Positions 1 to 64,000 of a stretch of DNA of 64,000 nucleotides are shown here, one piece after another (position 1 is the stretch's first letter; each line of letters starts with the position of its first letter). The DNA lies in NCBI RefSeq assembly GCF_010091945.1, contig NZ_WVIE01000013.1, forward strand, positions 62,001 through 126,000. Direction: 5' to 3'. A program made the translations under genes and the position numbers. The notes under the pieces are model-generated. The model was not told the origin of the DNA and did not search any database. It worked only from the letters and a program-made list of their open reading frames with translations. Source of the DNA: Myxacorys almedinensis A. Lineage in GTDB: Bacteria > Cyanobacteriota > Cyanobacteriia > Leptolyngbyales > Leptolyngbyaceae.

Positions 1-67
1 GATTGACCGTTAGCGTTGTTTTGCCAACACCGCCTTTCATATTTGCAGTTGCAATGATGTGAGCCAT
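1..67 (-). CDS. ParA/MinD-family ATPase, N-terminal fragment cut by window edge
   Basis: Only the first 22 codons are in the window. They read MAHIIATANMKGGVGKTTLT followed by VN, which contains the deviant Walker A motif KGGVGKTT of ParA-type ATPases. A good ribosome binding site (GAGGAGG) lies about 8 bases upstream of the ATG at 67. ParA proteins bind ATP and non-specific DNA and move plasmids, chromosome origins or protein cargo. The gene is divergent from a second ParA gene starting near 520, so the spacer between them carries both promoters. Whether this one has its own ParB-like partner lies outside the window. Confidence 0.8.
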   Translation of the reverse strand, partial: MAHIIATANMKGGVGKTTLTVN

Positions 68-519
68 GCATCGCGCCTCCTCAGTAGTAGTGCTGTCCGA
101 ACGAGACTGTATCTGGCACATCATATAGTAATTTGTCGCTCAATTTATAGCTTGCGGGTAGAAGTCGGTTAATTCAATTAAAATTCTTTGTAGCATAAGC
201 AAACTATGGCTTGAGGAAGAAGTCTATCTCTCTACATTTCTCTCAATCTTTAGCTACGGATCGTAGATGCTTAGTCAAATCTGCTGAGCGATCGCGGCGG
301 CTTCTGTGAGCACCCGATAAAGCTTCCTCCGTAAGATTAAAGCTTTTCCGAACAATCCTCCCTCTCCCGTAGAACCACTGAACCTTTAACGGCAATTAAG
401 CAAGACAATTACAAGAGTGTTGCGCTTGGTATCGCTCTAAATCATTCCTTTAAAATGGCGCTTTTCGATGACCTCGGTCTCACTCAATGCATCTCTAATA
501 CACTCCCGTTTTGCCCGCT
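68..519. other. Spacer between two divergent ParA genes
   Basis: About 450 bases with no convincing gene. It must hold the promoters of both flanking ParA genes and would be the natural place for a centromere-like site. I see no clear iteron array and no perfect parS palindrome; the nearest thing is the imperfect palindrome CTACGGATCGTAG around 253-265. One HIP1-like GCGATCGC lies near 288. Confidence 0.5.
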
Positions 520-2043
520 ATGCCAGTCTCAGTAAATTCTGCTCGATTTAAGTTTTTAGACTCGATTACCCTGAACAGCAGTGAGTCCGAGGTCGAACAC
601 CAAGTTATCATCCCGCTTCTGCGCCTTCTCGGATATCACGCAATAGATTGGAAAACGCAGGTGACGGTTGGCAAAGTTAAGCTAGATTTCTTGGTGCGCT
701 CCTTTGGAACTTGGCAGCGCCAATCACATAGCTCTATGCTGCAACCATTGCCATATCTAGTGATTGAGGCGAAAGCGCCTAAAAAAAATCTCTCTAGAAA
801 TCTTTGGCAGTTGAATAGTTACCTGCGCGAGACCGGAGCGGCTTTGGGATTGCTGACGAACGGGTATCAGTTTCAATTAGTGTGTCACTATGATGGAGAG
901 ATTTATGCGATCGCGACCTACTCTCAAAAGACCCTAATCGAGAACTTTCAACTATTCTATAAGCTGTGCAGTAGAGAAGCTTGTCTGAAGTTTATAGATG
1001 ACATTCATCACAGCCAGCAGCAAGTGCATTTCAATTTCGCTACTCAGATTGCAAATGATGTTGCAAATCAAGACATGCTTGAACGACTGTTCAGAAAAAA
1101 GAAAACCGGCGATAGAGGAAATACTATTCAACCATCTCTCATCGAAGCTGGCGAAGATACAGGTGAAAAAATTAAAGCGAGAAACGGTATGATCATCACG
1201 GTTTTCAACAACAAAGGTGGCGTTGGTAAGACGACAACAACGATCAATCTTGCGGCTGCCCTTATCAAATTAGGAAAGCGCGTTCTTCTAATTGATGTTG
1301 ATGCACAGGCAAATTTGACGACTGGATTAGGAATTGATCCATTAGCAGATATTGAAGAACAGGGAAAAAAAGATGTTACTCACCTGCTGACCGAGACAAA
1401 GACACTTTTGCCTAGCACGATTATTCATAAGCAGTGGAAAGATATTAGTCTTGACATTGTTCCTTCCCACATTCGCTTGAGCGAGATGGAAAGCACGTTG
1501 ATCCAAACGGTAGATGTCGATCGCGTGTTAATTAGAAAGCTAAAGAATTACAAGAATGACTACGATTTTATCTTGATTGATCCGCCGCCCTCTTTTGGTA
1601 AAGTCAACACTATTTCTCTGATGGCAGCATCAGGAATTTTGATCCCAACGCAGCTTTCACCCTATCCAATCCGAGCATTAGAGTATGTGATCAATCGAGC
1701 GCAAGCGGTAGAACAATCTAGAGATGAGCCACTTCCTATTTTAGGAGTTGCTGTTAGCATGTATGACAAAAGAGCGACTGTTTTGAAACAGGAGATGACT
1801 GGAAGAATTCAAAATATCTTGAAGAATGTTCCGGGTGGAGAAAACATCAGTTTATTCCCTGAATCAACATGGGTTCCGCAGCTTAAGATCGTATCTTCTA
1901 CGCCAGAAAAAGGGTACCCGATTTGCGAAGCAGAATTTGATAGTTTGCTGACTCGATCTGATAAAGAAAGTGCTCAAGAAGCGTTTAATTGTTATTCAGA
2001 AATGGCTCGACATCTAATCAAACTTGTGGAACAAGGTAAGTAA
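520..2043 (+). CDS. HsdR-N/PD-(D/E)XK-like domain fused to ParA ATPase
   Basis: The frame is open from a TTG at 511; I prefer the ATG at 520 (507 aa), though neither has a clear Shine-Dalgarno. Residues below count from the TTG. Residues about 20-150 look like the type I restriction R-subunit N-terminal domain: KLDF with D59 and IEAKAPKK with E86-x-K88 form a PD-(D/E)XK pattern. After a charged linker, residues 227-510 are a full ParA ATPase: deviant Walker A KGGVGKTT (K235, K240), DVDAQANLT near 262-270, and Walker B LIDPPP (D357). It lies 1 base upstream of a ParB-like gene, so the two are probably one operon. The ParA half suggests DNA-based partition or positioning. The nuclease-like half is not usual in ParA and may bind or cut DNA. 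Function is inferred only. Confidence 0.85.
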   Translation: MPVSVNSARFKFLDSITLNSSESEVEHQVIIPLLRLLGYHAIDWKTQVTVGKVKLDFLVRSFGTWQRQSHSSMLQPLPYLVIEAKAPKKNLSRNLWQLNSYLRETGAALGLLTNGYQFQLVCHYDGEIYAIATYSQKTLIENFQLFYKLCSREACLKFIDDIHHSQQQVHFNFATQIANDVANQDMLERLFRKKKTGDRGNTIQPSLIEAGEDTGEKIKARNGMIITVFNNKGGVGKTTTTINLAAALIKLGKRVLLIDVDAQANLTTGLGIDPLADIEEQGKKDVTHLLTETKTLLPSTIIHKQWKDISLDIVPSHIRLSEMESTLIQTVDVDRVLIRKLKNYKNDYDFILIDPPPSFGKVNTISLMAASGILIPTQLSPYPIRALEYVINRAQAVEQSRDEPLPILGVAVSMYDKRATVLKQEMTGRIQNILKNVPGGENISLFPESTWVPQLKIVSSTPEKGYPICEAEFDSLLTRSDKESAQEAFNCYSEMARHLIKLVEQGK

Positions 2044-2044
2044 T

Positions 2045-2860
2045 ATGGATTTCTCGAAGCGTCAGAAGCAAATTCTTGATCGATTACGTCCTAAACCTCT
2101 TCATCATGGTCAATTAGAAACAGAATTGATTGCAGTTCCAAATCTAGAATTAAAAGATATTTCACCTGAACGACAGCAGATTCTTAGGGATAGCTTTGTT
2201 CAAGAGGGCAGCAATTTGATTCCGCTGATTGTGCGTCGCACTGAAGCTTACGCCGATGAAGAATATGAAGTCATTTATGGCGCGGATTGGTGTCTTGTTG
2301 CGAAGGAACTCGATATCGAAAGACTTTGGGTTTGGGTCTTTGATCTCGATGATGAACAGGCTGCTGTAACTCAATCAGAAATGGAATTGCTGCTTGGCGG
2401 TTTGGAGACACCTTCACCAACACCTGATGTGATTAAGCAGATGAGTACTTTGTTTCAGCGCCACGAGAATTCTCTTGAGAAAAAGATTAGTCAACAAATA
2501 TCCGAGGCGATTGAACAACAGCTTCCAAAGTTATTAAAGCAGCAGCTTGGTGGTTTGGAGACACCTTCACCAACACCTGATGTGATTAAGCAGATGAGTA
2601 CTTTGGTACAAGGACTAGAGCAGTTGCTTGAGAAGATTAGTCAGCATTCTGAGACGATGAATCGCGCGATCGCAGACCTCAAGCAAGCTACTTCTTCACG
2701 CCGGAGAACGGCAACATCAATCAAGAACCCATACGAGGGCATGACGATACATCAGCTTAGAAAACTTCTTGAAGACCGTCAATTAGAGTATTCCAGTAGG
2801 TTAAGAGAACCAGGACTAATGAAATTGCTGATTAAAGCGGATCAACAGGCAAGCCATTAA
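2045..2860 (+). CDS. ParB-like protein with internal duplication and SAP/Rho-N-like C-terminus
   Basis: The ATG at 2045 follows the ParA stop at once (TAATATG), which implies translational coupling; a GTG at 2024 is an alternative start. Residues about 25-110 resemble the ParB N-terminal fold: a stretch resembling 'preferred address' recognition (VPNLELKDISPERQQILRDS), then IPLIVRRT and EVIYGADWCLVAKELDIERL. The usual GERR(x)RA signature is replaced by GADWCLV, so the CTP-binding arginines of canonical ParB appear missing. The middle contains two copies of a 20-residue block (LGGLETPSPTPDVIKQMSTL) around a coiled-coil-like stretch. The last 40 residues (MTIHQLRKLLEDRQLEYSSR) resemble SAP or Rho N-terminal nucleic-acid-binding helices. 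Likely the adaptor for the upstream ParA fusion. Confidence 0.75.
   Translation: MDFSKRQKQILDRLRPKPLHHGQLETELIAVPNLELKDISPERQQILRDSFVQEGSNLIPLIVRRTEAYADEEYEVIYGADWCLVAKELDIERLWVWVFDLDDEQAAVTQSEMELLLGGLETPSPTPDVIKQMSTLFQRHENSLEKKISQQISEAIEQQLPKLLKQQLGGLETPSPTPDVIKQMSTLVQGLEQLLEKISQHSETMNRAIADLKQATSSRRRTATSIKNPYEGMTIHQLRKLLEDRQLEYSSRLREPGLMKLLIKADQQASH
2393..2605 (+). repeat. Two 60-bp direct repeats inside the parB-like gene
   Basis: Copies at 2393-2452 and 2546-2605 are identical except for one C/T change (CTTGGCGG versus CTTGGTGG). Their offset is 153 bases, exactly 51 codons, so the reading frame is kept and the protein carries the block twice. Such high identity at silent positions points to a recent duplication or gene conversion. 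Confidence 0.95.
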
Positions 2861-2928
2861 CTGAAGTGCTAGGCTGAAAGGAGATAGCTTGGCTCATTGC
2901 CTTAACTATTCCTCAGATCATTCTTTTA

Positions 2929-4584
2929 TTGACGCAATTGGTGACTTCACTTCCTCTCTCTGATGAACGGTTATTGTTTACACCTGCGACTTCTCAAGCA
3001 GATGCGATTCCGCTTATCTTCGCATTTCCTAACGAATACACCGTTGGGATCACGAGCTTGGGCTTTCAGGTCGTTTGGGCAACGTTGGCATCGCGCCCCG
3101 ATTTAGAAGTCAGCCGCTTGTTTACAGATGGTCATGAGTCGCTACCCTCACACCCTGAAATTCTTGGCTTCTCGATGTCGTGGGAACTGGATTACGTCAA
3201 TATTTTAGGACTTTTGGAGTCGTTAGGCGTTCCGATTCGGAGCCAGAATCGCACGTCCGATCATCCCCTCGTATTTGGGGGTGGTCCGGTTCTCACTGCC
3301 AATCCCGAACCGTACGCAGACTTTTTTGATGTATTTCTGCTAGGCGATGGAGAAATTTTACTCAATGCTTTCATCAATGCTTACCAGGAAGTTCGCCATG
3401 CTGATCGCGACACCCAACTCCGCCATCTCGCCCAAGTTTCAGGCATTTACGTTCCGAGTTTGTATGACGTGACGTACGAAAGTGCAGAGGGCGCGATCGC
3501 AGCCATTAAGCCAATCGACAGTACGATCCCCGCAACAGTCGAAAAGCAAACCTATCGCGGCAACACCTTATCGACTTCTACAGTTGTGACGGAAAAAGCC
3601 GCGTGGGAAAACATCTTCATGGTGGAAGTTGTCCGCAGTTGCCCTGAAATGTGCCGCTTCTGCCTTGCCAGCTATCTCACCTTGCCGTTTCGGATTGCCG
3701 ATGTTGAAGACTCGCTCATGCCCGCGATCGCACGAGGATTAGAAGTCACCAATCGGCTCGGACTCCTCGGCGCATCCGTGACTCAACATCCCGAATTTGA
3801 AACGCTGTTAGATTATCTCAACGCCCCAAAATACGACGATGTGCGTATCAGTCTTGCCTCAGTTCGCACCAACACCGTGACGGAAAAATTAGCGAAAACG
3901 CTCGTCAAACACGACTCAAAATCGATCACGATCGCCGTAGAAAGCGGCAGCGATCGCTTACGCCAAATTATTAATAAAAAGCTCACAACCGACGAAATTA
4001 TCCAAGCCGGAATCAATGCGAAAGCAGGGGGGTTGAGCAGCGTCAAACTGTATGGAATGGTTGGGCTTCCGGGGGAAGAATCAGGCGATCTCGATCGCAC
4101 CGTCCAGATGATGCGAGAGTTGAAGAAAGCCGCGCCTGGGTTACGGCTCACCCTGGGATGCAGCACCTTTGTTCCGAAAGCCCACACGCCGTTTCAATGG
4201 TTTGGCGTCAACCCACACGCCGAAAAACGGCTCCAGTTTTTGCAAAAAAACTTGCGATCGCAAGGCATTGATTTCCGTCCTGAAAGCTATAACTGGTCGG
4301 TTATTCAGGCATTGCTGTCTCGCGGCGATCGGCGGCTCTCAACCTTGCTCGAATTAACTCGTCACTACGGAGATTCGCTCGGTAGCTATCGCCGCGCTTT
4401 CAAAGAACTGCGCGGACAGATCCCCGACTTAGAGTTTTATGTGCACCAAAACTGGTCGCTAGAGCAGATCTTGCCGTGGAGCCATCTGCAAGGCGCGCTG
4501 CCGCTATCAACCTTGGAAAAACACTTGCAAGGGGCAGTAGCGCTGTTTCCTCAGCCTCCCAAAGAGTTAGTCGCTACGGGTTGA
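2929..4584 (+). CDS. B12-binding-type radical SAM protein
   Basis: 551 aa from a TTG start; no better start is seen because there is no early ATG and the N-terminus (FTPATSQADAIPLIFAFPNE) already matches this cyanobacterial family. Residues about 20-200 look like the cobalamin-binding-type N-terminal domain (EILGFSMSWELDYVNILGLL, FGGGPVLTANPEP). The radical SAM cluster motif is CPEMCRFC, a C-x3-C-x2-C. The core continues with VESGSDRLRQIINKK and YGMVGLPGEE. Radical SAM enzymes use a 4Fe-4S cluster and S-adenosylmethionine to start radical chemistry; the substrate of this subgroup is not known to me. It is convergent with mreD downstream. Confidence 0.85.
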   Translation: MTQLVTSLPLSDERLLFTPATSQADAIPLIFAFPNEYTVGITSLGFQVVWATLASRPDLEVSRLFTDGHESLPSHPEILGFSMSWELDYVNILGLLESLGVPIRSQNRTSDHPLVFGGGPVLTANPEPYADFFDVFLLGDGEILLNAFINAYQEVRHADRDTQLRHLAQVSGIYVPSLYDVTYESAEGAIAAIKPIDSTIPATVEKQTYRGNTLSTSTVVTEKAAWENIFMVEVVRSCPEMCRFCLASYLTLPFRIADVEDSLMPAIARGLEVTNRLGLLGASVTQHPEFETLLDYLNAPKYDDVRISLASVRTNTVTEKLAKTLVKHDSKSITIAVESGSDRLRQIINKKLTTDEIIQAGINAKAGGLSSVKLYGMVGLPGEESGDLDRTVQMMRELKKAAPGLRLTLGCSTFVPKAHTPFQWFGVNPHAEKRLQFLQKNLRSQGIDFRPESYNWSVIQALLSRGDRRLSTLLELTRHYGDSLGSYRRAFKELRGQIPDLEFYVHQNWSLEQILPWSHLQGALPLSTLEKHLQGAVALFPQPPKELVATG

Positions 4585-4608
4585 GATCACGTCTGCCAAC
4601 CGTGCCAG

Positions 4609-5169
4609 TCATCCCATCGGTTCTGACTGCTCTATCGATTCCCACCAGTGGTTGAGCGGGAAATAGACAACGGGTGCCCACAAACTGCTAAGAATCGCTG
4701 AACTGAGCGCCACAAATTGGTGATACGTCCAAATTTCTAGCAGCGATCGCCCACCCTGAAAACTAAATTGCAGTGCGGTTACCGTCTCTGCCACCACTGC
4801 CATGCCAAACACGATCAGCGCCACCGAAATAAAATCTTCTTGCACATAGCGTTGCTTTTGGAGGCGAGCCGTGAGTGCGCCCACGATCGCCAAGCTGAGG
4901 GCATGAGTTGGAAACGGAGCCGTCATCGCATCTTGCAAAAAACCGAGAACAACCCCTGCGATCGCACCCTGCCAGACTGTCCGCTTTATGCTCCACGCCA
5001 CCACCCAAATCAGCAGCCAATTGGGGCTAATGCCCGCCAACTCCATGCCCGGTAAGCGCGTCGGCAAAATCAGCAAACACAACAGCACCGATCCCACCGT
5101 GACGCCCCAGTTGACGTAAGGGCGAAGAGCAGGATACTGAGTGATAAAATTATCCAACGGCTGAATCAT
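4609..5169 (-). CDS. mreD: Rod shape-determining protein MreD
   Basis: 186 aa integral membrane protein with about five hydrophobic segments (for example VTVGSVLLCLLILPTRLPG and AIAGVVLGFLQDAMTAPFPT). MreD is the membrane partner of MreC in the elongasome that links cytoplasmic MreB to peptidoglycan synthesis. Its start codon overlaps the mreC stop by 4 bases (ATGA). The position as last gene of a minus-strand mreB-mreC-mreD series fixes the assignment, since MreD sequences are poorly conserved. Confidence 0.9.
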   Translation of the reverse strand: MIQPLDNFITQYPALRPYVNWGVTVGSVLLCLLILPTRLPGMELAGISPNWLLIWVVAWSIKRTVWQGAIAGVVLGFLQDAMTAPFPTHALSLAIVGALTARLQKQRYVQEDFISVALIVFGMAVVAETVTALQFSFQGGRSLLEIWTYHQFVALSSAILSSLWAPVVYFPLNHWWESIEQSEPMG

Positions 5170-5999
5170 GGGGTCGAGGGAGAAGATTCATCTAAAACAT
5201 TAGGAGAAGGAACAGGAGATGGGGCACTGCCAGAAGCAGGAGCCAACGGCTCTGCCACCTCCGGCGATTTTGGATAAATCACTGCCCATTCTAAATAGCT
5301 GACCGGCGCTGACAGTTCCACGATCGCCTCTGGTGCCGGGCTTTTCGTCGTATCTACCGATTCGATCCGCCCGATCGGTAGCCCCGATGGAAATCGACCA
5401 CTGAGCGCAGAACTGGTGACTACATCGCCCCGCCGCACATCCGGATTTTTCTCGTAAAATTCTAAAATCCCCCGATTTCCCGAATTTCCCCGCATCGACC
5501 CCATGGTGCGGCTGCGGCTGATTGTCACCCCCACCCGGCTTGTCGGATCGCTCAACAGCAAAACACGGCTTGTGTGAGCCGTCACAGCCGTTACGCGCCC
5601 CACAACCCCGCCTGGGCTAAGCACAACACTCTCCTTCTCAACGCCATCTCGCCTGCCGCGCCCTAAGCTCAGTTGCTGCCACCAGTGATCGGCACTCCGC
5701 CCAATCACCGGAGCCGTAATGCCTTTCCCTTTTTTCACCTGGACAAACCCCAGAAGTTCTTCCAAGCGCTGATTTTTGCTCTCAAGCTCAATCAGTCGCT
5801 GCTGCAATTCCAGCATCTGGGCATTGGCAACCTGAGCTTGAGGATTAGGTTTCGATTGAAAAGGGCGGGTCAGCCATTGATAGGTTTCCAGCAGCACCCC
5901 TCCCTGGGTCTGCCGAATCAACAGTGCCGTTCCAACAGCAAGGCTCGTTAAGGTGATTTGGATGCCATACCGATCCCACCAGCGACGCAGTGCAAACAT
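5166..5999 (-). CDS. mreC: Rod shape-determining protein MreC
   Basis: 277 aa. A short cytoplasmic N-terminus (MFALRRWWDRYG) precedes one membrane segment (ITLTSLAVGTALLIR), a coiled coil at about 62-90 (LELQQRLIELESKNQRLEEL), and the beta-rich periplasmic domain with VIGRSADHWWQQLSLGRG and LLLSDPTSRVGVTISRSR typical of MreC. The C-terminus is Pro/Ser-rich. MreC bridges MreB to penicillin-binding proteins. It lies between mreB and mreD on the same strand and overlaps mreD by 4 bases. Confidence 0.95.
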   Translation of the reverse strand: MFALRRWWDRYGIQITLTSLAVGTALLIRQTQGGVLLETYQWLTRPFQSKPNPQAQVANAQMLELQQRLIELESKNQRLEELLGFVQVKKGKGITAPVIGRSADHWWQQLSLGRGRRDGVEKESVVLSPGGVVGRVTAVTAHTSRVLLLSDPTSRVGVTISRSRTMGSMRGNSGNRGILEFYEKNPDVRRGDVVTSSALSGRFPSGLPIGRIESVDTTKSPAPEAIVELSAPVSYLEWAVIYPKSPEVAEPLAPASGSAPSPVPSPNVLDESSPSTP

Positions 6000-6115
6000 G
6001 CAAATTTCTCGTTCTTTGGCTGGTTAACTTCCACAAAAGTATAGCTCTGAAACGTCAGAGAGATAACACAATTTCCTCAGTTCCAGCCTAGAGATCGGGA
6101 AAGTGTGGCAGTTTT

Positions 6116-7165
6116 TTATCGCGGCGGACGGGTGCTAAAAACCCGCTCCAACTGCTTAAAGTTTTCTAAAACGCGCCCTGTGCCCAACACAACACAACTC
6201 AGTGGATCAGCCGCCACGTGAACCACAATTCCCGTCTCGTGGCTGATGAGGGTGTCAATACCTTTGAGCAGTGCGCCGCCCCCTGCCAGCATGATTCCGC
6301 GATCGATAATGTCTGCCGCGAGTTCTGGGGGGGTGCGCTCTAAGGTTCGTTTTACTGCGTCGATAATTACAGACAACGGTTCTGACATGCTTTCCCGGAT
6401 CTCAGGACTTTTGATCGTGACGGTTCGCGGTAAGCCAGAGAGGAGGTGTAGCCCTCGCACTTCCATAAGTGAATCATCATCATATTGCCCTGGATAGGCT
6501 GAGCCGACTTGAATTTTGATTTCTTCTGCCGTCCGTTCCCCGATCACCAGGTTATGGACTTTCTTCATGTATTGCACGATCGCGTCGCTGAGTTCGTCTC
6601 CTGCCACTCGAACCGATTCACTAATCACCGTGCCCTGCAAACTGAGGACGGCAACTTCGGTGGTGCCACCGCCGATGTCAATGATCATGTTTCCGGTCGG
6701 TTCTGCCACGGGTAGCCCTGCCCCGATCGCGGCTGCTACAGGTTCGTCAATCAGGTACACTTCACGCGCCCCTGCCTGCGATGCCGCTTCCATAACGGCC
6801 CGCCGCTCTACCCCGGTGACACCGCTCGGAATGCCGATGACGATCCGGGGTGATACCAGAGCCTTTCCTTCATGGACGCGCTGGATAAAATGCTTCAGCA
6901 TTAGCTCAGCCGTATCAAAATCTGCAATGACGCCATCCCGCAGGGGACGCAAGGCAATAACATTGCCAGGAGTTCGTCCTAGCATTCTTTTTGCGTCTTC
7001 CCCAACGGCCAACGGAATTTTTTCATTAGAATCCATGGCAACTACGGACGGTTCTTGCAACACGATGCCTTTACCCGATACGTAGACCAATGTGTTTGCT
7101 GTACCGAGATCGATACCCATGTCTCGCGAGATGGAAAAGCGGGAGAAGCCACTAAAAAGACCCAC
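6116..7165 (-). CDS. mreB: Rod shape-determining protein MreB (bacterial actin)
   Basis: 349 aa from a GTG start. Actin-fold phosphate motifs are clear: [14 protein letters not shown] (phosphate 1), [16 protein letters not shown] (phosphate 2) and [14 protein letters not shown] (adenosine). Full length for the family. MreB polymerises beneath the inner membrane and directs lateral wall synthesis and cell width. It is first in mreBCD; a gap of about 115 bases separates it from mreC. It is divergent from ssb across a 317-base spacer. Confidence 0.98.
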
Positions 7166-7482
7166 TAGTTTCTATGCCTCTTAAAAATGCTACGGATTTG
7201 CTCGGACGGAAGTGCAGCTTTTAGCACTGGCGCTAATCGATAGTGGATTTTATTATAGTTTGGATACACAGTCTAGTAGGTTATCAACTTTAAGTGGAGG
7301 GGTGGATGGGGGAGAGGGTAGATGGGGAAGTGTATCCATTTGCCCCTGCGCTCATCATTTCAACAAGCCAAGGGTGAGCCGCAGAAAATTTTATAAGCAC
7401 GCTAAATTGGGATACCCTTAGTTCCCAGGCTTCTGTTGAATTGATTAAAATAGAAGCAGGTAAAAAGTACTAGTGAACTACT
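7166..7482. other. Divergent promoter region between mreB and ssb
   Basis: 317 bases without a credible gene. It contains one copy of a dispersed intergenic repeat (7273-7310), followed by a G-rich tract of GGGG/GATGGG units. No consensus promoter is strong enough to call. Confidence 0.5.
7273..7310 (+). repeat. Dispersed intergenic repeat, copy 1
   Basis: Begins CTAGTAGGTTATCAACTTTA and runs into GTGGAGGGGTGGATGGG. Related sequences lie at 23387-23423 and 52633-52671, same orientation, all in spacers. Confidence 0.6.
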
Positions 7483-7860
7483 ATGAGCCTAAATGTTGTG
7501 ACATTAGTCGGACGGGTTGGTGGCGACCCAGATGTAAAATATTTTGAGTCGGGTAGTGTCAAGTGTCGGCTGACGCTGGCTGTTAATCGCCAAACGCGCA
7601 ACAGTGATCAGCCTGACTGGTTTAATCTTGAACTGTGGGGCAAGCAGGCAGACGTAGCGGCGAATTATGTTCGCAAGGGAAGTTTGATTGGGGTGAAGGG
7701 ATCGCTCAAGTTTGATGCATGGGTCGATCGCAATACGGGGGCAAATCGGACATCGCCGATCGTGGTGGTTGAGCGGCTGCAATTGTTGGGATCGAAACGA
7801 GATTCTGAGGGTGGATCGTCGGGTGGGTCGGATACGCCTGGGTATGAAGACGATTTTTAA
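7483..7860 (+). CDS. ssb: Single-stranded DNA-binding protein
   Basis: 125 aa with one OB fold: VTLVGRVGGDPDVKYFESG, LAVNRQT, DWFNLELWGKQADVAANYV and KGSLIGVKGSLKFDAW are typical of bacterial Ssb. A short Gly/Ser linker leads to an acidic tail ending YEDDF, the shortened form of the tip that recruits replication and repair partners. It binds single-stranded DNA in replication, recombination and repair. Divergent from mreB and convergent with the SIMPL-domain gene. Confidence 0.95.
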   Translation: MSLNVVTLVGRVGGDPDVKYFESGSVKCRLTLAVNRQTRNSDQPDWFNLELWGKQADVAANYVRKGSLIGVKGSLKFDAWVDRNTGANRTSPIVVVERLQLLGSKRDSEGGSSGGSDTPGYEDDF

Positions 7861-7993
7861 GCACAAGATTTTAGTAGCGAGTGGAGCAGATGCGCGATCG
7901 CGCTGAGGCAAGAAGTCCCCTTCGCATCAGTCATTTACCCATCGCATCTGCTACCCGGTTGACAGACCGACTCCTTCGATCTGACTTTATTGA

Positions 7994-8080
7994 ACGTAAG
8001 TTCGATGTAGATTATCTGCTTCGTAGTTCGGGGCTTCCCGGATCTGCGATCGCAGCCAAGCACCTCTGTCGAACTTACGT
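7994..8080. repeat. 12-bp inverted repeat between convergent genes
   Basis: ACGTAAGTTCGA at 7994-8005 is repeated inverted as TCGAACTTACGT at 8069-8080, with a 63-base loop. It sits between the convergent ssb and SIMPL genes. It may form an extended RNA structure, but no U-tract follows, so I do not call it a terminator. Confidence 0.45.
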
Positions 8081-8104
8081 CTACTGACAGTCTTAGCTTA
8101 ATTT

Positions 8105-8851
8105 TTAGTAGCTAAATTGTAATGTGACAGAGCCTTCCACTCGTTGTTCACCGCCAATCACGGGGGTGGGAGCATCTGCCGCGCTTTGTTTCGCGAACCG
8201 TTCTGCCTGGATCACAATCGGGGCGGGGGGTGTAGCCCCGTTGATTTGGACGCTAACAATCTCTTTTTGGGTTAAATTAAGCGCACCAAACACAGTGTCG
8301 GCTTGTGCTTGAGCCTCTTGAATGGCGTTGCGGAGGGCTTGTTTTTGAGCGGTTGCGATCGCAGCATCGGTCGCTACAAAACTGACGCCATCGATGCGGC
8401 TGGCTCCTGCTTTGACGGCATCATCTAACAGCGTTCCTGCGCTTTCTGTAGGCACTCGAAAACTGACGATGTTGGAGGCGGAATAGCCCGTCAGCGTTTG
8501 GGTGTTGTTGGCATAGCTGTAGACGGGATTGAGATTAATTCCGGTGGTTTCGAGTTTGTCTACCTTGCGCGATCGCAGCAACGACACGACCGAATTTGAT
8601 CGCCGCGACACTTCTTGCTGCACTGCATTGGCTGTTTTTCCTTGAGCCTCGACCCCCAAACGCACCTGAGTCAACGTGGTTTGAATCTCTTCAAATCCTC
8701 GTCCTGTTACGGTTAGTGTTTTCAGCATTTTTTCTTGCGCGATCGCAGGACTAACTAACGCAGGAGTCACAATGGTGGCTCCGACTATTCCAAGCATCAG
8801 GGGTAGGGCTTTGAATCGATTCCATCGTTTTGATTGGGTTAAGCTCATCAT
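8105..8851 (-). CDS. SIMPL-domain (DUF541) secreted protein
   Basis: I place the start at the ATG at 8851 because GAGGA lies 8 bases upstream and because it gives a clean signal peptide (LPLMLGIVGATIVTPALVSP then AIAQ-E); the frame extends to an ATG at 8911. The mature part has the DUF541 pattern: LTVTGRGFEEIQTTLTQVRL, then VSFRVPTE and ASRIDGVSFVATD, a long alpha segment of Ala/Gln, and a terminal beta strand. SIMPL proteins are periplasmic or outer-membrane-associated with poorly defined roles. About 248 aa, monocistronic as far as can be seen. Confidence 0.85.
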   Translation of the reverse strand: MMSLTQSKRWNRFKALPLMLGIVGATIVTPALVSPAIAQEKMLKTLTVTGRGFEEIQTTLTQVRLGVEAQGKTANAVQQEVSRRSNSVVSLLRSRKVDKLETTGINLNPVYSYANNTQTLTGYSASNIVSFRVPTESAGTLLDDAVKAGASRIDGVSFVATDAAIATAQKQALRNAIQEAQAQADTVFGALNLTQKEIVSVQINGATPPAPIVIQAERFAKQSAADAPTPVIGGEQRVEGSVTLQFSY

Positions 8852-9033
8852 CTTTAGAGTCCTCACAGGGTTTGGATAAGGTTGGATGTCATTACTGTGC
8901 CATTGAATCATTGCGATCGTGTTTTTGGTTACATTTTTCGCAACTTCTAACGTGCAACGATTCCCAAGCGGGTTGACCGAACACCGTATGATACAAAACG
9001 GTTACTAGATTGCTATCTGTGCAGGATATGAAA

Positions 9034-9687
9034 ATGCAACGCTTCCAATCTCAATTTTTAGTCGTTTGGTTGAGTGTAATGGCGTGGGGTTTGGCAGAGC
9101 CGATCGCAACGTTCCCATCTCGGTCTCCTGCGGCTGCACAGCTATTTAACAGCGCCATCGATCAACTCCCCCCAGAGCAACGAGTAACGCTGAGGAGTGG
9201 GCAGCCGTTGGTGACGGGTGAGAAGGGTCGATATACGGCAAGGGTGCTGATTCCGACCTCATCTGATATTGCCTGGTCGGTGCTGACTGACTACGGCAAC
9301 CTTTCTAAATTCATGCCGAACGTCACATCGAGCAAAATTTTATCGGCAAACGGAAACCAGAAAGTTGTAGAGCAGGTGGATACTCGCCAGGTGTTTTTCC
9401 TGAGCGTCACCTCTCGCATCCGGTCTGCCATTACCGAGAAGGCAAAGAGCCGGATTGACTTCCGCCAAGTCGAGGGCGATCTTCAAAGCCTGCAAGGGTA
9501 CTGGAAAATTGAAGCGATCGCACCCTACGCAGGCGCAAAGCCGACTCAGGTTCTCATTACTCAAGTGGTCGAAGCCCAACCCAACGCCTCAACGCCCAAA
9601 GGAATTTTCTACGGCATTTTCAAAGAGTCTCTCGGAGAAGCCATGAGTGCGATCGAGCGAGAAGCCCTCCGTCGGGGTCGCTCATAA
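9034..9687 (+). CDS. START/SRPBCC-fold (cyclase-like) secreted protein
   Basis: ATG at 9034 has AGGA 7 bases upstream and opens a signal peptide (FLVVWLSVMAWGLAEPIA); a TTG at 9010 and an ATG at 9028 are other options. Residues about 60-210 read like a polyketide-cyclase/START ligand-binding fold: ARVLIPTSSDIAWSVLTDYG, LSKFMPNVTSSKIL, and a long C-terminal helix (ESLGEAMSAIEREALRRGR). These proteins bind hydrophobic ligands. Cyanobacterial genomes carry several of these of unknown function. Confidence 0.75.
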   Translation: MQRFQSQFLVVWLSVMAWGLAEPIATFPSRSPAAAQLFNSAIDQLPPEQRVTLRSGQPLVTGEKGRYTARVLIPTSSDIAWSVLTDYGNLSKFMPNVTSSKILSANGNQKVVEQVDTRQVFFLSVTSRIRSAITEKAKSRIDFRQVEGDLQSLQGYWKIEAIAPYAGAKPTQVLITQVVEAQPNASTPKGIFYGIFKESLGEAMSAIEREALRRGRS

Positions 9688-9785
9688 GGGACGAGCACAA
9701 CATTTGCAACGGCAACTTTCAACGATAAATTCAAGCGACCTATTCTTTCGCGGGTATCCTGGAAGCGCTGTGTCTAACATTACCT

Positions 9786-12200
9786 ATGTCAGCGTTTCCC
9801 GATCCGGCGTTTGATGCCTCTGCTTTGGAGATAGGTCTCAACGCCATCAAGCAGAAGAACGATCAAGCCGCGATCGCAGCCCTAGAGCAATACTTAGCTT
9901 CTAATGTTGCAGATGGCACTCCCAATGCCATAAAAGCTCAGATGGGGCTAGTGGTGGTGTATGCTCGCTGCGATCGCCAGAAAGATGCGATCGCGCTGTG
10001 CCACCGTCTAGGTCACAGCCAAAACCGCAAGGTGCAAAGTTGGGCAGCCCAGATGCTGAACGACCTCAGCCCTAAAACAATCGACAAAACCACTGACACT
10101 GAAACCGGGTTTACTCCTCTAGACTCTGTTTCCCCATCTCCCCGTCGCTCCTTCCGCCTTTCTTCGCCATCGTCTCCCGATCTGGCTTGCCCCCCATCGT
10201 CTAGTCTGTCGGAAACGGGTTCTGTCACCGAACCGCCCCTAGTCATGCCTCCCGACAATTTTTCCCCTGCCACCGCCGATCTCAACCCTTCTTCGTCTCG
10301 CCGCCGATCGGAGCATTCCCTTGCCGCCTCGCCCAGTGATCCTCCAGCCTCAGATTGGCGCAATGCTGGACGTGCCCAACGCTGGCAGCCTCTGAGCAAG
10401 CTCAATCCTGCTCGGTTGCAATGGGCAGAAATGGGTACGATCGCGGCTCTGCTGTTCCTGATTTGCGGCTTGTTTGCGTCGCTCAGTGCGGTTCAAGTCT
10501 TCTGGCTGCGCTTTGCCACAAAATATCTTAAGTGGTCTGCTTTCATTCCGTCGATCAGCGCGCCGTTTGGGTGGGTGGCTTTGGGACTCGTGGGACTGTT
10601 CATCGCGTCTCCGTGGATTTTAGAAGCGTTGTTGCACACGTTCTACGGCATGCGATCGCTGTCAACATTTTCTCTAGCCCAATCCAGCGCTGAAGCTCAC
10701 CGATTACTGTCTCGCGTGTGTCAACAGCAGCAGATTCCCCTGCCAAACCTGCGCCTTTTGCCGACCTCAGCGCCTTTAGCGTTTACCTACGGTTGTCATC
10801 CTAAACTGGCGCGCATTGTTGTCAGCCAGGGCTTGCTCGACCAGCTAGAAGACGATGAAATCGCCGCAATTTACGCCGGGGAACTTGCCCATATAACTAA
10901 CTGGAGTTTCTCGTTTTTGTCGCTGGTTGCGGTTGCGATCGGGCTGCCCTACATGCTGTATTGGCAATCAGCACGGTTGAGCGATTGGATGCACGATCGC
11001 GCGATCGCACGCCGGAATACGTATCCGTGGATCGCCCTGCCGTTGACGATCGCAGCAACCACCGTCGCGATCGCATCTGTCCTCAGCTACGGCATTTTCC
11101 GAGGGTTGCGCTGGTCAGGATTGTGGCTTTCTAAAGAACGGACTCGCTACAGCGATCGCGCTGCCTGCACTCTGACGGGCAACCCTAATGGACTGGCGCG
11201 GGCACTGCTGAAAAGCGCGATCGCTACCCATCAGACGATCCGCCACGAGCAGAAAACAAATTACTGGCTCGAAGGCTTGGAACTATTGGCTCCTGTAGGC
11301 TATCGCACGGCTTTGCACGTTGGCAATCTCTGGGAGCAGGGTTCGCAACGGGTGCCAGCGCCATGGTCTAGAGCGTCGTTGCTGTGCTGGGATCAGATGA
11401 ATCTTGATCGCCATTGGTTGGTGCTAAACAACTCTCATCCGCTGATGGGGGAGCGCTTGCGGCAGTTGATGGAGTACGCTCGATTGTGGCAGCTAGAACC
11501 CGAAGTCGAGCTTGAATTAGCTTCTGCATCGATCGGAAAACGTGGCTCGGCAGGAAAACGGCGAGTTTGGCTGCAAGGTGCGCCCCTAGGCGGAGCCGCA
11601 ATTGGGTCTGCGATCGCACTGCTGCTTTGGCTGATCGCCCATGCCACCTATCGGTTAGGGCATCAACACCTCAACTGGCTAGCCACAGACTACACGCTGT
11701 TCTTTGGCTTTGCTCTGATGGGGTTTGGCATCGGCACAATTCTACGATTCAACTCATTTTTTCCAGACCTTCAACGGCTTCAAAATCAATCGATCTCTAG
11801 CTCAAAACCGTCATCTTTATTAGATTTGATGGCGCTGCCCGACGCGGTTCCCACAGATAGCTATTTTATCCAGTGGGAAGGAACCCTGCTCGGACGCCCC
11901 GGAACAGGAAATTGGCTCGGTCAAGATTTAATGTTACACACCGCTCAGGGTTTGATTCCGCTTCACTACACGGCTCAACTCGGCGCGATCGCAGCGCTAT
12001 TTCCCCAGCCGACTCGTCCTCAAGATTTGGTGCAGCAATCCGTCGTCATCACTGGTTGGTTTCGTCGGGGTGCAACGCCTTGGGTTGATGTAGACACGAT
12101 CCAGACCTCTAAGGGGCGGAAGTGTCGAAGTGGTCATCAGGTGGGGTCTGCGGTTTTAGCTGCGATCGCAACTCTGCTCGGCATTCTGATTATTTTGTAG
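9786..12200 (+). CDS. M48-like membrane protein with degenerate zinc site (predicted pseudoprotease)
   Basis: 804 aa. Residues 10-95 form helical TPR-like pairs (LEIGLNAIKQKNDQAAIAAL). A Ser/Pro-rich linker spans about 105-195. Hydrophobic segments lie near 215-240, 258-283, 375-395, 415-437, 605-625, 640-665 and at the C-terminus. The M48/HtpX-like core includes LRLLPTSAPLAFTYGCHP, VVSQGLLDQLEDDEIAAI and a late NNSHPLMGERLRQL block. The expected HExxH helix reads GELAH (residues 365-369), so the first His is Gly, and the third ligand region, normally RxREFxAD, reads ERTRYSDRAA with no Glu at the ligand position. Two of three zinc ligands are therefore missing. A non-proteolytic scaffolding role is inferred. 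Confidence 0.75.
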   Translation: MSAFPDPAFDASALEIGLNAIKQKNDQAAIAALEQYLASNVADGTPNAIKAQMGLVVVYARCDRQKDAIALCHRLGHSQNRKVQSWAAQMLNDLSPKTIDKTTDTETGFTPLDSVSPSPRRSFRLSSPSSPDLACPPSSSLSETGSVTEPPLVMPPDNFSPATADLNPSSSRRRSEHSLAASPSDPPASDWRNAGRAQRWQPLSKLNPARLQWAEMGTIAALLFLICGLFASLSAVQVFWLRFATKYLKWSAFIPSISAPFGWVALGLVGLFIASPWILEALLHTFYGMRSLSTFSLAQSSAEAHRLLSRVCQQQQIPLPNLRLLPTSAPLAFTYGCHPKLARIVVSQGLLDQLEDDEIAAIYAGELAHITNWSFSFLSLVAVAIGLPYMLYWQSARLSDWMHDRAIARRNTYPWIALPLTIAATTVAIASVLSYGIFRGLRWSGLWLSKERTRYSDRAACTLTGNPNGLARALLKSAIATHQTIRHEQKTNYWLEGLELLAPVGYRTALHVGNLWEQGSQRVPAPWSRASLLCWDQMNLDRHWLVLNNSHPLMGERLRQLMEYARLWQLEPEVELELASASIGKRGSAGKRRVWLQGAPLGGAAIGSAIALLLWLIAHATYRLGHQHLNWLATDYTLFFGFALMGFGIGTILRFNSFFPDLQRLQNQSISSSKPSSLLDLMALPDAVPTDSYFIQWEGTLLGRPGTGNWLGQDLMLHTAQGLIPLHYTAQLGAIAALFPQPTRPQDLVQQSVVITGWFRRGATPWVDVDTIQTSKGRKCRSGHQVGSAVLAAIATLLGILIIL

Positions 12201-12837
12201 TCAGAATCTTGAGATCGCCCCAACCCATCGTTACAACTTTGTGAAGAATAGTTGCGCTTTCTTTGATAAAAACGTAATATTTCTTTACAGAAGTCTGATA
12301 CTTTGGGACATGGCTCAGGTTAGTCCTCTGCGATTTAATTCGCTTACATGGTCTCGATATCAAGACACTTGGTATCAGAATCTTCTCCCAACACAGCAAA
12401 TCAGCCAGTCGTTTTCTAGCGGCTGGCTTTTCTGCGATCGCAATCTTGCGGAATTTGGCAACGGCGGATGCTGTGGGGTTGTGTCTTGTCCCAATCGCAC
12501 CATGTGGGTTAACTATCTGTAACAGTTGAAATCTATCCCAAGGCTGCTTTATTCACACATGATGCAATCCGAGTTAGAAACTCTGCTTTGAGGTGGAAAT
12601 CCGATGCTAAAGCTACTGCGGGGTGGGTGAGCATGATACCTTTAGAAGTGGCATGAATATCCTGGGGACGCAACCTGCATGGGAGTGCAGAGGGCAATCC
12701 TCCAGTAGTGACCAAACACTCAGGTAGTCTCGCTCGATACTATTTCCGGTTTCTGACAAAATCTTTGGGAGATAGTGACCAAGCGATTTATTCAATCGAC
12801 TATGTGTGCTGTTGTGGTTGGCGAGAGGAGGAATTTC
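12201..12837. other. Long spacer between the M48-like gene and the RRM operon
   Basis: About 640 bases. A candidate terminator lies at 12403-12433. The frame starting at ATG 12310 is open to 12522, but I recognise nothing in it and it runs through that hairpin, so I do not call it. Around 12680-12698 CTGCATGGGAGTGCAG can form a small hairpin. The right part is probably promoter and leader of the RNA-binding protein gene. Confidence 0.4.
12403..12433 (+). terminator. Possible intrinsic terminator
   Basis: AGCCAG at 12403-12408 pairs with CTGGCT at 12423-12428, and TTTT follows. Short stem and large loop make this weak. Confidence 0.35.
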
Positions 12838-12987
12838 GTGATTACGAGGTCTACCAAGTCTATCCTCAGCCAACAGCAAGGAAGTGTTATTAGCCAACGC
12901 GGCTCATTGGGTCGGCGCAGTGTATTAGGATCAATGTCTGGAGGTGTTGCGTATGTCAGTTCGTTTATATGTAGGCAATCTGCCTGA
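12838..12987 (+). CDS. Possible upstream ORF overlapping the RRM gene
   Basis: A GTG at 12838 has a near-perfect Shine-Dalgarno (AGGAGG at 12826-12831, 6-base spacer) and opens 49 codons rich in Ser, Gln, Gly and Arg (SILSQQQGSVISQRGSLGRR). It ends at 12987, 35 bases inside the RRM gene that starts at 12953 in another frame. No family is recognised. It could be a regulatory leader ORF, or the ribosome site could be chance. Confidence 0.3.
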   Translation: MITRSTKSILSQQQGSVISQRGSLGRRSVLGSMSGGVAYVSSFICRQSA

Positions 12988-13426
12988 AGATCTCAGCAAA
13001 CAAGAATTAGAAACAGTATTTGCCGATGCCGGTGAGGGTGTAACCGCGAAGATTATTACCGATCGCAAGACGGGCAAATGTCGCGGATTTGGGTTTGTCA
13101 CCGTCAAGAGCGATGAGCAAGCCGATGAAGTGATTGAGAAATATAACGGCATGACAGTGAAGGAAAACGCCATCAAAATTGAGAAGGCGTTGCCCCGTGC
13201 CAAAGGTGAAGCTGAAGGCGGCTCTCCTGCTGGAAGCGCAGCGGTTACTAGTGGTGCAGCCCCTAGCGGTAAGCGCAAGAGTGCAGGTGCTGCTACTAAT
13301 AGCGGCAACAAGTCTCGCCGTTCTGGTGGTGCTCCCGATTCCGATTCGGTGCAGCCTGATCCCCGTTGGGCACAAGATCTTGAGAAGCTGAAGCAGCTTT
13401 TAGCCGCTCAAACCAGCAATTCTTAA
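12953..13426 (+). CDS. RRM-type cyanobacterial RNA-binding protein
   Basis: 157 aa from the ATG at 12953, which has GGAGG 8 bases upstream. One RNA recognition motif spans residues 1-80: RNP2 LYVGNL, RNP1 RGFGFVTV. It is followed by a Ser/Gly/Ala/Lys-rich linker and a short C-terminal helix (DPRWAQDLEKLKQLLAAQ). Cyanobacterial Rbp proteins bind RNA and are often cold-induced with regulation through the 5' leader; a long leader is present here. A strong terminator follows at 13494. Confidence 0.9.
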   Translation: MSVRLYVGNLPEDLSKQELETVFADAGEGVTAKIITDRKTGKCRGFGFVTVKSDEQADEVIEKYNGMTVKENAIKIEKALPRAKGEAEGGSPAGSAAVTSGAAPSGKRKSAGAATNSGNKSRRSGGAPDSDSVQPDPRWAQDLEKLKQLLAAQTSNS

Positions 13427-13493
13427 CGAGTAGTTTTTACTCCGATCGCTCATGCTTGCGTAATCTGTCGCGCAGGTTTTGAGTCTTAATTTC

Positions 13494-13556
13494 AAACACC
13501 TACTGACCATAGGGATGAGCGTTTCATCTTTGAGGTCAGCAGGTGTTTATTTTTTG
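13494..13556 (+). terminator. Intrinsic terminator of the RRM gene
   Basis: AAACACCT-A-CTGACC (13494-13508) pairs with GGTCAG-C-AGGTGTTT (13534-13548), one mismatch, followed by ATTTTTTG. Confidence 0.8.
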
Positions 13557-13637
13557 CCTAAATTTTGTGGAAACTGTTGAACTATGGTGCTTGCCAAAAG
13601 GGCATTCTAACGCATACAGGTCTACTCGATACAGGCA

Positions 13638-14987
13638 ATGAAACGGCTAAATCAAGAAGCTTTTGACATTCTTCAGAGCGAAGTTCAGGTCTATGGAGAG
13701 CGCGATTTGGTATGGAAAGTTCAGCGAGAAATGGTACTTCGACGCTTGAAAAAGTTGACCCTTCAAGAGGGCATTCCTCTTTCTTATGCTGACATTCAGG
13801 AGGCGATCGTTGATCTACTCCCTGACTTCAAAGACAAAGCGCTTCGCTCTGCCGCGATCGCCAATCGTCCGCCTTCTCCGCGTGGGACAGGAATGAAGTT
13901 TGGCATCCCGTTTAAGGCACGATTGGCATTGATGGCGTTTGGCACAGCGATGGGTGGAGTCTTCATCGCTAATTTACCCTTTGCTTGGATTCGGTTACCG
14001 GTTGCCCAAGCGGCTCCTGTGCTCCTGACCCCAAGCTACATGAGTATGGATTATCACTACCGCCGCGCGATCGCATTGGTTGAGCAAGCCGATCAATTGG
14101 TCAATCAATCCACTGCGTTTGAAGATTTGGAGGTGGGCAGCAGCAAAGCGAAAGAGGCTCAACAGCATTTAGATGCTTTGCCCGTCTGGTTTCTGGGAAG
14201 CTATCCCACTGCCTATTGTCAGTGGTCTAACTGCTATTGGCGGTTCACCTACGATGAATTTCAGACGGCTCGCCAAGAGGTGGCTCGCATGGAGGCAAAG
14301 CTGTTTCAAGAACACAATGCTCATGCCAAGTTAGTTAAGGCAGATCAGGTCTTAGCAGACTCTATGCAAGCTATGCAGGCAGCGAAAGGCTCAGCGAAAC
14401 GCAAAGCCAGTGCCGAGTGGCAAGGCGCGCTCGATCGCCTCGAACACATTCCGTCTCAAACGTTAGCAGGTCGAATTGCTGAAAAAAAATTGGTAGCGGC
14501 AAAGCGAGACTTTGAGCAAATAACCGGGTCAGAAGCCGCCCACACCCTCTCAGCAAATCTGATTGGCGCAGCAAAGCAATTTGCAACTGCTGCTCAGCAC
14601 CCCGACCAAAAACCGCCCCATGATGCCTATCAACTTCGAGCGATTGAGGGGTTGTGGAACGATGCGATCGCACGGCTTGACAAAATTTCTGAACGCGATG
14701 CCGATTATCCTGAAGCTCAAAAATTATTGGTGACGTACAAAAAAGCATTAGCGAATGCCAAAATCCAACTTCAAACCGAAGCAGACTCTGCTCATGCCTA
14801 CGCTCAGGCTCAACAGCTAACCCAGCAATTGATGACAAGCATGGAGAACCCGTTTACGACCGATCGCGCTCAAATTTCCAGTCGATTGCAGAAAATTATT
14901 CAGGAACTTGAAAAAGTAAAACAAGGCACAACAACTTACGCTGAGGCACAACTGCTGATGGAATCTGCCCAAAAACGACTGCATTAG
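13638..14987 (+). CDS. Conserved-looking cyanobacterial protein, single membrane anchor and long helical domain
   Basis: 449 aa, not assigned to a named family. Residues 1-75 are charged and helical (VQREMVLRRLKKLTLQEG). One hydrophobic segment lies near 97-127 (LALMAFGTAMGGVFIANLPF). The rest is mainly long Ala/Gln/Glu-rich helices that look like repeated coiled-coil or spectrin-like bundles, with a Trp/Tyr/Cys-rich insert (WFLGSYPTAYCQWSNCYWRF). The architecture suggests a membrane-tethered structural protein facing the periplasm. Function unknown. Confidence 0.7.
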   Translation: MKRLNQEAFDILQSEVQVYGERDLVWKVQREMVLRRLKKLTLQEGIPLSYADIQEAIVDLLPDFKDKALRSAAIANRPPSPRGTGMKFGIPFKARLALMAFGTAMGGVFIANLPFAWIRLPVAQAAPVLLTPSYMSMDYHYRRAIALVEQADQLVNQSTAFEDLEVGSSKAKEAQQHLDALPVWFLGSYPTAYCQWSNCYWRFTYDEFQTARQEVARMEAKLFQEHNAHAKLVKADQVLADSMQAMQAAKGSAKRKASAEWQGALDRLEHIPSQTLAGRIAEKKLVAAKRDFEQITGSEAAHTLSANLIGAAKQFATAAQHPDQKPPHDAYQLRAIEGLWNDAIARLDKISERDADYPEAQKLLVTYKKALANAKIQLQTEADSAHAYAQAQQLTQQLMTSMENPFTTDRAQISSRLQKIIQELEKVKQGTTTYAEAQLLMESAQKRLH

Positions 14988-15041
14988 CAGACGCTAACCG
15001 CCTAAAATGCTAGGTAACAACGCGTGATGCATGAGGTAGCT

Positions 15042-15257
15042 ATGGCAGTTAAAAAAGGCGATATGGTGCGAGTGGTGCGAGAAAAGCTAGAAAATAGTCT
15101 AGAAGCAAAAGCCAGCGATCCTCTGTTTCCGTCCTACATTTTCGAGACCCAAGGCGAAGTGATCGACACCAAAGGCGACTATGCCTTCGTCAAGTTTGGA
15201 ATTGTGCCTACACCCAACATTTGGCTCAAACTCGATCAACTCGAACCCTTTAAATAA
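15042..15257 (+). CDS. ndhO: NAD(P)H-quinone oxidoreductase subunit O
   Basis: 71 aa from the ATG at 15042 (GAGGTAG just upstream; a more distal ATG at 15024 is unlikely). [37 protein letters not shown] and [19 protein letters not shown] are the NdhO signature. NdhO is a small SH3-like subunit of the cyanobacterial and chloroplast NDH-1 complex at the thylakoid membrane, involved in cyclic electron flow and respiration. Confidence 0.95.
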
Positions 15258-15433
15258 CAGTTGAGGACATGCTTGAGGGAGCGTGCGATCGCACTTAGGG
15301 GCAATCATGTTGTCAATCGCTTACAGGTTCAACCAATCGTTAAATTACCCCCGTTGAAACGTTCGCCCCCCGCAGTCAGACGGTAAACTTTTTGGCTAAA
15401 CCCTTAAATTTCGTGAGGTAGGAGCAGTCGAAA

Positions 15434-16414
15434 ATGCTCCCGCTTTGCACACTCAATATTATGGCGTCTTGTACTCAAGTCCGAGTGTCAGTGATTGGTG
15501 CAGGCAATGTTGGCAGTTCTCTTGCTCAACGCCTCGCCGAAAAAGATTTAGCCGATGTTGTCTTGCTCGATGTGCTGAGCGGTCGTCCTCAAGGGCTAGC
15601 GCTGGATCTGATGGAAGCGCGAGGGGTCGAACGGCACAATCGAGAGATTATTGGCACCACAGATTACGCAGACACTGCTAATTCGAGCGTTGTGGTGATT
15701 ACCGCCGGAGTGCCTCGCAAACCGGGTATTAGCCGCGATGACTTGCTATTAACAAACGCCAAAATTGTTCGAGATACCGTAAAAGGTGCGATCGCCCACT
15801 CTCCCAATGCCGTTTTTATCATTGTGACCAATCCGTTGGATGTGATGACCTACCTTGCCTGGAAAACAAGTGGTCTTCCTACCCATCAAATCATGGGCAT
15901 GGCAGGCGTTCTCGATTCTGCCCGATTTCAAACCTTTATCGCCATGGAACTGAACATTTCCGCCTCAGACATCCACGCCACTGTTTTAGGGGGGCACGGC
16001 GATCTGATGGTTCCCTTGCCCCGTTATTCTACCGTTAGCGGCATTCCCATCACCGAACTCATGGATCAAGCCACCTGCGATCGCTTGATCCAGCGCACTC
16101 GTAACGGAGGTGCAGAAATTGTCGAACTGATGCAAACCGGAAGCGCCTTTTTTGCACCTGCATCGTCTGCGTCGCTCATGGTAGAAGCTATTCTTCACAA
16201 TCAGTCCCGGTTGCTGCCGGTTGCTGCCTATCTCCAAGGAGAATATGGGCTAGAGGATGTTTTCATTGGTGTTCCGTGTCGGATTGGCTGCCAGGGAATT
16301 GAGAGCATTCTAGAGATGAAGCTAACCGACTCAGAACGGGCTGCTCTCCACCGCTCGGCTCAGTCTGTGAGAGAAAACGTCGATCGCGCGATGAAATTGT
16401 TAGAAAACGCTTAA
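15434..16414 (+). CDS. mdh: Malate dehydrogenase, LDH-like type
   Basis: 326 aa. The ATG at 15434 has GGTAGGAG about 9 bases upstream; the conserved part starts near residue 15. NAD-binding Rossmann motif VSVIGAGNVGSSLAQRLA; substrate-binding arginines in AGVPRKPGISRDDLL; VTNPLDVMTYLAW; catalytic His in VLGGHGDLMVPLPR; and RNGGAEIVELM. The PRKPGxSR loop favours malate over lactate. It interconverts malate and oxaloacetate in the cytosol. Confidence 0.93.
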   Translation: MLPLCTLNIMASCTQVRVSVIGAGNVGSSLAQRLAEKDLADVVLLDVLSGRPQGLALDLMEARGVERHNREIIGTTDYADTANSSVVVITAGVPRKPGISRDDLLLTNAKIVRDTVKGAIAHSPNAVFIIVTNPLDVMTYLAWKTSGLPTHQIMGMAGVLDSARFQTFIAMELNISASDIHATVLGGHGDLMVPLPRYSTVSGIPITELMDQATCDRLIQRTRNGGAEIVELMQTGSAFFAPASSASLMVEAILHNQSRLLPVAAYLQGEYGLEDVFIGVPCRIGCQGIESILEMKLTDSERAALHRSAQSVRENVDRAMKLLENA

Positions 16415-16518
16415 AAACACTCCCCAATTGTTCTCCAAGCCGTCTCTTAAGAAAGAGTCGCAACGCAGCGCAACACGGCACACTAGGCTCATGAAGACTC
16501 TTAACAGCGCACTCAGCC

Positions 16519-17196
16519 ATGAGAAAACGGTGGATCGGTGGTCTGATCAGCTTATTAGGCATCACAACGGTAGGGTATGCTTATTCTCTCGTTGCTGCTA
16601 CTCCAGAACAGGTACTGCTTCGCCCGTTTGCCTGCCCTGACCAACCCGATGTCGCGGCAAAGAATTTTCAAGTGCTGAGCGTCCGCAAGTGGGACAAGGG
16701 CGTTGTCGCGCTCTACCGAGGAGCCTGCCCTGCCCACACCAAGAGGCTTTCCAACGATCCAAACCGGGAAAAATTGGTGTTGAGTTACCGTGTGGTCAAG
16801 CGAACAGGTCGGGAATGGCACGCGATCGGTAGCGGCAATCATCACAGCACTGGCTCTCGATCGGCTTCAAAATTCATTGACTATGGCGTGGGTAAGACCT
16901 CAGAAAATCCTAAACACTCGCCAGACCTCCGCAGGGCAAATCAGTACGCGGTGTTCTTTGGAGAGGTCATTTCGCCTATGGTTTCTGCCGTTGAGGTGAC
17001 TTTCAACAACGGCAAGATTTTGCGAGATAGCAGTACCGATGGCTTGTTTTTACTGGTGTCGTCAGGTGCATCACGAGTGTGCGATGTGCGCGTTCTAGGG
17101 GCTGATAATCAAATTTTGCAGCGCGATGAAATTGCACCTCCCACTGCCCAAATTTCCCAAAGCAACACCTGCCAGCCGATCTCTGGACGGTTGTGA
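16519..17196 (+). CDS. Secreted protein of unknown function
   Basis: 225 aa with an N-terminal hydrophobic segment (RWIGGLISLLGITTVGYAYS). The rest is soluble with four Cys that could pair (PFACPDQPD, YRGACPAH, SRVCDVRV, SNTCQPIS). No family is recognised. It lies about 105 bases after mdh on the same strand and is convergent with the kinase gene. Confidence 0.65.
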   Translation: MRKRWIGGLISLLGITTVGYAYSLVAATPEQVLLRPFACPDQPDVAAKNFQVLSVRKWDKGVVALYRGACPAHTKRLSNDPNREKLVLSYRVVKRTGREWHAIGSGNHHSTGSRSASKFIDYGVGKTSENPKHSPDLRRANQYAVFFGEVISPMVSAVEVTFNNGKILRDSSTDGLFLLVSSGASRVCDVRVLGADNQILQRDEIAPPTAQISQSNTCQPISGRL

Positions 17197-17327
17197 GAGT
17201 TCTGACTATGGGGCGACCTAAAATCTGTCGTTATTGCTTTGGAACGCTACTAAGAGGCATCGATTTGTAGATATCGCACTTATTGCAGAGCCAGGGATGG
17301 CAAAAAGTTGACTGAGCGATCGCGCTG

Positions 17328-17452
17328 TCAATCGACCTCCACCCCCTCAAACCTTGGCTCCACACTAGACCGTTTGATGACTTTGAGCATTTGCTTAACG
17401 GTCGCTTGAGGGATACCAAAGCGGCGCTTAAAGTAGGCATCAGACCTACCTA
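17328..17452 (-). pseudogene. Orphan C-terminal-like open frame downstream of the kinase
   Basis: Directly after the kinase stop, another frame on the same strand reads GRSDAYFKRRFGIPQATVKQ, then MLKVIKRSSVEP and ends at TGA 17328-17330. It has no start of its own and enters the kinase gene out of frame. It looks protein-like (basic helix-turn-helix flavour), so it may be a relic of a broken gene. Chance cannot be excluded. Confidence 0.25.
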
Positions 17453-19447
17453 GGATGACATTTGCCAGACTTTAATCGTGTTATCAGAACTACCGCTCAC
17501 ACAATAATTACCATCCGGGCTGGTCGCAACCGCATTAACGGAGTTTGCATGGTGGGCTAAGGTGCTGAGAACTTCCCCCGTTGCCAGGTTCCACACCTTC
17601 ACGGTTTTATCGTTGCTGCCGCTGATCAGCGTTTTCCCGTTTGGGCTAATGGCGACCGAATTCACAATATCCAAATGTCCTGAGAGCGATCGCACGATGG
17701 CTCCTGTGGTGAGATCCCACACTTTGATCAGCTTATCTTTGCTGCCGCTAACGAGATATCGCCCGTTGGGGCTAATGGCAATCGACATCACAGAATTTTG
17801 ATGCCCCGACAACGTTTGCAGCAATTGCCCTGTCACCAAGTTCCAGATTTTAATCTGGTTGTCGAGTCTTCCACTGGCAAGAATCTGACCATTGGGGCTA
17901 ATTGCTACCGATCGCACCATGCCCGACATATCGGTATAGCTTCGCAGCAACTCGCCCGTTGCCAACCGCCACACACAAACGGTGCGATCGTCGCTGCCAC
18001 TCGCAAAAAACTGACCATCAGGACTCACCGCCGCCGCATTCACATCCCGGCTATGCCCAGAGAGCGATCGCAGCAGTGCCCCATCGGTCATCCGCCAGAG
18101 TTTGATCGTGCCATCGTCGCTACCACTGATCACCACTTGCCCATTGGGGCTGTAAACCAAGGAGTTGACCGACTTGGTATGCCCTCTCAAGATGCCGAGC
18201 CGCTCACCGCTTGCCAGATCCCAAATCATAATCAGATCATCGAGGCTGCCACTCACTAGCGTCTTGCTGTCGGGGCTAATGGCTACTGACACCACCCATG
18301 AAGAATGCCCGGTTAGAGTATGGAGGCTTTTGTAAGTCTGCGCTGTCCCAAAGGGTGAAGGAGATGCGATCGCGCCGACGGGGCTGTGCAAAGCAACCGC
18401 AGGATGAGAAGGCGGCGAGGCTGAACCTCGATCCGCACTCCTTGAACGCGGCAATGTTGAGGGCAGCAGATCCGTCGGTGCTGACGGAGTGACCGAGGTA
18501 GAAGCAGCAACGGCTCCCCCCCGAAAGATCGGCGAAGCAACTGCCGGAGTCGAGAGCGCCATCCGCAAATCGCGCATAGCTTCATCTGCCGACTGGTAGC
18601 GATCGTTCACCAACTCTTTCAGCATCTTGTCGAGAATCTGCCCGATGCTGCCGCTCAGTGCTGCACCTCTCTCGGCTAGAGACTCTCGCCACATCCAACG
18701 CCCGCTCAAGGGATCGTACAGATCTTCTGGCTGCACCCCGGTCAGCAAATGCAAGCAGGTGACTGCCAAACTGTATAAGTCGCTGGCAGGGTAGGCTTTC
18801 CCGTTGCGGAGTTGCTCGACGGGTGCATAGCCCTCTGTGCCAATTTTTGTCCCTGGTTGAGTGGCGCTGTGCTCATTGAGCAATTTAGCGACTCCAAAAT
18901 CAATCAGAACAAGCCGCCCATCGATGGCGCGACGGATAACATTGGCGGGGGTGATGTCGCGGTGAATCACATGGCGATCGTGGACAAATTTTAGCAGCGG
19001 CAAAAGTCGTACCAGCACCTCTCGGATCTTATGGTCGCCGAAGGTTCCCTGCTGCCGCAATTCTTGCGAGAGTGTTGCACCTTCGATAAATTGCTGAACC
19101 AGGTAAAGGCGCTGTTCGTGCTCAAAATAGGCGAGCAGGGTGGGAATGTGGGGATGTTCTCCCAACTCGTGGAGGCGGATGGCTTCTTGCTCAAATAATT
19201 TGACCGCTTTATCCAAAGCTTTTGCCCCTTTGAGTTGCGGCAAAAATTGTTTGATCACGCAGCGCATCCCCAGGCGATCGTCATCCACAGCTAAAAACGT
19301 TTTACCAAAGCCCCCTTGTCCTAAGGGTTGCACAATTCGGTATCGCCCTCGAATCAGCGCTAGAAGGGGGGTTCCGCAGCTTTGGCAGTTCTCCACCTCC
19401 TTCGGATTTTGCGGATTTAGGCAGTCAGGATTTAGGCAGTACAGCAT
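17450..19447 (-). CDS. Four-Cys Ser/Thr protein kinase with WD40 repeats
   Basis: 665 aa. A zinc-ribbon-like N-terminus (YCLNPDCLNPQNP, NCQSCGTPLL) precedes a protein kinase domain at about 35-295: glycine loop LGQGGFGKTFLA, ATP lysine K66 (CVIKQF), HRDITPAN (162-169), DFG (183-185), and GTEGYAPVEQL. A Ser/Pro/Ala linker leads to seven WD40 repeats at about 375-665 (for example DGTIKLWRM, DKTVKVWNL). This four-Cys class is typical of cyanobacteria. The catalytic-loop Lys (HRDxKPxN) is Thr here, a change also seen as Ser/Thr in related kinases, so activity is uncertain rather than excluded. The propeller probably recruits substrates. Confidence 0.93.
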   Translation of the reverse strand: MLYCLNPDCLNPQNPKEVENCQSCGTPLLALIRGRYRIVQPLGQGGFGKTFLAVDDDRLGMRCVIKQFLPQLKGAKALDKAVKLFEQEAIRLHELGEHPHIPTLLAYFEHEQRLYLVQQFIEGATLSQELRQQGTFGDHKIREVLVRLLPLLKFVHDRHVIHRDITPANVIRRAIDGRLVLIDFGVAKLLNEHSATQPGTKIGTEGYAPVEQLRNGKAYPASDLYSLAVTCLHLLTGVQPEDLYDPLSGRWMWRESLAERGAALSGSIGQILDKMLKELVNDRYQSADEAMRDLRMALSTPAVASPIFRGGAVAASTSVTPSAPTDLLPSTLPRSRSADRGSASPPSHPAVALHSPVGAIASPSPFGTAQTYKSLHTLTGHSSWVVSVAISPDSKTLVSGSLDDLIMIWDLASGERLGILRGHTKSVNSLVYSPNGQVVISGSDDGTIKLWRMTDGALLRSLSGHSRDVNAAAVSPDGQFFASGSDDRTVCVWRLATGELLRSYTDMSGMVRSVAISPNGQILASGRLDNQIKIWNLVTGQLLQTLSGHQNSVMSIAISPNGRYLVSGSKDKLIKVWDLTTGAIVRSLSGHLDIVNSVAISPNGKTLISGSNDKTVKVWNLATGEVLSTLAHHANSVNAVATSPDGNYCVSGSSDNTIKVWQMSS

Positions 19448-19547
19448 ACTCGCGGAGGCAGGAGGGTTTGGTTATAGGATTGAAGAGGCTGAAATCTGGG
19501 TGATGGTAACGCGATTGAGCTTAAGTTAACTAAGTCTTTAATCACAA

Positions 19548-19591
19548 AGTTACCCAAATCACAGTTACCCAAATCACAGTTACCCAAATCA
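19548..19591 (+). repeat. 15-bp tandem repeat, three copies
   Basis: AGTTACCCAAATCAC repeated three times (last copy ends CAT), in the spacer between the kinase and the sulfur-carrier gene. Confidence 0.9.
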
Positions 19592-19684
19592 TGAACCGCA
19601 GTCTCTGCTTTGATGGCTGTTCTCTATCTTCTAATGTTGCTTTTGTCCGTGGATTTAAATAGTCAATTAGTCAATTCAAATGCT

Positions 19685-19942
19685 ATGGCTGGTGTGATTA
19701 CAATTACGGTCAAACTGTTTGCGGCTTATCAAGAAGCCTATGGAGTTTCAGAACTGCATCTCGATCTGCCTGAAGGAAGTACGGTTGCGATGGTGTGCGA
19801 TCGCATCATTGGCGAGCGTCCTGAACTGGCTCCATGGCTGGATCTGACTCGGTTTGGAGTAAATCTACAGTTTGTTGAGCCGGATACTACTTTGCAGTCG
19901 GGCGATGAAGTGGTGCTGATTCCGCCTGTGAGTGGAGGGTAA
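19685..19942 (+). CDS. MoaD/ThiS-family sulfur-carrier protein (first of two flanking thrC)
   Basis: Start chosen at ATG 19685 (85 aa), where homology to small beta-grasp proteins begins (TITVKLFAAYQEAYG); longer frames from 19610 add an unlikely hydrophobic stretch. It ends in VLIPPVSGG, the diglycine tail that is adenylated and thiocarboxylated in MoaD and ThiS. Such proteins donate sulfur for molybdopterin, thiamine or amino acid synthesis. It lies about 150 bases upstream of thrC on the same strand, with a second carrier gene after thrC. No other molybdopterin gene is nearby, so a role linked to ThrC is plausible. Confidence 0.85.
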   Translation: MAGVITITVKLFAAYQEAYGVSELHLDLPEGSTVAMVCDRIIGERPELAPWLDLTRFGVNLQFVEPDTTLQSGDEVVLIPPVSGG

Positions 19943-19982
19943 GGCAAGATCCCGCCTGCTAAAATTTTGGTCAAATTCAATC

Positions 19983-19999
19983 CCGACTAAAAAAGTCGG
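19983..19999 (+). promoter_or_regulatory. Small hairpin upstream of thrC
   Basis: CCGACT (19983-19988) and AGTCGG (19994-19999) with an AAAAA loop, about 90 bases before the thrC ATG. No U-tract follows. It could be a weak attenuator or chance. Confidence 0.3.
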
Positions 20000-20089
20000 C
20001 TATATTTGACTCGGTATTTTCCCCGTGCTAGGATTCAGCAAAATCGTAGAAACAAATAAAACCCTTGCATCGCTAAGGAAATTTCAGGC

Positions 20090-21397
20090 ATGACTCAGGC
20101 AACCCAAGAGAAGGCAACGACTAGCGCAACCACTGCATTTCGAGCACTCCAGTGTAAAGAGTGTGGTGCCGAGTACGAACCCAAAGCAACGCACGTATGT
20201 GAATTGTGTTTTGGGCCTCTGGAAGTGAAGTATGACTACGACTTCTTACGCCGCACGGTGACTCGTGAAACGATTCAGGCGGGTCCTTTCTCGATTTGGC
20301 GCTATCGTCCCTTCTTGCCAGTCATGAGCGACAACCCGATCGATGTGGGAACGGGCATGACCCCGTTGCTGCAAGCCCATCGGTTGGCTCGTCGTTTGGG
20401 GCTGAAAAAGCTGTACATCAAAAACGATGCGGTGAATATGCCGACGCTGAGCTTTAAAGATCGGGTTGTGTCGGTGGCGTTGACTCGCGCACGGGAGCTA
20501 GGCTTCACCACGGTTTCTTGTGCCAGCACCGGAAATTTAGCCAACTCGACGGCTGCGATCGCGGCTCATGCCGGTCTTGACTGTTGCGTGTTTATCCCGT
20601 CTGACTTGGAAGCGGGTAAGGTGCTCGGAACGCTGATTTACAACCCCACCCTCATGGCGGTGCATGGCAATTACGATCAGGTGAATCGCCTCTGCTCTGA
20701 AGTGGCAAACACTCACGGTTGGGGCTTCGTCAACATCAATTTGCGCCCCTACTATTCTGAAGGCTCTAAGACCTTGGGCTACGAGGTGATTGAGCAACTG
20801 GGCTGGCAACTTCCCGATCACATCGTTGCGCCGTTGGCATCCGGTTCGCTGTTTACCAAAATTTACAAAGGCTTCCAAGAATTTGTGGAGGTTGGGTTAG
20901 TTGAGGGCAAGCCGGTTCGGTTTAGCGGTGCCCAGGCAGAAGGCTGTTCTCCCATTGCCCAAGCGTTTAGCGAAGGTCGCGACTTTATTTCCCCCGTCAA
21001 GCCCAATACGATCGCCAAGTCGCTGGCGATTGGCAACCCTGCTGATGGCGTTTACGCGATCGACATTGCCCACAAAACCAATGGCAATATCGAATCTGTC
21101 ACCGATGCCGAGATTATCGAAGGCATGAAGCTTTTGGCTGAAACCGAAGGTATTTTTACCGAGACCGCAGGCGGAACGACGATCGCGACGCTTAAAAAAC
21201 TGGTCGAAGCCGGTAAAATCGATCCGGATGAAACGACCGTGGTTTATATCACGGGAAATGGTTTGAAAACCCAAGAAGCGGTGCAAGGCTATGTGGGCGA
21301 ACCTCTGACCATTGAGCCAAAACTGGAGAGCTTTGAGCGTGCTTTGGAGCGATCGCGCACATTAGATCGCCTAGAGTGGCAGCAAGTTTTAGTTTGA
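20090..21397 (+). CDS. thrC: Threonine synthase
   Basis: 435 aa. An N-terminal zinc-ribbon-like segment (LQCKECGAEYEP, THVCELCFGPLEV) is followed by the PLP fold type II domain: GMTPLLQAHRLARRLGLKKL, PLP lysine in LSFKDRVVSVAL, STGNLANSTAAIAAHAG, and ETAGGTTIATLKKLVEAG. It converts O-phosphohomoserine to threonine in the cytosol. It sits between two diglycine-ending carrier proteins, which recalls PLP enzymes that accept sulfur from a carrier (CysM with CysO), but this sequence reads as an ordinary ThrC. Confidence 0.93.
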   Translation: MTQATQEKATTSATTAFRALQCKECGAEYEPKATHVCELCFGPLEVKYDYDFLRRTVTRETIQAGPFSIWRYRPFLPVMSDNPIDVGTGMTPLLQAHRLARRLGLKKLYIKNDAVNMPTLSFKDRVVSVALTRARELGFTTVSCASTGNLANSTAAIAAHAGLDCCVFIPSDLEAGKVLGTLIYNPTLMAVHGNYDQVNRLCSEVANTHGWGFVNINLRPYYSEGSKTLGYEVIEQLGWQLPDHIVAPLASGSLFTKIYKGFQEFVEVGLVEGKPVRFSGAQAEGCSPIAQAFSEGRDFISPVKPNTIAKSLAIGNPADGVYAIDIAHKTNGNIESVTDAEIIEGMKLLAETEGIFTETAGGTTIATLKKLVEAGKIDPDETTVVYITGNGLKTQEAVQGYVGEPLTIEPKLESFERALERSRTLDRLEWQQVLV

Positions 21398-21470
21398 CGG
21401 GATCAAACTCCTGACGGCTTCATTCGGTATGATTCAATTTCTGTAATTCAATCTTTCCTTCCTCCTAGTT

Positions 21471-21743
21471 ATGGTCAAAGTTCTGATTCCGACACCCCTT
21501 CAAAAGCTAACGAACGATCAAGCCGTTGTAGACTGCAAGGGTCGCAACATTTCTGAGTTGCTAGAATCTCTAGAAAGCAGTTGCCCTGGTATCAAAGCGC
21601 GACTGTGCGACGACCAGGGGAAGCTCCGCCGCTTTGTGAACTTCTACGTCAACAGCGAAGATATTCGCTTTTTAGAAAACGAAAACACCAAGCTGAACGA
21701 CGGGGACGAAGTGAGTATTATTCCTGCGATCGCGGGTGGCTAA
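21471..21743 (+). CDS. MoaD/ThiS/CysO-like sulfur-carrier protein (second)
   Basis: 90 aa beta-grasp protein starting [20 protein letters not shown], with [20 protein letters not shown] and [20 protein letters not shown], ending IIPAIAGG. The diglycine end and the 'VNxEDIRFL' block are closer to CysO-type carriers than to MoaD. It follows thrC by 73 bases on the same strand, probably in the same transcript. Confidence 0.85.
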
Positions 21744-22134
21744 TCCGAAGTAGCTGAATTCCGGGTGGCTGTCCAACGATGGGGTTTGTGCTGCGAAGAT
21801 AGCCTTCTTTGCAAAGCGAGGCGAAGATTTCCCTCTCCTGCCCCTCTAATCAATACAGTCTAAACAAAACAGTCTAAACAAACATCCCTCCATCTTCAAC
21901 TTAAGGTGGAGGGATGTTTGCTGATTGCGAAACGACAAAAACAAAACGGGTTGAGAAGCGCCCTCTAAGACAAGGGATGTATCCGGAAACTATAGACTGA
22001 GACAAGTACGATCGACAAGACTGTACTTGCTTATCCTGACAATGCCATAGTAGAGGCTGAGCAGTGGCGCTTCATCCAAAGTTTCACTGTCAGTATAAAC
22101 TTTGACGCCTTATGTGTAGGTTATGTGAAATTAA
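21744..22134. other. Spacer after the second carrier gene
   Basis: No gene seen. A 14-bp direct repeat (ACAGTCTAAACAAA at 21855-21868 and 21869-21882) runs into a perfect inverted repeat at 21879-21920. Confidence 0.5.
21879..21920. terminator. Perfect 14-bp inverted repeat, candidate terminator
   Basis: CAAACATCCCTCCA (21879-21892) is complementary to TGGAGGGATGTTTG (21907-21920) across a 14-base loop. It follows the thrC cluster. A T-rich run (TTTAGACTGTTTTG) follows on the minus strand, none on the plus strand, so it may mainly protect the 3' end or stop antisense transcripts. Confidence 0.5.
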
Positions 22135-22390
22135 AAAGGAGCGTTCGGATTAGGTCATGCGGTGGGTGGGGCGACCCCATGGGTTCTGAGAAGAGCCGCT
22201 GCTTCTACCGATGCTTTAACGCTGGCTCAGATTGGCAATTTTGGGGAACTGCGAAGGGTTGGGGATGACAGGAGCCACACTCTCAAGGGCTGCCGGGTTG
22301 ATATAAAAAGCCCCCAGCCGTAAAGCCAGGGGTGAATCATCAGGGTGCATCTACCATTCCTCTATACCTGGAGAGGTAGGAGGCATCCGG
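22135..22390 (+). mobile_element. Decayed IS200/IS605-type element, TnpB 3' tail and right end
   Basis: A start-less open frame at 22135-22323 reads like a TnpB C-terminal tail (GLGHAVGGATPWVLRR at its start, VDIKSPQP then stop). The stop lies inside CCCCCAGCCGTAAAGCCAGGGG followed by TGAATCAT, which resembles the imperfect palindrome at IS605 right ends. A second structure CTACC...GGTAG follows near 22350-22378. No TnpA and no TnpB catalytic part remain. Identification is by resemblance only. Confidence 0.4.
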
Positions 22391-22439
22391 AGAAATTGTT
22401 CGAGTTTTTCGGTGAACATTCAACCTTAGGACAACACAC

Positions 22440-23315
22440 CTAGGACAACACACCCGATGGAATAGTCGCCTGCGACTTGCTGTGCAACGCTTCAGAAGAG
22501 CGCACGGCTGCCATTTTAATCGGCTCTAGTAACTCTAGAGGAACCTGTAAACGGTTGAGTCCGCAATATTCGTCGCGTTTTGTCTCCCGACTTGGACCGT
22601 GATAGTCACTGCCGCCCGTCATCAGCAGATTATACTTAGCGCACAAGTTCTTGAGCTTATCCACCTGATACAACGTGTGGCTTGGATGATAGACCTCTAT
22701 GCCCATGAGTCCAGCCTCTACAAGCTCAGGCAGCATTGTCTCTACCACCCCGCCCCGGAACAAATAAGGATGCGCCCACACCGAAACTGCCCCACACGAT
22801 CGCAAAAGCTCAATTCCGTCTGCTGTGCCAAATTTCTCGTACTGCACAAACGCGGGTTTATCGTCGGCTAAAAAGCGATCGAACGCCTCCCTTGCCGATT
22901 CGACATACCCTGCCTTTACCATCAAGGATGCAATGTGAGGACGCCCTGCCGCCATGCCTTCTCCCATTTCAGACAGTTCTAACGGATAGCCCAGATCAGC
23001 CAGCTTTTTGACAATGGTTTGAGCGCGGCGCTTGCGTCCTTCTAGCCGTTCTGCCAATGGTAGAATCAAGCGTTCTCGATCGGGATAAAACCCCAGAATG
23101 TGCAGCGATCGCTCGTTATACACAGTACTCAGTTCTAGCCCTGGTACAATTTCTAGAGCCGCAGGAGCCGCATTTAGCGCCTCATCCCAGCCCGAAACGG
23201 TGTCATGATCGGTAATTGCCAATGCCTTGACGCCAGCGTTTACTGCTGCGTCTACCAGTTCTGTCGGCGTCAGCGTCCCATCAGAAAATGTTGTGTGACA
23301 GTGAAGTTCTAGCAT
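22440..23315 (-). CDS. PHP-domain phosphoesterase (RNase AM / nucleotidase type)
   Basis: 291 aa. PHP metal-binding motifs: LELHCHTTFSDGTLTP (HxH plus D), ITDHDTVSGW, PGLELSTVYNERSLHILGFY, GRPHIASLMVKAGYV, WAHPYLF and TGGSDYHGP. The arrangement matches the YciV/TrpH family, which in other bacteria acts as 5'-3' exonuclease on short RNAs or as a 3',5'-bisphosphate nucleotidase. Cytosolic, full length. Confidence 0.88.
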   Translation of the reverse strand: MLELHCHTTFSDGTLTPTELVDAAVNAGVKALAITDHDTVSGWDEALNAAPAALEIVPGLELSTVYNERSLHILGFYPDRERLILPLAERLEGRKRRAQTIVKKLADLGYPLELSEMGEGMAAGRPHIASLMVKAGYVESAREAFDRFLADDKPAFVQYEKFGTADGIELLRSCGAVSVWAHPYLFRGGVVETMLPELVEAGLMGIEVYHPSHTLYQVDKLKNLCAKYNLLMTGGSDYHGPSRETKRDEYCGLNRLQVPLELLEPIKMAAVRSSEALHSKSQATIPSGVLS

Positions 23316-23386
23316 GGTTCTAGGCTAACGTAACGTCAGTCCAATCGGGCTGTGATGGTTCAATTTGTTGCTCATCTGCCTGAAAT

Positions 23387-23423
23387 CTAGTGGATTGTCA
23401 ACTTCGAGTTGAGGGGTAAATAG
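23387..23423 (+). repeat. Dispersed intergenic repeat, copy 2
   Basis: Begins CTAGTGGATTGTCAACTTCG then AGTTGAGGGGTAAATAGG, related to the copies at 7273 and 52633. It lies between the PHP gene and the DUF4870 gene, which are divergent. Confidence 0.55.
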
Positions 23424-23573
23424 GTGCATAAGTCGATGGATTAGATGACTAGACTCTCCCTCTCTCCGATGTTTTCTCATCTCAGTGATATATTTGCCAT
23501 TAGTACCACCAATCGCACTTACGATGGGCACGCCATCCGCTACGCTTGGGTAGTTTTCTGCTAAAGATCAGCC

Positions 23574-24023
23574 ATGAATCAATCGCTGCCCAAAAGTAGC
23601 CGGGTGTGGGGAATGGGATGCCACTTAGCAGGCACGATCGCCGCCCTCCTTGGAAGTTTGCTGCTGCTTCCCTTCTTCACGCTGTTCATTCCGTTTGTGG
23701 TTTGGCGAATGGGACGCGATCGCCATCCCTTTATTGACGAGCAGGGGCAAGCCGTCATGAATTTTTTGCTTTCGATGACGCTTTACGGCGTTGCAGCTAG
23801 TGTTTTATCAGCGTTTCTATTTTTAGCAACGTGTGGCATTGTGATGACAAATTCTAACAGTTCTGCTATTAACAATGCGCTGCTTTGGATGTTGTATATT
23901 TTTTCGTCTGGCATTGCTATTGTTGCTATCTTTCAGGTTGTCGTTACTGTGTTTGCTGCTGTTAAAGCGTTTAAGGGAGAATCTTATCGATATCCATTTG
24001 CGCTGAGATTCCTGGGCGGTTGA
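23574..24023 (+). CDS. DUF4870-family membrane protein
   Basis: 149 aa with three to four hydrophobic segments (LAGTIAALLGSLLLLPFFTL, TLYGVAASVLSAFLFLAT, FSSGIAIVAIFQVVVTVF). The central DEQGQAVMNFLLSMTLY matches the DUF4870 pattern (HP-x-DxxGxxxxNF). Function unknown; some members resemble the Tic20 fold. Confidence 0.8.
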   Translation: MNQSLPKSSRVWGMGCHLAGTIAALLGSLLLLPFFTLFIPFVVWRMGRDRHPFIDEQGQAVMNFLLSMTLYGVAASVLSAFLFLATCGIVMTNSNSSAINNALLWMLYIFSSGIAIVAIFQVVVTVFAAVKAFKGESYRYPFALRFLGG

Positions 24024-24075
24024 TCGATATAATGAGCCGTAACTAGTCTTTTTCGAGCCTCAATTATTTATTATT

Positions 24076-25179
24076 ATGTCTGACATTCGAGTTGCGATCG
24101 CAGGAACAGGAATCGGTCAAAAAGTCCATATTCCAGGCTTTCAATCCCATCCGCGTACTTGTGTAGTGGCGGTTTATCACCGTGACCTAGAAAAAGCAAC
24201 TGCGATCGCGCAGGCTCACAATATCCCCCAAGCATATTCCATACTAGAGGAAATGGCTGCCCGATTAGATATTGATGCGGTCAGCATTTCAACGCCTCCG
24301 TTTTTGCACTACGAGATGGCAAAAATAGTGCTGAATGCAAACAAACATTTGTTATTAGAAAAGCCAACCGCATTAACCTACGCTGAGGCAAAGAAAATCC
24401 ATACCTTAGCCCTCAGTAAACCCGTTGCCACAGCGATGAATTTTGAATTTCGCTTTGTTCCGGCATGGCAGTATTTAGCAGAACTGCTTGCTGAAGGTTA
24501 TGTGGGGCAAAAACGATTGATCAAAATCGATTGGCTGGTGTCGAGCCGAGCGGATGCCAGCCGCCCATGGAATTGGTACGCTCGTAAAGATCAGGGCGGC
24601 GGCGTATTGGGCGCAATCGGCTCTCATGCCTTCGATTATGTGGCGTGGCTATTTGGCTCGGTAAAACGCCTCTCAACCCATTTGAGCACTTCAATTTCTG
24701 CCCGCCCCGATCCCGTCACCGGAACCCTCAAACCCGTTGATTCTGATGATACCTGCACCCTCATGATGGAATTGGCAGATGGAACGCCCTGTCAGATGTG
24801 CCTCAGTTCTGTCACGGTTCAGGGGCGGGGGCACTGGGTTGAAATTTACGGCGATCGCGGCACCCTCGTGTTGGGCAGCGACAACCAGAAAGACTATGTG
24901 CATGGCTTCAAACTGTGGGGCAGTCAGGGCGGCAAAGAGTTGAGCGAACTTGAGGTTCCCAAGCGGTTGGCGTTTCCTCAAGTGTTTACAGATGGGCGAA
25001 TTGCGCCGTTTATTCAAGTGGTTGATCGGTGGATATCAAATATTGAGGCTGTGCGGAACGGGCATGCTCGGCAAGAATCGATGCCGCCATCTATCCGCGA
25101 AGGAATGGATTCTCAACTGCTGATGGATTTGGCTCGCGAGTCGAATGAAACCGGAACGTGGGTAACGGTTCCTCTCTAA
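24076..25179 (+). CDS. Gfo/Idh/MocA-family NAD(P)-dependent oxidoreductase
   Basis: 367 aa. N-terminal Rossmann fold with VAIAGTGIGQKVHIPGFQSH, then DAVSISTPPFLHYEMAKIVL and LLLEKPTALTYAEAK, the EKP signature. The C-terminal substrate domain has GGVLGAIGSHAFDYVAWLFG, including the Gly-x-x-x-Asp/His cluster typical of the family. Substrates are usually sugars or cyclitols; the sequence does not show which. Stands alone on the plus strand. Confidence 0.88.
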   Translation: MSDIRVAIAGTGIGQKVHIPGFQSHPRTCVVAVYHRDLEKATAIAQAHNIPQAYSILEEMAARLDIDAVSISTPPFLHYEMAKIVLNANKHLLLEKPTALTYAEAKKIHTLALSKPVATAMNFEFRFVPAWQYLAELLAEGYVGQKRLIKIDWLVSSRADASRPWNWYARKDQGGGVLGAIGSHAFDYVAWLFGSVKRLSTHLSTSISARPDPVTGTLKPVDSDDTCTLMMELADGTPCQMCLSSVTVQGRGHWVEIYGDRGTLVLGSDNQKDYVHGFKLWGSQGGKELSELEVPKRLAFPQVFTDGRIAPFIQVVDRWISNIEAVRNGHARQESMPPSIREGMDSQLLMDLARESNETGTWVTVPL

Positions 25180-25750
25180 CCACAAGGCTATGTTTAGACA
25201 CTTGATTTAGAGGGAGCTTGGCAATGTTAGGGGTATTATTCTGCTCGTTTGGTTCTTGTTTTTAAGTCATTTTCTGCTTTTCTTGCTCAAGAAAATCTTC
25301 TTAGATTAACCCTTATTCTTGGCTTGAGTTGCCATATTTTCAGTTTTCTTTTTTGTGTTTTTAGGAACATATAACACAGTAGAAAGGGTAGAAGTCCTTT
25401 CCTTATACTTAGAAAGAAACTTTTGAATCACTCACTTTTAAATAATTCAATAAATCGAAACTTTTTCTGATCATATTTCACTCCCACTTTCCTAAACCTC
25501 AAGCCTCAAATCCTTTGCCTGGCTTAAATTAGCTTCCTATTTAATCAATACTTTCATTTCATTTCAATGATCTGTATCACATACACAGAATGTTGAAAGC
25601 ATCTCGCTGAAAAGGCAAACAGCTTTCCGTGTTTCTGCCGAACATACATAGAGGAACCTCTGATCACTACCGTGGATCGACGATGGTTTCTCTTGGGTCT
25701 TAAATCGACAATAAGTTCAACGCTGATGTGAAAGACGACCTTTACACAAG
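25180..25750. other. AT-rich leader region upstream of sigF
   Basis: About 570 bases, noticeably richer in A and T than its flanks and without a gene. It has a small hairpin GAAAGG/CCTTTC at 25382-25401 and a CRP-like site at 25566-25581. The length suggests a complex promoter for sigF. Confidence 0.5.
25566..25581 (+). promoter_or_regulatory. Possible CRP-type (SYCRP1-like) site upstream of sigF
   Basis: AATGA-TCTGTA-TCACA matches TGTGA-N6-TCACA in the whole right half and three of five bases of the left half. About 170 bases upstream of the sigF start. Confidence 0.3.
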
Positions 25751-26536
25751 ATGATGGCAACTCAATCTTCTCTCCGCTCCCGTGGCATGGAATTACTCGT
25801 CGCTTACCACCAAAACCCCTCGGTTCGTGTAAGAAACCAGTTAGTGCAAATGAATGCTGGCTTAGTTCGGAAAATTGCTCACCGGGTCAGCCACCAATGT
25901 GCCGAACCTTACGAAGACCTAGAGCAAATTGGGTATCTCGGTTTGATTCGCGCCATTGAGCGGTTTAACCCCAATCAAGGCTGTGCCTTTAGCTCGTTTG
26001 CGGTTCCTTATATCCGCGGTGAGATGCTTCACTTTCTGCGCGATCGCGCTGGTACAGTGAAAATTCCTCGCCGTTGGCAGCAACTTAATAAAGAAGGGCA
26101 ACGGGTTCGCGAACAGCTATCAGAAGCGCACGGTCGCCAACCAACGGATGACGAGATCGCTACGGTGCTAGGTGTATCGCTCAACGAGTGGCGAGAAAGC
26201 AAGTTAGCCGCCAAAAACCGCCTACCCTTAAGTTTGGATGCTACGGTATGCCAACAGCTTGATTCTCCGATGACACTGGGTGACACGCTCCCCGATGCCC
26301 GATATCAAGCCCTGCAACATTTGGAAGAAGATCGCCAGCAGTTGCAGAAGGCGATGAACCAGTTGGAAGATAAGACTCGGCAAGCGATCGAATATGTTTT
26401 TTTGCATGACCTTTCGCGCAAAGAGGTTGCCGAACAGATCGGTGTTAGCCCGATGACGGTGACCCGTCGCATTCATCGAGGAATTCAGCAGATGGTTGGC
26501 CTACTTCAGCCTCAGGTGCTGCAATCTGATCCTTAA
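25751..26536 (+). CDS. sigF: RNA polymerase sigma factor, SigF type (group 3)
   Basis: 261 aa (ATG 25751, or 25754). Region 2: RNQLVQMNAGLVRKIAHRVS, EDLEQIGYLGLIRAIERFNP, FSSFAVPYIRGEMLHFLRDR. Region 3: QLSEAHGRQPTDDEIATVLG. Region 4 helix-turn-helix: LSRKEVAEQIGVSPMTVTRR. Lack of region 1.1 and the SigB/SigF-like order make it group 3. In cyanobacteria SigF directs pilus and motility genes. A strong terminator follows. Confidence 0.93.
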   Translation: MMATQSSLRSRGMELLVAYHQNPSVRVRNQLVQMNAGLVRKIAHRVSHQCAEPYEDLEQIGYLGLIRAIERFNPNQGCAFSSFAVPYIRGEMLHFLRDRAGTVKIPRRWQQLNKEGQRVREQLSEAHGRQPTDDEIATVLGVSLNEWRESKLAAKNRLPLSLDATVCQQLDSPMTLGDTLPDARYQALQHLEEDRQQLQKAMNQLEDKTRQAIEYVFLHDLSRKEVAEQIGVSPMTVTRRIHRGIQQMVGLLQPQVLQSDP

Positions 26537-26602
26537 ATTTACGGGCGAAGCGTTCTAGAAGAGCGGTTGCACGTATCCATCATCTAAAATCTATCGAGTT
26601 TT

Positions 26603-26638
26603 GCCGGATTGAAGATTCTTCAGTCCGGCTTCCTTTTT
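26603..26638 (+). terminator. Intrinsic terminator of sigF
   Basis: GCCGGATTGAAG (26603-26614) pairs with CTTCAGTCCGGC (26618-26629), 12 bp with one wobble and a 3-base loop, followed by TTCCTTTTT. Confidence 0.85.
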
Positions 26639-26680
26639 GTGGGCTTGCAGACTGAAGCATCTGTACGGAACAATGAAGTT

Positions 26681-26844
26681 ATACCAGGAAGTCATACCCA
26701 ATTGATTGTTCACGGCGACAGATCCTCGACCCCCCTGCCTACGGCATCCCCCCTGGGTCAGGAGCGATTTTCCGGCTCCTCTCCTGACTCAGGCGGGGTT
26801 GGGGGAGGTCGCACGTCTGTAGCATTTACAGATTAATTTGGTAT
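26681..26844. mobile_element. MITE-like element with short terminal inverted repeats
   Basis: About 164 bases bounded by ATACCA (26681) and TGGTAT (26839-26844). Its centre is a large hairpin: CCTGGGTCAGGAG (26752-26764) pairs with CTCCTGACTCAGG (26781-26793), with C-rich and G-rich arms outside (CGACCCCCCTGCC and GGGGTTGGGGGAGGTCG). No transposase gene. The foldback shape and position in a spacer fit a non-autonomous element. Confidence 0.55.
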
Positions 26845-26887
26845 CAGATCGGCGATCATGGCAAAACGGCATTGACAAAACGGAAGG

Positions 26888-28645
26888 ATGAACGTGCAAT
26901 TATTCAGGAAGGTGGGTAGGAAATTGGCTAGAAAACCGTGGCAGCATAGTCTCGTTGGTTATGTCGTTGGGTTAAGCCTAGTCCTATTTCTAAATCAGCC
27001 CGGCGTTGCACAAGAAGCTGTTTTGTCTAGCCCCAGCCCTTCTAGGCTGCCGCAACTAGAGCTACCCAGACAGTTGAGCAATTCACTGACGGCTGATGCA
27101 TCTGTGCAAACGGGTGTAGTCCGCTTGGATGGTCGTCCCTTGTTGACGATCGCATCGCCTGTGGCTCGTGATGGCGCTCAATCGGATACGACAACGCTGC
27201 TCAATGTTCGTATTCAAGGCATCGAAGCCACCCTCAACCGAATTGCGACCCACGATCTCAACGAAGCTGAACTGAGCGTTACTTCATCGATCGATTCGAG
27301 TAGCAGCCTGCCGATCTTGTCCGTAAATACCCAGTATCTTATGACGGTGACAACGTTGGACGCTCAACTGCAAGGGCAAGAGCCGTCTGCCTATGCTGAG
27401 GAGTTGACCCAAATTATTCGAGCGGCATTGTTGCGATCGCGTCAAGAACGACAGCCCGAATTTTTAGGGCGGCAGGTGCTGGTTGCGCTTGGAATTTTGG
27501 CTGGCATGGCGGCAGCAAGTCGAATATTAGCTTACGTTCAGCGACGACTCAAAGAGCAGCGCGATCGCATCGAAGCTGAAATGCCAACCGTTTCGCCGAC
27601 TCAAGATTTGCCTCCCCATCAAGTGCATTGGCTCGTCCAGCAACAGATGATAAAACGGCAACAGCGCAATTTCAAAGATGTGCAGCGTCGATTGTTAAAA
27701 CTTGGGCATGTGGCTATCTGGAGCGGCGGCGGGTTTGCGCTATTGGGGCTATTTCCTTACACTCGGTGGCTGCAACCCATTGTGCTATCGACACCCCTAA
27801 AAGTAGGTGCGATCGTATTGCTCACTTACGTTCTCATGCGGGTTAGTGATATATTCATCGATCGCTTATTTCAGGTTTTGGAAAAGGGGGAGTTCCTTTC
27901 ATCCGAGGATTCTCAGCGATTTTCGTTACGATTATCTACCTTTTCTAGAGTGGCAAAAAGCTTAGCTGTAATTATTCTATTTAGCATTTCTATTTTAGCT
28001 ATTTTGTCATCTATTGGTATTGAAATTATTCCACTTCTTGCAGGTGCAGGAATTGTTGGCTTAGGTATTTCTTTAGCATCCCAAAGCTTGATCAAAGATA
28101 TAATCAATGGCTTTCTAATTTTGTTGGAAGATCAGTATGCTGTAGGCGATGTTATTCAAGTTGGTCAAGTGAGCGGTTTAGTGGAATCGTTAAACTTGCG
28201 AATTACACAACTGCGTAATGCAGAAGGGCGATTAATTACGATTCCAAACAGCACAATCACTGTTGTAGAAAATTTATCTAAAGACTGGTCACGAGTTGAT
28301 TTAGCAATTATTCTTTCATCTAGCACTAGCCTCGATCGCGCTTTGCCCTTGATTCAAGCCGTCGGCGATAATTTGCGGCGAGATCAAGTCTGGCAAGAGA
28401 AAATTATAGAACCGCCAGAAGTACTAGGTGTAGATGATCTCAGCAGTACAGGCGTCACAATTCGAGTGTGGATTAAAACGCAACCGTTAGAGCAATGGAA
28501 TGTAGGACGAGAGTTTCGTCGTCGCTTAAAGCTAACTCTAGATGCAGAAGGAATTGAAATCGGAGTTCCCCAGCAAGTTTTGTCGCTCCATGAAAACTCT
28601 AAATACAAGAATTTTGAGCCTGAAAGTAGCCAAGATGAAAACTAA
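26888..28645 (+). CDS. MscS-family mechanosensitive ion channel
   Basis: 585 aa. Signal-like N-terminus (VGYVVGLSLVLFLNQPGVAQ), then a periplasmic part to about 195, and membrane segments near 195-215, 275-295, 305-325, 355-375 and the pore helix 378-400. The pore and beta domain follow the family pattern: LLAGAGIVGLGISLASQSLI, GFLILLEDQYAVGDVIQVG, GLVESLNLRITQLRNAEGRL, TIPNSTITVVENLSKDWSR. It opens under membrane tension to release solutes on hypo-osmotic shock. The pore half (after about 27,930) looks clearly more AT-rich than the first half. Confidence 0.9.
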   Translation: MNVQLFRKVGRKLARKPWQHSLVGYVVGLSLVLFLNQPGVAQEAVLSSPSPSRLPQLELPRQLSNSLTADASVQTGVVRLDGRPLLTIASPVARDGAQSDTTTLLNVRIQGIEATLNRIATHDLNEAELSVTSSIDSSSSLPILSVNTQYLMTVTTLDAQLQGQEPSAYAEELTQIIRAALLRSRQERQPEFLGRQVLVALGILAGMAAASRILAYVQRRLKEQRDRIEAEMPTVSPTQDLPPHQVHWLVQQQMIKRQQRNFKDVQRRLLKLGHVAIWSGGGFALLGLFPYTRWLQPIVLSTPLKVGAIVLLTYVLMRVSDIFIDRLFQVLEKGEFLSSEDSQRFSLRLSTFSRVAKSLAVIILFSISILAILSSIGIEIIPLLAGAGIVGLGISLASQSLIKDIINGFLILLEDQYAVGDVIQVGQVSGLVESLNLRITQLRNAEGRLITIPNSTITVVENLSKDWSRVDLAIILSSSTSLDRALPLIQAVGDNLRRDQVWQEKIIEPPEVLGVDDLSSTGVTIRVWIKTQPLEQWNVGREFRRRLKLTLDAEGIEIGVPQQVLSLHENSKYKNFEPESSQDEN

Positions 28646-28985
28646 ATTATTTAGCAAAATTTATCTAGCAAAAATGTTGAGTTATCAGAAACAGACAAAA
28701 CCAATTAAAGGCATCAAATCGCCTGCACTACCTTCATCCAAGTCCTCTTGTAAGAGAGAATAAGAGACGAGTTCTGCGGGAAAAAGAGGGGCAAGGGGGT
28801 TGCTCCACTGAGTCTTGTCATTTGACCAGGGATTGAACCCCAACCATTCCCAATTTGGCAATCTTAAAAATCAGTTTCTTATCTGTTTTTATTACCAAGT
28901 ATTGTCGTTGTAGCAAGATGCGATGATGGCAAATCAGCCTTCTTTTGCAGGTCTCAGGAACATGACCAAGACAGCGAAAAGCTGA
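28646..28985. other. Spacer between the MscS and SLH genes
   Basis: 340 bases between convergent genes. No gene and no good terminator seen. A GGGATTGAACCCC palindrome near 28839 resembles a tRNA T-arm but the rest of a tRNA is absent. Confidence 0.4.
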
Positions 28986-29966
28986 CTAATTCGCTTCGCG
29001 GTTGACAGCTTCACGATTGACAATGTATTGTGTCGCAGCTTGGTTTTGCGGTAGCGGCTCAATTTTGCCAATATTCACCAAAGCTTGATGAACAAAAGCA
29101 GCAACATCGCCTCGCGTTGCAGGCTGAGTTGGGTTTAGAACTCTGAGATTGGGATGATTAACCACAATGCCAGTGCGGGTTGCGTCAGCGACGCCTGGAG
29201 CAACGGCGGCGGGAATCCGATCGGCATCTGTGTAGTATTGGCTGAGAACCGTCGATGCGGCTTGCTGGTCATCCCCGGAACCGGTTGCAGTAGGAGAGTC
29301 TCCCTGGCTAGCTGACGGGCTTTCAGCCGGAGTAGGGCGTTGAGCAGCTTGAGATGGGCGGGCAGCTACGAAAGGCTGTAAGAGAGCCAGGGATGCCATA
29401 GGTAGGGCGATAGGTCGCCGAGCGGGGCGGCGAGCGGCAGAAGGTTGGGCGGCTCGGCTCGGAGCGGCGGCTTGTGTAGGTGCTGCTGTGCTTTGAAGGT
29501 CTAAGTTTTGTGCCAATGTTGCCAGTGCATCAGCCCGGCTTATAGGCTGCTGAGGGCGAAACTCGCCGCTAGGGGAAGCTCCCATAAATCCTGATTCATA
29601 AGCTTCTTCGATCGCGGGGGCTGCCCAACTTTCTTCTGGTACGTCCTTAAAGGCGCTGCCGCTTGGAATCTGGCGCTCTGCTGGCTGAGAAAAAGCTTGC
29701 CGAACAATGGCAGCAAATTCATTGCGAGCAACGGTGTTGTTGGGGCGATAGGTTCCGTCTGGGTAGCCTGCAACGATGTTACGTTCTGCCAATGCTGTAA
29801 TGAAGGGTTGCGCCCAGTGGTTTGCGACATCTGGAAAATTATTTGCTGCATTTTGAGCAATAGCTGAGCGATCGCTGGAGGGGGCAATAGCTGCGATCGC
29901 GCCTACGAGCAACCCAGCACTCAGTAAGGATACTCTAACAATTGACTGACGAGAGGGCTTAGCCAT
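28986..29966 (-). CDS. Secreted S-layer homology (SLH) domain protein
   Basis: 326 aa with signal peptide (SLLSAGLLVGAIAAIAPSSD, cleavage near AIAQ). SLH 1 begins FPDVANHWAQPFITALAERN with GYPDGTYRPNNTVARNEFA; SLH 2 begins FKDVPEESWAAPAIEEAYES with EFRPQQPISRADALATL; after an Ala/Pro/Arg-rich linker a weaker third SLH is at the C-terminus (NPTQPATRGDVAAFVHQALV). SLH domains bind cell-wall polymers. No beta-barrel (OprB) domain follows. AAGGA lies upstream of the ATG. Confidence 0.88.
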   Translation of the reverse strand: MAKPSRQSIVRVSLLSAGLLVGAIAAIAPSSDRSAIAQNAANNFPDVANHWAQPFITALAERNIVAGYPDGTYRPNNTVARNEFAAIVRQAFSQPAERQIPSGSAFKDVPEESWAAPAIEEAYESGFMGASPSGEFRPQQPISRADALATLAQNLDLQSTAAPTQAAAPSRAAQPSAARRPARRPIALPMASLALLQPFVAARPSQAAQRPTPAESPSASQGDSPTATGSGDDQQAASTVLSQYYTDADRIPAAVAPGVADATRTGIVVNHPNLRVLNPTQPATRGDVAAFVHQALVNIGKIEPLPQNQAATQYIVNREAVNREAN

Positions 29967-30500
29967 GGAACATTTTCCTTGGGTAATGGTTTAACTTGCT
30001 TCTCCGAACTTACTGTTTTTTTTGTTTCACTTTCTCCATCAAATGGTATAACCTCCTCTCTGGATGATGGTGAGAACAGCTTGCCTTTATTTCTTATCAC
30101 TTTAGAACCATTCAGAACCATTGAGCCGAACCCGACTAAGCACGCCCGTTCAAGCCCAGCCGATCAGGAAACAGTGCTTAAGTTTCTCATTTTCTAATTT
30201 CGCTTTCAGGAAATTAATCCCGCTGGTTTGTGTCTTCAGATAGAGGCAAACCCAGGAAAAGATCTACTAAAAGATAGCCAATCTTTTGAAATATTGAAAG
30301 ATTCAACTGTTGTAACGATCGGGTTAGAAATTCGGTATTGCTGTATCGGAGTATGAAGAGCTATTTTTCGGGGTCTTGTGTAGTTCGAGACCTACGAATT
30401 TTTCAAAAGTCTGAATGATCCCAGCGTTCATTTCTAGATGCTGTAATACCATACATCTATCCGGATTTTCTGTTTGAAAAATCTTTAGGCTCTACATAAT
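29967..30500. other. Divergent spacer between the SLH and DUF308 genes
   Basis: About 530 bases. It contains promoters for both genes. I see a duplicated GAACCATT near 30105-30120 but no gene or strong hairpin. Confidence 0.4.
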
Positions 30501-31070
30501 ATGCGGCAAGATATTGATCCCATTAAGTTAGGAAGGCGGCTATCTCGAAATTGGTGGACGTTGGTTTTGAGAGGTGCGATCGCAGTTCTGTTTGGTCTTT
30601 TTGCTCTGTTCTTACCTGGAATTACCCTTACCTCGCTGGTGTTTTTGTTTGGTGCATTTGCCCTCGGTGGTGGCATTCTTTTAATTATTTCGGCATTTCG
30701 CGATCGCGTGCGAGGGGCAAGCGGATGGGTGCTTTTATTAAATGGTGTTATCAGTGTTGCTATTGGTGTTCTCGCATTTATCTATCCAGGTCTCACGGCT
30801 CTATCGCTGCTATATTTGATCGCTGCTTGGGCAGTAGTGACCGGCATTTTTGAAATTATTGCTGCGATTCAACTGCGTGAGGAAATTTCAACAGAATGGT
30901 TACTTGCGATCGCAGGGATTGCCTCGATCGCCTTTGGTATTTTACTCGCAGTTTATCCAGGTGCAGGGGCATTAGCATTGGTTTGGATTATTGCAGGTTA
31001 TGCTTTATTTTTTGGCATCTTGCTCATGATTTTGGGCTTTCGTTTACGAAATTGGCGTGGGCAAGAATGA
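30501..31070 (+). CDS. HdeD/DUF308-family membrane protein
   Basis: 189 aa with six hydrophobic segments arranged as repeated pairs (LRGAIAVLFGLFALFLPGIT, LLNGVISVAIGVLAFIYPGL, IAGIASIAFGILLAVYPGAG). The repeated GI/GVLxxxYPG pattern is the DUF308/HdeD signature. Named for E. coli acid-resistance protein HdeD; function in cyanobacteria unknown. Confidence 0.88.
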   Translation: MRQDIDPIKLGRRLSRNWWTLVLRGAIAVLFGLFALFLPGITLTSLVFLFGAFALGGGILLIISAFRDRVRGASGWVLLLNGVISVAIGVLAFIYPGLTALSLLYLIAAWAVVTGIFEIIAAIQLREEISTEWLLAIAGIASIAFGILLAVYPGAGALALVWIIAGYALFFGILLMILGFRLRNWRGQE

Positions 31071-31185
31071 GCTATTAGAAATCTTAGTATTTAGCGAACT
31101 ATTTATGTCCACAGCAATATTGATAATTAAGTTTTAGTATTTACAATATTGGTATTAATAATCAATATTATCTATACATAACGTT

Positions 31186-32361
31186 ATGTCGAACGATTCA
31201 TCTCAGTCCGCTTCAGATCAGCCTCAACCAGAACTGTCTCAGACCCCCTCAGACCTGGGTGCAGTCAGAAAGCGCAAAACCCATCTGTTGGGTGGAGTTG
31301 CAGAGACAGCGCTTAAAACTGGAGAAGGCGCAATCGGGGCTGCTCTTTGGCTGGGTAATATTGTCACAAAACAAATGGTTCGCCTGATTGGAACCGCCAC
31401 CCAAGGAGCCGGAGAAGCAGTTGGGTTTGTTGGAAATCTACCGCTGCTAAGAAACCCAATTGTGAAGCGGTTGGCCGGGGTTTTAAAGCTCGACTGGTTG
31501 ACGGGAATGAGCGATCGCGTAGACACTACCAAAGCCGAAGCGGCGGTCAGGGAATTTCAACGCAAGTACCCGGATGAATCTCCTAGCCAAATCACCCATC
31601 GGTTGATGGTAAAAAAGGCATTTCAAGCAGGAAGTTCGGGCTTTGTCACCAGTATGTTGCCAGGGTTTGCAACCGCCCTTCTCGCTCTTGATTTAGCCGC
31701 CACAACCGCACTGCAAACCGAGTTGGTTTATGAAATTGCCGCTGCTTATGGATTAGATTTGCAGGACTCTGCTCGTAAAGGCGAGGTGTTGGCAATCTTT
31801 GGGCTGGCAGTTGGGGGCGGCAACGCCCTAAAAGCAGGGCTAGGATTTCTCCGCAACATCCCTTTAGCAGGTGCCATGATCGGCGCAAGTACCAATGCTA
31901 CGATGCTCTATTCACTCGGTTATGCAGCAAGTCAGTTTTATGAAGCTAAGCTTCGAGACGGATCTCAAGAACCCAGCACAGAAGCCTTAGAAGCGATTCA
32001 GCAGCGGAGCGAGCAGTATTTGAGTGTTGCGATCGCCCAGCAGGCAGTCATGGATCAGATTTTGGTGCACATGATTTTGGCAAGCTATCCCGAAAAAAGC
32101 TGGGAAGATATTTTGCCAGAGCTTAGAAAAATGCAGATCGAGCAAGATTCGTTGAATGGGATTGCGGCAAATATTAAAGCCCCGCAACCGTTGTCTACAT
32201 TGGTGGATCAACTAAACTGCGACTTCGCGATCCCTCTATTGGCTCAGTGCCGTCGCATTGCTCAAAGCAACGATGCCATCTCAGCGCAGGCAGCAAAGGT
32301 GTTAACAGCGATCGAAGAAAAGTGTGATGCAGACGACCTTTTGGAGAGTTTGGAACCCTAG
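31186..32361 (+). CDS. EcsC-like / glycine-rich membrane-associated protein
   Basis: 391 aa. A polar N-terminus (1-35) precedes amphipathic glycine-rich helices (GEGAIGAALWLGNIVTKQMV), a block SQITHRLMVKKAFQAGSSGF, then hydrophobic AATTALQTELVYEIAAAYGL and LAVGGGNALKAGLGFLRNIP. The layout resembles EcsC/DUF697-type proteins, but the match is by eye only. Cytosolic or peripheral membrane; function unknown. Confidence 0.6.
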   Translation: MSNDSSQSASDQPQPELSQTPSDLGAVRKRKTHLLGGVAETALKTGEGAIGAALWLGNIVTKQMVRLIGTATQGAGEAVGFVGNLPLLRNPIVKRLAGVLKLDWLTGMSDRVDTTKAEAAVREFQRKYPDESPSQITHRLMVKKAFQAGSSGFVTSMLPGFATALLALDLAATTALQTELVYEIAAAYGLDLQDSARKGEVLAIFGLAVGGGNALKAGLGFLRNIPLAGAMIGASTNATMLYSLGYAASQFYEAKLRDGSQEPSTEALEAIQQRSEQYLSVAIAQQAVMDQILVHMILASYPEKSWEDILPELRKMQIEQDSLNGIAANIKAPQPLSTLVDQLNCDFAIPLLAQCRRIAQSNDAISAQAAKVLTAIEEKCDADDLLESLEP

Positions 32362-32450
32362 CTCTGAGCGGTTCCCTAATTAGGAACCCACTTGAAAACT
32401 AAACAGACAAAACCAAACAGGTAGCGATCGCTATCACAAGCGATGAGAAA

Positions 32451-32987
32451 TCAGTTCTCATTAGAGGATTCGTTTAATCGCTCAGAGAGCCATTCTTGCG
32501 GCTCTTGCTCTATCATTATGCTGTTGACAGAGAGCAATGGTGTTTCTGGAGCCTCATCTAAATGCGGAAACCGAATGGGCTGGTCAACATATCGATGGGT
32601 GCATTGGTTGAAGTTGCCACAGCAATTCTTTGAGAATTTCTCTCTTGAGCCGTGAATTAGGTTAACGTAGTGTTCTAAAAAATGCGGAACGACAGCTTCT
32701 TCAAAGGTGATGAACTTGAAGTAATCTCCAGTTGCTAAATCGAGAATGCGGTTCCGGTTCCAAAGCTCTTGCTGTGCCTGTGGGCATCGGTAATATCGAA
32801 TTCGAGAATCTTTTGAAGCGTAGGTCTTACCAATTGTTTCTGTTTGATCGGTTGATGCATTATCTAAGATAATCAATTCAAAATTCTCAAATCCTTGAGA
32901 CAAAATTGAGTCGAGCAAGGTTTGCAGTAGATAACCGCCGTTTTGCACTGTGAGTCCTAAGCTAATAAGAGGCTGGAATGCGATCAT
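32451..32987 (-). CDS. Short family 2 glycosyltransferase, probably degenerate
   Basis: 178 aa. The nucleotide-binding half is clear: PLISLGLTVQNGGYLLQTLL, ENFELIILDNASTDQTETI, DSRIRYYRCPQ. Where GT2 enzymes carry the metal-binding DxD, this protein has GDYFKFITFEEAVVPHFLEH, with no Asp pair. The C-terminal acceptor part is short. Catalysis is therefore doubtful. Convergent with the EcsC-like gene. Confidence 0.7.
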   Translation of the reverse strand: MIAFQPLISLGLTVQNGGYLLQTLLDSILSQGFENFELIILDNASTDQTETIGKTYASKDSRIRYYRCPQAQQELWNRNRILDLATGDYFKFITFEEAVVPHFLEHYVNLIHGSREKFSKNCCGNFNQCTHRYVDQPIRFPHLDEAPETPLLSVNSIMIEQEPQEWLSERLNESSNEN

Positions 32988-33993
32988 CTGATCCTCCCTG
33001 TTAATTAATGCGGTAGCGTTTATTAATGCAGACTGGAATCGTTAACGGTTTTGTCGTTATACAAAAAGTTCTACAGTCTCAAGTGAATCAATCTATAAGG
33101 GGCTGTGGTGCTAATGCTGCGCCTCAAAAAACTGGTTAAAACAATAGCGTAAAAGCACTAAACCAAAGGCGTCGGATCGGCAACACTACACCTTTAGAAA
33201 CATAAAAGTAAAGCGATATTGCAATGCTAAAGCAAACCATTAGAGCATCAAAGTTGCACCAATGCTAGAAATCTACTGCTCAGGGCAACCAACACTAAAA
33301 ATCGCTGATTTATGTTAGATGGAGCGAGGTAAACACTACCTATTCCCAATGGCAGAAACTCTACGCCAATTCTGGGGAAGAATTTGCTGGCTACAAATTC
33401 AACGTATGGCTGCGTTAAACCCAATTCAAAACTAATTCTTGAGATCCTCTCCGAAAAAGATTAAATGACTGCACTTGAGATCCCATTATCACCGTTGGGT
33501 TGGTAGGGAATGAAGCGAGGCAGGCATTTACGGGGGAGTCAAGCCTCCAGGAATTCGCACGGCTGCAACATACTGTAGTGCCACTTTGGATCTAACGAAC
33601 AGCTTGCCCCGCAGCAGCGTTTGCTGCCCATGAGAGGGGAAATCTACCCGTAATGAATCCAGTAAGAGCATAAGTCTAAAAAGTTTGAAACAGCAGGCAG
33701 AGCATTCTGCATATACTACAATTACCGCCACAGTCACCGCAATCAAATTATCGCAATTTATCTTTATATTTCCTTCCAACATATCGCTAGTTTATAAATA
33801 TTGAATGAAGCTGTTGATCGTTGAAAAGGTTCTAGAATTTTAGTTTCCGTAGTGTTTCCCGTGGGCAAGGGCAGGCATTTTCGCGATCGCGTCGAACCCA
33901 TCAAACCAAAGACAAATCGAAGTTTCAACCCGTCTGCTCTAGGGCATCCCTTGCCGCTCGTTAGAACGCCTTGGCGGAGCCAGACCAAAATCT
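32988..33993. other. 1-kb spacer upstream of the glycosyltransferase
   Basis: No supported gene. On the minus strand 33528-33660 the reading QQTLLRGKLFVRSK then AAVRIPGGLTPP-stop ends within CCCCCGTAAATGCC and looks faintly like a decayed transposase tail, similar in style to the remnant at 22135. Otherwise low-complexity and frame-broken sequence, which suggests decayed genes. Confidence 0.35.
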
Positions 33994-36900
33994 CTAAAAT
34001 CTGGTTTGGTACTCAATCACAGCACGGCTATCTCCGGCAAGATCAGTCGAACCTCGAACAAGCGTTTCATCGTTGATGCGATACACCACCCCATAGCGCA
34101 GTGGTTCGTCGCTTGCAAACACCCGCGACACAGACACCGAAAAATTGCCGCTGATGTCGATGATCCCTTCTGCGGCTAAGCTCAGCGTTGAAGAGCGAGC
34201 CGTGGTGGAATTCACAACCGTTGGGAAAATTCGCAATTCGCTCAGTCCGATCGCTTGCCCAATCTCGGTGATCGTTCCTTGTAATTGATTCGATAGAGCA
34301 GTTCCGGCAATGTTGGCAATGCCAACCGTTGTCCCCGCCTGCCCTATCGTATCCAGCAAACTTCCACCCACAAGCGCCAAAATTTCGGTTCGGCTACGAG
34401 TTGGTGTACTGGTTAACGTTAAGTTTTGGGATAGCTCGCTGGCAGATCCGGTGACTTGCGCCTCAACCCGAATTGTACGCAGGGTTCCGATCGAGGTTGC
34501 CAACTCGTCTGCAAATGGATTGTCGGCAACTTCGCTCGCTCGTCGCAATTGCGGAAGTCGGCTGCCTGTGGTCTCTGGAACCAGTGCCACTAACTGTACA
34601 TTGAGAATGGGATCGAGTCCGCCATTAGGGGTAAATTGTGCGGTTTGTTCAACGCCTCGCTCTAACCGAAACTGCGTTGTAAAGAGGTTGACTTGCCCCC
34701 CAGTGAGCCGCACTGTGCCCTCAGGACGTGGATCTGCAAGGGTGCCGTTTAGGGTGATTGTGCCTTCGGTGTCAAAGCTGATCAAGGGTGGGCTGGTGAC
34801 TCTGACATTGTTTGCTAGAACGAGTTGTAGATTGTCAAACCCAATCGGAGCAAGGTTTCGCGGCTCCCTGGTTGACAACTGAGAGGGGGTTGAGGGGGGC
34901 GCTGTCGCACCCGTAGCTGCGATCGCACCGTCATCGATTTGATTATCGATTTGATTGTTTAAGCTTGACGATGGTGTTGTTGCTGCCGTTGCTGTTGCTG
35001 TGTCATTTGCCTGTGCGCCGATGTTTACCTCTCCATTGCTCAGGCGAATTGTGCCACCGAGGGTGGGACGAAATGCAGTTCCTGCCACCACTACATTTCC
35101 GCCAACATTGCCTTGGTAGAGGTTGTCAACGTTTAGCGTTAGGTTGTTGAGGGCGATCGTAAGCGGATTTGCTGCCGCCGCTTCGGTTGCGCTTGCCGTT
35201 GCCAAAATAGGGAGAATGCCTTGTGCGGAGAGGGGTTGCTGGTTAAACTGTGCTTGTAGTGCTTCAACTGTTAAACGATCGCCGTTAAATTGCGCGATTC
35301 CTGTGACGTTTGTGAGCGGTTGAGGGAGAGCTTTAGAGCGCACCGTAGCATTCTGAAGGGCAACGGTTCCTTGAATCATTGGCTGGCTTAGAGTTCCGGC
35401 AATGCCGATGTTTAGCTGCCCCTGACCATTGACCCACGTAACTTGGTCTGTAAACAAATTCAGCAAGGCAAATCCACTGTCTTTAAGGTTGGCTTGGAGT
35501 TGAATCTGGTCGCTCGTTGGCTGAACGGATGCAAACGGCAGCGCGATCGGAATATTTCCAACCACGCTCAAGGGTTCTGTTTCGGTTAAGAAAATATCGC
35601 TATTAAACCGTAACCGGGCATTGGCATACTGAAAATTGAGATCTGCTTGCTGAATCGGTTGATCATTAACTCGACCCTTGACAATGTTTAAAACACCATT
35701 AGCACTAGGATTGTCTAAACTTCCTGACAGCGTTGTGACCGTGTTTAACCGACCTGCTACTGTAACGGGTAACTGCTGGAGAAACGGCTGGGCTAATTCT
35801 AGAGGCAAGTTGCTAACGCGCAGTTGCCCGTCTAGGGTTTCGCCCACTTCACCGCTAAATGCGATCGCGCTGTCGTTGAGGGTGAGTTGAGCCGGAGAAA
35901 CGCTGAGCACTCCATCAGCAAAATTGCCTTGAGCCACTAAATTGTTGATGGCGTACTCCCCCCAATTGATCTCTGAGCCGCGCACATTAAAGCCAAACGC
36001 CAGCCCTTGTTGCAGCGATCCGGTGATGTTGACTGCGCCACTTAGGTTGCCTTGCAACTCTGCCAGGGTCGGCAGTGTGGCAGGTTGAGGTTGGCTCGGC
36101 TGTTGGGCAAGCTGCCGCCGGACTTGGGCTAGTTTTTGCAGGCGCACCTCGATCGGCGTATTGGCTAATTGAATCTGTTCAAGGGGAGTCAGATCGGTGG
36201 CTTGCCCTAGGGTGGGGGCTTGCAATCCGGTTGCTAAATCGCTCAACTCAGAGATGCTGAGCGTTTGCAGCAGATCTTGAATATTTTCTTGGTTGAAACT
36301 AATTTGAAATTGAACGGGTTGATTGCCCGTGGTCTGGAAATTGCCGTTGAGGGCGATCGCGCTTTCCCCTCGCCGTAGCTCTCCGCCTGAGAGCCGCGCT
36401 ACTCCGTCTATAAAACTAAACTGCCCTCGAAACTCGTCTCCAGCAATTCTGCCAAATCGGGGGGCTGCGATCGCAACATCTCCCCGCGCCTCCAAGGTGT
36501 TGGTATTTAGCGCCACATTGCCTGAAAGATTGCCTGAAATAGCGGCTAAAGTGGCTCCGGTTTGAGGGGCTAGCTGACGCAACAACGCCACCGGAACGCT
36601 CTGCAATTCAGCAAGGAGGGTTTCGCCTGCCGATCTACCCCGTGCGATCGCTTGATCCCGTCTTACAAAAAAGGAGAGGGGACGATTATTAGAATCAAGC
36701 GTTGCTAAAATTTGATCCGGTGTGCCAGTGATGCGTTGACCTGTGAGATTTAATTCTGTGCGCTGTTGCGATCGATACGCTACAGTTCCTGCAAGGATCG
36801 GATCAAACGCTACACCATTGACGCTAAAATTACGCAGGCTCAGATTTCCGACTGCATTGGGCGCATTTGGCGTGCCCGTCACCCGTCCATTGAAATCAGC

Positions 36901-38880
36901 TTGACCCACGACAGCAACGCCATCAGGCAAGGTAGCAGCTACCGTCTGAATATCCACCCTGCTTGCCTGAACGGCTAGATCAAATCCACTAATTTGGGGT
37001 GTGCCCTGCGTTTGCACACCGACGCTTCCTCGTGCTACCAAGCCCGGTGCCGTGGCTTCTTGAACCTGGATCTGCTGACCATCCCACCGAAATTGAGCAG
37101 TCAATGGATCGGCAACGATCGCTACGCCTTCTGAAAAGCGCACTTGCCCTGCGGCTCGAACGCCAGCTAGGGTCAGAGCCTCAGTGGTGCCTGATAGCTG
37201 CACATTGCCGCTCAACTGCCCCCGCAGATCTTGAGCAAACTGATTGAGCGCCACCCCTGCCACCGTGGCTGAGGCTTGAAACTGTCCGTTGAGCAATTGA
37301 CCGGTTGCTGCCACCGTCCCGCCTGCAACTTGAAACGTTGAATTTTGCAACTGCACTTGCTGACCGGCAATCACCAGTTCGCCGCGACCAGGATAGGTTG
37401 CTTGTGGCGCTTGAAACTGCACGACCGTTCGCAAATTGCTAGGCGATCCGGAAACTGTTGCGATCGCGTCTACAGTGCCAATTTTAAGGGCTGAATTGCT
37501 GGCATAACGGGATGCGATCGCATCTCCGGGCACAGCATTTGCTTGGGCGCTAAAAGCAATCTGAGGCTGCTGGGCTAATACAACCCGTCCGTTGCCAGTG
37601 ATGAGTCCGCCAGCTTGGGGAACGGCTCGAACGTTAGAAAACGCAATACTTGGGGTGCCTGCGGTTTGCAACTGAAAGCCACCGCTAATTGATTGAAAAT
37701 CAACCCGATCAATCTGAGCGGGGCGAATGCTGCGAACCCTGCCGTTTAAAACCGGTTTTTGGAGGTCTCCCTGTAGATCTAAATCGGCTTGAAACGTTCC
37801 CTCAAGGGGAACAGGTGAGCTTAATTCAAGCGTGTTGAGGATGTCTTGAGCGGTAGCCGATGGCACGTTGGCGGCTACATCAAACCCTGCCTGCGTATCG
37901 ATCGTTCCCTCGGCGGTCGCAAAGACACGACCAAAGCGCGATCGCATCTTGTTTAGCCGAATGGTTGTGTCTGCAAAGGTAAGTTGTCCCGTTGTGTTAG
38001 CAAACTGTTGCGGCACATTTTCGACCTGTGCGGTTACATCGTCTAGTGTTGCTGTTCCTGAAAGGTTTACTGGCTGGTTTGGGCGAAATTGCGCTTTCAA
38101 TTCGCCATCAACGCGCCCCCCTTGAAAGGCAACGGCGGGTATCTTCACAAGACGAGAAACGTTGGTAGCAAGCACGCTCTGGGTTTGCACGCTCAGATCG
38201 GTTTCCCCGGTCTTGGGGCGCGTTTCTCCGGCTAAATCGACCCTGCCACCGCTTGTCACTTCAGCGTTGACATCATATTGAAAGCGCTGATTTTGATCAA
38301 ACAACCGGACAACCCCATCTACCTGTTTAAACGCGATCGCAGCGTTGGGGATTTGCGGATCGGGAAAGGGCTGCAACACGAGGTCACCCTGACGAACCCG
38401 AATTGACCGTAGCTCAGTTCTGATCGGACCTGATTCTTCTTGCGGCTTGATGGTGGTCGCGATCCAGTTTCCGTCTTTGGTTTGGTCGATGTAGGCAACA
38501 GGCTGCACCAGGGTCACATCTAGTTGCAGCGTTCGATCGAACAACAATCGCAACGGTGAAAAGGCTGTGTCAACGGCTTGAATAGTCGCGCGATCGCGGT
38601 CGGTGGGTGTGGCAGGCAGAGACGATGCACCAAACCGAATTCCGGTCAATGAAACGCGCTCAATCTGCCCCAGTTGTATGGGTCGTCCTAACAGTTCTTT
38701 TAGATTCTGCTCAATCAGAGGGGCTAACGCTTGATGAACCCAGAGCCACGCCCACCAAATGCCGCCTGCTAGGGAAAGCAGCAAAACGGTGCTGAGCGCG
38801 ATCGCGGTTCTACTAGTTAGCAAGCGTAATAAATAGCGATAAAACGCGGGGGGTTGCTCAGGGTTAGGAGATTGAGTCAT
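33994..38880 (-). CDS. tamB: TamB-type translocation/assembly module protein (DUF490)
   Basis: 1628 aa. An N-terminal membrane anchor (TAIALSTVLLLSLAGGIWWA) is followed by about 1,500 residues of repeating beta segments with the AsmA/TamB style (ATAEGTIDTQAGFDVAANVP, LSGTATLDDVTAQVENV) forming a long hydrophobic groove. The C-terminal DUF490 domain shows GEVNIGAQA, GTVRLTGGQVNLFTTQFRLE, GLDPILNVQLVA, TRSEILALVGGSLLD and ends VEYQTRF in the family way. TamB spans the periplasm and helps lipid transport or outer-membrane protein assembly; cyanobacterial and plastid (Tic236) homologues exist. No Omp85 gene is adjacent here. Confidence 0.93.
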   Translation of the reverse strand: MTQSPNPEQPPAFYRYLLRLLTSRTAIALSTVLLLSLAGGIWWAWLWVHQALAPLIEQNLKELLGRPIQLGQIERVSLTGIRFGASSLPATPTDRDRATIQAVDTAFSPLRLLFDRTLQLDVTLVQPVAYIDQTKDGNWIATTIKPQEESGPIRTELRSIRVRQGDLVLQPFPDPQIPNAAIAFKQVDGVVRLFDQNQRFQYDVNAEVTSGGRVDLAGETRPKTGETDLSVQTQSVLATNVSRLVKIPAVAFQGGRVDGELKAQFRPNQPVNLSGTATLDDVTAQVENVPQQFANTTGQLTFADTTIRLNKMRSRFGRVFATAEGTIDTQAGFDVAANVPSATAQDILNTLELSSPVPLEGTFQADLDLQGDLQKPVLNGRVRSIRPAQIDRVDFQSISGGFQLQTAGTPSIAFSNVRAVPQAGGLITGNGRVVLAQQPQIAFSAQANAVPGDAIASRYASNSALKIGTVDAIATVSGSPSNLRTVVQFQAPQATYPGRGELVIAGQQVQLQNSTFQVAGGTVAATGQLLNGQFQASATVAGVALNQFAQDLRGQLSGNVQLSGTTEALTLAGVRAAGQVRFSEGVAIVADPLTAQFRWDGQQIQVQEATAPGLVARGSVGVQTQGTPQISGFDLAVQASRVDIQTVAATLPDGVAVVGQADFNGRVTGTPNAPNAVGNLSLRNFSVNGVAFDPILAGTVAYRSQQRTELNLTGQRITGTPDQILATLDSNNRPLSFFVRRDQAIARGRSAGETLLAELQSVPVALLRQLAPQTGATLAAISGNLSGNVALNTNTLEARGDVAIAAPRFGRIAGDEFRGQFSFIDGVARLSGGELRRGESAIALNGNFQTTGNQPVQFQISFNQENIQDLLQTLSISELSDLATGLQAPTLGQATDLTPLEQIQLANTPIEVRLQKLAQVRRQLAQQPSQPQPATLPTLAELQGNLSGAVNITGSLQQGLAFGFNVRGSEINWGEYAINNLVAQGNFADGVLSVSPAQLTLNDSAIAFSGEVGETLDGQLRVSNLPLELAQPFLQQLPVTVAGRLNTVTTLSGSLDNPSANGVLNIVKGRVNDQPIQQADLNFQYANARLRFNSDIFLTETEPLSVVGNIPIALPFASVQPTSDQIQLQANLKDSGFALLNLFTDQVTWVNGQGQLNIGIAGTLSQPMIQGTVALQNATVRSKALPQPLTNVTGIAQFNGDRLTVEALQAQFNQQPLSAQGILPILATASATEAAAANPLTIALNNLTLNVDNLYQGNVGGNVVVAGTAFRPTLGGTIRLSNGEVNIGAQANDTATATAATTPSSSLNNQIDNQIDDGAIAATGATAPPSTPSQLSTREPRNLAPIGFDNLQLVLANNVRVTSPPLISFDTEGTITLNGTLADPRPEGTVRLTGGQVNLFTTQFRLERGVEQTAQFTPNGGLDPILNVQLVALVPETTGSRLPQLRRASEVADNPFADELATSIGTLRTIRVEAQVTGSASELSQNLTLTSTPTRSRTEILALVGGSLLDTIGQAGTTVGIANIAGTALSNQLQGTITEIGQAIGLSELRIFPTVVNSTTARSSTLSLAAEGIIDISGNFSVSVSRVFASDEPLRYGVVYRINDETLVRGSTDLAGDSRAVIEYQTRF

Positions 38881-39072
38881 CGTTTAAAAGCTGCCTCTAT
38901 CATTAGGCAGGCTTGACTAACGGTCGCACAGTAGCAGTACAGCCTATCATTTATCGTCTACCTATAGATAGCTTTTTAGGCTACTAAACTACAACTGAAC
39001 TGCGATTAAAAGGTGATGCGATCGCTATTTAACCACTCAAAATATTACTCTGGCTAAAAACTTTGCAGAGCA

Positions 39073-39468
39073 TTACTGGAGGTCTTCTTCGTGGTGTTCT
39101 GGTGCTGTTTTTAATGCTTCTGAATAATTAGCGTCCACGATAATCTTTTTTTCCAAATCGGCTGTTTCAGGCACACTCACTTTCATCTTCAGTTCTGCCA
39201 AGCCTGCAATGTTAACACTCACTTCAAGCTGTACGTTTTGAGTCGGAATTTCTCGCTCTCTCACTCGTTGACCTGCTATTTCCACTACATTAAGAGCTTG
39301 ATCAACCGCCGCCAAAATTGCCTCTTCAGTGAGGTCAAAGGCTTTGTCTTTTGTTGATTGTGCAAGCTTTTCAACCGCTTTCTTGCCGCCATTTCGAGCC
39401 GACGCAAACAGGGTTTTCAGAGCTAGCATTTTGACTGTTTTTACTCCTAATGCTTGTAGTTGATTCAT
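39073..39468 (-). CDS. Small soluble protein of unknown function
   Basis: 131 aa from ATG 39468 (a TTG lies at 39474). Lys/Ala-rich helices at the N-terminus (FASARNGGKKAVEKLAQSTK) and a beta-like segment (VQLEVSVNIAGLAELKMKVS), with an acidic tail. No membrane segment, no family recognised. Downstream of tamB's promoter on the same strand as two more small genes. Confidence 0.6.
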   Translation of the reverse strand: MNQLQALGVKTVKMLALKTLFASARNGGKKAVEKLAQSTKDKAFDLTEEAILAAVDQALNVVEIAGQRVREREIPTQNVQLEVSVNIAGLAELKMKVSVPETADLEKKIIVDANYSEALKTAPEHHEEDLQ

Positions 39469-39621
39469 AAACAATAAGCCTGTTTGATCAAGCGCAGAAA
39501 TTGTCGTTAGCTATTTAATCGCTGAGTTCTATACTATTAGGCAATCAGTGCAATTATCTTTCAATAAAAACCTTCAACAGGTAAAGTGCTGTAGTGATTT
39601 GGTTTATAGAAACAAGTTAAT

Positions 39622-39882
39622 TTATGAGCGCGATCGCGGTGGCTCAGAAGAATAAGAATCTGATAGTCTTGCTTGTTTAGAGGGCTCATTGACCAAGACA
39701 GCGCGAGCAGTGGCTAGTGAGGCTGCTCCTAAACCCACAAAAACCCACCGAAAGGCATCTGTCTTAGGGATGCCTATGAAAATGAACACGGCACCAACAA
39801 GCCCAAACCCATGCGATAGGCTTCGTCGTTGGCGTTGTTCAGGACTCCAAATGTCTGGTTGTTGTGGGGGTAAAGTTGTCAT
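39622..39882 (-). CDS. Small two-helix membrane protein
   Basis: 86 aa with hydrophobic segments FGLVGAVFIFIGIPKT and WVFVGLGAASLATARAVL, basic arginine-rich N-terminal part and Ser-rich tail. No Shine-Dalgarno is visible, so the start is uncertain. Family not recognised. Confidence 0.5.
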   Translation of the reverse strand: MTTLPPQQPDIWSPEQRQRRSLSHGFGLVGAVFIFIGIPKTDAFRWVFVGLGAASLATARAVLVNEPSKQARLSDSYSSEPPRSRS

Positions 39883-40020
39883 TACGTTGATGGCTTTTTA
39901 TTAGATATTTTTTAACAAACGGTATCCTTTCTTTAGCCCAAACGCTGAGTTGTAGAATCTGGCAAAGCCGATCTCGCTGATGTGACTTTGCCATTTCCTT
40001 CTGAGTGTTTGTGCTGTTGT

Positions 40021-40662
40021 CTATTGATGGTGTAACCAGTTAAAAGTTCCAATCGACGCAATCACCCCCGTGAAGTGGGCAGCAATTCCAACCATATTTG
40101 CCATTGCAACAAATACATCTAGCGATCGAATGATGCGAGTGGGGTCATAAATAGTGACGCCTTGAGCTTGAGCAATTGTTTTTGAAAGTAAAACGCCTAG
40201 CGTTGTGCTACCGCCTAAAATGGTGAACAGCATTCCAACAAATCCGACAATTATGCCTAAGCGCAGCACTTTCATGACTTCGCTTTTGCCCGGATGAACG
40301 GCAGAGTTTTGGTTTCTGAGTCGCCGCGAAAAACGAGTTTGTTTAAATGCTAGGTATGCACTAAATAAAAGTGCCAAAATGCCGCACACTGCCCAAAAAA
40401 TCCCAACTCCAATTCCTGGGGTTGTCGCATCTGTAAAGTTGTACGCCGCTCCTGGAACTGCACCTGCCACTCCGCCTGGGGTTGTCATCACAGCTTGATT
40501 GAAATTCCGCCCTGCGATCGCAAAACTCAGCATGACGCCTGCCACAACGGCTAACCCCAGTTGCACCCAAACACCTGACCACCCTACCCATCGTAGAATC
40601 GATCCAACTCGGTCGAGTTTTGCCGTTAATGAATCGCTTTCTTCTCTGATAGTTGTTTGCAT
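40021..40662 (-). CDS. DUF3611-family membrane protein
   Basis: 213 aa with four hydrophobic segments (VWVQLGLAVVAGVMLSFAIA, GVGIFWAVCGILALLFSAYL, IIVGFVGMLFTILGGSTTLG, FVAMANMVGIAAHFTGVIAS). The order and the motifs GWSGVWVQLGL and NWLHHQ end match DUF3611, found in cyanobacteria and chloroplasts. Function unknown. Confidence 0.85.
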   Translation of the reverse strand: MQTTIREESDSLTAKLDRVGSILRWVGWSGVWVQLGLAVVAGVMLSFAIAGRNFNQAVMTTPGGVAGAVPGAAYNFTDATTPGIGVGIFWAVCGILALLFSAYLAFKQTRFSRRLRNQNSAVHPGKSEVMKVLRLGIIVGFVGMLFTILGGSTTLGVLLSKTIAQAQGVTIYDPTRIIRSLDVFVAMANMVGIAAHFTGVIASIGTFNWLHHQ

Positions 40663-41083
40663 AGCTGTTTCCTAAAAATCTTGGTTTGCAAAGCATTGCA
40701 TAGGTTGCTACACCCTTGCAGGCATACTATGCACCGTGCTAGAGCCTAGCAAAACTAAAGCTGCTTTGTAACCCAAACTGTAATAGCCAGCCAAACTAAG
40801 TTCATCTAGCAAAAGCAGTAATCTAGGTTTCGCTATTCCAAGTTACGGCGATAGAAATTTCTACAAGTTGCTTACTCAGCCTGCTCTGCAATCTTCTTTT
40901 CAAGCGGCTACGGAGTCCAGCTTACAGACGGTTTTGGCTCTCATTCGAGACAAACTGTTCTGACTCTCATTCAAGGCGCTATTCTATAGGGTGTTCTTTC
41001 GGCTCTCTAGATTGTCCGTTCTATCTGAGTTCGTTTTGTCTGAGATAGTTGAAAAGCTTGTAGGTGATTGAATAGGTAAAGCA
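40663..41083. other. Divergent spacer between the DUF3611 gene and the antiporter
   Basis: About 420 bases with promoters for both genes. A TGCAAAGCATTGCA palindrome lies near 40687-40700. No gene seen. Confidence 0.4.
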
Positions 41084-42616
41084 GTGATTGAACAAAATTT
41101 GCAGCAGTTTCTTCTTGTTCTTTGCGTTTCTCTTGGCGTTGCAACTTTACCGGAAATCTTTAGCTGGTTCCGTCGAATTCCTTACACCCTCTTGCTAGTT
41201 TTGGCGGGTCTGGTTTTGGCGGTGGTCGATGTTCGCTTGGTTGAACTGTCTCCTCAACTGATTCTGTCGATCTTTCTGCCTCCCTTGCTGTTCGAGGCTG
41301 CCTGGAATCTCAAATGGTCAGAGCTAAAGCGAGATCTTGTCCCGGTTTCTCTTGCGGCGGTGCTGGGGGTGCTTATCTCGATCGCAGGTATTGCCTTTGG
41401 GCTAAATCAACTGTTGGGGCTTCCCCTTGCAACTGCCCTGTTGATTGGCGCAAGTCTATCTGCCACTGATCCGGTTTCTGTGACGGCTCTGTTTCGCGAA
41501 CTTGGGGTTGATCGACGGCTGACAACGCTGATGGAAGGAGAAAGCCTGTTTAATGATGGGATGGCAGTCGTTGCTTTTAGCTTTTTAGTCGCTTTGAGTG
41601 TGGGTAATGAAGCCTTTGATCTTCAATCCATTATGCTAGAACTTGTGCAAGTTGTTGGCATTGGATTAACGATCGGCAGCCTGATTGGGTTTGGCATTTC
41701 TTATCTCACTCAACGCTTTGATTTGCCTCTGGTCGAGCAGTCATTAACTTTGGTATCTGCCTACGGTACGTATCTCATTGTTGAAGAACTTGGCGGATCG
41801 GGTGTCATTGGGGTTGTTATTGTTGGGTTGATTCTCGGAAATTTTGGCTCTCGAATTGGCATGAATCCTCGGACTCGCATTATTGTGAGTGAGTTTTGGG
41901 AGTTTGTATCCTTTTTTGTTAACTCGATCGTATTTTTACTCATCGGCGATCAAATTCGGTTTGCTACGTTGGGCGATAACTTACCTATTATTACAGTCAC
42001 TATTTTAGCCATGTTGTTAACCCGTGCGATCGCGGTTTACGGCTTAGGATTTTTGAGCAATCGGATGGTGCAATCTGACATTTCGTTGCCCGCGCAAACT
42101 GTGCTGTGGTGGGGCGGTTTACGGGGTTCGGTGTCGATCGCTCTAGCGCTAAGCGTCCCGATTCTTTTACCTCAGCGCCAGGATATTACTGCCACGGTGT
42201 TTGGCGTTGTCTTGTTTACGCTGCTTGTTCAAGGGCTGACTACACAGTCTTTGCTAAAGCATTTAAATTTGCTTGGAACTCAGCCCCAGCGTCAGCAGTA
42301 TTTAGAATTAATTGCCCGTCAGACCGCCCTAAGTCGTGTTTTAACTCATCTGTCTCAGGTAGATCGGCGACCGGGCATTGAGCCGGAGTTTTACCGCTAT
42401 CAAGAAACATTGGTTAAAGGAGAACTTAGCCACCTGCAAGCTGAGATTGACAAGCTTCAAGATGAGTATCCTAACTTGATCAATTTTGCAACAGAGCAAC
42501 TCAAACTAGAACTCCGAGCCATCGAAGCGGAAACCTATGCTGAGTTGGTAGAATCAGGTCGGCTCAACCGAGAACTTTCTCCATTCTTAGAAGCTGATTT
42601 TGAAGCAGAGGCTTAA
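41084..42616 (+). CDS. CPA1-type Na+/H+ antiporter (NhaP-like)
   Basis: 510 aa from GTG with AGG 7 bases upstream. Twelve or so membrane helices; the family motifs IFLPPLLFEAAWNLKWSEL, ASLSATDPVSVTALFRELGV and LMEGESLFNDGMAVVAFSF hold the transport Asp residues. A cytosolic helical tail of about 110 residues follows (FYRYQETLVKGELSHLQAEI). It exchanges Na+ or K+ for H+ at the plasma or thylakoid membrane for salt and pH balance. Confidence 0.92.
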   Translation: MIEQNLQQFLLVLCVSLGVATLPEIFSWFRRIPYTLLLVLAGLVLAVVDVRLVELSPQLILSIFLPPLLFEAAWNLKWSELKRDLVPVSLAAVLGVLISIAGIAFGLNQLLGLPLATALLIGASLSATDPVSVTALFRELGVDRRLTTLMEGESLFNDGMAVVAFSFLVALSVGNEAFDLQSIMLELVQVVGIGLTIGSLIGFGISYLTQRFDLPLVEQSLTLVSAYGTYLIVEELGGSGVIGVVIVGLILGNFGSRIGMNPRTRIIVSEFWEFVSFFVNSIVFLLIGDQIRFATLGDNLPIITVTILAMLLTRAIAVYGLGFLSNRMVQSDISLPAQTVLWWGGLRGSVSIALALSVPILLPQRQDITATVFGVVLFTLLVQGLTTQSLLKHLNLLGTQPQRQQYLELIARQTALSRVLTHLSQVDRRPGIEPEFYRYQETLVKGELSHLQAEIDKLQDEYPNLINFATEQLKLELRAIEAETYAELVESGRLNRELSPFLEADFEAEA

Positions 42617-43210
42617 GGTTCGATTGATAGGAAACACGAGATGAGAGGATTGAGACCCCTAAATTGCTCCCTACCAGAAAAAATTCCTATGTTACTGACC
42701 CAGTGTAAGCCTCTTATGAGCACTGCTAGAGCGTGAAAACATCTGACTTATTAACAAAGGTAACAGCTTGTTTTCGATTGTAAAGTTTTTGCGGCTTTGC
42801 AAAAATAGCGCCCGAAACACTTTGCCTTCCTCGGTTTAAGGCGTATAGTATAAATAAGAGATTGTAATGTAGTTTGTGTAAACGGCATCGTTCATTTCTG
42901 CGATCGCTGCCGTTTTACCATTTAAGCGTTGTTAGATCGAGTCGCTAAATACAGTTAGGATTTGCTTTCGACTGATGTAAGCCTTGTGGCAAGGGTTGCA
43001 TTGCTTTAGAGGTTGATTTGGCTACGTATTTAGTGCGGTTTTAGCTACGCTGGATTCTCTTTAGTGCAGCGTTATCGTGTCGCCTTATAAGGCGCAGTTT
43101 CCTAAGCTCAGTTTGGGTTCAGGTTGGTGTTAGCGGCTCTTCCGTTGCTGTAGGAGTCTGGCTTTTGCATTTCATCTCTTAGCGCTCATCTTCACAACCT
43201 ATTCCCTCCT
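42617..43210. other. Long leader-like spacer with a promoter and hairpin
   Basis: About 590 bases. A sigma-70-like promoter at 42822-42849 is followed 30 bases later by AAACGGCA (42880-42887) pairing with TGCCGTTT (42908-42915). Transcripts from here would reach the micro-ORFs at 43211-43425 and perhaps the gene at 43783. Confidence 0.45.
42822..42849 (+). promoter_or_regulatory. Candidate promoter
   Basis: TTGCCT (-35), 16-base spacer, TATAGT (-10), overlapping TATAAATAAG. Upstream of the micro-ORF region. Confidence 0.45.
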
Positions 43211-43318
43211 ATGACTGACTTTGATCTTGTGCCAACCATGTTAATGGCATCTGTGTTTTACTTAGCCACAATTCATGTACTGCTAAAGTTGGTTCACCGA
43301 CCGAGCAAGTCTGAATAA
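43211..43318 (+). CDS. 35-aa single-span membrane micro-protein
   Basis: ATG at 43211 opens MTDFDLVPTMLMASVFYLAT then IHVLLKLVHRPSKSE. One hydrophobic helix followed by a basic tail, the composition of small photosynthetic or respiratory subunits, though I cannot match it to a known one. No clear Shine-Dalgarno. Its stop overlaps the next ATG (TAATG). Confidence 0.45.
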   Translation: MTDFDLVPTMLMASVFYLATIHVLLKLVHRPSKSE

Positions 43319-43425
43319 TGCCTAAATCTGCTTTACGAAGAAAGCAAAAAGCTCAATCTAAAGACTACAAATCTAAAGACTACAAATCTAAAGACTACAA
43401 ATATTGCACATTTTGGCAGTGCTAA
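43318..43425 (+). CDS. 35-aa basic micro-protein with SKDYK repeats
   Basis: The ATG overlaps the preceding stop by one base (TAATG), the arrangement for translational coupling. The peptide is MPKSALRRKQKAQ, then three SKDYK units, then YCTFWQC. The repeat is encoded by the 15-bp tandem array at 43356-43400. Could be a genuine coupled small protein or a chance frame over a minisatellite. Confidence 0.35.
   Translation: MPKSALRRKQKAQSKDYKSKDYKSKDYKYCTFWQC
43356..43400 (+). repeat. 15-bp tandem repeat, three exact copies
   Basis: ATCTAAAGACTACAA repeated at 43356, 43371 and 43386; the unit length keeps the micro-ORF in frame. Confidence 0.95.
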
Positions 43426-43782
43426 ATTTGAGCATGAATCTTGAGTTCGCCCTCGCTCAAGCCCTTTCCTAAAGCCGAGGAAAACAAGCGATTTAACTTC
43501 CTTCGCTTAGGGCAGAAGGGTTGGGGAGAAGGGCGGTTCATCGTTAAATTTAGTATCAAATTCAGCAACGGGCGCATTTTTAATTCGTACTTTTTAAGCA
43601 AAGAAGTATAAGATTTGCATGGCAAATTGTGGGTTATTTTGTGTTAGCTACTCCATTTTATCTACCCTATCAAGATGACCCTAAAGAAGTAGTAAAACCT
43701 CTCGATCGGATGATCGCATTTAGGACGTGATCCGGCTTACGATCGATAGTGCTAATGATTTAATCTGCAATTTAGCAAAAAA
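43426..43782. other. Spacer upstream of the 204-aa gene
   Basis: About 360 bases; nothing recognised. Confidence 0.4.
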
Positions 43783-44397
43783 ATGTCAGAGAAAGATTCT
43801 CGCACTTCTCCACACCTGATGCATGTCTCGCCTCTAGAAGCAGAGCGAATGCACCACATTCAATTATTGCTAGAGCATTTATTCAAGCATGAAGACACAA
43901 CCGTTCGGCTGATCTTAGATCACCTATACGATGTAGGTTCTAAAAACTTGATTCAGCAAAAAATTCGATGTCGCTCTATTAGAAGAATTGCTAAACCAGT
44001 TGCCAAACTATCTAAGCCTGTGTTCAGAGTTTTTGCACTGCGATGGTTTCACAACAATTGCCCTGAGTTGATTACAACTTGGTTACATTCTCAAGTTGCC
44101 TTTGAAGCGAAAACTACCGCACAAAATGTAACTACGATTAGCCCCACGCCTTACCCTAGTGAAACGTCGCTTCTGCAAGAGTCACCCGAATTAACTACTA
44201 AAATCAATTATTATCAACGAGAAATTTGTCAGCTTCGCACTAAACTAAGATGGCTCACAGGTACGTTGGTCAGCGCGATCGCGCTTCTTGGTGGGTCGCT
44301 CGTTTGGGTTAGCTACAATTCTGGCGCGATCACATCTCAAACGGCTTTGCCCCCCCAGTCCATCCCTGTTGAAGTATTAGAAACTCCGCGCCCCTAG
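43783..44397 (+). CDS. Protein of unknown function with one C-terminal membrane helix
   Basis: 204 aa. Soluble helical N-terminal part (residues 15-110, with LLLEHLFKHEDTTVRLILDH and a WFHNNCPELITTWLHSQVAF block), a predicted coiled region (INYYQREICQLRTKLRWLTG) and one membrane segment (LVSAIALLGGSLVWVSYNSG) near the C-terminus, with a short Pro-rich tail. Family not recognised. Confidence 0.65.
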   Translation: MSEKDSRTSPHLMHVSPLEAERMHHIQLLLEHLFKHEDTTVRLILDHLYDVGSKNLIQQKIRCRSIRRIAKPVAKLSKPVFRVFALRWFHNNCPELITTWLHSQVAFEAKTTAQNVTTISPTPYPSETSLLQESPELTTKINYYQREICQLRTKLRWLTGTLVSAIALLGGSLVWVSYNSGAITSQTALPPQSIPVEVLETPRP

Positions 44398-44540
44398 ATG
44401 CCAAACTCTGTTTCTCTGCCCTTGATGGCTTAAATGAACAATTCAATATCCGTGCTTAATATGAGAAAGATTTTTAATATAGTTAAGACAAAGAGGTCAG
44501 GCTCTCGTTTATCCAAGTATTCCGACTAGCGAAACAGACC

Positions 44541-44957
44541 ATGCAAATTCTGACCCTTCTAGCATTGTTGATTGCGATCGTGGCGGTTGTCTTTGCCCTG
44601 CAAAATTCTGCCCCGATCGCAGTGCAGTTTTTAGGCTGGCAATCGCAAGACTCACTAGCGCTGATCTTGCTGCTGACTTTTACCTTTGGCGTCCTGGTCG
44701 GATTGCTCATTTCACTGCCACCGTTTATCAAACGCCTGAGACGATCCTCCCATCTCAAGCATCGTCTTCACGAACGAGATAGCGAAATTGAGGAACTCCA
44801 TCGCCAGTTGGTAGAGGCTAGACAACAACTCAACGCCTTGCCGCCATCCCAACCTCGCTATTCAACTCAACTTCAATCTGAACCCCAAACCAAACTTCAA
44901 CCGTCAGAGTATCCGCCAGATTATGCCCCAGACTATCCCTCTGACTCTTCCCTTTAA
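44541..44957 (+). CDS. lapA: LapA-domain (DUF1049) membrane protein
   Basis: 138 aa. Two membrane helices (LTLLALLIAIVAVVFALQNS and SLALILLLTFTFGVLVGLLI) flank NSAPIAVQFLGW, the LapA pattern. A coiled coil (HERDSEIEELHRQLVEARQQ) and Pro-rich tail follow. In enterobacteria LapA works with LapB in lipopolysaccharide assembly; here the role is inferred from family only. Convergent with nrtP. Confidence 0.85.
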   Translation: MQILTLLALLIAIVAVVFALQNSAPIAVQFLGWQSQDSLALILLLTFTFGVLVGLLISLPPFIKRLRRSSHLKHRLHERDSEIEELHRQLVEARQQLNALPPSQPRYSTQLQSEPQTKLQPSEYPPDYAPDYPSDSSL

Positions 44958-45032
44958 TAATGGTTTGGCATCTGCACAAGCCTCATCGGTTCTCAACCCG
45001 TGTCTCGGTAGTAGGTTTTACGCTGCTTTTAG

Positions 45033-46529
45033 CTAGTAGCGATCGCTCTCTTGAGGATAGGCAGGAATCGGTGGCGTCGCTGCTTTTCCGTGCACCCCTT
45101 TCACTTCCTTCATCGTCAACGCGATTAAAAATCCCACCATCACTGCCACAACCCCCAGCATTTGAAAGAAGATTTTGTCACCCCCTACCCCTTCAGGCAA
45201 GAGACTGTAAATCGTAAGATACACAACCGCGCCAACATTGCCATAGGCACCAACGTTGCCTGCAATCTGACCTGTAATCCGAGGTTTGATCAGCGGTACG
45301 ATCGCATAGGTTGCCCCTTCTGCTGCCATCACAAAAAAAGACGCTAGCATCGTCATGAGCACAACCGCGACGAGCGCCACCCCTTGCCCAAACATGCTGA
45401 ACAGCAGATACCCCACTCCAGTACAGCCAATGGTGATTGCCAGCGTCCATTTGCGGCTTCCCACTTTATCAGAGATCCAACCGCCACCTGGGCGCGCAAC
45501 AATGTTCATAAACGCATACATGCCTGCGATCGCGCCTGCCATTGCTGCTGGCAACCCAAAACCACGCTGGAAGTAGGTTGGCAACATCGACACGACGGCT
45601 AACTCTGAGCCAAAACAAGCGACATAGGCTAATTCTAAATTGGCAACTTGAGAGAACTTATACCGGTCTTCAGCCGGGTAATGGTGCTTATCCGTCAGCA
45701 AGGGCTTGTTTGCCTTCCAGATGTTGTAAGCCTGAAAAATATAGAGACCCACGAGCAGCCCACAGGTGATTCCGAAAGCAGTGTTGCTGAGAAATTGCAC
45801 CCTGGTCAAGCGCCACGCAATTAAGCCCAATACGCCCACTAAGGGAATGTTCATGCCCAAGAGAAACCAAAAATCGCGTTTGCTTGTAACTTCCATTCCT
45901 GCACTGCTTGCAGGACGCTGATACACCTTTCCAGGCGGTGTATCTGTAACGTTGAAGTAATAGATGACGCCGTAAATTGCAGAGATGATGCCAGTTAGTG
46001 CGATCGCAAAGCGCCAGTTCACCTGTCCGGCGGCTAGAAAGGCAGTAGCTGCCGCAATCGTTGGCAGCGTAAAGGCTGCCCCAGCAGATCCAAAGTTTCC
46101 CCAACCGCCGTAGATCCCTTCGGCTAACCCAATTTCTTGTTCATCAAACCACTCTGCCACCATCCGAATGCCGATGACAAAGCCACACCCCACCACACTC
46201 AGAGCGAGGCGACTGATCACCATCTGCCCAAAGTTTTGAGCGAGGGCAAACGTAATACAGGGGATTGCCGCGTAAACCAGTAGGCAAGAATAAGTAATGC
46301 GAGCACCAAAGCGATCTAAAACCATGCCAATGATGATGCGGGCTGGAACCGTCAGCGCAACGTTACAAATGGCGATGGTTCGCATTTGGGGATCAGTTAG
46401 CCCCAGTTCAGCTTTTGCCAAGGTTGCCAACGGTGCAAAGTTAAACCAAACGACAAACGTAAGAAAGAAGGCAAACCAGGTCAAGTGTAAAATTCGATGT
46501 CTGCCGCTAAACGACCATAATCCAGCCAT
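45033..46529 (-). CDS. nrtP: Nitrate/nitrite permease, NarK/NrtP-type MFS transporter
   Basis: 498 aa, 12 membrane helices. The nitrate signature motifs are visible: GIYGGWGNFGSAGAAFTLP in helix 5 and GQIAGNVGAYGNVGAVVYL in helix 11, with an Arg in NVALTVPARIIIGMVLDRFG and another in FMNIVARPGGGWISDKVG for anion binding. It imports nitrate across the plasma membrane. A long upstream spacer contains a perfect hairpin at 46573-46621. Confidence 0.93.
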   Translation of the reverse strand: MAGLWSFSGRHRILHLTWFAFFLTFVVWFNFAPLATLAKAELGLTDPQMRTIAICNVALTVPARIIIGMVLDRFGARITYSCLLVYAAIPCITFALAQNFGQMVISRLALSVVGCGFVIGIRMVAEWFDEQEIGLAEGIYGGWGNFGSAGAAFTLPTIAAATAFLAAGQVNWRFAIALTGIISAIYGVIYYFNVTDTPPGKVYQRPASSAGMEVTSKRDFWFLLGMNIPLVGVLGLIAWRLTRVQFLSNTAFGITCGLLVGLYIFQAYNIWKANKPLLTDKHHYPAEDRYKFSQVANLELAYVACFGSELAVVSMLPTYFQRGFGLPAAMAGAIAGMYAFMNIVARPGGGWISDKVGSRKWTLAITIGCTGVGYLLFSMFGQGVALVAVVLMTMLASFFVMAAEGATYAIVPLIKPRITGQIAGNVGAYGNVGAVVYLTIYSLLPEGVGGDKIFFQMLGVVAVMVGFLIALTMKEVKGVHGKAATPPIPAYPQESDRY

Positions 46530-47079
46530 GACATTAGCTCCAAAACTAAGGTTTACAACGCGCTTTGAGTCATGAGGATGTGCGATCGCTAGATGGCGTG
46601 CTCAGCGATCGCACATCCTCACACAACAGTGACTAAAAACTTTGAACGCAACTTGAAGTACCCACTGAGGGGTTTAGATGAAAGCACCTTTGCCCTCAAG
46701 ATTGCGAGATTAACGACGCGCAAATGCTGATTTCTAAACACGCTAGGCAACCAAGTTCTAAAAGCAGACCGTTGCTTTATGGGAAGCGTACCTGCCTCAA
46801 CCCTGCTGCTTTGTGTAACTCATTACAAACCTATGAAGGCGATGCATGAATAGTATTGACTGAATGTAATAGCTGCATCTTGAGAGGCGCGATTTAGGGC
46901 GCAACTTCGCAGAAAATACGATTAGAAAACTTTGGAACATCGCAATATTTATTTCAAGGCTCAGTAATCATTCAGAATGACCGTTCTAACGTACGGTTGA
47001 AACGGTTGCAAGTCACCTCTGCATCCACAACCTCATTGATTGGCAGTCCGCTCAACCGCGCCGTTAGCCCGCGCCCGCA
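46530..47079. other. Spacer upstream of nrtP and downstream of rnc
   Basis: 550 bases without a gene. It holds the hairpin at 46573-46621 and the palindrome TGTA-ACTCAT-TACA at 46814-46827, which resembles an NtcA site (GTA-N8-TAC) but with a spacer two bases short. Confidence 0.45.
46573..46621. repeat. Perfect 18-bp inverted repeat in the nrtP leader
   Basis: TGAGGATGTGCGATCGCT (46573-46590) is exactly complementary to AGCGATCGCACATCCTCA (46604-46621) with a 13-base loop. Each arm contains a HIP1 GCGATCGC-type core. It lies 44 bases upstream of the nrtP ATG and would fold in its mRNA leader. No U-tract on either side. Confidence 0.9.
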
Positions 47080-47763
47080 TCACAGCAAGCCTCGTTTCTT
47101 CAACTTAGATATCGCATCTTCAGCCGCCTGTTTTTCTGCATCCTTCTTGCTACGACCGTTACCTTCACCATAAAGTTGATCACCCACATAAACCCTAGAA
47201 GCAAACTCTGGAGCATGATCTGCCCCACCCAATTTTTCTGTGACATACTTCGGAGGCGTTGTTGCACCATTCGACTGTGCGAATTCCTGAAACTTGTTTT
47301 TCGAGTCTATATTTGAGCGAACTGTCATAACTCCTTGAGGCACAGAGTTAAACAGTTGTTCTACTAAAGGACGCAGTGCTTCAATATTTCGATTGTGGTC
47401 TAAATAGTAAGCCCCAATGACTGCCTCGAAAGTGCTGCTAAGAAGATTCGGATTTTGATAACCTCCATCGCGGATTGCACCTTGCCCTAATCGCATTCTG
47501 AAATCGAGACCAACCTCGGTGGCAAATTCAGCCAATTGCTTTTCGTCTACAAGTGCTGATCGTCGCCGTGTCATTTCATCCTCTCCCAATTCCGGATGAA
47601 GCTGATAGAGATACTCGCCACTGATGAAATTGAGGATCGCGTCACCAAGAAATTCTAGCCGCTCGTTATCTCCGGTTTCTCCAGGATTTTCATTGACGTA
47701 AGAACGATGGGTTAGAGATTGACGTAGAAGTTTCTCATCTTTAAACATCAGAAGTTTATGCAT
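47080..47763 (-). CDS. rnc: Ribonuclease III
   Basis: 227 aa from ATG 47763; the frame is open to 47838 but homology begins at MHKLLMFKDEKLLRQSLTHR. Catalytic signature NERLEFLGDAILNFISGEYL and YYLDHNRNIEAL carry the Mg2+ acidic residues. The C-terminal double-stranded RNA-binding domain starts at SKNKFQEFAQSNGATTPPKY and ends GRSKKDAEKQAAEDAISKL. It cleaves rRNA precursors and structured mRNAs. Its start overlaps the end of an HNH-like frame by 8 bases. Confidence 0.93.
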   Translation of the reverse strand: MHKLLMFKDEKLLRQSLTHRSYVNENPGETGDNERLEFLGDAILNFISGEYLYQLHPELGEDEMTRRRSALVDEKQLAEFATEVGLDFRMRLGQGAIRDGGYQNPNLLSSTFEAVIGAYYLDHNRNIEALRPLVEQLFNSVPQGVMTVRSNIDSKNKFQEFAQSNGATTPPKYVTEKLGGADHAPEFASRVYVGDQLYGEGNGRSKKDAEKQAAEDAISKLKKRGLL

Positions 47764-47959
47764 TTTTCTTTGATAACCCAAATAAACGAGGTGGATAGAG
47801 GCTATTTCCACGAGAGTGGTGGCATGGAAGACAGGCAAGTCGTAGGTTTTCTAGCAAGTTAGAACCACCTCGACTCTTCGGTTTCAGGTGCTCAATGGTC
47901 AGCTTTTCTAAAGGCTCGACTAAGATAAGCTTGGCAATCAATCCTATACAGACAATCAC
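47756..47959 (-). pseudogene. Truncated HNH endonuclease relic
   Basis: 67 codons from a GTG contain the back half of an HNH domain: LTIEHLKPKSRGGSNLLENL and LACLPCHHSRGNS. The front zinc half should be C-x2-C but reads VCIGLIAKL, so one Cys pair is broken. The frame stays open upstream to 48082 with protein-like sequence (SFRALLEETVIV) but no start codon. This looks like a decaying gene; a functional short form cannot be excluded. Confidence 0.55.
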
Positions 47960-48097
47960 AGTTTCTTCTAAAAGTGCTCTGAAGCTGATGCCAAGCGCAA
48001 GTCTTGTAAACGGATATTGAGAAATATTTCTGTATCCAAAACTACAAAACTGATAAACTGAAGAAGCGAAATTAACGACGTTTTAGAGGTTTATCCG

Positions 48098-48298
48098 ATG
48101 AAGCTACAAAACAATCCGGTTTCTACTCCTCGTCCTAACGTTCTAGAAAATGGTTTAAAAGTAGCCTTTATTGCTGTGGCTGCATTTGTTGTTGGCTCTA
48201 TTCCGGTTGTGTTTAGCAACACGATCGCCAACTCACCTGCTAATAACCCTGCGCTTTATGGAGAGTCGGGTTTGTGGAGTGCGCTGTCGCAGAAGTAG
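48098..48298 (+). CDS. Small single-span membrane protein
   Basis: 66 aa, GAGG about 8 bases upstream of the ATG. One hydrophobic segment (VAFIAVAAFVVGSIPVVFSN) between a polar N-terminus and a short luminal or periplasmic tail (NNPALYGESGLWSALSQK). Looks like a real cyanobacterial small membrane protein; family not recognised. Confidence 0.6.
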   Translation: MKLQNNPVSTPRPNVLENGLKVAFIAVAAFVVGSIPVVFSNTIANSPANNPALYGESGLWSALSQK

Positions 48299-48813
48299 AC
48301 GGCTTGAGGGTTAAAATAGGGGTTTCATTGGCTACACATTATGTTTGTATCCATCGGTTTTGCACGTCTTAAGTCTGCATTTCTGAAACGGGCTGACTAG
48401 ATTGGCAAGACCTCAAGCAGACAGGATGCCTGATAGATGACGCGTCTCACGAGCTTCAACATCTGCAACGCTACACAGATGAGATAAATAACAGATGAGA
48501 TAAATCATTGAGAGAACTGCAAGAGGCGCTCGGAGACTGTGCCCAAAATGGGGGGCTACTAGCTTGCCAGTTACGCAAAAGGGTTGAAGGGTTGATTGTT
48601 TGTTCAGAGTGCAAAAGCGACTCTAACTCTTGCATCTGCGCCTGCGATCGCAGAGCAGGGTGAAGGCAGTTCTGGCGGTTTAATTCAAGATTTGTGAGGC
48701 GGTCAGAGGATAAACGCTCAGCACTCTGGCAACGCTTAATTAGATTTGTAATGCCGAACACAGATCAAAGTTTTTTAATCCTCTAGAACACAGATGTAGC
48801 AATACACATCACA
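48299..48813. other. Spacer upstream of the NhaS3-like gene
   Basis: About 515 bases. A 15-bp direct repeat ACAGATGAGATAAAT occurs at 48475-48489 and 48491-48505. An open minus frame 48471-48761 covers part of it but looks non-coding. Confidence 0.45.
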
Positions 48814-50289
48814 ATGCCAATACAACCTATTCTGAATCTGATTGAAGACCTTCCTTCCATAGCCTCCCTATCCCTGAGCATGCCTGTCCCGTTGCTGGCT
48901 AGCTCTGCCTCCGCCGAGCACGCCCCGATCGTTTTGGCAGGCGTTTTGCTCAGCTTGGTTGTCATCTATGTGGCGAGTAAACTAGGGGGCGAGTTATCTA
49001 AACTTTTGGATCTGCCGCCTGTGCTAGGCGAACTGGTTGGGGGCGTTGTAGTGGGGGCGTCGGTACTGCATTTGCTGATTTTGCCAGAGAGTGGAGCCGT
49101 TGCCTCTGACTCAATGATCATGACGGCGTTGCAGGGGATCGGCAACCTTAGCCCTGAAGTGATGCCCGATATTTTCGCGTCTCAGAGCGAAGTCATTTCA
49201 GTGTTGGCAGAATTGGGAGTCATTGTGCTTTTGTTTGAGATTGGCTTGGAGTCTGACTTGCGAGAGTTGCAAAAAGTGGGTGTTCAAGCGATCGCAGTGG
49301 CTGTGGTGGGGGTGGCGGCTCCCTTTGCGGCGGGCACAATTGGGCTGATGGCATTTTTCCACATTGCTGCTATTCCTGCCATTTTTGCAGGGGCAGCGCT
49401 GACCGCGACTAGCATTGGCATTACGTCTAAAGTGCTTTCAGAGTTAGGAAAACTCAAATCGCGGGAAGGGCAAATTATTGTCGGCGCGGCGGTGATTGAT
49501 GATGTTCTTGGCATCATTGTGCTAGCAGTGGTTGCAGGTCTCGCGAAAACGGGCGAGGTTGACGTTCTCAAGGTTGGTTACCTGATCGTCAGTGCTACCG
49601 TGTTTTTACTGGGATCGATTCTACTAGGAAGATTTTTTAACACTGCCTTCATCGGGATTGCCAGCCGGTTGAAAACTCGTGGAAAGCTAGTGATTCCAGC
49701 ATTTGTATTCGCGCTGTTGATGTCGTTCCTTGCCTGTTCTCTCCGTCTAGAGGCAATTTTGGGCGCATTTGCGGCGGGATTGGTGTTAGATGAAACCGAT
49801 AAACGGAAAGAGCTAGATCAGCAGGTGATGCCAATTTCGGATGTATTGGTGCCTATCTTTTTCGTGACCGTTGGTGCCAAAGCAGAGCTTGGGGTACTCA
49901 ATCCCATGATGCCTGAAAACCGCGAAGGGCTGATTATTGCAGGGTTTCTAGTCATCGTTGCGATTTTGGGCAAGGTCGTGACGGGGTGGGCAGTGTTTGG
50001 TCAACCTGGGATTAATCGCTTGGCGATCGGGGTGGGGATGATTCCTCGCGGCGAAGTGGGCTTAGTCTTTGCTGGAATTGGCACGGCAAGCGGTGTGCTG
50101 TCTGATCCGTTAGAAGCTGCCATTATCATCATGGTGATTTTGACGACGTTTATTGCCCCGCCTTGCCTCAGGTTCATTTTTGAGCAAGACCCATCAGAGG
50201 CGGGTGCTGTTGTGTTTGGAGCCTCTGCTGTAGAGAGTGGGCAAGGGCTAGATGGGGCAGCCATCTCGGCGAATTTGGCTGATCAGTAG
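48814..50289 (+). CDS. nhaS3: CPA2-type cation/proton antiporter (NhaS3-like)
   Basis: 491 aa. About 12 helices with APIVLAGVLLSLVVIYVASK, LGELVGGVVVGASVLHLLIL, LLFEIGLESDLRELQKVGVQ, and the transport pair in GAAVIDDVLGIIVLAVVAG. No C-terminal TrkA-N domain, unlike KefB. The order is that of Synechocystis NhaS3, the thylakoid Na+/H+ antiporter needed for salt tolerance. Symbol given on resemblance. Confidence 0.85.
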   Translation: MPIQPILNLIEDLPSIASLSLSMPVPLLASSASAEHAPIVLAGVLLSLVVIYVASKLGGELSKLLDLPPVLGELVGGVVVGASVLHLLILPESGAVASDSMIMTALQGIGNLSPEVMPDIFASQSEVISVLAELGVIVLLFEIGLESDLRELQKVGVQAIAVAVVGVAAPFAAGTIGLMAFFHIAAIPAIFAGAALTATSIGITSKVLSELGKLKSREGQIIVGAAVIDDVLGIIVLAVVAGLAKTGEVDVLKVGYLIVSATVFLLGSILLGRFFNTAFIGIASRLKTRGKLVIPAFVFALLMSFLACSLRLEAILGAFAAGLVLDETDKRKELDQQVMPISDVLVPIFFVTVGAKAELGVLNPMMPENREGLIIAGFLVIVAILGKVVTGWAVFGQPGINRLAIGVGMIPRGEVGLVFAGIGTASGVLSDPLEAAIIIMVILTTFIAPPCLRFIFEQDPSEAGAVVFGASAVESGQGLDGAAISANLADQ

Positions 50290-50312
50290 GTTGCCTAAAG
50301 GCGCTAAGCGCA

Positions 50313-50342
50313 GTCTGGCGGCATTCGGTCTGGCGGCATTCG
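50313..50342 (+). repeat. 15-bp tandem repeat, two exact copies
   Basis: GTCTGGCGGCATTCG at 50313-50327 and 50328-50342, in the 320-base spacer after the antiporter. That spacer holds no other recognised feature apart from an A-rich run near 50440. Confidence 0.9.
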
Positions 50343-50609
50343 CGATCGCAGCCACAAACCTGCACCATCAGACGTGCTTCATAGTTCAGCGTTTGATGAA
50401 GCGATGATTAAATGCTGATAAAGTTCATAGTTACGAGAGAAAAAAAAGAGGGAACTCTACGAGAAGAATGTACTGAAGTACCTCTTAGAGTGGACGACAC
50501 TTTCCTACTGGTATTTACGTAGGTTCTACCCTAGTTCTCAACCTACAGGTATTCCATCATGCGCCCTAATTACTGTTCCCTCGAGTCTCAACCCAAACTG
50601 AGGAGTACG

Positions 50610-50855
50610 ATGCCCCGCCCTAAAACTGAGGCGGCTGCGTACCTGAATTTGTATAAATTGACGATCGAGAAAAAGCGGCTCGAACATGAACTCGACGCGA
50701 TTGACCTTCGCCGCCATCGGATTCAAAAACGTCTCTCGTTTCTGAGCAGCCAAGTGGCTGAGCTTGATAGAAGTGCCCAACAGTTTAAAACGCCTGCAAC
50801 CAAAGAAGCCGCTCCCGATAGCGCCGTATTTAACACCCTATTTTTGGAGTACTAA
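50610..50855 (+). CDS. Small coiled-coil protein, GvpV-like (tentative)
   Basis: 81 aa from ATG 50610, preceded by GAGGAG; an earlier ATG at 50559 lacks a ribosome site. MPRPKTEAAAYLNLYKLTIE then KKRLEHELDAIDLRRHRIQK is a charged coiled coil that recalls cyanobacterial gas vesicle accessory protein GvpV. No other gvp gene is in the window, so the likeness may only show a shared small family. A terminator follows. Confidence 0.6.
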   Translation: MPRPKTEAAAYLNLYKLTIEKKRLEHELDAIDLRRHRIQKRLSFLSSQVAELDRSAQQFKTPATKEAAPDSAVFNTLFLEY

Positions 50856-50899
50856 TTCGTTGCGAGAGTTTTAGTTTTATGTGTCTACGCATGTTCACT

Positions 50900-50926
50900 A
50901 GGGCGCTTTCGGGCGTCCTTTTGTTT
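50900..50926 (+). terminator. Intrinsic terminator
   Basis: AGGGCGC (50900-50906) pairs with GCGTCCT, one G-U wobble, followed by TTTTGTTT. Serves the GvpV-like gene and lies against the end of nagZ. Confidence 0.7.
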
Positions 50927-50928
50927 GG

Positions 50929-52560
50929 TTAGGGTTGGTGAGCAGTGCCAAACAAGGCTTGTAGGGCGATCGCTTGTGCGCTTTGCATTTGCCCGTAGGT
51001 AAACACATAGGGCACATCGGGCGGCAGTTTTGGGATGAACTGGTCTAGCACATAGGGGCTGCCATAGATAGCGATCGCGCAGAGTTGATCAGAGCGCTGC
51101 AAAAACTCAAACCAGGCTTGTGCTGTTTCGCTCAGCCCGGCACTGCCTCGAAAGGGATTGCCGCGGATAAACAGTTGCAAGAGTGTGGGCTGATGGCTGG
51201 CTAGTTTAGAAGAAAGATCGGGGGTGTGCTGATCGACGAGTTGAACGTGAGTAAACCCGTAGGTTTGAGGCAGTGCGATCGCGGGGGCAGTCCGTCCTAG
51301 AAAGTCGCACTCTAGCAGCGTATCGACCACGATTAGATTGCTTCCCTGGGTTGGGGTCGAGAGTCGAGAGGGGGTAGGGCGGTAAACCTGCATAGAGCGT
51401 TGGAGAATTTCTCGATTGGCGATCGCGGCGTCTGCCTGCCCGATCTGTTCGGTCAAAGTGTGCGTTTCCAAACCCGTCAGAGAGCCAGTTTTCTGCCCAT
51501 GAGTCGTGCCTAACCGAGGGGCACACACCTGCGATTTTGCCTTCCAGATTCGTGCTACCGAAGCGCGAATGCGATCGCGAGAAATGCGCCCAGACTCGAC
51601 GGCGTTGCCAATCGCGGCAATGGCATTTTCTGGCTCTAGGGGCATGAGCAAAATATCGGCTCCTGCTTCTACGGCAAGGATGCAGGCTTCTGCGGTGCCA
51701 TACTGGTTAGCGATCGCGCCCATGACCAGAGCATCGGTGGTAATGAGACCGTCAAATCCCAATTCTTCTCGGAGCAACTGCGTCAAAATGCGATAGGAAA
51801 GCGTTGCCGGAGCGTCATCTAAGGCGGGGATATGCAGATGAGCACTCATGATCGAATCAACCCCCGCCGCGATCGCCGCGTTGAACGGGGGCAACTCGAT
51901 CTGATCGAGGCGGCTGCGATCGTGGGGAATGATGGGCAGTTCTAAATGAGAATCAACGGCGGTGTCTCCGTGCCCAGGAAAGTGCTTGGCAACGGTTAGC
52001 GCGCCTTGGGAGTGCGCCCCTCGAATAAAAGCGGTGGTGAGGGCGCTCACGATCGCTGGCGTTTCCCCAAACGATCGCACATTGATCACCGGATTGTTGG
52101 GGTTGTTATTCACATCCACCGTGGGCGCAAGAATCCAATTTAAGCCAATGGCTAAGCCTTCTTGAGCGGTGGTGCGCCCCATGTGCTCTGCAAGGCGACA
52201 GGCGCTGTCTAGATCCTGCTGTGCGATCGCCGCGATCGCCATCGGTGGTGGAAACCAAGTCGCGCCTGAAAATCTTTGCCCAACGCCTTCTTCGACATCG
52301 GCACAAATCAGTAACGGAACCGTTGCCCATGCTTGAAACTGCTGCGATCGCAGGGCAACTTCTGCGGCGCTTCCTCCTAACAAGATGACGCCGCCCACGC
52401 CCAGATCTTTCACCCAATGCTGAAGCACAGCGGATGGCGGTTCCCAAACCGGGTACCGAATCTCATGGTCGAACAAATGCCCCGATGCCCGAACAACCAC
52501 CATTTGAGCGATTTGCTGAGCGAGGCTCAAAGCGTCTGGGTTGGGAAGCAGGTGAGACAT
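50929..52560 (-). CDS. nagZ: Beta-N-acetylhexosaminidase, glycoside hydrolase family 3
   Basis: 543 aa. GH3 barrel with QIAQMVVVRASG, CADVEEGVGQRF, LNWILAPTVDVNNNPNNPVI, the NagZ His motif TVAKHFPGHGDTAVDSHLEL, and nucleophile Asp in LITTDALVMGAIANQYG. It is longer than the usual NagZ of about 340 aa: a C-terminal alpha/beta domain (residues about 370-543) is added as in Gram-positive NagZ. It removes GlcNAc from peptidoglycan fragments. Confidence 0.88.
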   Translation of the reverse strand: MSHLLPNPDALSLAQQIAQMVVVRASGHLFDHEIRYPVWEPPSAVLQHWVKDLGVGGVILLGGSAAEVALRSQQFQAWATVPLLICADVEEGVGQRFSGATWFPPPMAIAAIAQQDLDSACRLAEHMGRTTAQEGLAIGLNWILAPTVDVNNNPNNPVINVRSFGETPAIVSALTTAFIRGAHSQGALTVAKHFPGHGDTAVDSHLELPIIPHDRSRLDQIELPPFNAAIAAGVDSIMSAHLHIPALDDAPATLSYRILTQLLREELGFDGLITTDALVMGAIANQYGTAEACILAVEAGADILLMPLEPENAIAAIGNAVESGRISRDRIRASVARIWKAKSQVCAPRLGTTHGQKTGSLTGLETHTLTEQIGQADAAIANREILQRSMQVYRPTPSRLSTPTQGSNLIVVDTLLECDFLGRTAPAIALPQTYGFTHVQLVDQHTPDLSSKLASHQPTLLQLFIRGNPFRGSAGLSETAQAWFEFLQRSDQLCAIAIYGSPYVLDQFIPKLPPDVPYVFTYGQMQSAQAIALQALFGTAHQP

Positions 52561-52632
52561 AAGGACAAGATGGGGGACGAATCTGGCTGAATCCCATCAA
52601 ATAGTAATGCGATCGCGCGGCACTTTGCAAAA

Positions 52633-52671
52633 CTAGTAGATTAGCAACTTTAGAGTAGAGGGGTGAAAGGG
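52633..52671 (+). repeat. Dispersed intergenic repeat, copy 3
   Basis: Begins CTAGTAGATTAGCAACTTTA and continues GAGTAGAGGGGTGAAAGGG; related to 7273-7310 and 23387-23423. Confidence 0.6.
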
Positions 52672-52695
52672 TGGAGGGGTGAAAGGAGATGTTAC

Positions 52696-52743
52696 TCATC
52701 CACCCATCTACCCATCCACCCATCTACCCATCTACCCATTCAC
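52696..52743 (+). repeat. 8-bp tandem array next to rbfA
   Basis: Six octamers of the type CCATCTAC / CCATCCAC (TCATCCAC first, CCATTCAC last), ending three bases before the rbfA stop codon at 52747. Confidence 0.9.
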
Positions 52744-52746
52744 TCA

Positions 52747-53139
52747 TTACTCTTCGTCAGTATCCGGTTCCTCAGGGTCTTCTTTGCGTTCTTGACTGAG
52801 ACGACTGATTAAATTCAGCACTTTGTCGCCCCGTTCGATCGAGCGATCTTCAGCAAAGATCACCTCCGGGGTACGCCGAAGCTGAAGGCGCTTGCCCAAT
52901 TCTCGTCTCACATAGCTTGTTGCCGAGGTCAACCCTTCCATGGTTTCGGCTTTTGCGTCGTCGTCTCCATAAATGCTGACAAAGATTTTCGCGTGCTGCA
53001 AATCGCCCGACACAGCAACGTCGGTGATGCTAACCATGCCTGTGCCAACGCGATCGTCTTTGATGCCATTCATCAACATTTGGCTCACCTCGCGTCTGAT
53101 CGATTCAGAAACACGAGCTACTCTTCGATCTGTTGCCAT
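52747..53139 (-). CDS. rbfA: Ribosome-binding factor A
   Basis: 130 aa KH-like protein: [60 protein letters not shown], and a Glu/Asp-rich tail. It binds the 30S subunit during late 16S rRNA maturation and matters in the cold. Just downstream of ycf33 on the same strand, about 100 bases apart. Confidence 0.95.
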
Positions 53140-53239
53140 ACCCGCCGCCTTTCATTCCAAACGTTTTTTATCTTAGCGCTCTTCGCACTGTGCAAATGTG
53201 GAGTCAAATCTGGGGTCAAATCTGGGTCTGCTGTGCGCG

Positions 53240-53434
53240 CTAAATGCCTAACATGGCTCGCAGCGTAAAGGTGAAGAAGGCAAACCCTGCCACAAAAAAC
53301 CCGATCACAGCCACAGCAGTAACCGGATTTTTGAGCAACGGTGCCAGGGGTGCGAGGGCAAATAGAATCACCCCGACCATCAGCCCTGCCACGAGTCTGG
53401 GGTATTTAGAAACAGTATTCCAAAGGTCTTGCAT
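53240..53434 (-). CDS. ycf33: Ycf33/DUF751-family small membrane protein
   Basis: 64 aa with two hydrophobic helices (RLVAGLMVGVILFALAPLAP and PVTAVAVIGFFVAGFAFFTF), LKNPVTAVA and FTLRAMLGI typical of DUF751, found in cyanobacteria and plastids. Function unknown; often next to rbfA. Confidence 0.88.
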   Translation of the reverse strand: MQDLWNTVSKYPRLVAGLMVGVILFALAPLAPLLKNPVTAVAVIGFFVAGFAFFTFTLRAMLGI

Positions 53435-53589
53435 GAGTTGTGTTTCTTAAACTTTTTCCATCATATCGAGAAACAGGGTGCCCGGAGACCGACCGGATCG
53501 ATTATCAAACCTGATCGATAGGGGGCGCACCCTTTAACAAAGCAGATCAAATGTATTTGTTTTAAGGTCAATGGGGTTAGATATTGAGT

Positions 53590-54492
53590 ATGGTTATTTC
53601 AACACGATCGGCGCAAAGCGCAATGCAACCGCAGGTAGCTCCGCGTCCATTTCTCAAGTGGGCAGGCGGCAAAAATCAACTGATCAGACAGTATCTTCCT
53701 TACTTTCCAACCGAGTATCAGCGCTATTATGAGCCGTTTGTGGGCGGTGGGGCGGTGTTCTTTCATCTCCAGCCTCAGCAAGCGGTGTTGACTGACATTA
53801 ATCGGGAGTTGATTAATGTGTATCGTTGTGTGAGAGATGAGGTTGAGGAATTGATTGCGCGGCTCGAAGACCATCGCCACGATCACTGTGCTGAGCATTA
53901 TTATGCCGTGCGATCGCAGCCAACGCCTGCCGACGATACGCCGGACGATTTGGCGGAGAGTCTGCTGCAACGCCGCCATCTAGACCGAGCGGCGCGGTTT
54001 ATTTACCTCAACAAAACCTGCTTTAACGGGTTGTATCGCGAAAACTCGAAAGGCGGGTTTAACGTGCCCCTTGGGAGCTACAAAAATCCGGCGATTTGCG
54101 ATCCAGATATTTTGCGCTCTGATGCCGAGGTGCTGAAGTCTGCCCAGATCAAAGCGGCTACGTTTGAGCACGTTTTGGAACACGCCACCACCGATCAAGA
54201 TTTTGTCTATTTCGATCCGCCCTACCATCCCTTAACGGCGACGAGTAAGTTCACATCGTATAGTCGCTATTCATTCTTAGAAGCAGATCAGATTCGGTTG
54301 CGGGATGTGGTGATTGAGCTATGCGATCGCGGCGTCAAGGTTATGCTGTCTAACTCTGACTGCCCGTTTGTGCGAGATCTCTACAAAGACTTCCACATCC
54401 ACACAATTTACGCTAGCAGAAACATTAACTGCAATGCTGACAAGCGCGGAAAAATTACAGAAGTATTAGTCACCTCTTACGAACGGGTGTAA
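53590..54492 (+). CDS. dam: Dam-type DNA adenine methyltransferase
   Basis: 300 aa from ATG 53590 (TTG 53584 also possible). SAM-binding motif RPFLKWAGGKNQLI and YYEPFVGGGAVFFHL; catalytic motif IV FVYFDPPYHPL; TCFNGLYRENSKGGFNVPLG and a terminal GKITEVLVTSYERV as in Dam. No restriction enzyme is adjacent, so it is probably an orphan GATC methylase. GATC lies inside the HIP1 octamer that is so common here. Confidence 0.9.
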   Translation: MVISTRSAQSAMQPQVAPRPFLKWAGGKNQLIRQYLPYFPTEYQRYYEPFVGGGAVFFHLQPQQAVLTDINRELINVYRCVRDEVEELIARLEDHRHDHCAEHYYAVRSQPTPADDTPDDLAESLLQRRHLDRAARFIYLNKTCFNGLYRENSKGGFNVPLGSYKNPAICDPDILRSDAEVLKSAQIKAATFEHVLEHATTDQDFVYFDPPYHPLTATSKFTSYSRYSFLEADQIRLRDVVIELCDRGVKVMLSNSDCPFVRDLYKDFHIHTIYASRNINCNADKRGKITEVLVTSYERV

Positions 54493-54569
54493 GCTGCTCG
54501 AAATTGCCTCATGGGTTGCAGCACGGCGGTTTCCAACCCTGTTTCCCAACCCTTGGTATTTAAGGGTAT

Positions 54570-55487
54570 TTAAGCGGTCTGAGCGGCTTTAAGCGGAACA
54601 CTGCCGCGATCGTAGACCAACCCATTGGCACCAATGCCTTGAATCTCCATGCGATCGGGATAGATCTCTACTACAGAGAAGCCAAACCGTGAAGTTGAAT
54701 AGGCTGTCCAGTCTGATCGCTTCACCGATCGTAGCGTTGCGCCGCCATGCCCGGTGATCAGATAGGTGGTTCCATCAATTGGCTGGGTGCGCTCGTAGTT
54801 GTGTTCATGCCCATTGAGGTAAAGCTGCACCTGATATTTTTTGAACAAGGGCGTAAACGCTTTCACCATCTCAGGGTTGGTGCCATACAGACCCGATGAA
54901 TAGATGGGATGGTGCCCATAAACAATTTTTGTAGATGCATCGCTGCGCTTGAGTTCCGCTTCCAACCAGGCAAGCTGAGGCTGCCACTCGTTGGTATCGA
55001 GCACAAAAAACTGCACCGATTTTTCTCGGTAGGTATAGTAGCGCCCTTTCATGTTGAAGGCGGGATATTCAACTTGCAAATCTCCGTTTGCGGTGCGAAT
55101 GTCGTGATTGCCCAACGCCGCTTGAAACCGCACGCCTCGCTTGAGTAACTCGGCGTAGGGCTGCTCAAACGTCACGCCAACTCTCTCGATCTCGCCTTGG
55201 TCATAAATATTGTCGCCTGCCATCACCACCAGCGAATAGGGATGGCTCTGATGATGGTTTGCCATCGCCTTACCGACCGCAAGCTGATCTTTTGCCCCAG
55301 ACCCGCTATCTGCGATCGCAACAAACCGCAAGACCAAATCTTGACTAGCGGGCTGAGGCGGCAGAGATGGCAGTTTCGTAAACTCGATCGGGCTGGTGAC
55401 CGGGCGACTTAAGCCTCTCCCCACAAAGGCGAGACCCAGCCCACCCATGCCCCCTAATACTAGTAACTGACGACGGTTTAAGCGCAT
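54570..55487 (-). CDS. Tat-exported metallophosphoesterase
   Basis: 305 aa. N-terminus MRLNRRQLLVLGGMGGLGLA is a twin-arginine signal. Metallophosphatase motifs in order: VAIADSGSG, MAGDNIYDQG, ALGNHDIRTA, YGHHPIYSSG, NGHEHNYERTQ, GHGGATLRS. The set is that of purple-acid-phosphatase-like enzymes with a two-metal centre in the periplasm. Substrate not shown by sequence. Confidence 0.88.
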   Translation of the reverse strand: MRLNRRQLLVLGGMGGLGLAFVGRGLSRPVTSPIEFTKLPSLPPQPASQDLVLRFVAIADSGSGAKDQLAVGKAMANHHQSHPYSLVVMAGDNIYDQGEIERVGVTFEQPYAELLKRGVRFQAALGNHDIRTANGDLQVEYPAFNMKGRYYTYREKSVQFFVLDTNEWQPQLAWLEAELKRSDASTKIVYGHHPIYSSGLYGTNPEMVKAFTPLFKKYQVQLYLNGHEHNYERTQPIDGTTYLITGHGGATLRSVKRSDWTAYSTSRFGFSVVEIYPDRMEIQGIGANGLVYDRGSVPLKAAQTA

Positions 55488-55616
55488 ACTTTGTAAGATT
55501 TAGACACAACGACAAGTGATAGATTGAAGCTCTAGAAGCCCTGTAATCTAGAAACATTTCTGGAAGCACTCTACAGGGTTTAGGTGTTTCGATCATGTTT
55601 TAGAGGCAACACAGGT

Positions 55617-56669
55617 ATGTCACAAAACGACGCCAATCGTTCTAGATCGTCTCGAAATTTGCCTCGAAAATCTCGCTCTAGTGTGCCACAGCCTCTTGCA
55701 TCTGAGCAAACTCCATCGTTTGTGAGAACAGTGGGCATCCATGCGTTGCGCCGGGTGATTCAAGGGTTAGAAACGCTGGTTGAAACCCTCGAAACCCAAC
55801 CCAACGAACAATCAGCAACTCCGACGAAGGCACCGCGATCGCCCCGCCTACCAAAGCGTAAACTCAACAACCGAGCGTTGGCGGGAATTTTGGCGGGGGT
55901 TGTCCTGATCGGGGTGCTGTGTACGTCTATGCTGTTTCCGGCAAAACCACCGGAAGAAGAGACAATGCGGACGGTGCAAAACTCTGAGAAAACCGCGCTG
56001 CCCCAGCCGGCACAGGTTGCTCCCTCTCTTCCAGGTGTTCCACCAGAGCTATTGGTTCCACCGCCGCCCATTGCCTCACCGGAGCCTACGGCATCTTTTC
56101 CTACCGATCGCTCTGCTCTTGACTCAACAGAAGTTTTGGTTGCCTCTGAGCCTGATGGGGCAATTCAAGATCGGGCTGCCTCGCCTGCACTTTCCCCTGA
56201 TGCTGATGCGCCTGAATCGATGGGTGTAGCGCCCGATCAAAGCACTACAGAACCCTCTGAGCCGCCGCCTGAGCCAATGCCCAACCTTGTGCCTGAACCT
56301 GCCGCCGTTGCCCTAGAGCCAGCACCCCAGCCCAAACCGCCGGTTGAGCTAACGCCCGAACAGAGCTTGATCGCCTCGATCGACGGACAGATGATGGAGA
56401 TTAGCGATCGCTACGCCTCGGCATTGGTGCAAAGGGTGCAACCCAACTTTCGCCGGAGCCGGTTGCGGGTGGGGGTAAGCGATCGGTGGTATCAGCTTTC
56501 GCCTGCCCAGCAAAATCAGTTGGGAGATGAACTGTTGGCGCGATCGCAAGACTTTGATTTTACAACCCTCGAACTCACCGATGCCAATGGAGCGCTGATT
56601 GCTCGTAGCCCGGTGGTTGGTTCTTCGCTGATCATTCTAAAGCGCCTCCCCACGCCAAAAACGGGGTAG
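55617..56669 (+). CDS. Pro/Ala-rich single-span membrane protein
   Basis: 350 aa from ATG 55617 (a longer frame begins at 55584). Basic Ser/Arg N-terminus (SRSSRNLPRKSRSS), one helix (ALAGILAGVVLIGVLCTSML), a long Pro/Glu/Ala-rich periplasmic linker, and a folded C-terminal part of about 100 residues (EQSLIASIDGQMMEISDRYA; SDRWYQLSPAQQNQLGDELL). The layout recalls envelope-spanning proteins. Family not recognised. Confidence 0.7.
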   Translation: MSQNDANRSRSSRNLPRKSRSSVPQPLASEQTPSFVRTVGIHALRRVIQGLETLVETLETQPNEQSATPTKAPRSPRLPKRKLNNRALAGILAGVVLIGVLCTSMLFPAKPPEEETMRTVQNSEKTALPQPAQVAPSLPGVPPELLVPPPPIASPEPTASFPTDRSALDSTEVLVASEPDGAIQDRAASPALSPDADAPESMGVAPDQSTTEPSEPPPEPMPNLVPEPAAVALEPAPQPKPPVELTPEQSLIASIDGQMMEISDRYASALVQRVQPNFRRSRLRVGVSDRWYQLSPAQQNQLGDELLARSQDFDFTTLELTDANGALIARSPVVGSSLIILKRLPTPKTG

Positions 56670-56689
56670 CTTGGCTGCCAACGATAGCC

Positions 56690-58744
56690 TTAATCTGCTT
56701 TGTCTTCACCCGTTGCTGCTCGAATCGGCAGAGTGATCACAAACTCCGTGCCTTGCCCCAGTTCAGAACAGACATCTAGCGTTCCGGCATGTTTTTCTAC
56801 CACAATTGAGCGCGCGATCGCTAATCCTAGCCCGGTTCCTTTTCCGACGGCTTTCGTCGTAAACAAATGCTCAAACACCTTGCCCTTCACTGCGTCAGAC
56901 ATGCCTAATCCATTGTCCCGAATGCCAATCACAATCTGCTGCCCATCGTCTGCGATCGCGCTGCGAATGGTAATCTGATTGGGGTGACTCACAATAGGGT
57001 CGAGGCTGCGTCCTACATTAGCCTCCTCTAACGCATCGATGGCATTTGCCAAAAGATTCATAAACACCTGATTCATCTGTCCTGCAAAGCACTCAACGAG
57101 CGGAAGCCGCCCAAACGATTTGATCACCTCAATCGCTGGACAAGCAGAAGTTCCTTTGAGCCGATGTTTGAGAATCAGCAGCGTGCCATCAATTCCGTCG
57201 TGCAGGTTATAGAGGGTGGAGCGATCGCAATCGGCGCGAGAAAACGTTCGCAAGCTAGCACTAATGCCGCGAATCCGCTCCACCCCTTCCCGCATCGACC
57301 CAATGAGCTTGGGCAAGTCCTGCCGCAGGTAGCCAAGCTCGATCGTCTCGATCTGGGTCTCAATCTCAGCATCAGAATACTTGCGCTGATACAAATCAAC
57401 CAAGCCAAACAAATCCTCAACATGCTGCAACGCTGGATTGATATTGCCCGCTAAAAACCCTACAGGATTATTAATCTCGTGGGCGACTCCCGCCACAAGG
57501 CTGCCCAGCGCAGACATCTTCTCACTCTGCACCATTTGCGCCTGCGCCCGCTGCACCTCTTGCAATGCCTGCTGCAACTCTTGGGTTTGCTGTCGCAGAC
57601 GAGCCTCCGACCGATACAGCGCCTCTTCGGTCTGCTTCCGAACGATGCCCAGTGCCACTTCAGTTGCCGCCAACTTGAGCACTTCTAACACCGACTCCGT
57701 TAGCTTTTGGTAGGCAAACATCGCAATCACGCCGACCAATCTCCCCTCCACCAAAAGCGGATACCCAGCAAACGCCACCATCCCCATCTGCCGTGCCCAC
57801 TCTTTATTGCCAACCCGCGGATCATCTAACACCGAGTTTGTGAGATGCGGTTGGCGCTCTTGGGCGATCCAGCCAATCTTAAACATCCCCACCGGAACCC
57901 GCCCATGATCGCCATCAATATGGGTGTATAACCCAGAACTAACTTGCAACTCCAGCACGTTTTCGTCGGCGTTGAGCGTCCAGATCCGGGCAAAGGCAGC
58001 GCCCAAGTGCTGAACCATGGCATCTGTGCAGTGCTTGAGAATGTCTTGCAGGGTGCTGCCATTGGTTAGTGCACAGTCAATTTCTGCACGAAACACGACT
58101 TGTTTCATCTGCTCTTGGGTGGCAGCAAGGGCGGTTTTCAGCCCCAGATTTTCTGCCTGTGCGATCGCCACTGAATGTTGCAGTGTTTGGTAACGTAGAG
58201 CATTGTTTAGCGCGATCGCGCTGTGGGTCAGCAATAGATTTAGCCCTGCCGCCCGATTGCCCGTAAACGCTTTACTGCTCTGATCCTGCTCTAGGTATAC
58301 GATCGCCATCAACTCGCCTTGATTGAGAATCGGCGTACAGAGAGCGCTCTGCGGCAGGGGGTGCCGAAAATAGGGATCAGTCGCAACCGCCTTTTGAGCG
58401 ATCGCGCTGCTCAGCAAAATCGGTTGCGACGACCGCGCTACCCCCTGCACAAGCGACATGGGCACTGCTTGAGATGGTTCGACCGAAAGCGATGTAAACC
58501 CAATTGTCATCTGTTGCCGCTCTGCGATCGCAGCAATGTCCCACCGATTTTCGTGCCACATCAACACCGCGCATTTATTTGCCCCAAACGTTTCGCTCAA
58601 GCTGTGAAGCAAGGTCGCCAATAGTTTTTCTAGCTCGATCTCGCGAGCCAAGGCTTGGCAGACATCAGAAAGATGGGTCGCGTCTAGGTGTGCTAAAGTG
58701 CTGCTGCCGTTGAGCGGCAAGAATGCGCTAGTAAATAATGGCAT
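56690..58744 (-). CDS. Sensor histidine kinase with two GAF domains
   Basis: 684 aa, no membrane segment. GAF 1 at about 40-185, GAF 2 at about 225-370 (FARIWTLNADENVLELQVSS), a coiled coil at 370-410, then the dimerisation domain with phospho-His H422 in SLVAGVAHEINNPVGFLAGN. ATPase boxes: N567 in FMNLLANAIDALEE, DNGLGM (610-615), F box VFEHLFTTK, GKGTGLGLA (634-642). A cytosolic two-component sensor; no response regulator is adjacent. The GAF domains lack the Cys of bilin binding in an obvious DXCF/CH context, so I do not call it a phytochrome. Confidence 0.92.
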   Translation of the reverse strand: MPLFTSAFLPLNGSSTLAHLDATHLSDVCQALAREIELEKLLATLLHSLSETFGANKCAVLMWHENRWDIAAIAERQQMTIGFTSLSVEPSQAVPMSLVQGVARSSQPILLSSAIAQKAVATDPYFRHPLPQSALCTPILNQGELMAIVYLEQDQSSKAFTGNRAAGLNLLLTHSAIALNNALRYQTLQHSVAIAQAENLGLKTALAATQEQMKQVVFRAEIDCALTNGSTLQDILKHCTDAMVQHLGAAFARIWTLNADENVLELQVSSGLYTHIDGDHGRVPVGMFKIGWIAQERQPHLTNSVLDDPRVGNKEWARQMGMVAFAGYPLLVEGRLVGVIAMFAYQKLTESVLEVLKLAATEVALGIVRKQTEEALYRSEARLRQQTQELQQALQEVQRAQAQMVQSEKMSALGSLVAGVAHEINNPVGFLAGNINPALQHVEDLFGLVDLYQRKYSDAEIETQIETIELGYLRQDLPKLIGSMREGVERIRGISASLRTFSRADCDRSTLYNLHDGIDGTLLILKHRLKGTSACPAIEVIKSFGRLPLVECFAGQMNQVFMNLLANAIDALEEANVGRSLDPIVSHPNQITIRSAIADDGQQIVIGIRDNGLGMSDAVKGKVFEHLFTTKAVGKGTGLGLAIARSIVVEKHAGTLDVCSELGQGTEFVITLPIRAATGEDKAD

Positions 58745-59009
58745 TGGCGGTTGAGGCTAGGATTAGAAGAAGGGAAAACGGTCAAGATAATGTATCTCTT
58801 GGGGCAGATGCCTATATCAGTCAATATGCCCTTTAGAGTACAAATCACACTACCTAATTTTCTCTAGTCTTAGTTAATTAGCATTCATCCGCTCAGTTTT
58901 TTAGTGTGAAGGCGTGAACGACCTGCGGTTCGCCATCTCTTGAGCTTAAGGATGCTATGGGTGAGTTGGCGCAAAGATAAAGTCTGGTTGTAGAGAATAC
59001 TCTCTATGT

Positions 59010-60317
59010 TTATCTCTCCATTGCTTCCAGTGATTTCGGAACCGCTGCCGTTAGAATTTCATTTCCCGTTGACGTAACCAATACATCGTCCTCGATCCGA
59101 ATGCCAATACCGCGCCACCGTTCCGGCACTTCGGGCTGCTCTTCGGCAGGCTTAAAGTCTGGTCGGATATAGATTCCAGGCTCAACTGTGACCACATGAC
59201 CGGGCTGAAAGCTCTGCCATGTCTCTCCAATTTGCCGCACTCCGACATCATGCACATCTAAGCCAAGCCAATGCCCGGTTCCATGCATGAAAAACGGCTT
59301 ATACTTTTCTTCTTTAATAATCGCGTCGATGTCTCCTTGCAACAGCCCAAGCTCCATCAATCCTTCCACGATCGTACGAACGGCGGCATCATGAAACTGG
59401 TTCCAAGGGCTACCGGGTTGCACCTGCGCGATCGCAGCTAACTGTGCCTTCAACACCAATTCGTACAAGATGCGCTGTTCTTCAGTAAAGGTGTTGCCCA
59501 CCGGATAGGTGCGTGTAATGTCTGAATTGTAATATCCATAACAACAGCCAGCATCGACTAATAGCAGTTCACCGTCTCGCATTTGGCGATCGTTTTCCGT
59601 GTAGTGCAGAATGCAAGAATTGGCTCCGGATGCCACGATAGAGGGATACGCCACCCCCAAGCCGCCTCGCAGCCGGAACAGACGCTCGATCTCGGCTTGA
59701 ATTTCATATTCATACATGCCCGGTTTACGAAGCTGGAGAGCCAGATTGTGAGATTCTGCCGCGATCGCAGCGGCGGTTCGCATCAACTCTAACTCGTGCT
59801 CACTCTTGACCTGTCGCAACGGGGAGAGCAACGGGCCTGGATCTTCAATGGCGATGGGACCTGTCCATTTCTTCTCATAGGTTGCCATAAAGCGCTGCCA
59901 GAGGGCGATGATGCGCTCATTAAACCTGCGATCGCGCCCCATGTGATAGTAAATGCGATTGGCTTTCTCAACATACTGCGGTAGCTTTTCATCGAGTTCG
60001 GTGATCGGGTAGGCTTCGTCTGCGCCGTACATCTCCTTTGCCGCCTCCACCCCGATGCGATAGCCTGACCACGTTTCTTTATCACGATCTTTGATCTGCA
60101 CAAACAGCACAAACTTGTGGGTCTCGTGCCACGGCGCAAACACCGCCACACAATGTGCCTCGTTGAACCCGGTGAGGTAAAAGAAATCGCTGTCTTGCCG
60201 AAAGTTGTACTCCACATCGTTATGCATCACTGCTGTCGGCGCACTCCGCAAAATCGCGGTGCCGTTGCCGATTTTTTCAAGAAAGCGATCGCGCCGTTGC
60301 TGAAATTCTGATTGCAT
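59010..60317 (-). CDS. pepP: Xaa-Pro aminopeptidase (aminopeptidase P)
   Basis: 435 aa. N-terminal creatinase-like domain (RRDRFLEKIGNGTAILRSAP, FRQDSDFFYLTGFNEAHCVA) and C-terminal pita-bread domain with the five metal ligands: LLVDAGCCYGYYNSDITRTY, FFMHGTGHWLGLDVHDVG, VTVEPGIYI and GIGIRIEDDVLVT. Mn-dependent; removes the N-terminal residue before proline in the cytosol. Confidence 0.93.
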   Translation of the reverse strand: MQSEFQQRRDRFLEKIGNGTAILRSAPTAVMHNDVEYNFRQDSDFFYLTGFNEAHCVAVFAPWHETHKFVLFVQIKDRDKETWSGYRIGVEAAKEMYGADEAYPITELDEKLPQYVEKANRIYYHMGRDRRFNERIIALWQRFMATYEKKWTGPIAIEDPGPLLSPLRQVKSEHELELMRTAAAIAAESHNLALQLRKPGMYEYEIQAEIERLFRLRGGLGVAYPSIVASGANSCILHYTENDRQMRDGELLLVDAGCCYGYYNSDITRTYPVGNTFTEEQRILYELVLKAQLAAIAQVQPGSPWNQFHDAAVRTIVEGLMELGLLQGDIDAIIKEEKYKPFFMHGTGHWLGLDVHDVGVRQIGETWQSFQPGHVVTVEPGIYIRPDFKPAEEQPEVPERWRGIGIRIEDDVLVTSTGNEILTAAVPKSLEAMER

Positions 60318-60429
60318 AACTGTGAGTGCACAACATTAATCGAGACGACAGAAATCAAACGGTGAGTAAGCACGGTGCTCAAACCAGGCGTTTTGGCGTT
60401 GCCCACCCTGCCTTAGTTAAAAGATAGCG

Positions 60430-61194
60430 CTAAAATTTGTAGCTCATAACCTGGATCGCCATCCCCTCTTTCGGCACATCTGAACGGCTCAGACTCAGCG
60501 AACTTCCCCCTCGCCGAACGGGGGTACCGCTCATCAGAGTCAGGAAATTATCCAGCGGGGTAATCTCACACTGATCTTTAGCCGCCTGAGTGCGGTAGTG
60601 AGTTGGTACAACGATCTTGGCATTTAAGACTTGCAGTGCTTGTCTGGCTTCTTCCGGGGTGTAGGCTTTTGGTCCACCGCCGACCGGAATAAACACCACA
60701 TCAGGCGTGCCCATCAAGATTTTTTGCTCTAAACTAATCGGAGCCGCCGCCCCGCCCAGATGCAAGATAGACATACCGCCCTGAGTCCACTTCCACGCGA
60801 CGTTTCTGCCAAAGCGTTTGCCGCCATTGCGATCGTGGTCAGTAGCGATGCCCTGAATCGTCAGCCCGTTTAGGTTATAGGCACCAGATTCGTACAGCAG
60901 CCGTGGGTTTCCGGGCACCACATCTACCGCACCTTCATCTAAAAGCTGACTGCTGATCAAGACCAAATCGGCGGCTACCTTGGGCGGGCGATATCCCGCC
61001 GTGCAGCCTGCACTCTTAAACGGGTTAACGAGAATCCGTTGTCCGCCGCCGCTGAGCAACACGCAGGTGTGACCCAAATACTGCACCGACACAGAACTGG
61101 TCTGCGCGTTCGCTCCGAGTTCTGAGGTGGCAATGGCTGCGATCGCACTACCCAACCCTGCGCCTGCAACCTGTAAAAACTGTCTCCGCTTCAT
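60430..61194 (-). CDS. Tat-exported MBL-fold protein with degenerate metal site
   Basis: 254 aa. ATG 61194 is preceded by GGAGGAG and opens a Tat signal (MKRRQFLQVAGAGLGSAIAA); the 61206 ATG is less likely. The UlaG-like fold is clear (VQYLGHTCVLLSGGGQRILV, GMSILHLGGAA, VVPTHYRT), yet the central HxHxDH reads LVLISSQLLDEGA with no His. The first metal site is thus lost; hydrolase activity is doubtful. Confidence 0.75.
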   Translation of the reverse strand: MKRRQFLQVAGAGLGSAIAAIATSELGANAQTSSVSVQYLGHTCVLLSGGGQRILVNPFKSAGCTAGYRPPKVAADLVLISSQLLDEGAVDVVPGNPRLLYESGAYNLNGLTIQGIATDHDRNGGKRFGRNVAWKWTQGGMSILHLGGAAAPISLEQKILMGTPDVVFIPVGGGPKAYTPEEARQALQVLNAKIVVPTHYRTQAAKDQCEITPLDNFLTLMSGTPVRRGGSSLSLSRSDVPKEGMAIQVMSYKF

Positions 61195-61285
61195 ATTCTC
61201 CTCCACACATCCGATCTACGAGTCCTGAGTTTTAAGTGTTGAGGGAAAGGGCGCTCCACGTCAACTGATCCCTCACGACTCCTCC

Positions 61286-61885
61286 CTAAGCACGACCGCC
61301 AATGTCCTGTAAAAAGTTCCGCAATAGCTGCTTCCCGGCTGCCGTCAGCACACTTTCAGGGTGAAACTGCACCCCCTGAATGTGCGGATAGCGCCGATGC
61401 CGAACCCCCATGATGGTTTGATCGTCTACCCAAGCCGTAATTTCTAGCACATCGGGGCAACTCTGCCGCTCAATCACAAGGCTGTGATAGCGAGTCGCGG
61501 TCATCGGGTTTTCTACCCCGGCAAACACGCCCTGATCGGTATGCTGCACCTCTGAGGTTTTGCCGTGCATCAAAACGGGCGCAGCCACAATGGTGCCGCC
61601 AAACACCTGCCCAATGCTCTGATGCCCCAAACAGACGCCTAAAATAGGCACGGTCTCCCCCAATTGCCGAATGATGTCCATCGAGATCCCTGCGTCGTCG
61701 GGGCGTCCTGGACCAGGGGAAATCACAATGCCCGCAGGCGCAAGCTGGCGCACCTGCTCTAGGGTAATTTGGTCGTTGCGGTATACCTGAATGTCGGCTG
61801 CGATCGCGAACTGCGATCCCAACTCGCCGAGATACTGAACCAGGTTATAGGTAAAACTATCGTAATTGTCGATGACAAGAATCAT
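61286..61885 (-). CDS. trpG: Anthranilate/aminodeoxychorismate synthase glutaminase subunit
   Basis: 199 aa class I glutamine amidotransferase: MILVIDNYDSFTYNLVQYLG, ISPGPGRPDDAGIS, nucleophile Cys in VPILGVCLGHQSIGQVFGG, and His/Glu in GVQFHPESVLT. It supplies ammonia to TrpE or PabB; sequence alone does not separate TrpG from PabA. In a minus-strand series after dgkA. Confidence 0.9.
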   Translation of the reverse strand: MILVIDNYDSFTYNLVQYLGELGSQFAIAADIQVYRNDQITLEQVRQLAPAGIVISPGPGRPDDAGISMDIIRQLGETVPILGVCLGHQSIGQVFGGTIVAAPVLMHGKTSEVQHTDQGVFAGVENPMTATRYHSLVIERQSCPDVLEITAWVDDQTIMGVRHRRYPHIQGVQFHPESVLTAAGKQLLRNFLQDIGGRA

Positions 61886-61928
61886 GAAGTCTAGACACGA
61901 ACGCTGAACTCTAGTCTAGCGCTCATTT

Positions 61929-62396
61929 TTAGCTCAGGAGAGTTGGGATGACAACAAATACTTTCGGTAACAGAACGCAGCCTGCTACCAAGACTGCCGC
62001 GATCGCTGCCACCAACACCGCCGCCGCCGCGCAGTCTTTGGCAATCTTCGCCAGTTCGTGATATGACTGTTTCACGGTTAAATCCACCACCGACTCGATC
62101 GCAGTGTTGAGCAACTCCATCGCCAACACCAAACCCACCGTCAGACCAATCACCGCAACCTCAACCACACTAGAACGGAGAACAATGCCAAGGGCGATCG
62201 CGGCACTGCCGACCAGTACATGAATCCGAAAGTTGCGCTGCGTCAGAAAAGCGTAGCTCACGCCCATCCAAGCGTACTTAAAGCTGGTAAACAACGTGGG
62301 TGCAACCTGCCATGCCAAATCGCGATCGGGCTTCACCAAGGGCACAATTTTCGACGACGGACGCTTTGAAGGTTGGGTTGGAACTTCTTGGGACAT
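61929..62396 (-). CDS. dgkA: Diacylglycerol/undecaprenol kinase, DgkA family
   Basis: 155 aa. A polar N-terminal extension of about 35 residues, then SFKYAWMGVSYAFLTQRNFR and the family motif LAMELLNTAIESVVDLTVK, with three membrane helices. It phosphorylates lipid alcohols at the membrane. Between trpG and ybeY on the same strand. Confidence 0.9.
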   Translation of the reverse strand: MSQEVPTQPSKRPSSKIVPLVKPDRDLAWQVAPTLFTSFKYAWMGVSYAFLTQRNFRIHVLVGSAAIALGIVLRSSVVEVAVIGLTVGLVLAMELLNTAIESVVDLTVKQSYHELAKIAKDCAAAAVLVAAIAAVLVAGCVLLPKVFVVIPTLLS

Positions 62397-62493
62397 AACA
62401 GCAAGCTACATAACGGGCGGAAGAGTGAACAGAATGGCTTCTCAAAAATTAGCGTAAAAATGGAAATTAGTTTAGGCTCTGGCAGATTAATTT

Positions 62494-62548
62494 CAAACTA
62501 CCGGTCAAACCACCGGTTAAACCACCGGTTAAACCACCGATCAAACCG
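62494..62548 (+). repeat. 12-bp tandem repeat, four and a half copies
   Basis: Units CAAACTACCGGT, CAAACCACCGGT, TAAACCACCGGT, TAAACCACCGAT, then CAAACCG, between dgkA and ybeY. Three units contain the palindrome ACCGGT. Confidence 0.9.
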
Positions 62549-62581
62549 TAGCCGCACGCCCCTACCGTCCAAGCGATCGGG

Positions 62582-63106
62582 CTAGAGCCAAACCGTAAGA
62601 CCAACGGCATTAAGGAGCACCTGTTGCTGATTTAACATTCTTTCTAAACTATCGTCATCGGGATGATCCCACCCCAAGAGGTGCAAAAGTCCATGGGCTG
62701 AGAGCCACGCCAATTCTGTTTCTAAGGAATGTTTTTGCTGCTGGGCTTGGCGCGCGGCGGTGTCGATCGAAATAATAATGTCTCCTAAATAGAGGGGTTC
62801 TTCGTCAAGCTCATCAAATTCGGGATACTCAACTTCCAGCATGGCAAAGGACAAAACATCAGTCGGCTCATCTTTTTGGCGATATTGGTGATTGAGGGTT
62901 TGGATGTTTTCGTCGTCGGTGAGCCGTAGGCTTAGCTCGTAGTGCTCTTGAGCGTGGAGAGGTTGCCCGCCCTCTACTCCATCTTTGGCAGGGCGCAGCA
63001 ATTTTAACCAATGACGCAACCAAATCTCCCAAGTTTCCAAACTGACCGGAGAAGTTACACCTTGTGCTGTGACGTAACCTTCTTGCACACTTACTTCAAC
63101 ATGCAT
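62582..63106 (-). CDS. ybeY: Endoribonuclease YbeY
   Basis: 174 aa. Zinc motif [17 protein letters not shown] (H-x3-H-x5-H), preceded by [15 protein letters not shown] and [20 protein letters not shown], all YbeY hallmarks. Acts in 16S rRNA 3' processing and ribosome quality control. Confidence 0.94.
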
Positions 63107-63115
63107 GCTGTCTTA

Positions 63116-63304
63116 TTACCGTGTCAGATACGATAGCCCAACCAAAACGCCCAACAGCGCGATCGTCGTTAGCCCAAAGTGAAACAGAGACTTTCCTCGT
63201 TTGCGCACCATGTTTCGCATGGCTAGCTTGACATAGCTTGGCGGGCGCTCGGTAGCTGTCTCAGGCTGGGGCGCAGAGTCGAGGGGAGAGGGTGAATGGC
63301 TCAT
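63116..63304 (-). CDS. DUF3285-family small membrane protein
   Basis: 62 aa from ATG 63304 (the frame opens at 63349 but the extra 15 residues look non-conserved). SYVKLAMRNMVRKRGKSLFH then FGLTTIALLGVLVGLSYLTR is the DUF3285 pattern: basic region and one C-terminal helix. Nine bases upstream of ybeY, likely co-transcribed. Confidence 0.85.
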   Translation of the reverse strand: MSHSPSPLDSAPQPETATERPPSYVKLAMRNMVRKRGKSLFHFGLTTIALLGVLVGLSYLTR

Positions 63305-63451
63305 AAAACTGGGGGGAGAGTGGGGTAAAAAGCGGCGTTTCTGTAGCATTTCTACTGTAGCAATAGACGAACGACCTGAAATAAATCTACGTTTGTGGGT
63401 TAACCTGCTAATTTGTTAAGTCGTTTCTGCTGACCTATCCCTTACCGCATC

Positions 63452-64000
63452 ATGTCTCGTCTTGCCATCACCATTGAAGCGATTCTTTACCTTAAAGCGC
63501 AACCGTTATCGATCGCGCAGATTTCAGAGTTTGCGGGCTGCGATCGCAAGACTGCCGAAGAAGGATTATTAGAACTGATGGGAGACTATGCCCACCGAGA
63601 AACCGCGCTAGAGGTGGTAGACACTGGGAAAGGCTATACGCTGCAACTGCGCGAGTCTTACCAAAATCTTGTGCATGCGCTGATTCCTGCTGATGTGGGA
63701 GTTGGGGCGCTGAGAACGCTGGCGGTAATTGCCATGCGAGGTCCACTCACCCAAACGGATCTGGTGGATCTGCGGGGGTCAGGCGCATATCAGCATGTGC
63801 AAGAGCTTGTGACTCAAGGCTTTGTCAAGCGGCGTCGCAAAGCGGATGGGCGTTCGTACTGGGTGCAAGTGACCGATAAGTTTCATCAGTATTTTCAACT
63901 CAATCAGTTACCGGAAGGCATGAGCCAACTCATTTCGCGACGAAAGGCAAAGGTAAGTGGTGAAGCAGTGACCGATGCTGAAGCGATCGCGTTAGACACA
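63452..64000 (+). CDS. scpB: Segregation and condensation protein ScpB, 3' end beyond window
   Basis: 183 codons in frame from ATG 63452 with no stop before the window ends. MSRLAITIEAILYLKAQPLS, AEEGLLELMGDYAHRETALE, VVDTGKGYTLQLR, TLAVIAMRGPLTQTDLVDLR and GRSYWVQVTDKFHQYFQL are the two winged helices of ScpB. It binds SMC with ScpA to condense the chromosome. Divergent from the DUF3285-ybeY series. Confidence 0.9.
   Translation, partial: MSRLAITIEAILYLKAQPLSIAQISEFAGCDRKTAEEGLLELMGDYAHRETALEVVDTGKGYTLQLRESYQNLVHALIPADVGVGALRTLAVIAMRGPLTQTDLVDLRGSGAYQHVQELVTQGFVKRRRKADGRSYWVQVTDKFHQYFQLNQLPEGMSQLISRRKAKVSGEAVTDAEAIALDT

Follow-up and report, generated by a model that had tools for sequence, protein, structure and literature searches.

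Known routes of sulfur transfer to homocysteine and cysteine

In the HcyS methionine route of Wolinella, a carrier thiocarboxylate donates the sulfur for homocysteine via an enzyme of the MetY type. A thiocarboxylate pathway is also named in a passage of PMC5764234, which further describes a homocysteine route that starts from aspartate semialdehyde and uses DUF39/HcyBio together with a NIL-ferredoxin. In the mycobacterial CysM-CysO-MoeZ-Mec+ route to cysteine, as outlined in an excerpt of PMC3227635, the thiocarboxylate of a carrier feeds a PLP enzyme. For Streptomyces, a route has already been published (MetM/MetO) that leads from phosphohomoserine to homocysteine by way of a sulfur carrier; a passage of Kim et al. 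2025 (PMC12172450) refers to Hasebe et al. 2024 on MetM and metO and states that metM of S. albulus is preceded by a SAM riboswitch.

The locus described here lies in a 64,000-nucleotide stretch of the Myxacorys almedinensis A genome (the whole stretch is called the window; the genome, G000, has 4.96 Mb in 85 contigs). Like MetM-MetO of Streptomyces, the window contains a gene for a ThrC-like PLP enzyme followed by one for a carrier ending in GG. It shares with the mycobacterial route a CysO-type GG carrier, with a MoeZ-type E1 and a JAMM protein encoded in the same genome, whereas its PLP enzyme is ThrC-like rather than CysM-like and the JAMM and MoeZ genes lie on another contig. The Wolinella route has in common with the window pair the carrier thiocarboxylate as the proposed sulfur donor, but its enzyme is of the MetY type, which was not detected in G000. 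The DUF39/NIL-ferredoxin route is likewise a non-canonical homocysteine synthesis and both of its parts occur in G000; its enzymes, however, are unrelated to the pair, it starts from aspartate semialdehyde and its genes are on other contigs. On the comparative evidence presented below, we consider it likely that the enzyme and the carrier downstream of it are a cyanobacterial MetM-MetO pair making homocysteine. The kind of system is already known from Streptomyces MetM-MetO, and the cyanobacterial pair would be an added member.

Organization of the locus

In the window, genes for GG-ending beta-grasp proteins were found among the open reading frames on both sides of a gene named thrC, all three on the forward strand. 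The features are as follows:

19685–19942, + strand: carrier 1, 85 aa, C-terminus ...PPVSGG
20090–21397, + strand: PLP enzyme, MetM-like, thrC by standard models, 435 aa
20153–20209, + strand: N-terminal, zinc-ribbon-like CxxC...CxxC of the enzyme (residues 22, 25, 37 and 40)
20456–20458, + strand: Lys123 of the enzyme, in the column of Tth Lys61
21471–21743, + strand: carrier 2, MetO/CysO-type, 90 aa, C-terminus ...PAIAGG
21735–21740, + strand: Gly-Gly codons at the C-terminus of carrier 2, the thiocarboxylate site predicted from the sequence

The preliminary description had placed two GG-ending beta-grasp proteins around thrC on one strand, and the coordinates and both C-termini agree with it. 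Promoter- and terminator-like sites at about 19983–20034 were dropped as candidates, being near the chance level. Downstream of the locus, a match to NsiR1 (nitrogen stress-induced RNA 1; 57.5 bits) occupies 22303–22356 on the reverse strand. The comparison covered 117 genomes of the phylum, including 49 of the window's class. A long form of the enzyme, 79–100% identical to that of the window, was present in 46 of these 49 genomes, the other three being G051, G107 and G114.

Phylogeny and residues of the PLP enzyme

The window enzyme passes the threonine synthase model TIGR00260 (thrC) with 339.9 bits against a cut-off of 167.1, and it shares with ThrC the fold and the PLP lysine. The name thrC is not discriminating, because TIGR00260 is also passed, with 270.1 bits, by a MetM-type protein of Nonomuraea (P0004) that is preceded by a SAM riboswitch. 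Both in sequence and in model fold, threonine synthases are nearest to the window enzyme; the structure model, of moderate quality (mean pLDDT 67), was used for fold assignment alone. For the enzyme, the top-scoring NCBIfam families are those of threonine synthases, and the 25 matches listed of 38 include no cysteine synthase family.

Of the 46 long-form genomes, 45 gave one or more additional matches to the enzyme, G000 (two matches) among them; the sole exception was G048, whose assembly is broken into about 530 contigs and in which a second match was absent. A short form (about 360 aa) is among the further matches in all 35 genomes for which matches were listed, and in 10 genomes, including G000, a further match was counted without a listed position. 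The enzyme as the sole threonine synthase was rejected on the second match in 45 of the 46 genomes. In a 48-row tree, long forms and actinobacterial MetM-type proteins formed one clade (100/100), in which the actinobacterial relatives stand for MetM, the S. albulus MetM sequence being outside the comparison. The short forms were placed together with the solved threonine synthases (100/99), with the exception of L148, a very long branch from G054; the window enzyme did not group with the solved threonine synthases in this tree, for which the program warns of long branches. The second match in 45 of 46 genomes and the separate clade suggest that the long-form enzyme is probably not the ordinary or main threonine synthase of the cell.

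A separate clade, replaced loop residues and a linked carrier all set the window enzyme apart from ThrC. At 28 alignment positions, the long/actinobacterial clade (26 rows) and the threonine synthases (18 rows) each have an invariant or almost invariant residue that differs between the two, in a comparison made without the divergent L148, L160, L161 and L162, all four of which were kept in the tree. The differing positions include Tth T88, F134, S155, R160 and N188, which we take to be in or near the substrate site, and the uniform differences between the long form and ThrC fall in two loops, presumably those known as the asparagine and glycine-rich loops. The residues T88, S155, R160 and N188, fixed in threonine synthases, are not retained in the clade: L150, N217, Y222 and S251 stand in their place in 26 of 26 rows, and these replacements hold in all 47 cyanobacterial long-form loci (46 genomes). 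Lys123 is Lys in the same 47 loci and shares its column with Tth Lys61, presumably the PLP lysine.

The long form further differs from ThrC in an N-terminal extension, which in most genomes bears CxxC pairs. All four Cys are kept in the 31 aligned rows made up of the window and actinobacteria (31/31). Among the 46 cyanobacterial genomes, 13 have S, G and T in place of three of the four (loci L032, L033, L046, L047, L049–L054 and L056–L058), so that a conserved zinc ribbon was dropped as a mark of the clade and the zinc-ribbon-like part is evidently not required everywhere. Where present, the CxxC pairs may bind a metal.

The two carriers

Carrier 2 passes Pfam ThiS (PF02597; cut-off 22.5 bits) with 66.8 bits. 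Its closest solved relatives are of the CysO type (4n6e_B, 8e-19; 3dwg_C, 1e-17), and CysO is also the nearest fold to its structure model (TMq 0.92–0.93). In 43 of the 46 genomes, a homologue of carrier 2 lies directly 3′ of the enzyme on the same strand, at a median distance of 97 bp and a maximum of 494 bp, and the remaining three genomes encode one at another place (64–69% identical), giving 46 of 46 in total. In family f19, where 28 of 81 genomes have the long form, all four loci fetched have a carrier 2 homologue downstream. The adjacency of the enzyme and carrier 2 is more than chance. In G054, the MetO-type carrier (L057, 5421–5726) extends past the GG and ends in AGGSTRN, a tail that would require trimming prior to thiocarboxylation. 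A glutamine riboswitch (L053, 6714–6787) was observed 3′ of the metM-metO-type locus of G070.

Carrier 1 lies 147 bp upstream of the enzyme on the same strand and also passes PF02597 (60.2 bits), while its score against TIGR01682 moaD (58.6 bits) is under the cut-off of 66.15. A homologue was found 5′ of the enzyme on the same strand in 8 of the 46 genomes, with gaps of 80–618 bp and from families f1, f7, f11 and f15; in the other 38, it was not found in the inspected flank, which for most of the 46 genomes was 1.5 kb around the enzyme only. Beyond the 46, G196, a congener of G051, has the long ThrC with its carrier, as well as a carrier 1 homologue upstream of the enzyme. The preliminary description had proposed a co-occurrence analysis, and its result divides the two carriers: carrier 2 is downstream in 43 and present in all 46 genomes, and carrier 1 is adjacent in eight.

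G000 contains three ThiS-family (PF02597) genes, namely carrier 1, the MetO-like carrier 2 and a ThiS gene that adjoins the thiamine monophosphate synthase gene, and it encodes MoaE (G000:C7). Since the other two are ThiS and MetO-like and MoaE is in the genome, carrier 1 is by elimination probably MoaD, the small subunit of molybdopterin synthase, and a neighbour of the enzyme rather than its partner. The distribution of MoaE fits this assignment: it occurs in 46 of the 49 class genomes, including all 44 with at least three ThiS-family matches. MoaE with fewer than three such matches was seen in G036 and G051, and G087, without MoaE and with two ThiS-family matches, retains the enzyme and carrier 2.

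Actinobacterial relatives and SAM riboswitches

In Nonomuraea gerenzanensis (a plasmid-collection record), an enzyme 54.7% identical to that of the window is preceded by a SAM riboswitch (68.7 bits) and followed by a carrier gene; elsewhere, this organism has a separate carrier gene followed by a cysteine synthase family gene. A contig scan with a Nonomuraea-led alignment yielded 587 confirmed relatives, of which the best 80 are all actinobacterial by title, so that other phyla lie outside this sample. Among these best 80 of 587, a carrier gene is directly downstream of the enzyme in every locus (80/80), the two genes overlapping by 4 bp at one extreme and lying 148 bp apart at the other, and a SAM riboswitch is just upstream in 15 of the 15 loci scanned. 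This order of SAM riboswitch, enzyme and carrier is the MetM-MetO architecture. The window enzyme is 54–57%, and carrier 2 is 47–54%, identical to the aligned actinobacterial relatives. Residues past the GG were noted in 15 of the 80 actinobacterial MetO-type carriers (L066–L145, best 80 of 587), a single Cys in 13 of them.

The cyanobacterial loci differ from MetM-MetO of Streptomyces in that no SAM riboswitch was found in the window or in the 20 other cyanobacterial loci scanned; a SAM riboswitch in the window was considered and rejected, as its scan gave no match. The riboswitch is a regulatory companion in actinobacteria and not part of the definition of MetM. A further difference is that the genomes of the cyanobacterial pair carry DUF39 and NIL, and that homocysteine synthesis by the pair is there a prediction.

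Sulfur supply and homocysteine genes

The preliminary description had proposed a search for a JAMM protease or E1-like enzyme gene elsewhere. Both are present in G000, where a JAMM gene is followed after 27 bp by that of a MoeZ-type E1-rhodanese on contig G000:C11, a contig other than that of the pair, and in 5 of 8 relatives fetched a MoeZ gene lies 3′ of JAMM within the 1.5 kb flank. A JAMM match was missing in 8 of the 46 genomes with the pair, and a ninth (G064) gave weak or broken matches only. The gene for methylenetetrahydrofolate reductase (MTHFR; L043, 5105–6121, reverse strand) is one gene away from JAMM-MoeZ on G000:C11, on the opposite strand. On an Aliarcobacter cibarius plasmid (L064, 7041–10276), a cysteine synthase family gene, an M67/JAMM metallopeptidase and a MoaD/ThiS carrier are encoded close together, the metallopeptidase and the carrier being separated by an IS110 transposase.

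The genome search of G000 found no MetA, only weak partial matches to MetX (3.4e-8 at best, covering a portion of the model) and a best PF01053 E-value of 7.4e-7, with no indication of MetB, MetC, MetY or MetZ. It did find DUF39 (HcyBio), which we take to be one family with COG1900, at G000:C16 and a NIL-ferredoxin with NIL and 4Fe-4S domains at G000:C19, both off the pair's contig. DUF39 and NIL domains have exactly the same distribution, occurring in 50 of the 117 genomes and in each of the 46 that carry the pair; across genomes the count is of the NIL domain, the ferredoxin part being established for the G000 protein. The pair need not therefore be the sole source of homocysteine, and MetM/MetO as the only homocysteine route was dropped once DUF39 and NIL were found.

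Canonical methionine genes were tallied by hand over the 49 class genomes (PF01053 at at least 100 bits, MetX at at least 195 bits, and any MetA). All three classes are lacking in 32 genomes, 31 of which have the pair. The exception, G051, has neither the pair nor a ThiS-family gene, and it keeps MoaE, DUF39 and NIL. Each of the other 15 pair-bearing genomes has at least one canonical gene, so that a strict either-or between MetM and canonical genes held in part only. G107 and G114, without the pair, DUF39 and NIL, have MetA and strong PF01053 members, and in G107 a MetY-type gene adjoins MetA.

Proposed pathway

From the genes of the pair, their linkage and clade, the accessory genes and the canonical homocysteine enzymes not found, and with CysM-CysO (PMC3227635) and MetM-MetO as models, we infer the following chemical steps. 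The MoeZ-type E1-rhodanese would adenylate the C-terminal glycine of carrier 2 and lead to its thiocarboxylate. The PLP enzyme would eliminate phosphate from O-phosphohomoserine, and the carrier thiocarboxylate would then add at C-gamma to give carrier-bound homocysteine. Homocysteine would be freed, perhaps by the JAMM peptidase, and go on to methionine; release by JAMM stays tentative, since eight of the 46 genomes are without JAMM and one more has weak or broken matches. Threonine synthesis would fall to the short ThrC, a separate enzyme, and carrier 1 would serve molybdenum cofactor synthesis. The idea of a carrier-dependent route to homocysteine, raised earlier for both carriers, best explains the enzyme together with carrier 2 and gives way for carrier 1, which is most simply MoaD; the sulfur-carrier chemistry first suggested is likely to be correct for one carrier but not the other.

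The Microcystis orthologue and alternative explanations

An orthologue from Microcystis has been studied by Kim et al. (PMC12172450), and the following is taken from passages of that paper. With threonine, the orthologue rises 10.5-fold and the neighbouring carrier gene 6.8-fold, and addition of methionine brings thrC expression back to the control level. Induction by threonine and reversal by methionine are the pattern expected of a methionine gene. On the other hand, the purified protein converts phosphohomoserine to threonine and has threonine deaminase activity too; with Na2S it gives only an unidentified peak near methionine, in an assay whose description names Na2S and no carrier. Methionine does not rise despite the rise of ThrC, and methionine-pathway genes go down with threonine (PMC12172450). 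The authors hold that the orthologue does not fully act as MetM in Microcystis cells, and blame threonine deamination for threonine toxicity (PMC12172450). The threonine synthesis in vitro, the flat methionine and the lowered pathway genes stand against a simple MetM role; we think, nevertheless, that methionine shortage explains the induction better than deamination does.

Two alternatives leave homocysteine synthesis to other enzymes. In the one, which is the interpretation published for Microcystis, the enzyme serves as an additional threonine synthase with threonine deaminase activity, and the adjoining carrier is unrelated or regulatory. This accords with the synthase and deaminase activities of the purified orthologue (passages of PMC12172450) and with the TIGR00260 cut-off being passed, but the Nonomuraea MetM-type protein passes it as well (270.1 bits), another match exists in 45 of 46 genomes (the short form in all 35 listed), the carrier gene is a close neighbour in 43 of 46, residues at ThrC-fixed positions are replaced in 26 of 26 rows, and the sulfide assay was described with Na2S and no named carrier, all of which makes it rather unlikely. 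It is also unlikely that homocysteine comes from aspartate semialdehyde via DUF39 and NIL-ferredoxin while the pair passes sulfur elsewhere, for example to cysteine as in CysM-CysO. The DUF39 part of this reading is consistent with the joint presence of DUF39 and NIL in 50 genomes out of 117 (every one of the 46 pair-bearing genomes and the pairless G051 among them), with the NIL and 4Fe-4S domains of the G000 protein, and with the GapMind gaps given for Synechococcus elongatus PCC 7942 in a passage of PMC7311316, which include none for methionine. DUF39 membership alone, however, is no proof of its role here, because COG1900 also contains coenzyme M synthase (as noted in part of PMC12068725). 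The nearness of carrier 2 to CysO in sequence and fold would suit a cysteine-type acceptor; against it, the enzyme is nearest to threonine synthases, with no cysteine synthase family among the 25 NCBIfam matches listed of 38, and Nonomuraea has its own carrier-cysteine synthase pair besides its MetM-MetO pair. Such a role of the pair is also opposed by the SAM riboswitches that precede the actinobacterial loci (15/15 scanned, among the best 80 of 587).

That both flanking carriers supply the PLP enzyme is highly improbable. Carrier 1 does lie 147 bp upstream on the same strand, and the same arrangement is seen in 8 of the 46 genomes, spread over four families, but no upstream homologue was seen in the inspected flank of the other 38, MoaE is present in all 44 genomes with at least three ThiS-family matches, and G087 keeps the enzyme and carrier 2 without MoaE; carrier 1 as a partner of the enzyme was rejected on this adjacency and the tracking of MoaE.

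For the preferred MetM-MetO reading, a wider proposal can be put forward tentatively, at slightly less than an even chance: in most cyanobacteria, two routes to homocysteine, both non-canonical, may operate in parallel, one starting at aspartate semialdehyde (DUF39/NIL) and the other at phosphohomoserine (MetM/MetO), and the 'moonlighting threonine synthase' of Microcystis may be MetM, induced by methionine starvation that threonine causes. In a bolder form, the carrier and DUF39 would share one sulfur supply or one pathway, given that DUF39 and NIL occur in all 46 pair genomes. The MetM-MetO reading provides a likely function for a gene pair of 46 of the 49 sampled class genomes whose enzyme is a threonine synthase by standard models, and it offers methionine starvation as an explanation of threonine toxicity in Microcystis. 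For cyanobacteria in which no MetA, MetX or PF01053 enzyme was found, the source of homocysteine becomes a question of two loci, the pair and DUF39. In literature searches, PMC12172450 was the sole match for MetM with homocysteine and O-phospho-L-homoserine, and nothing closer was noticed among the matches on cyanobacterial homocysteine synthesis and ThrC active-site residues. The same paper ranked at the top of a search on threonine synthase, sulfur carrier protein and homocysteine.
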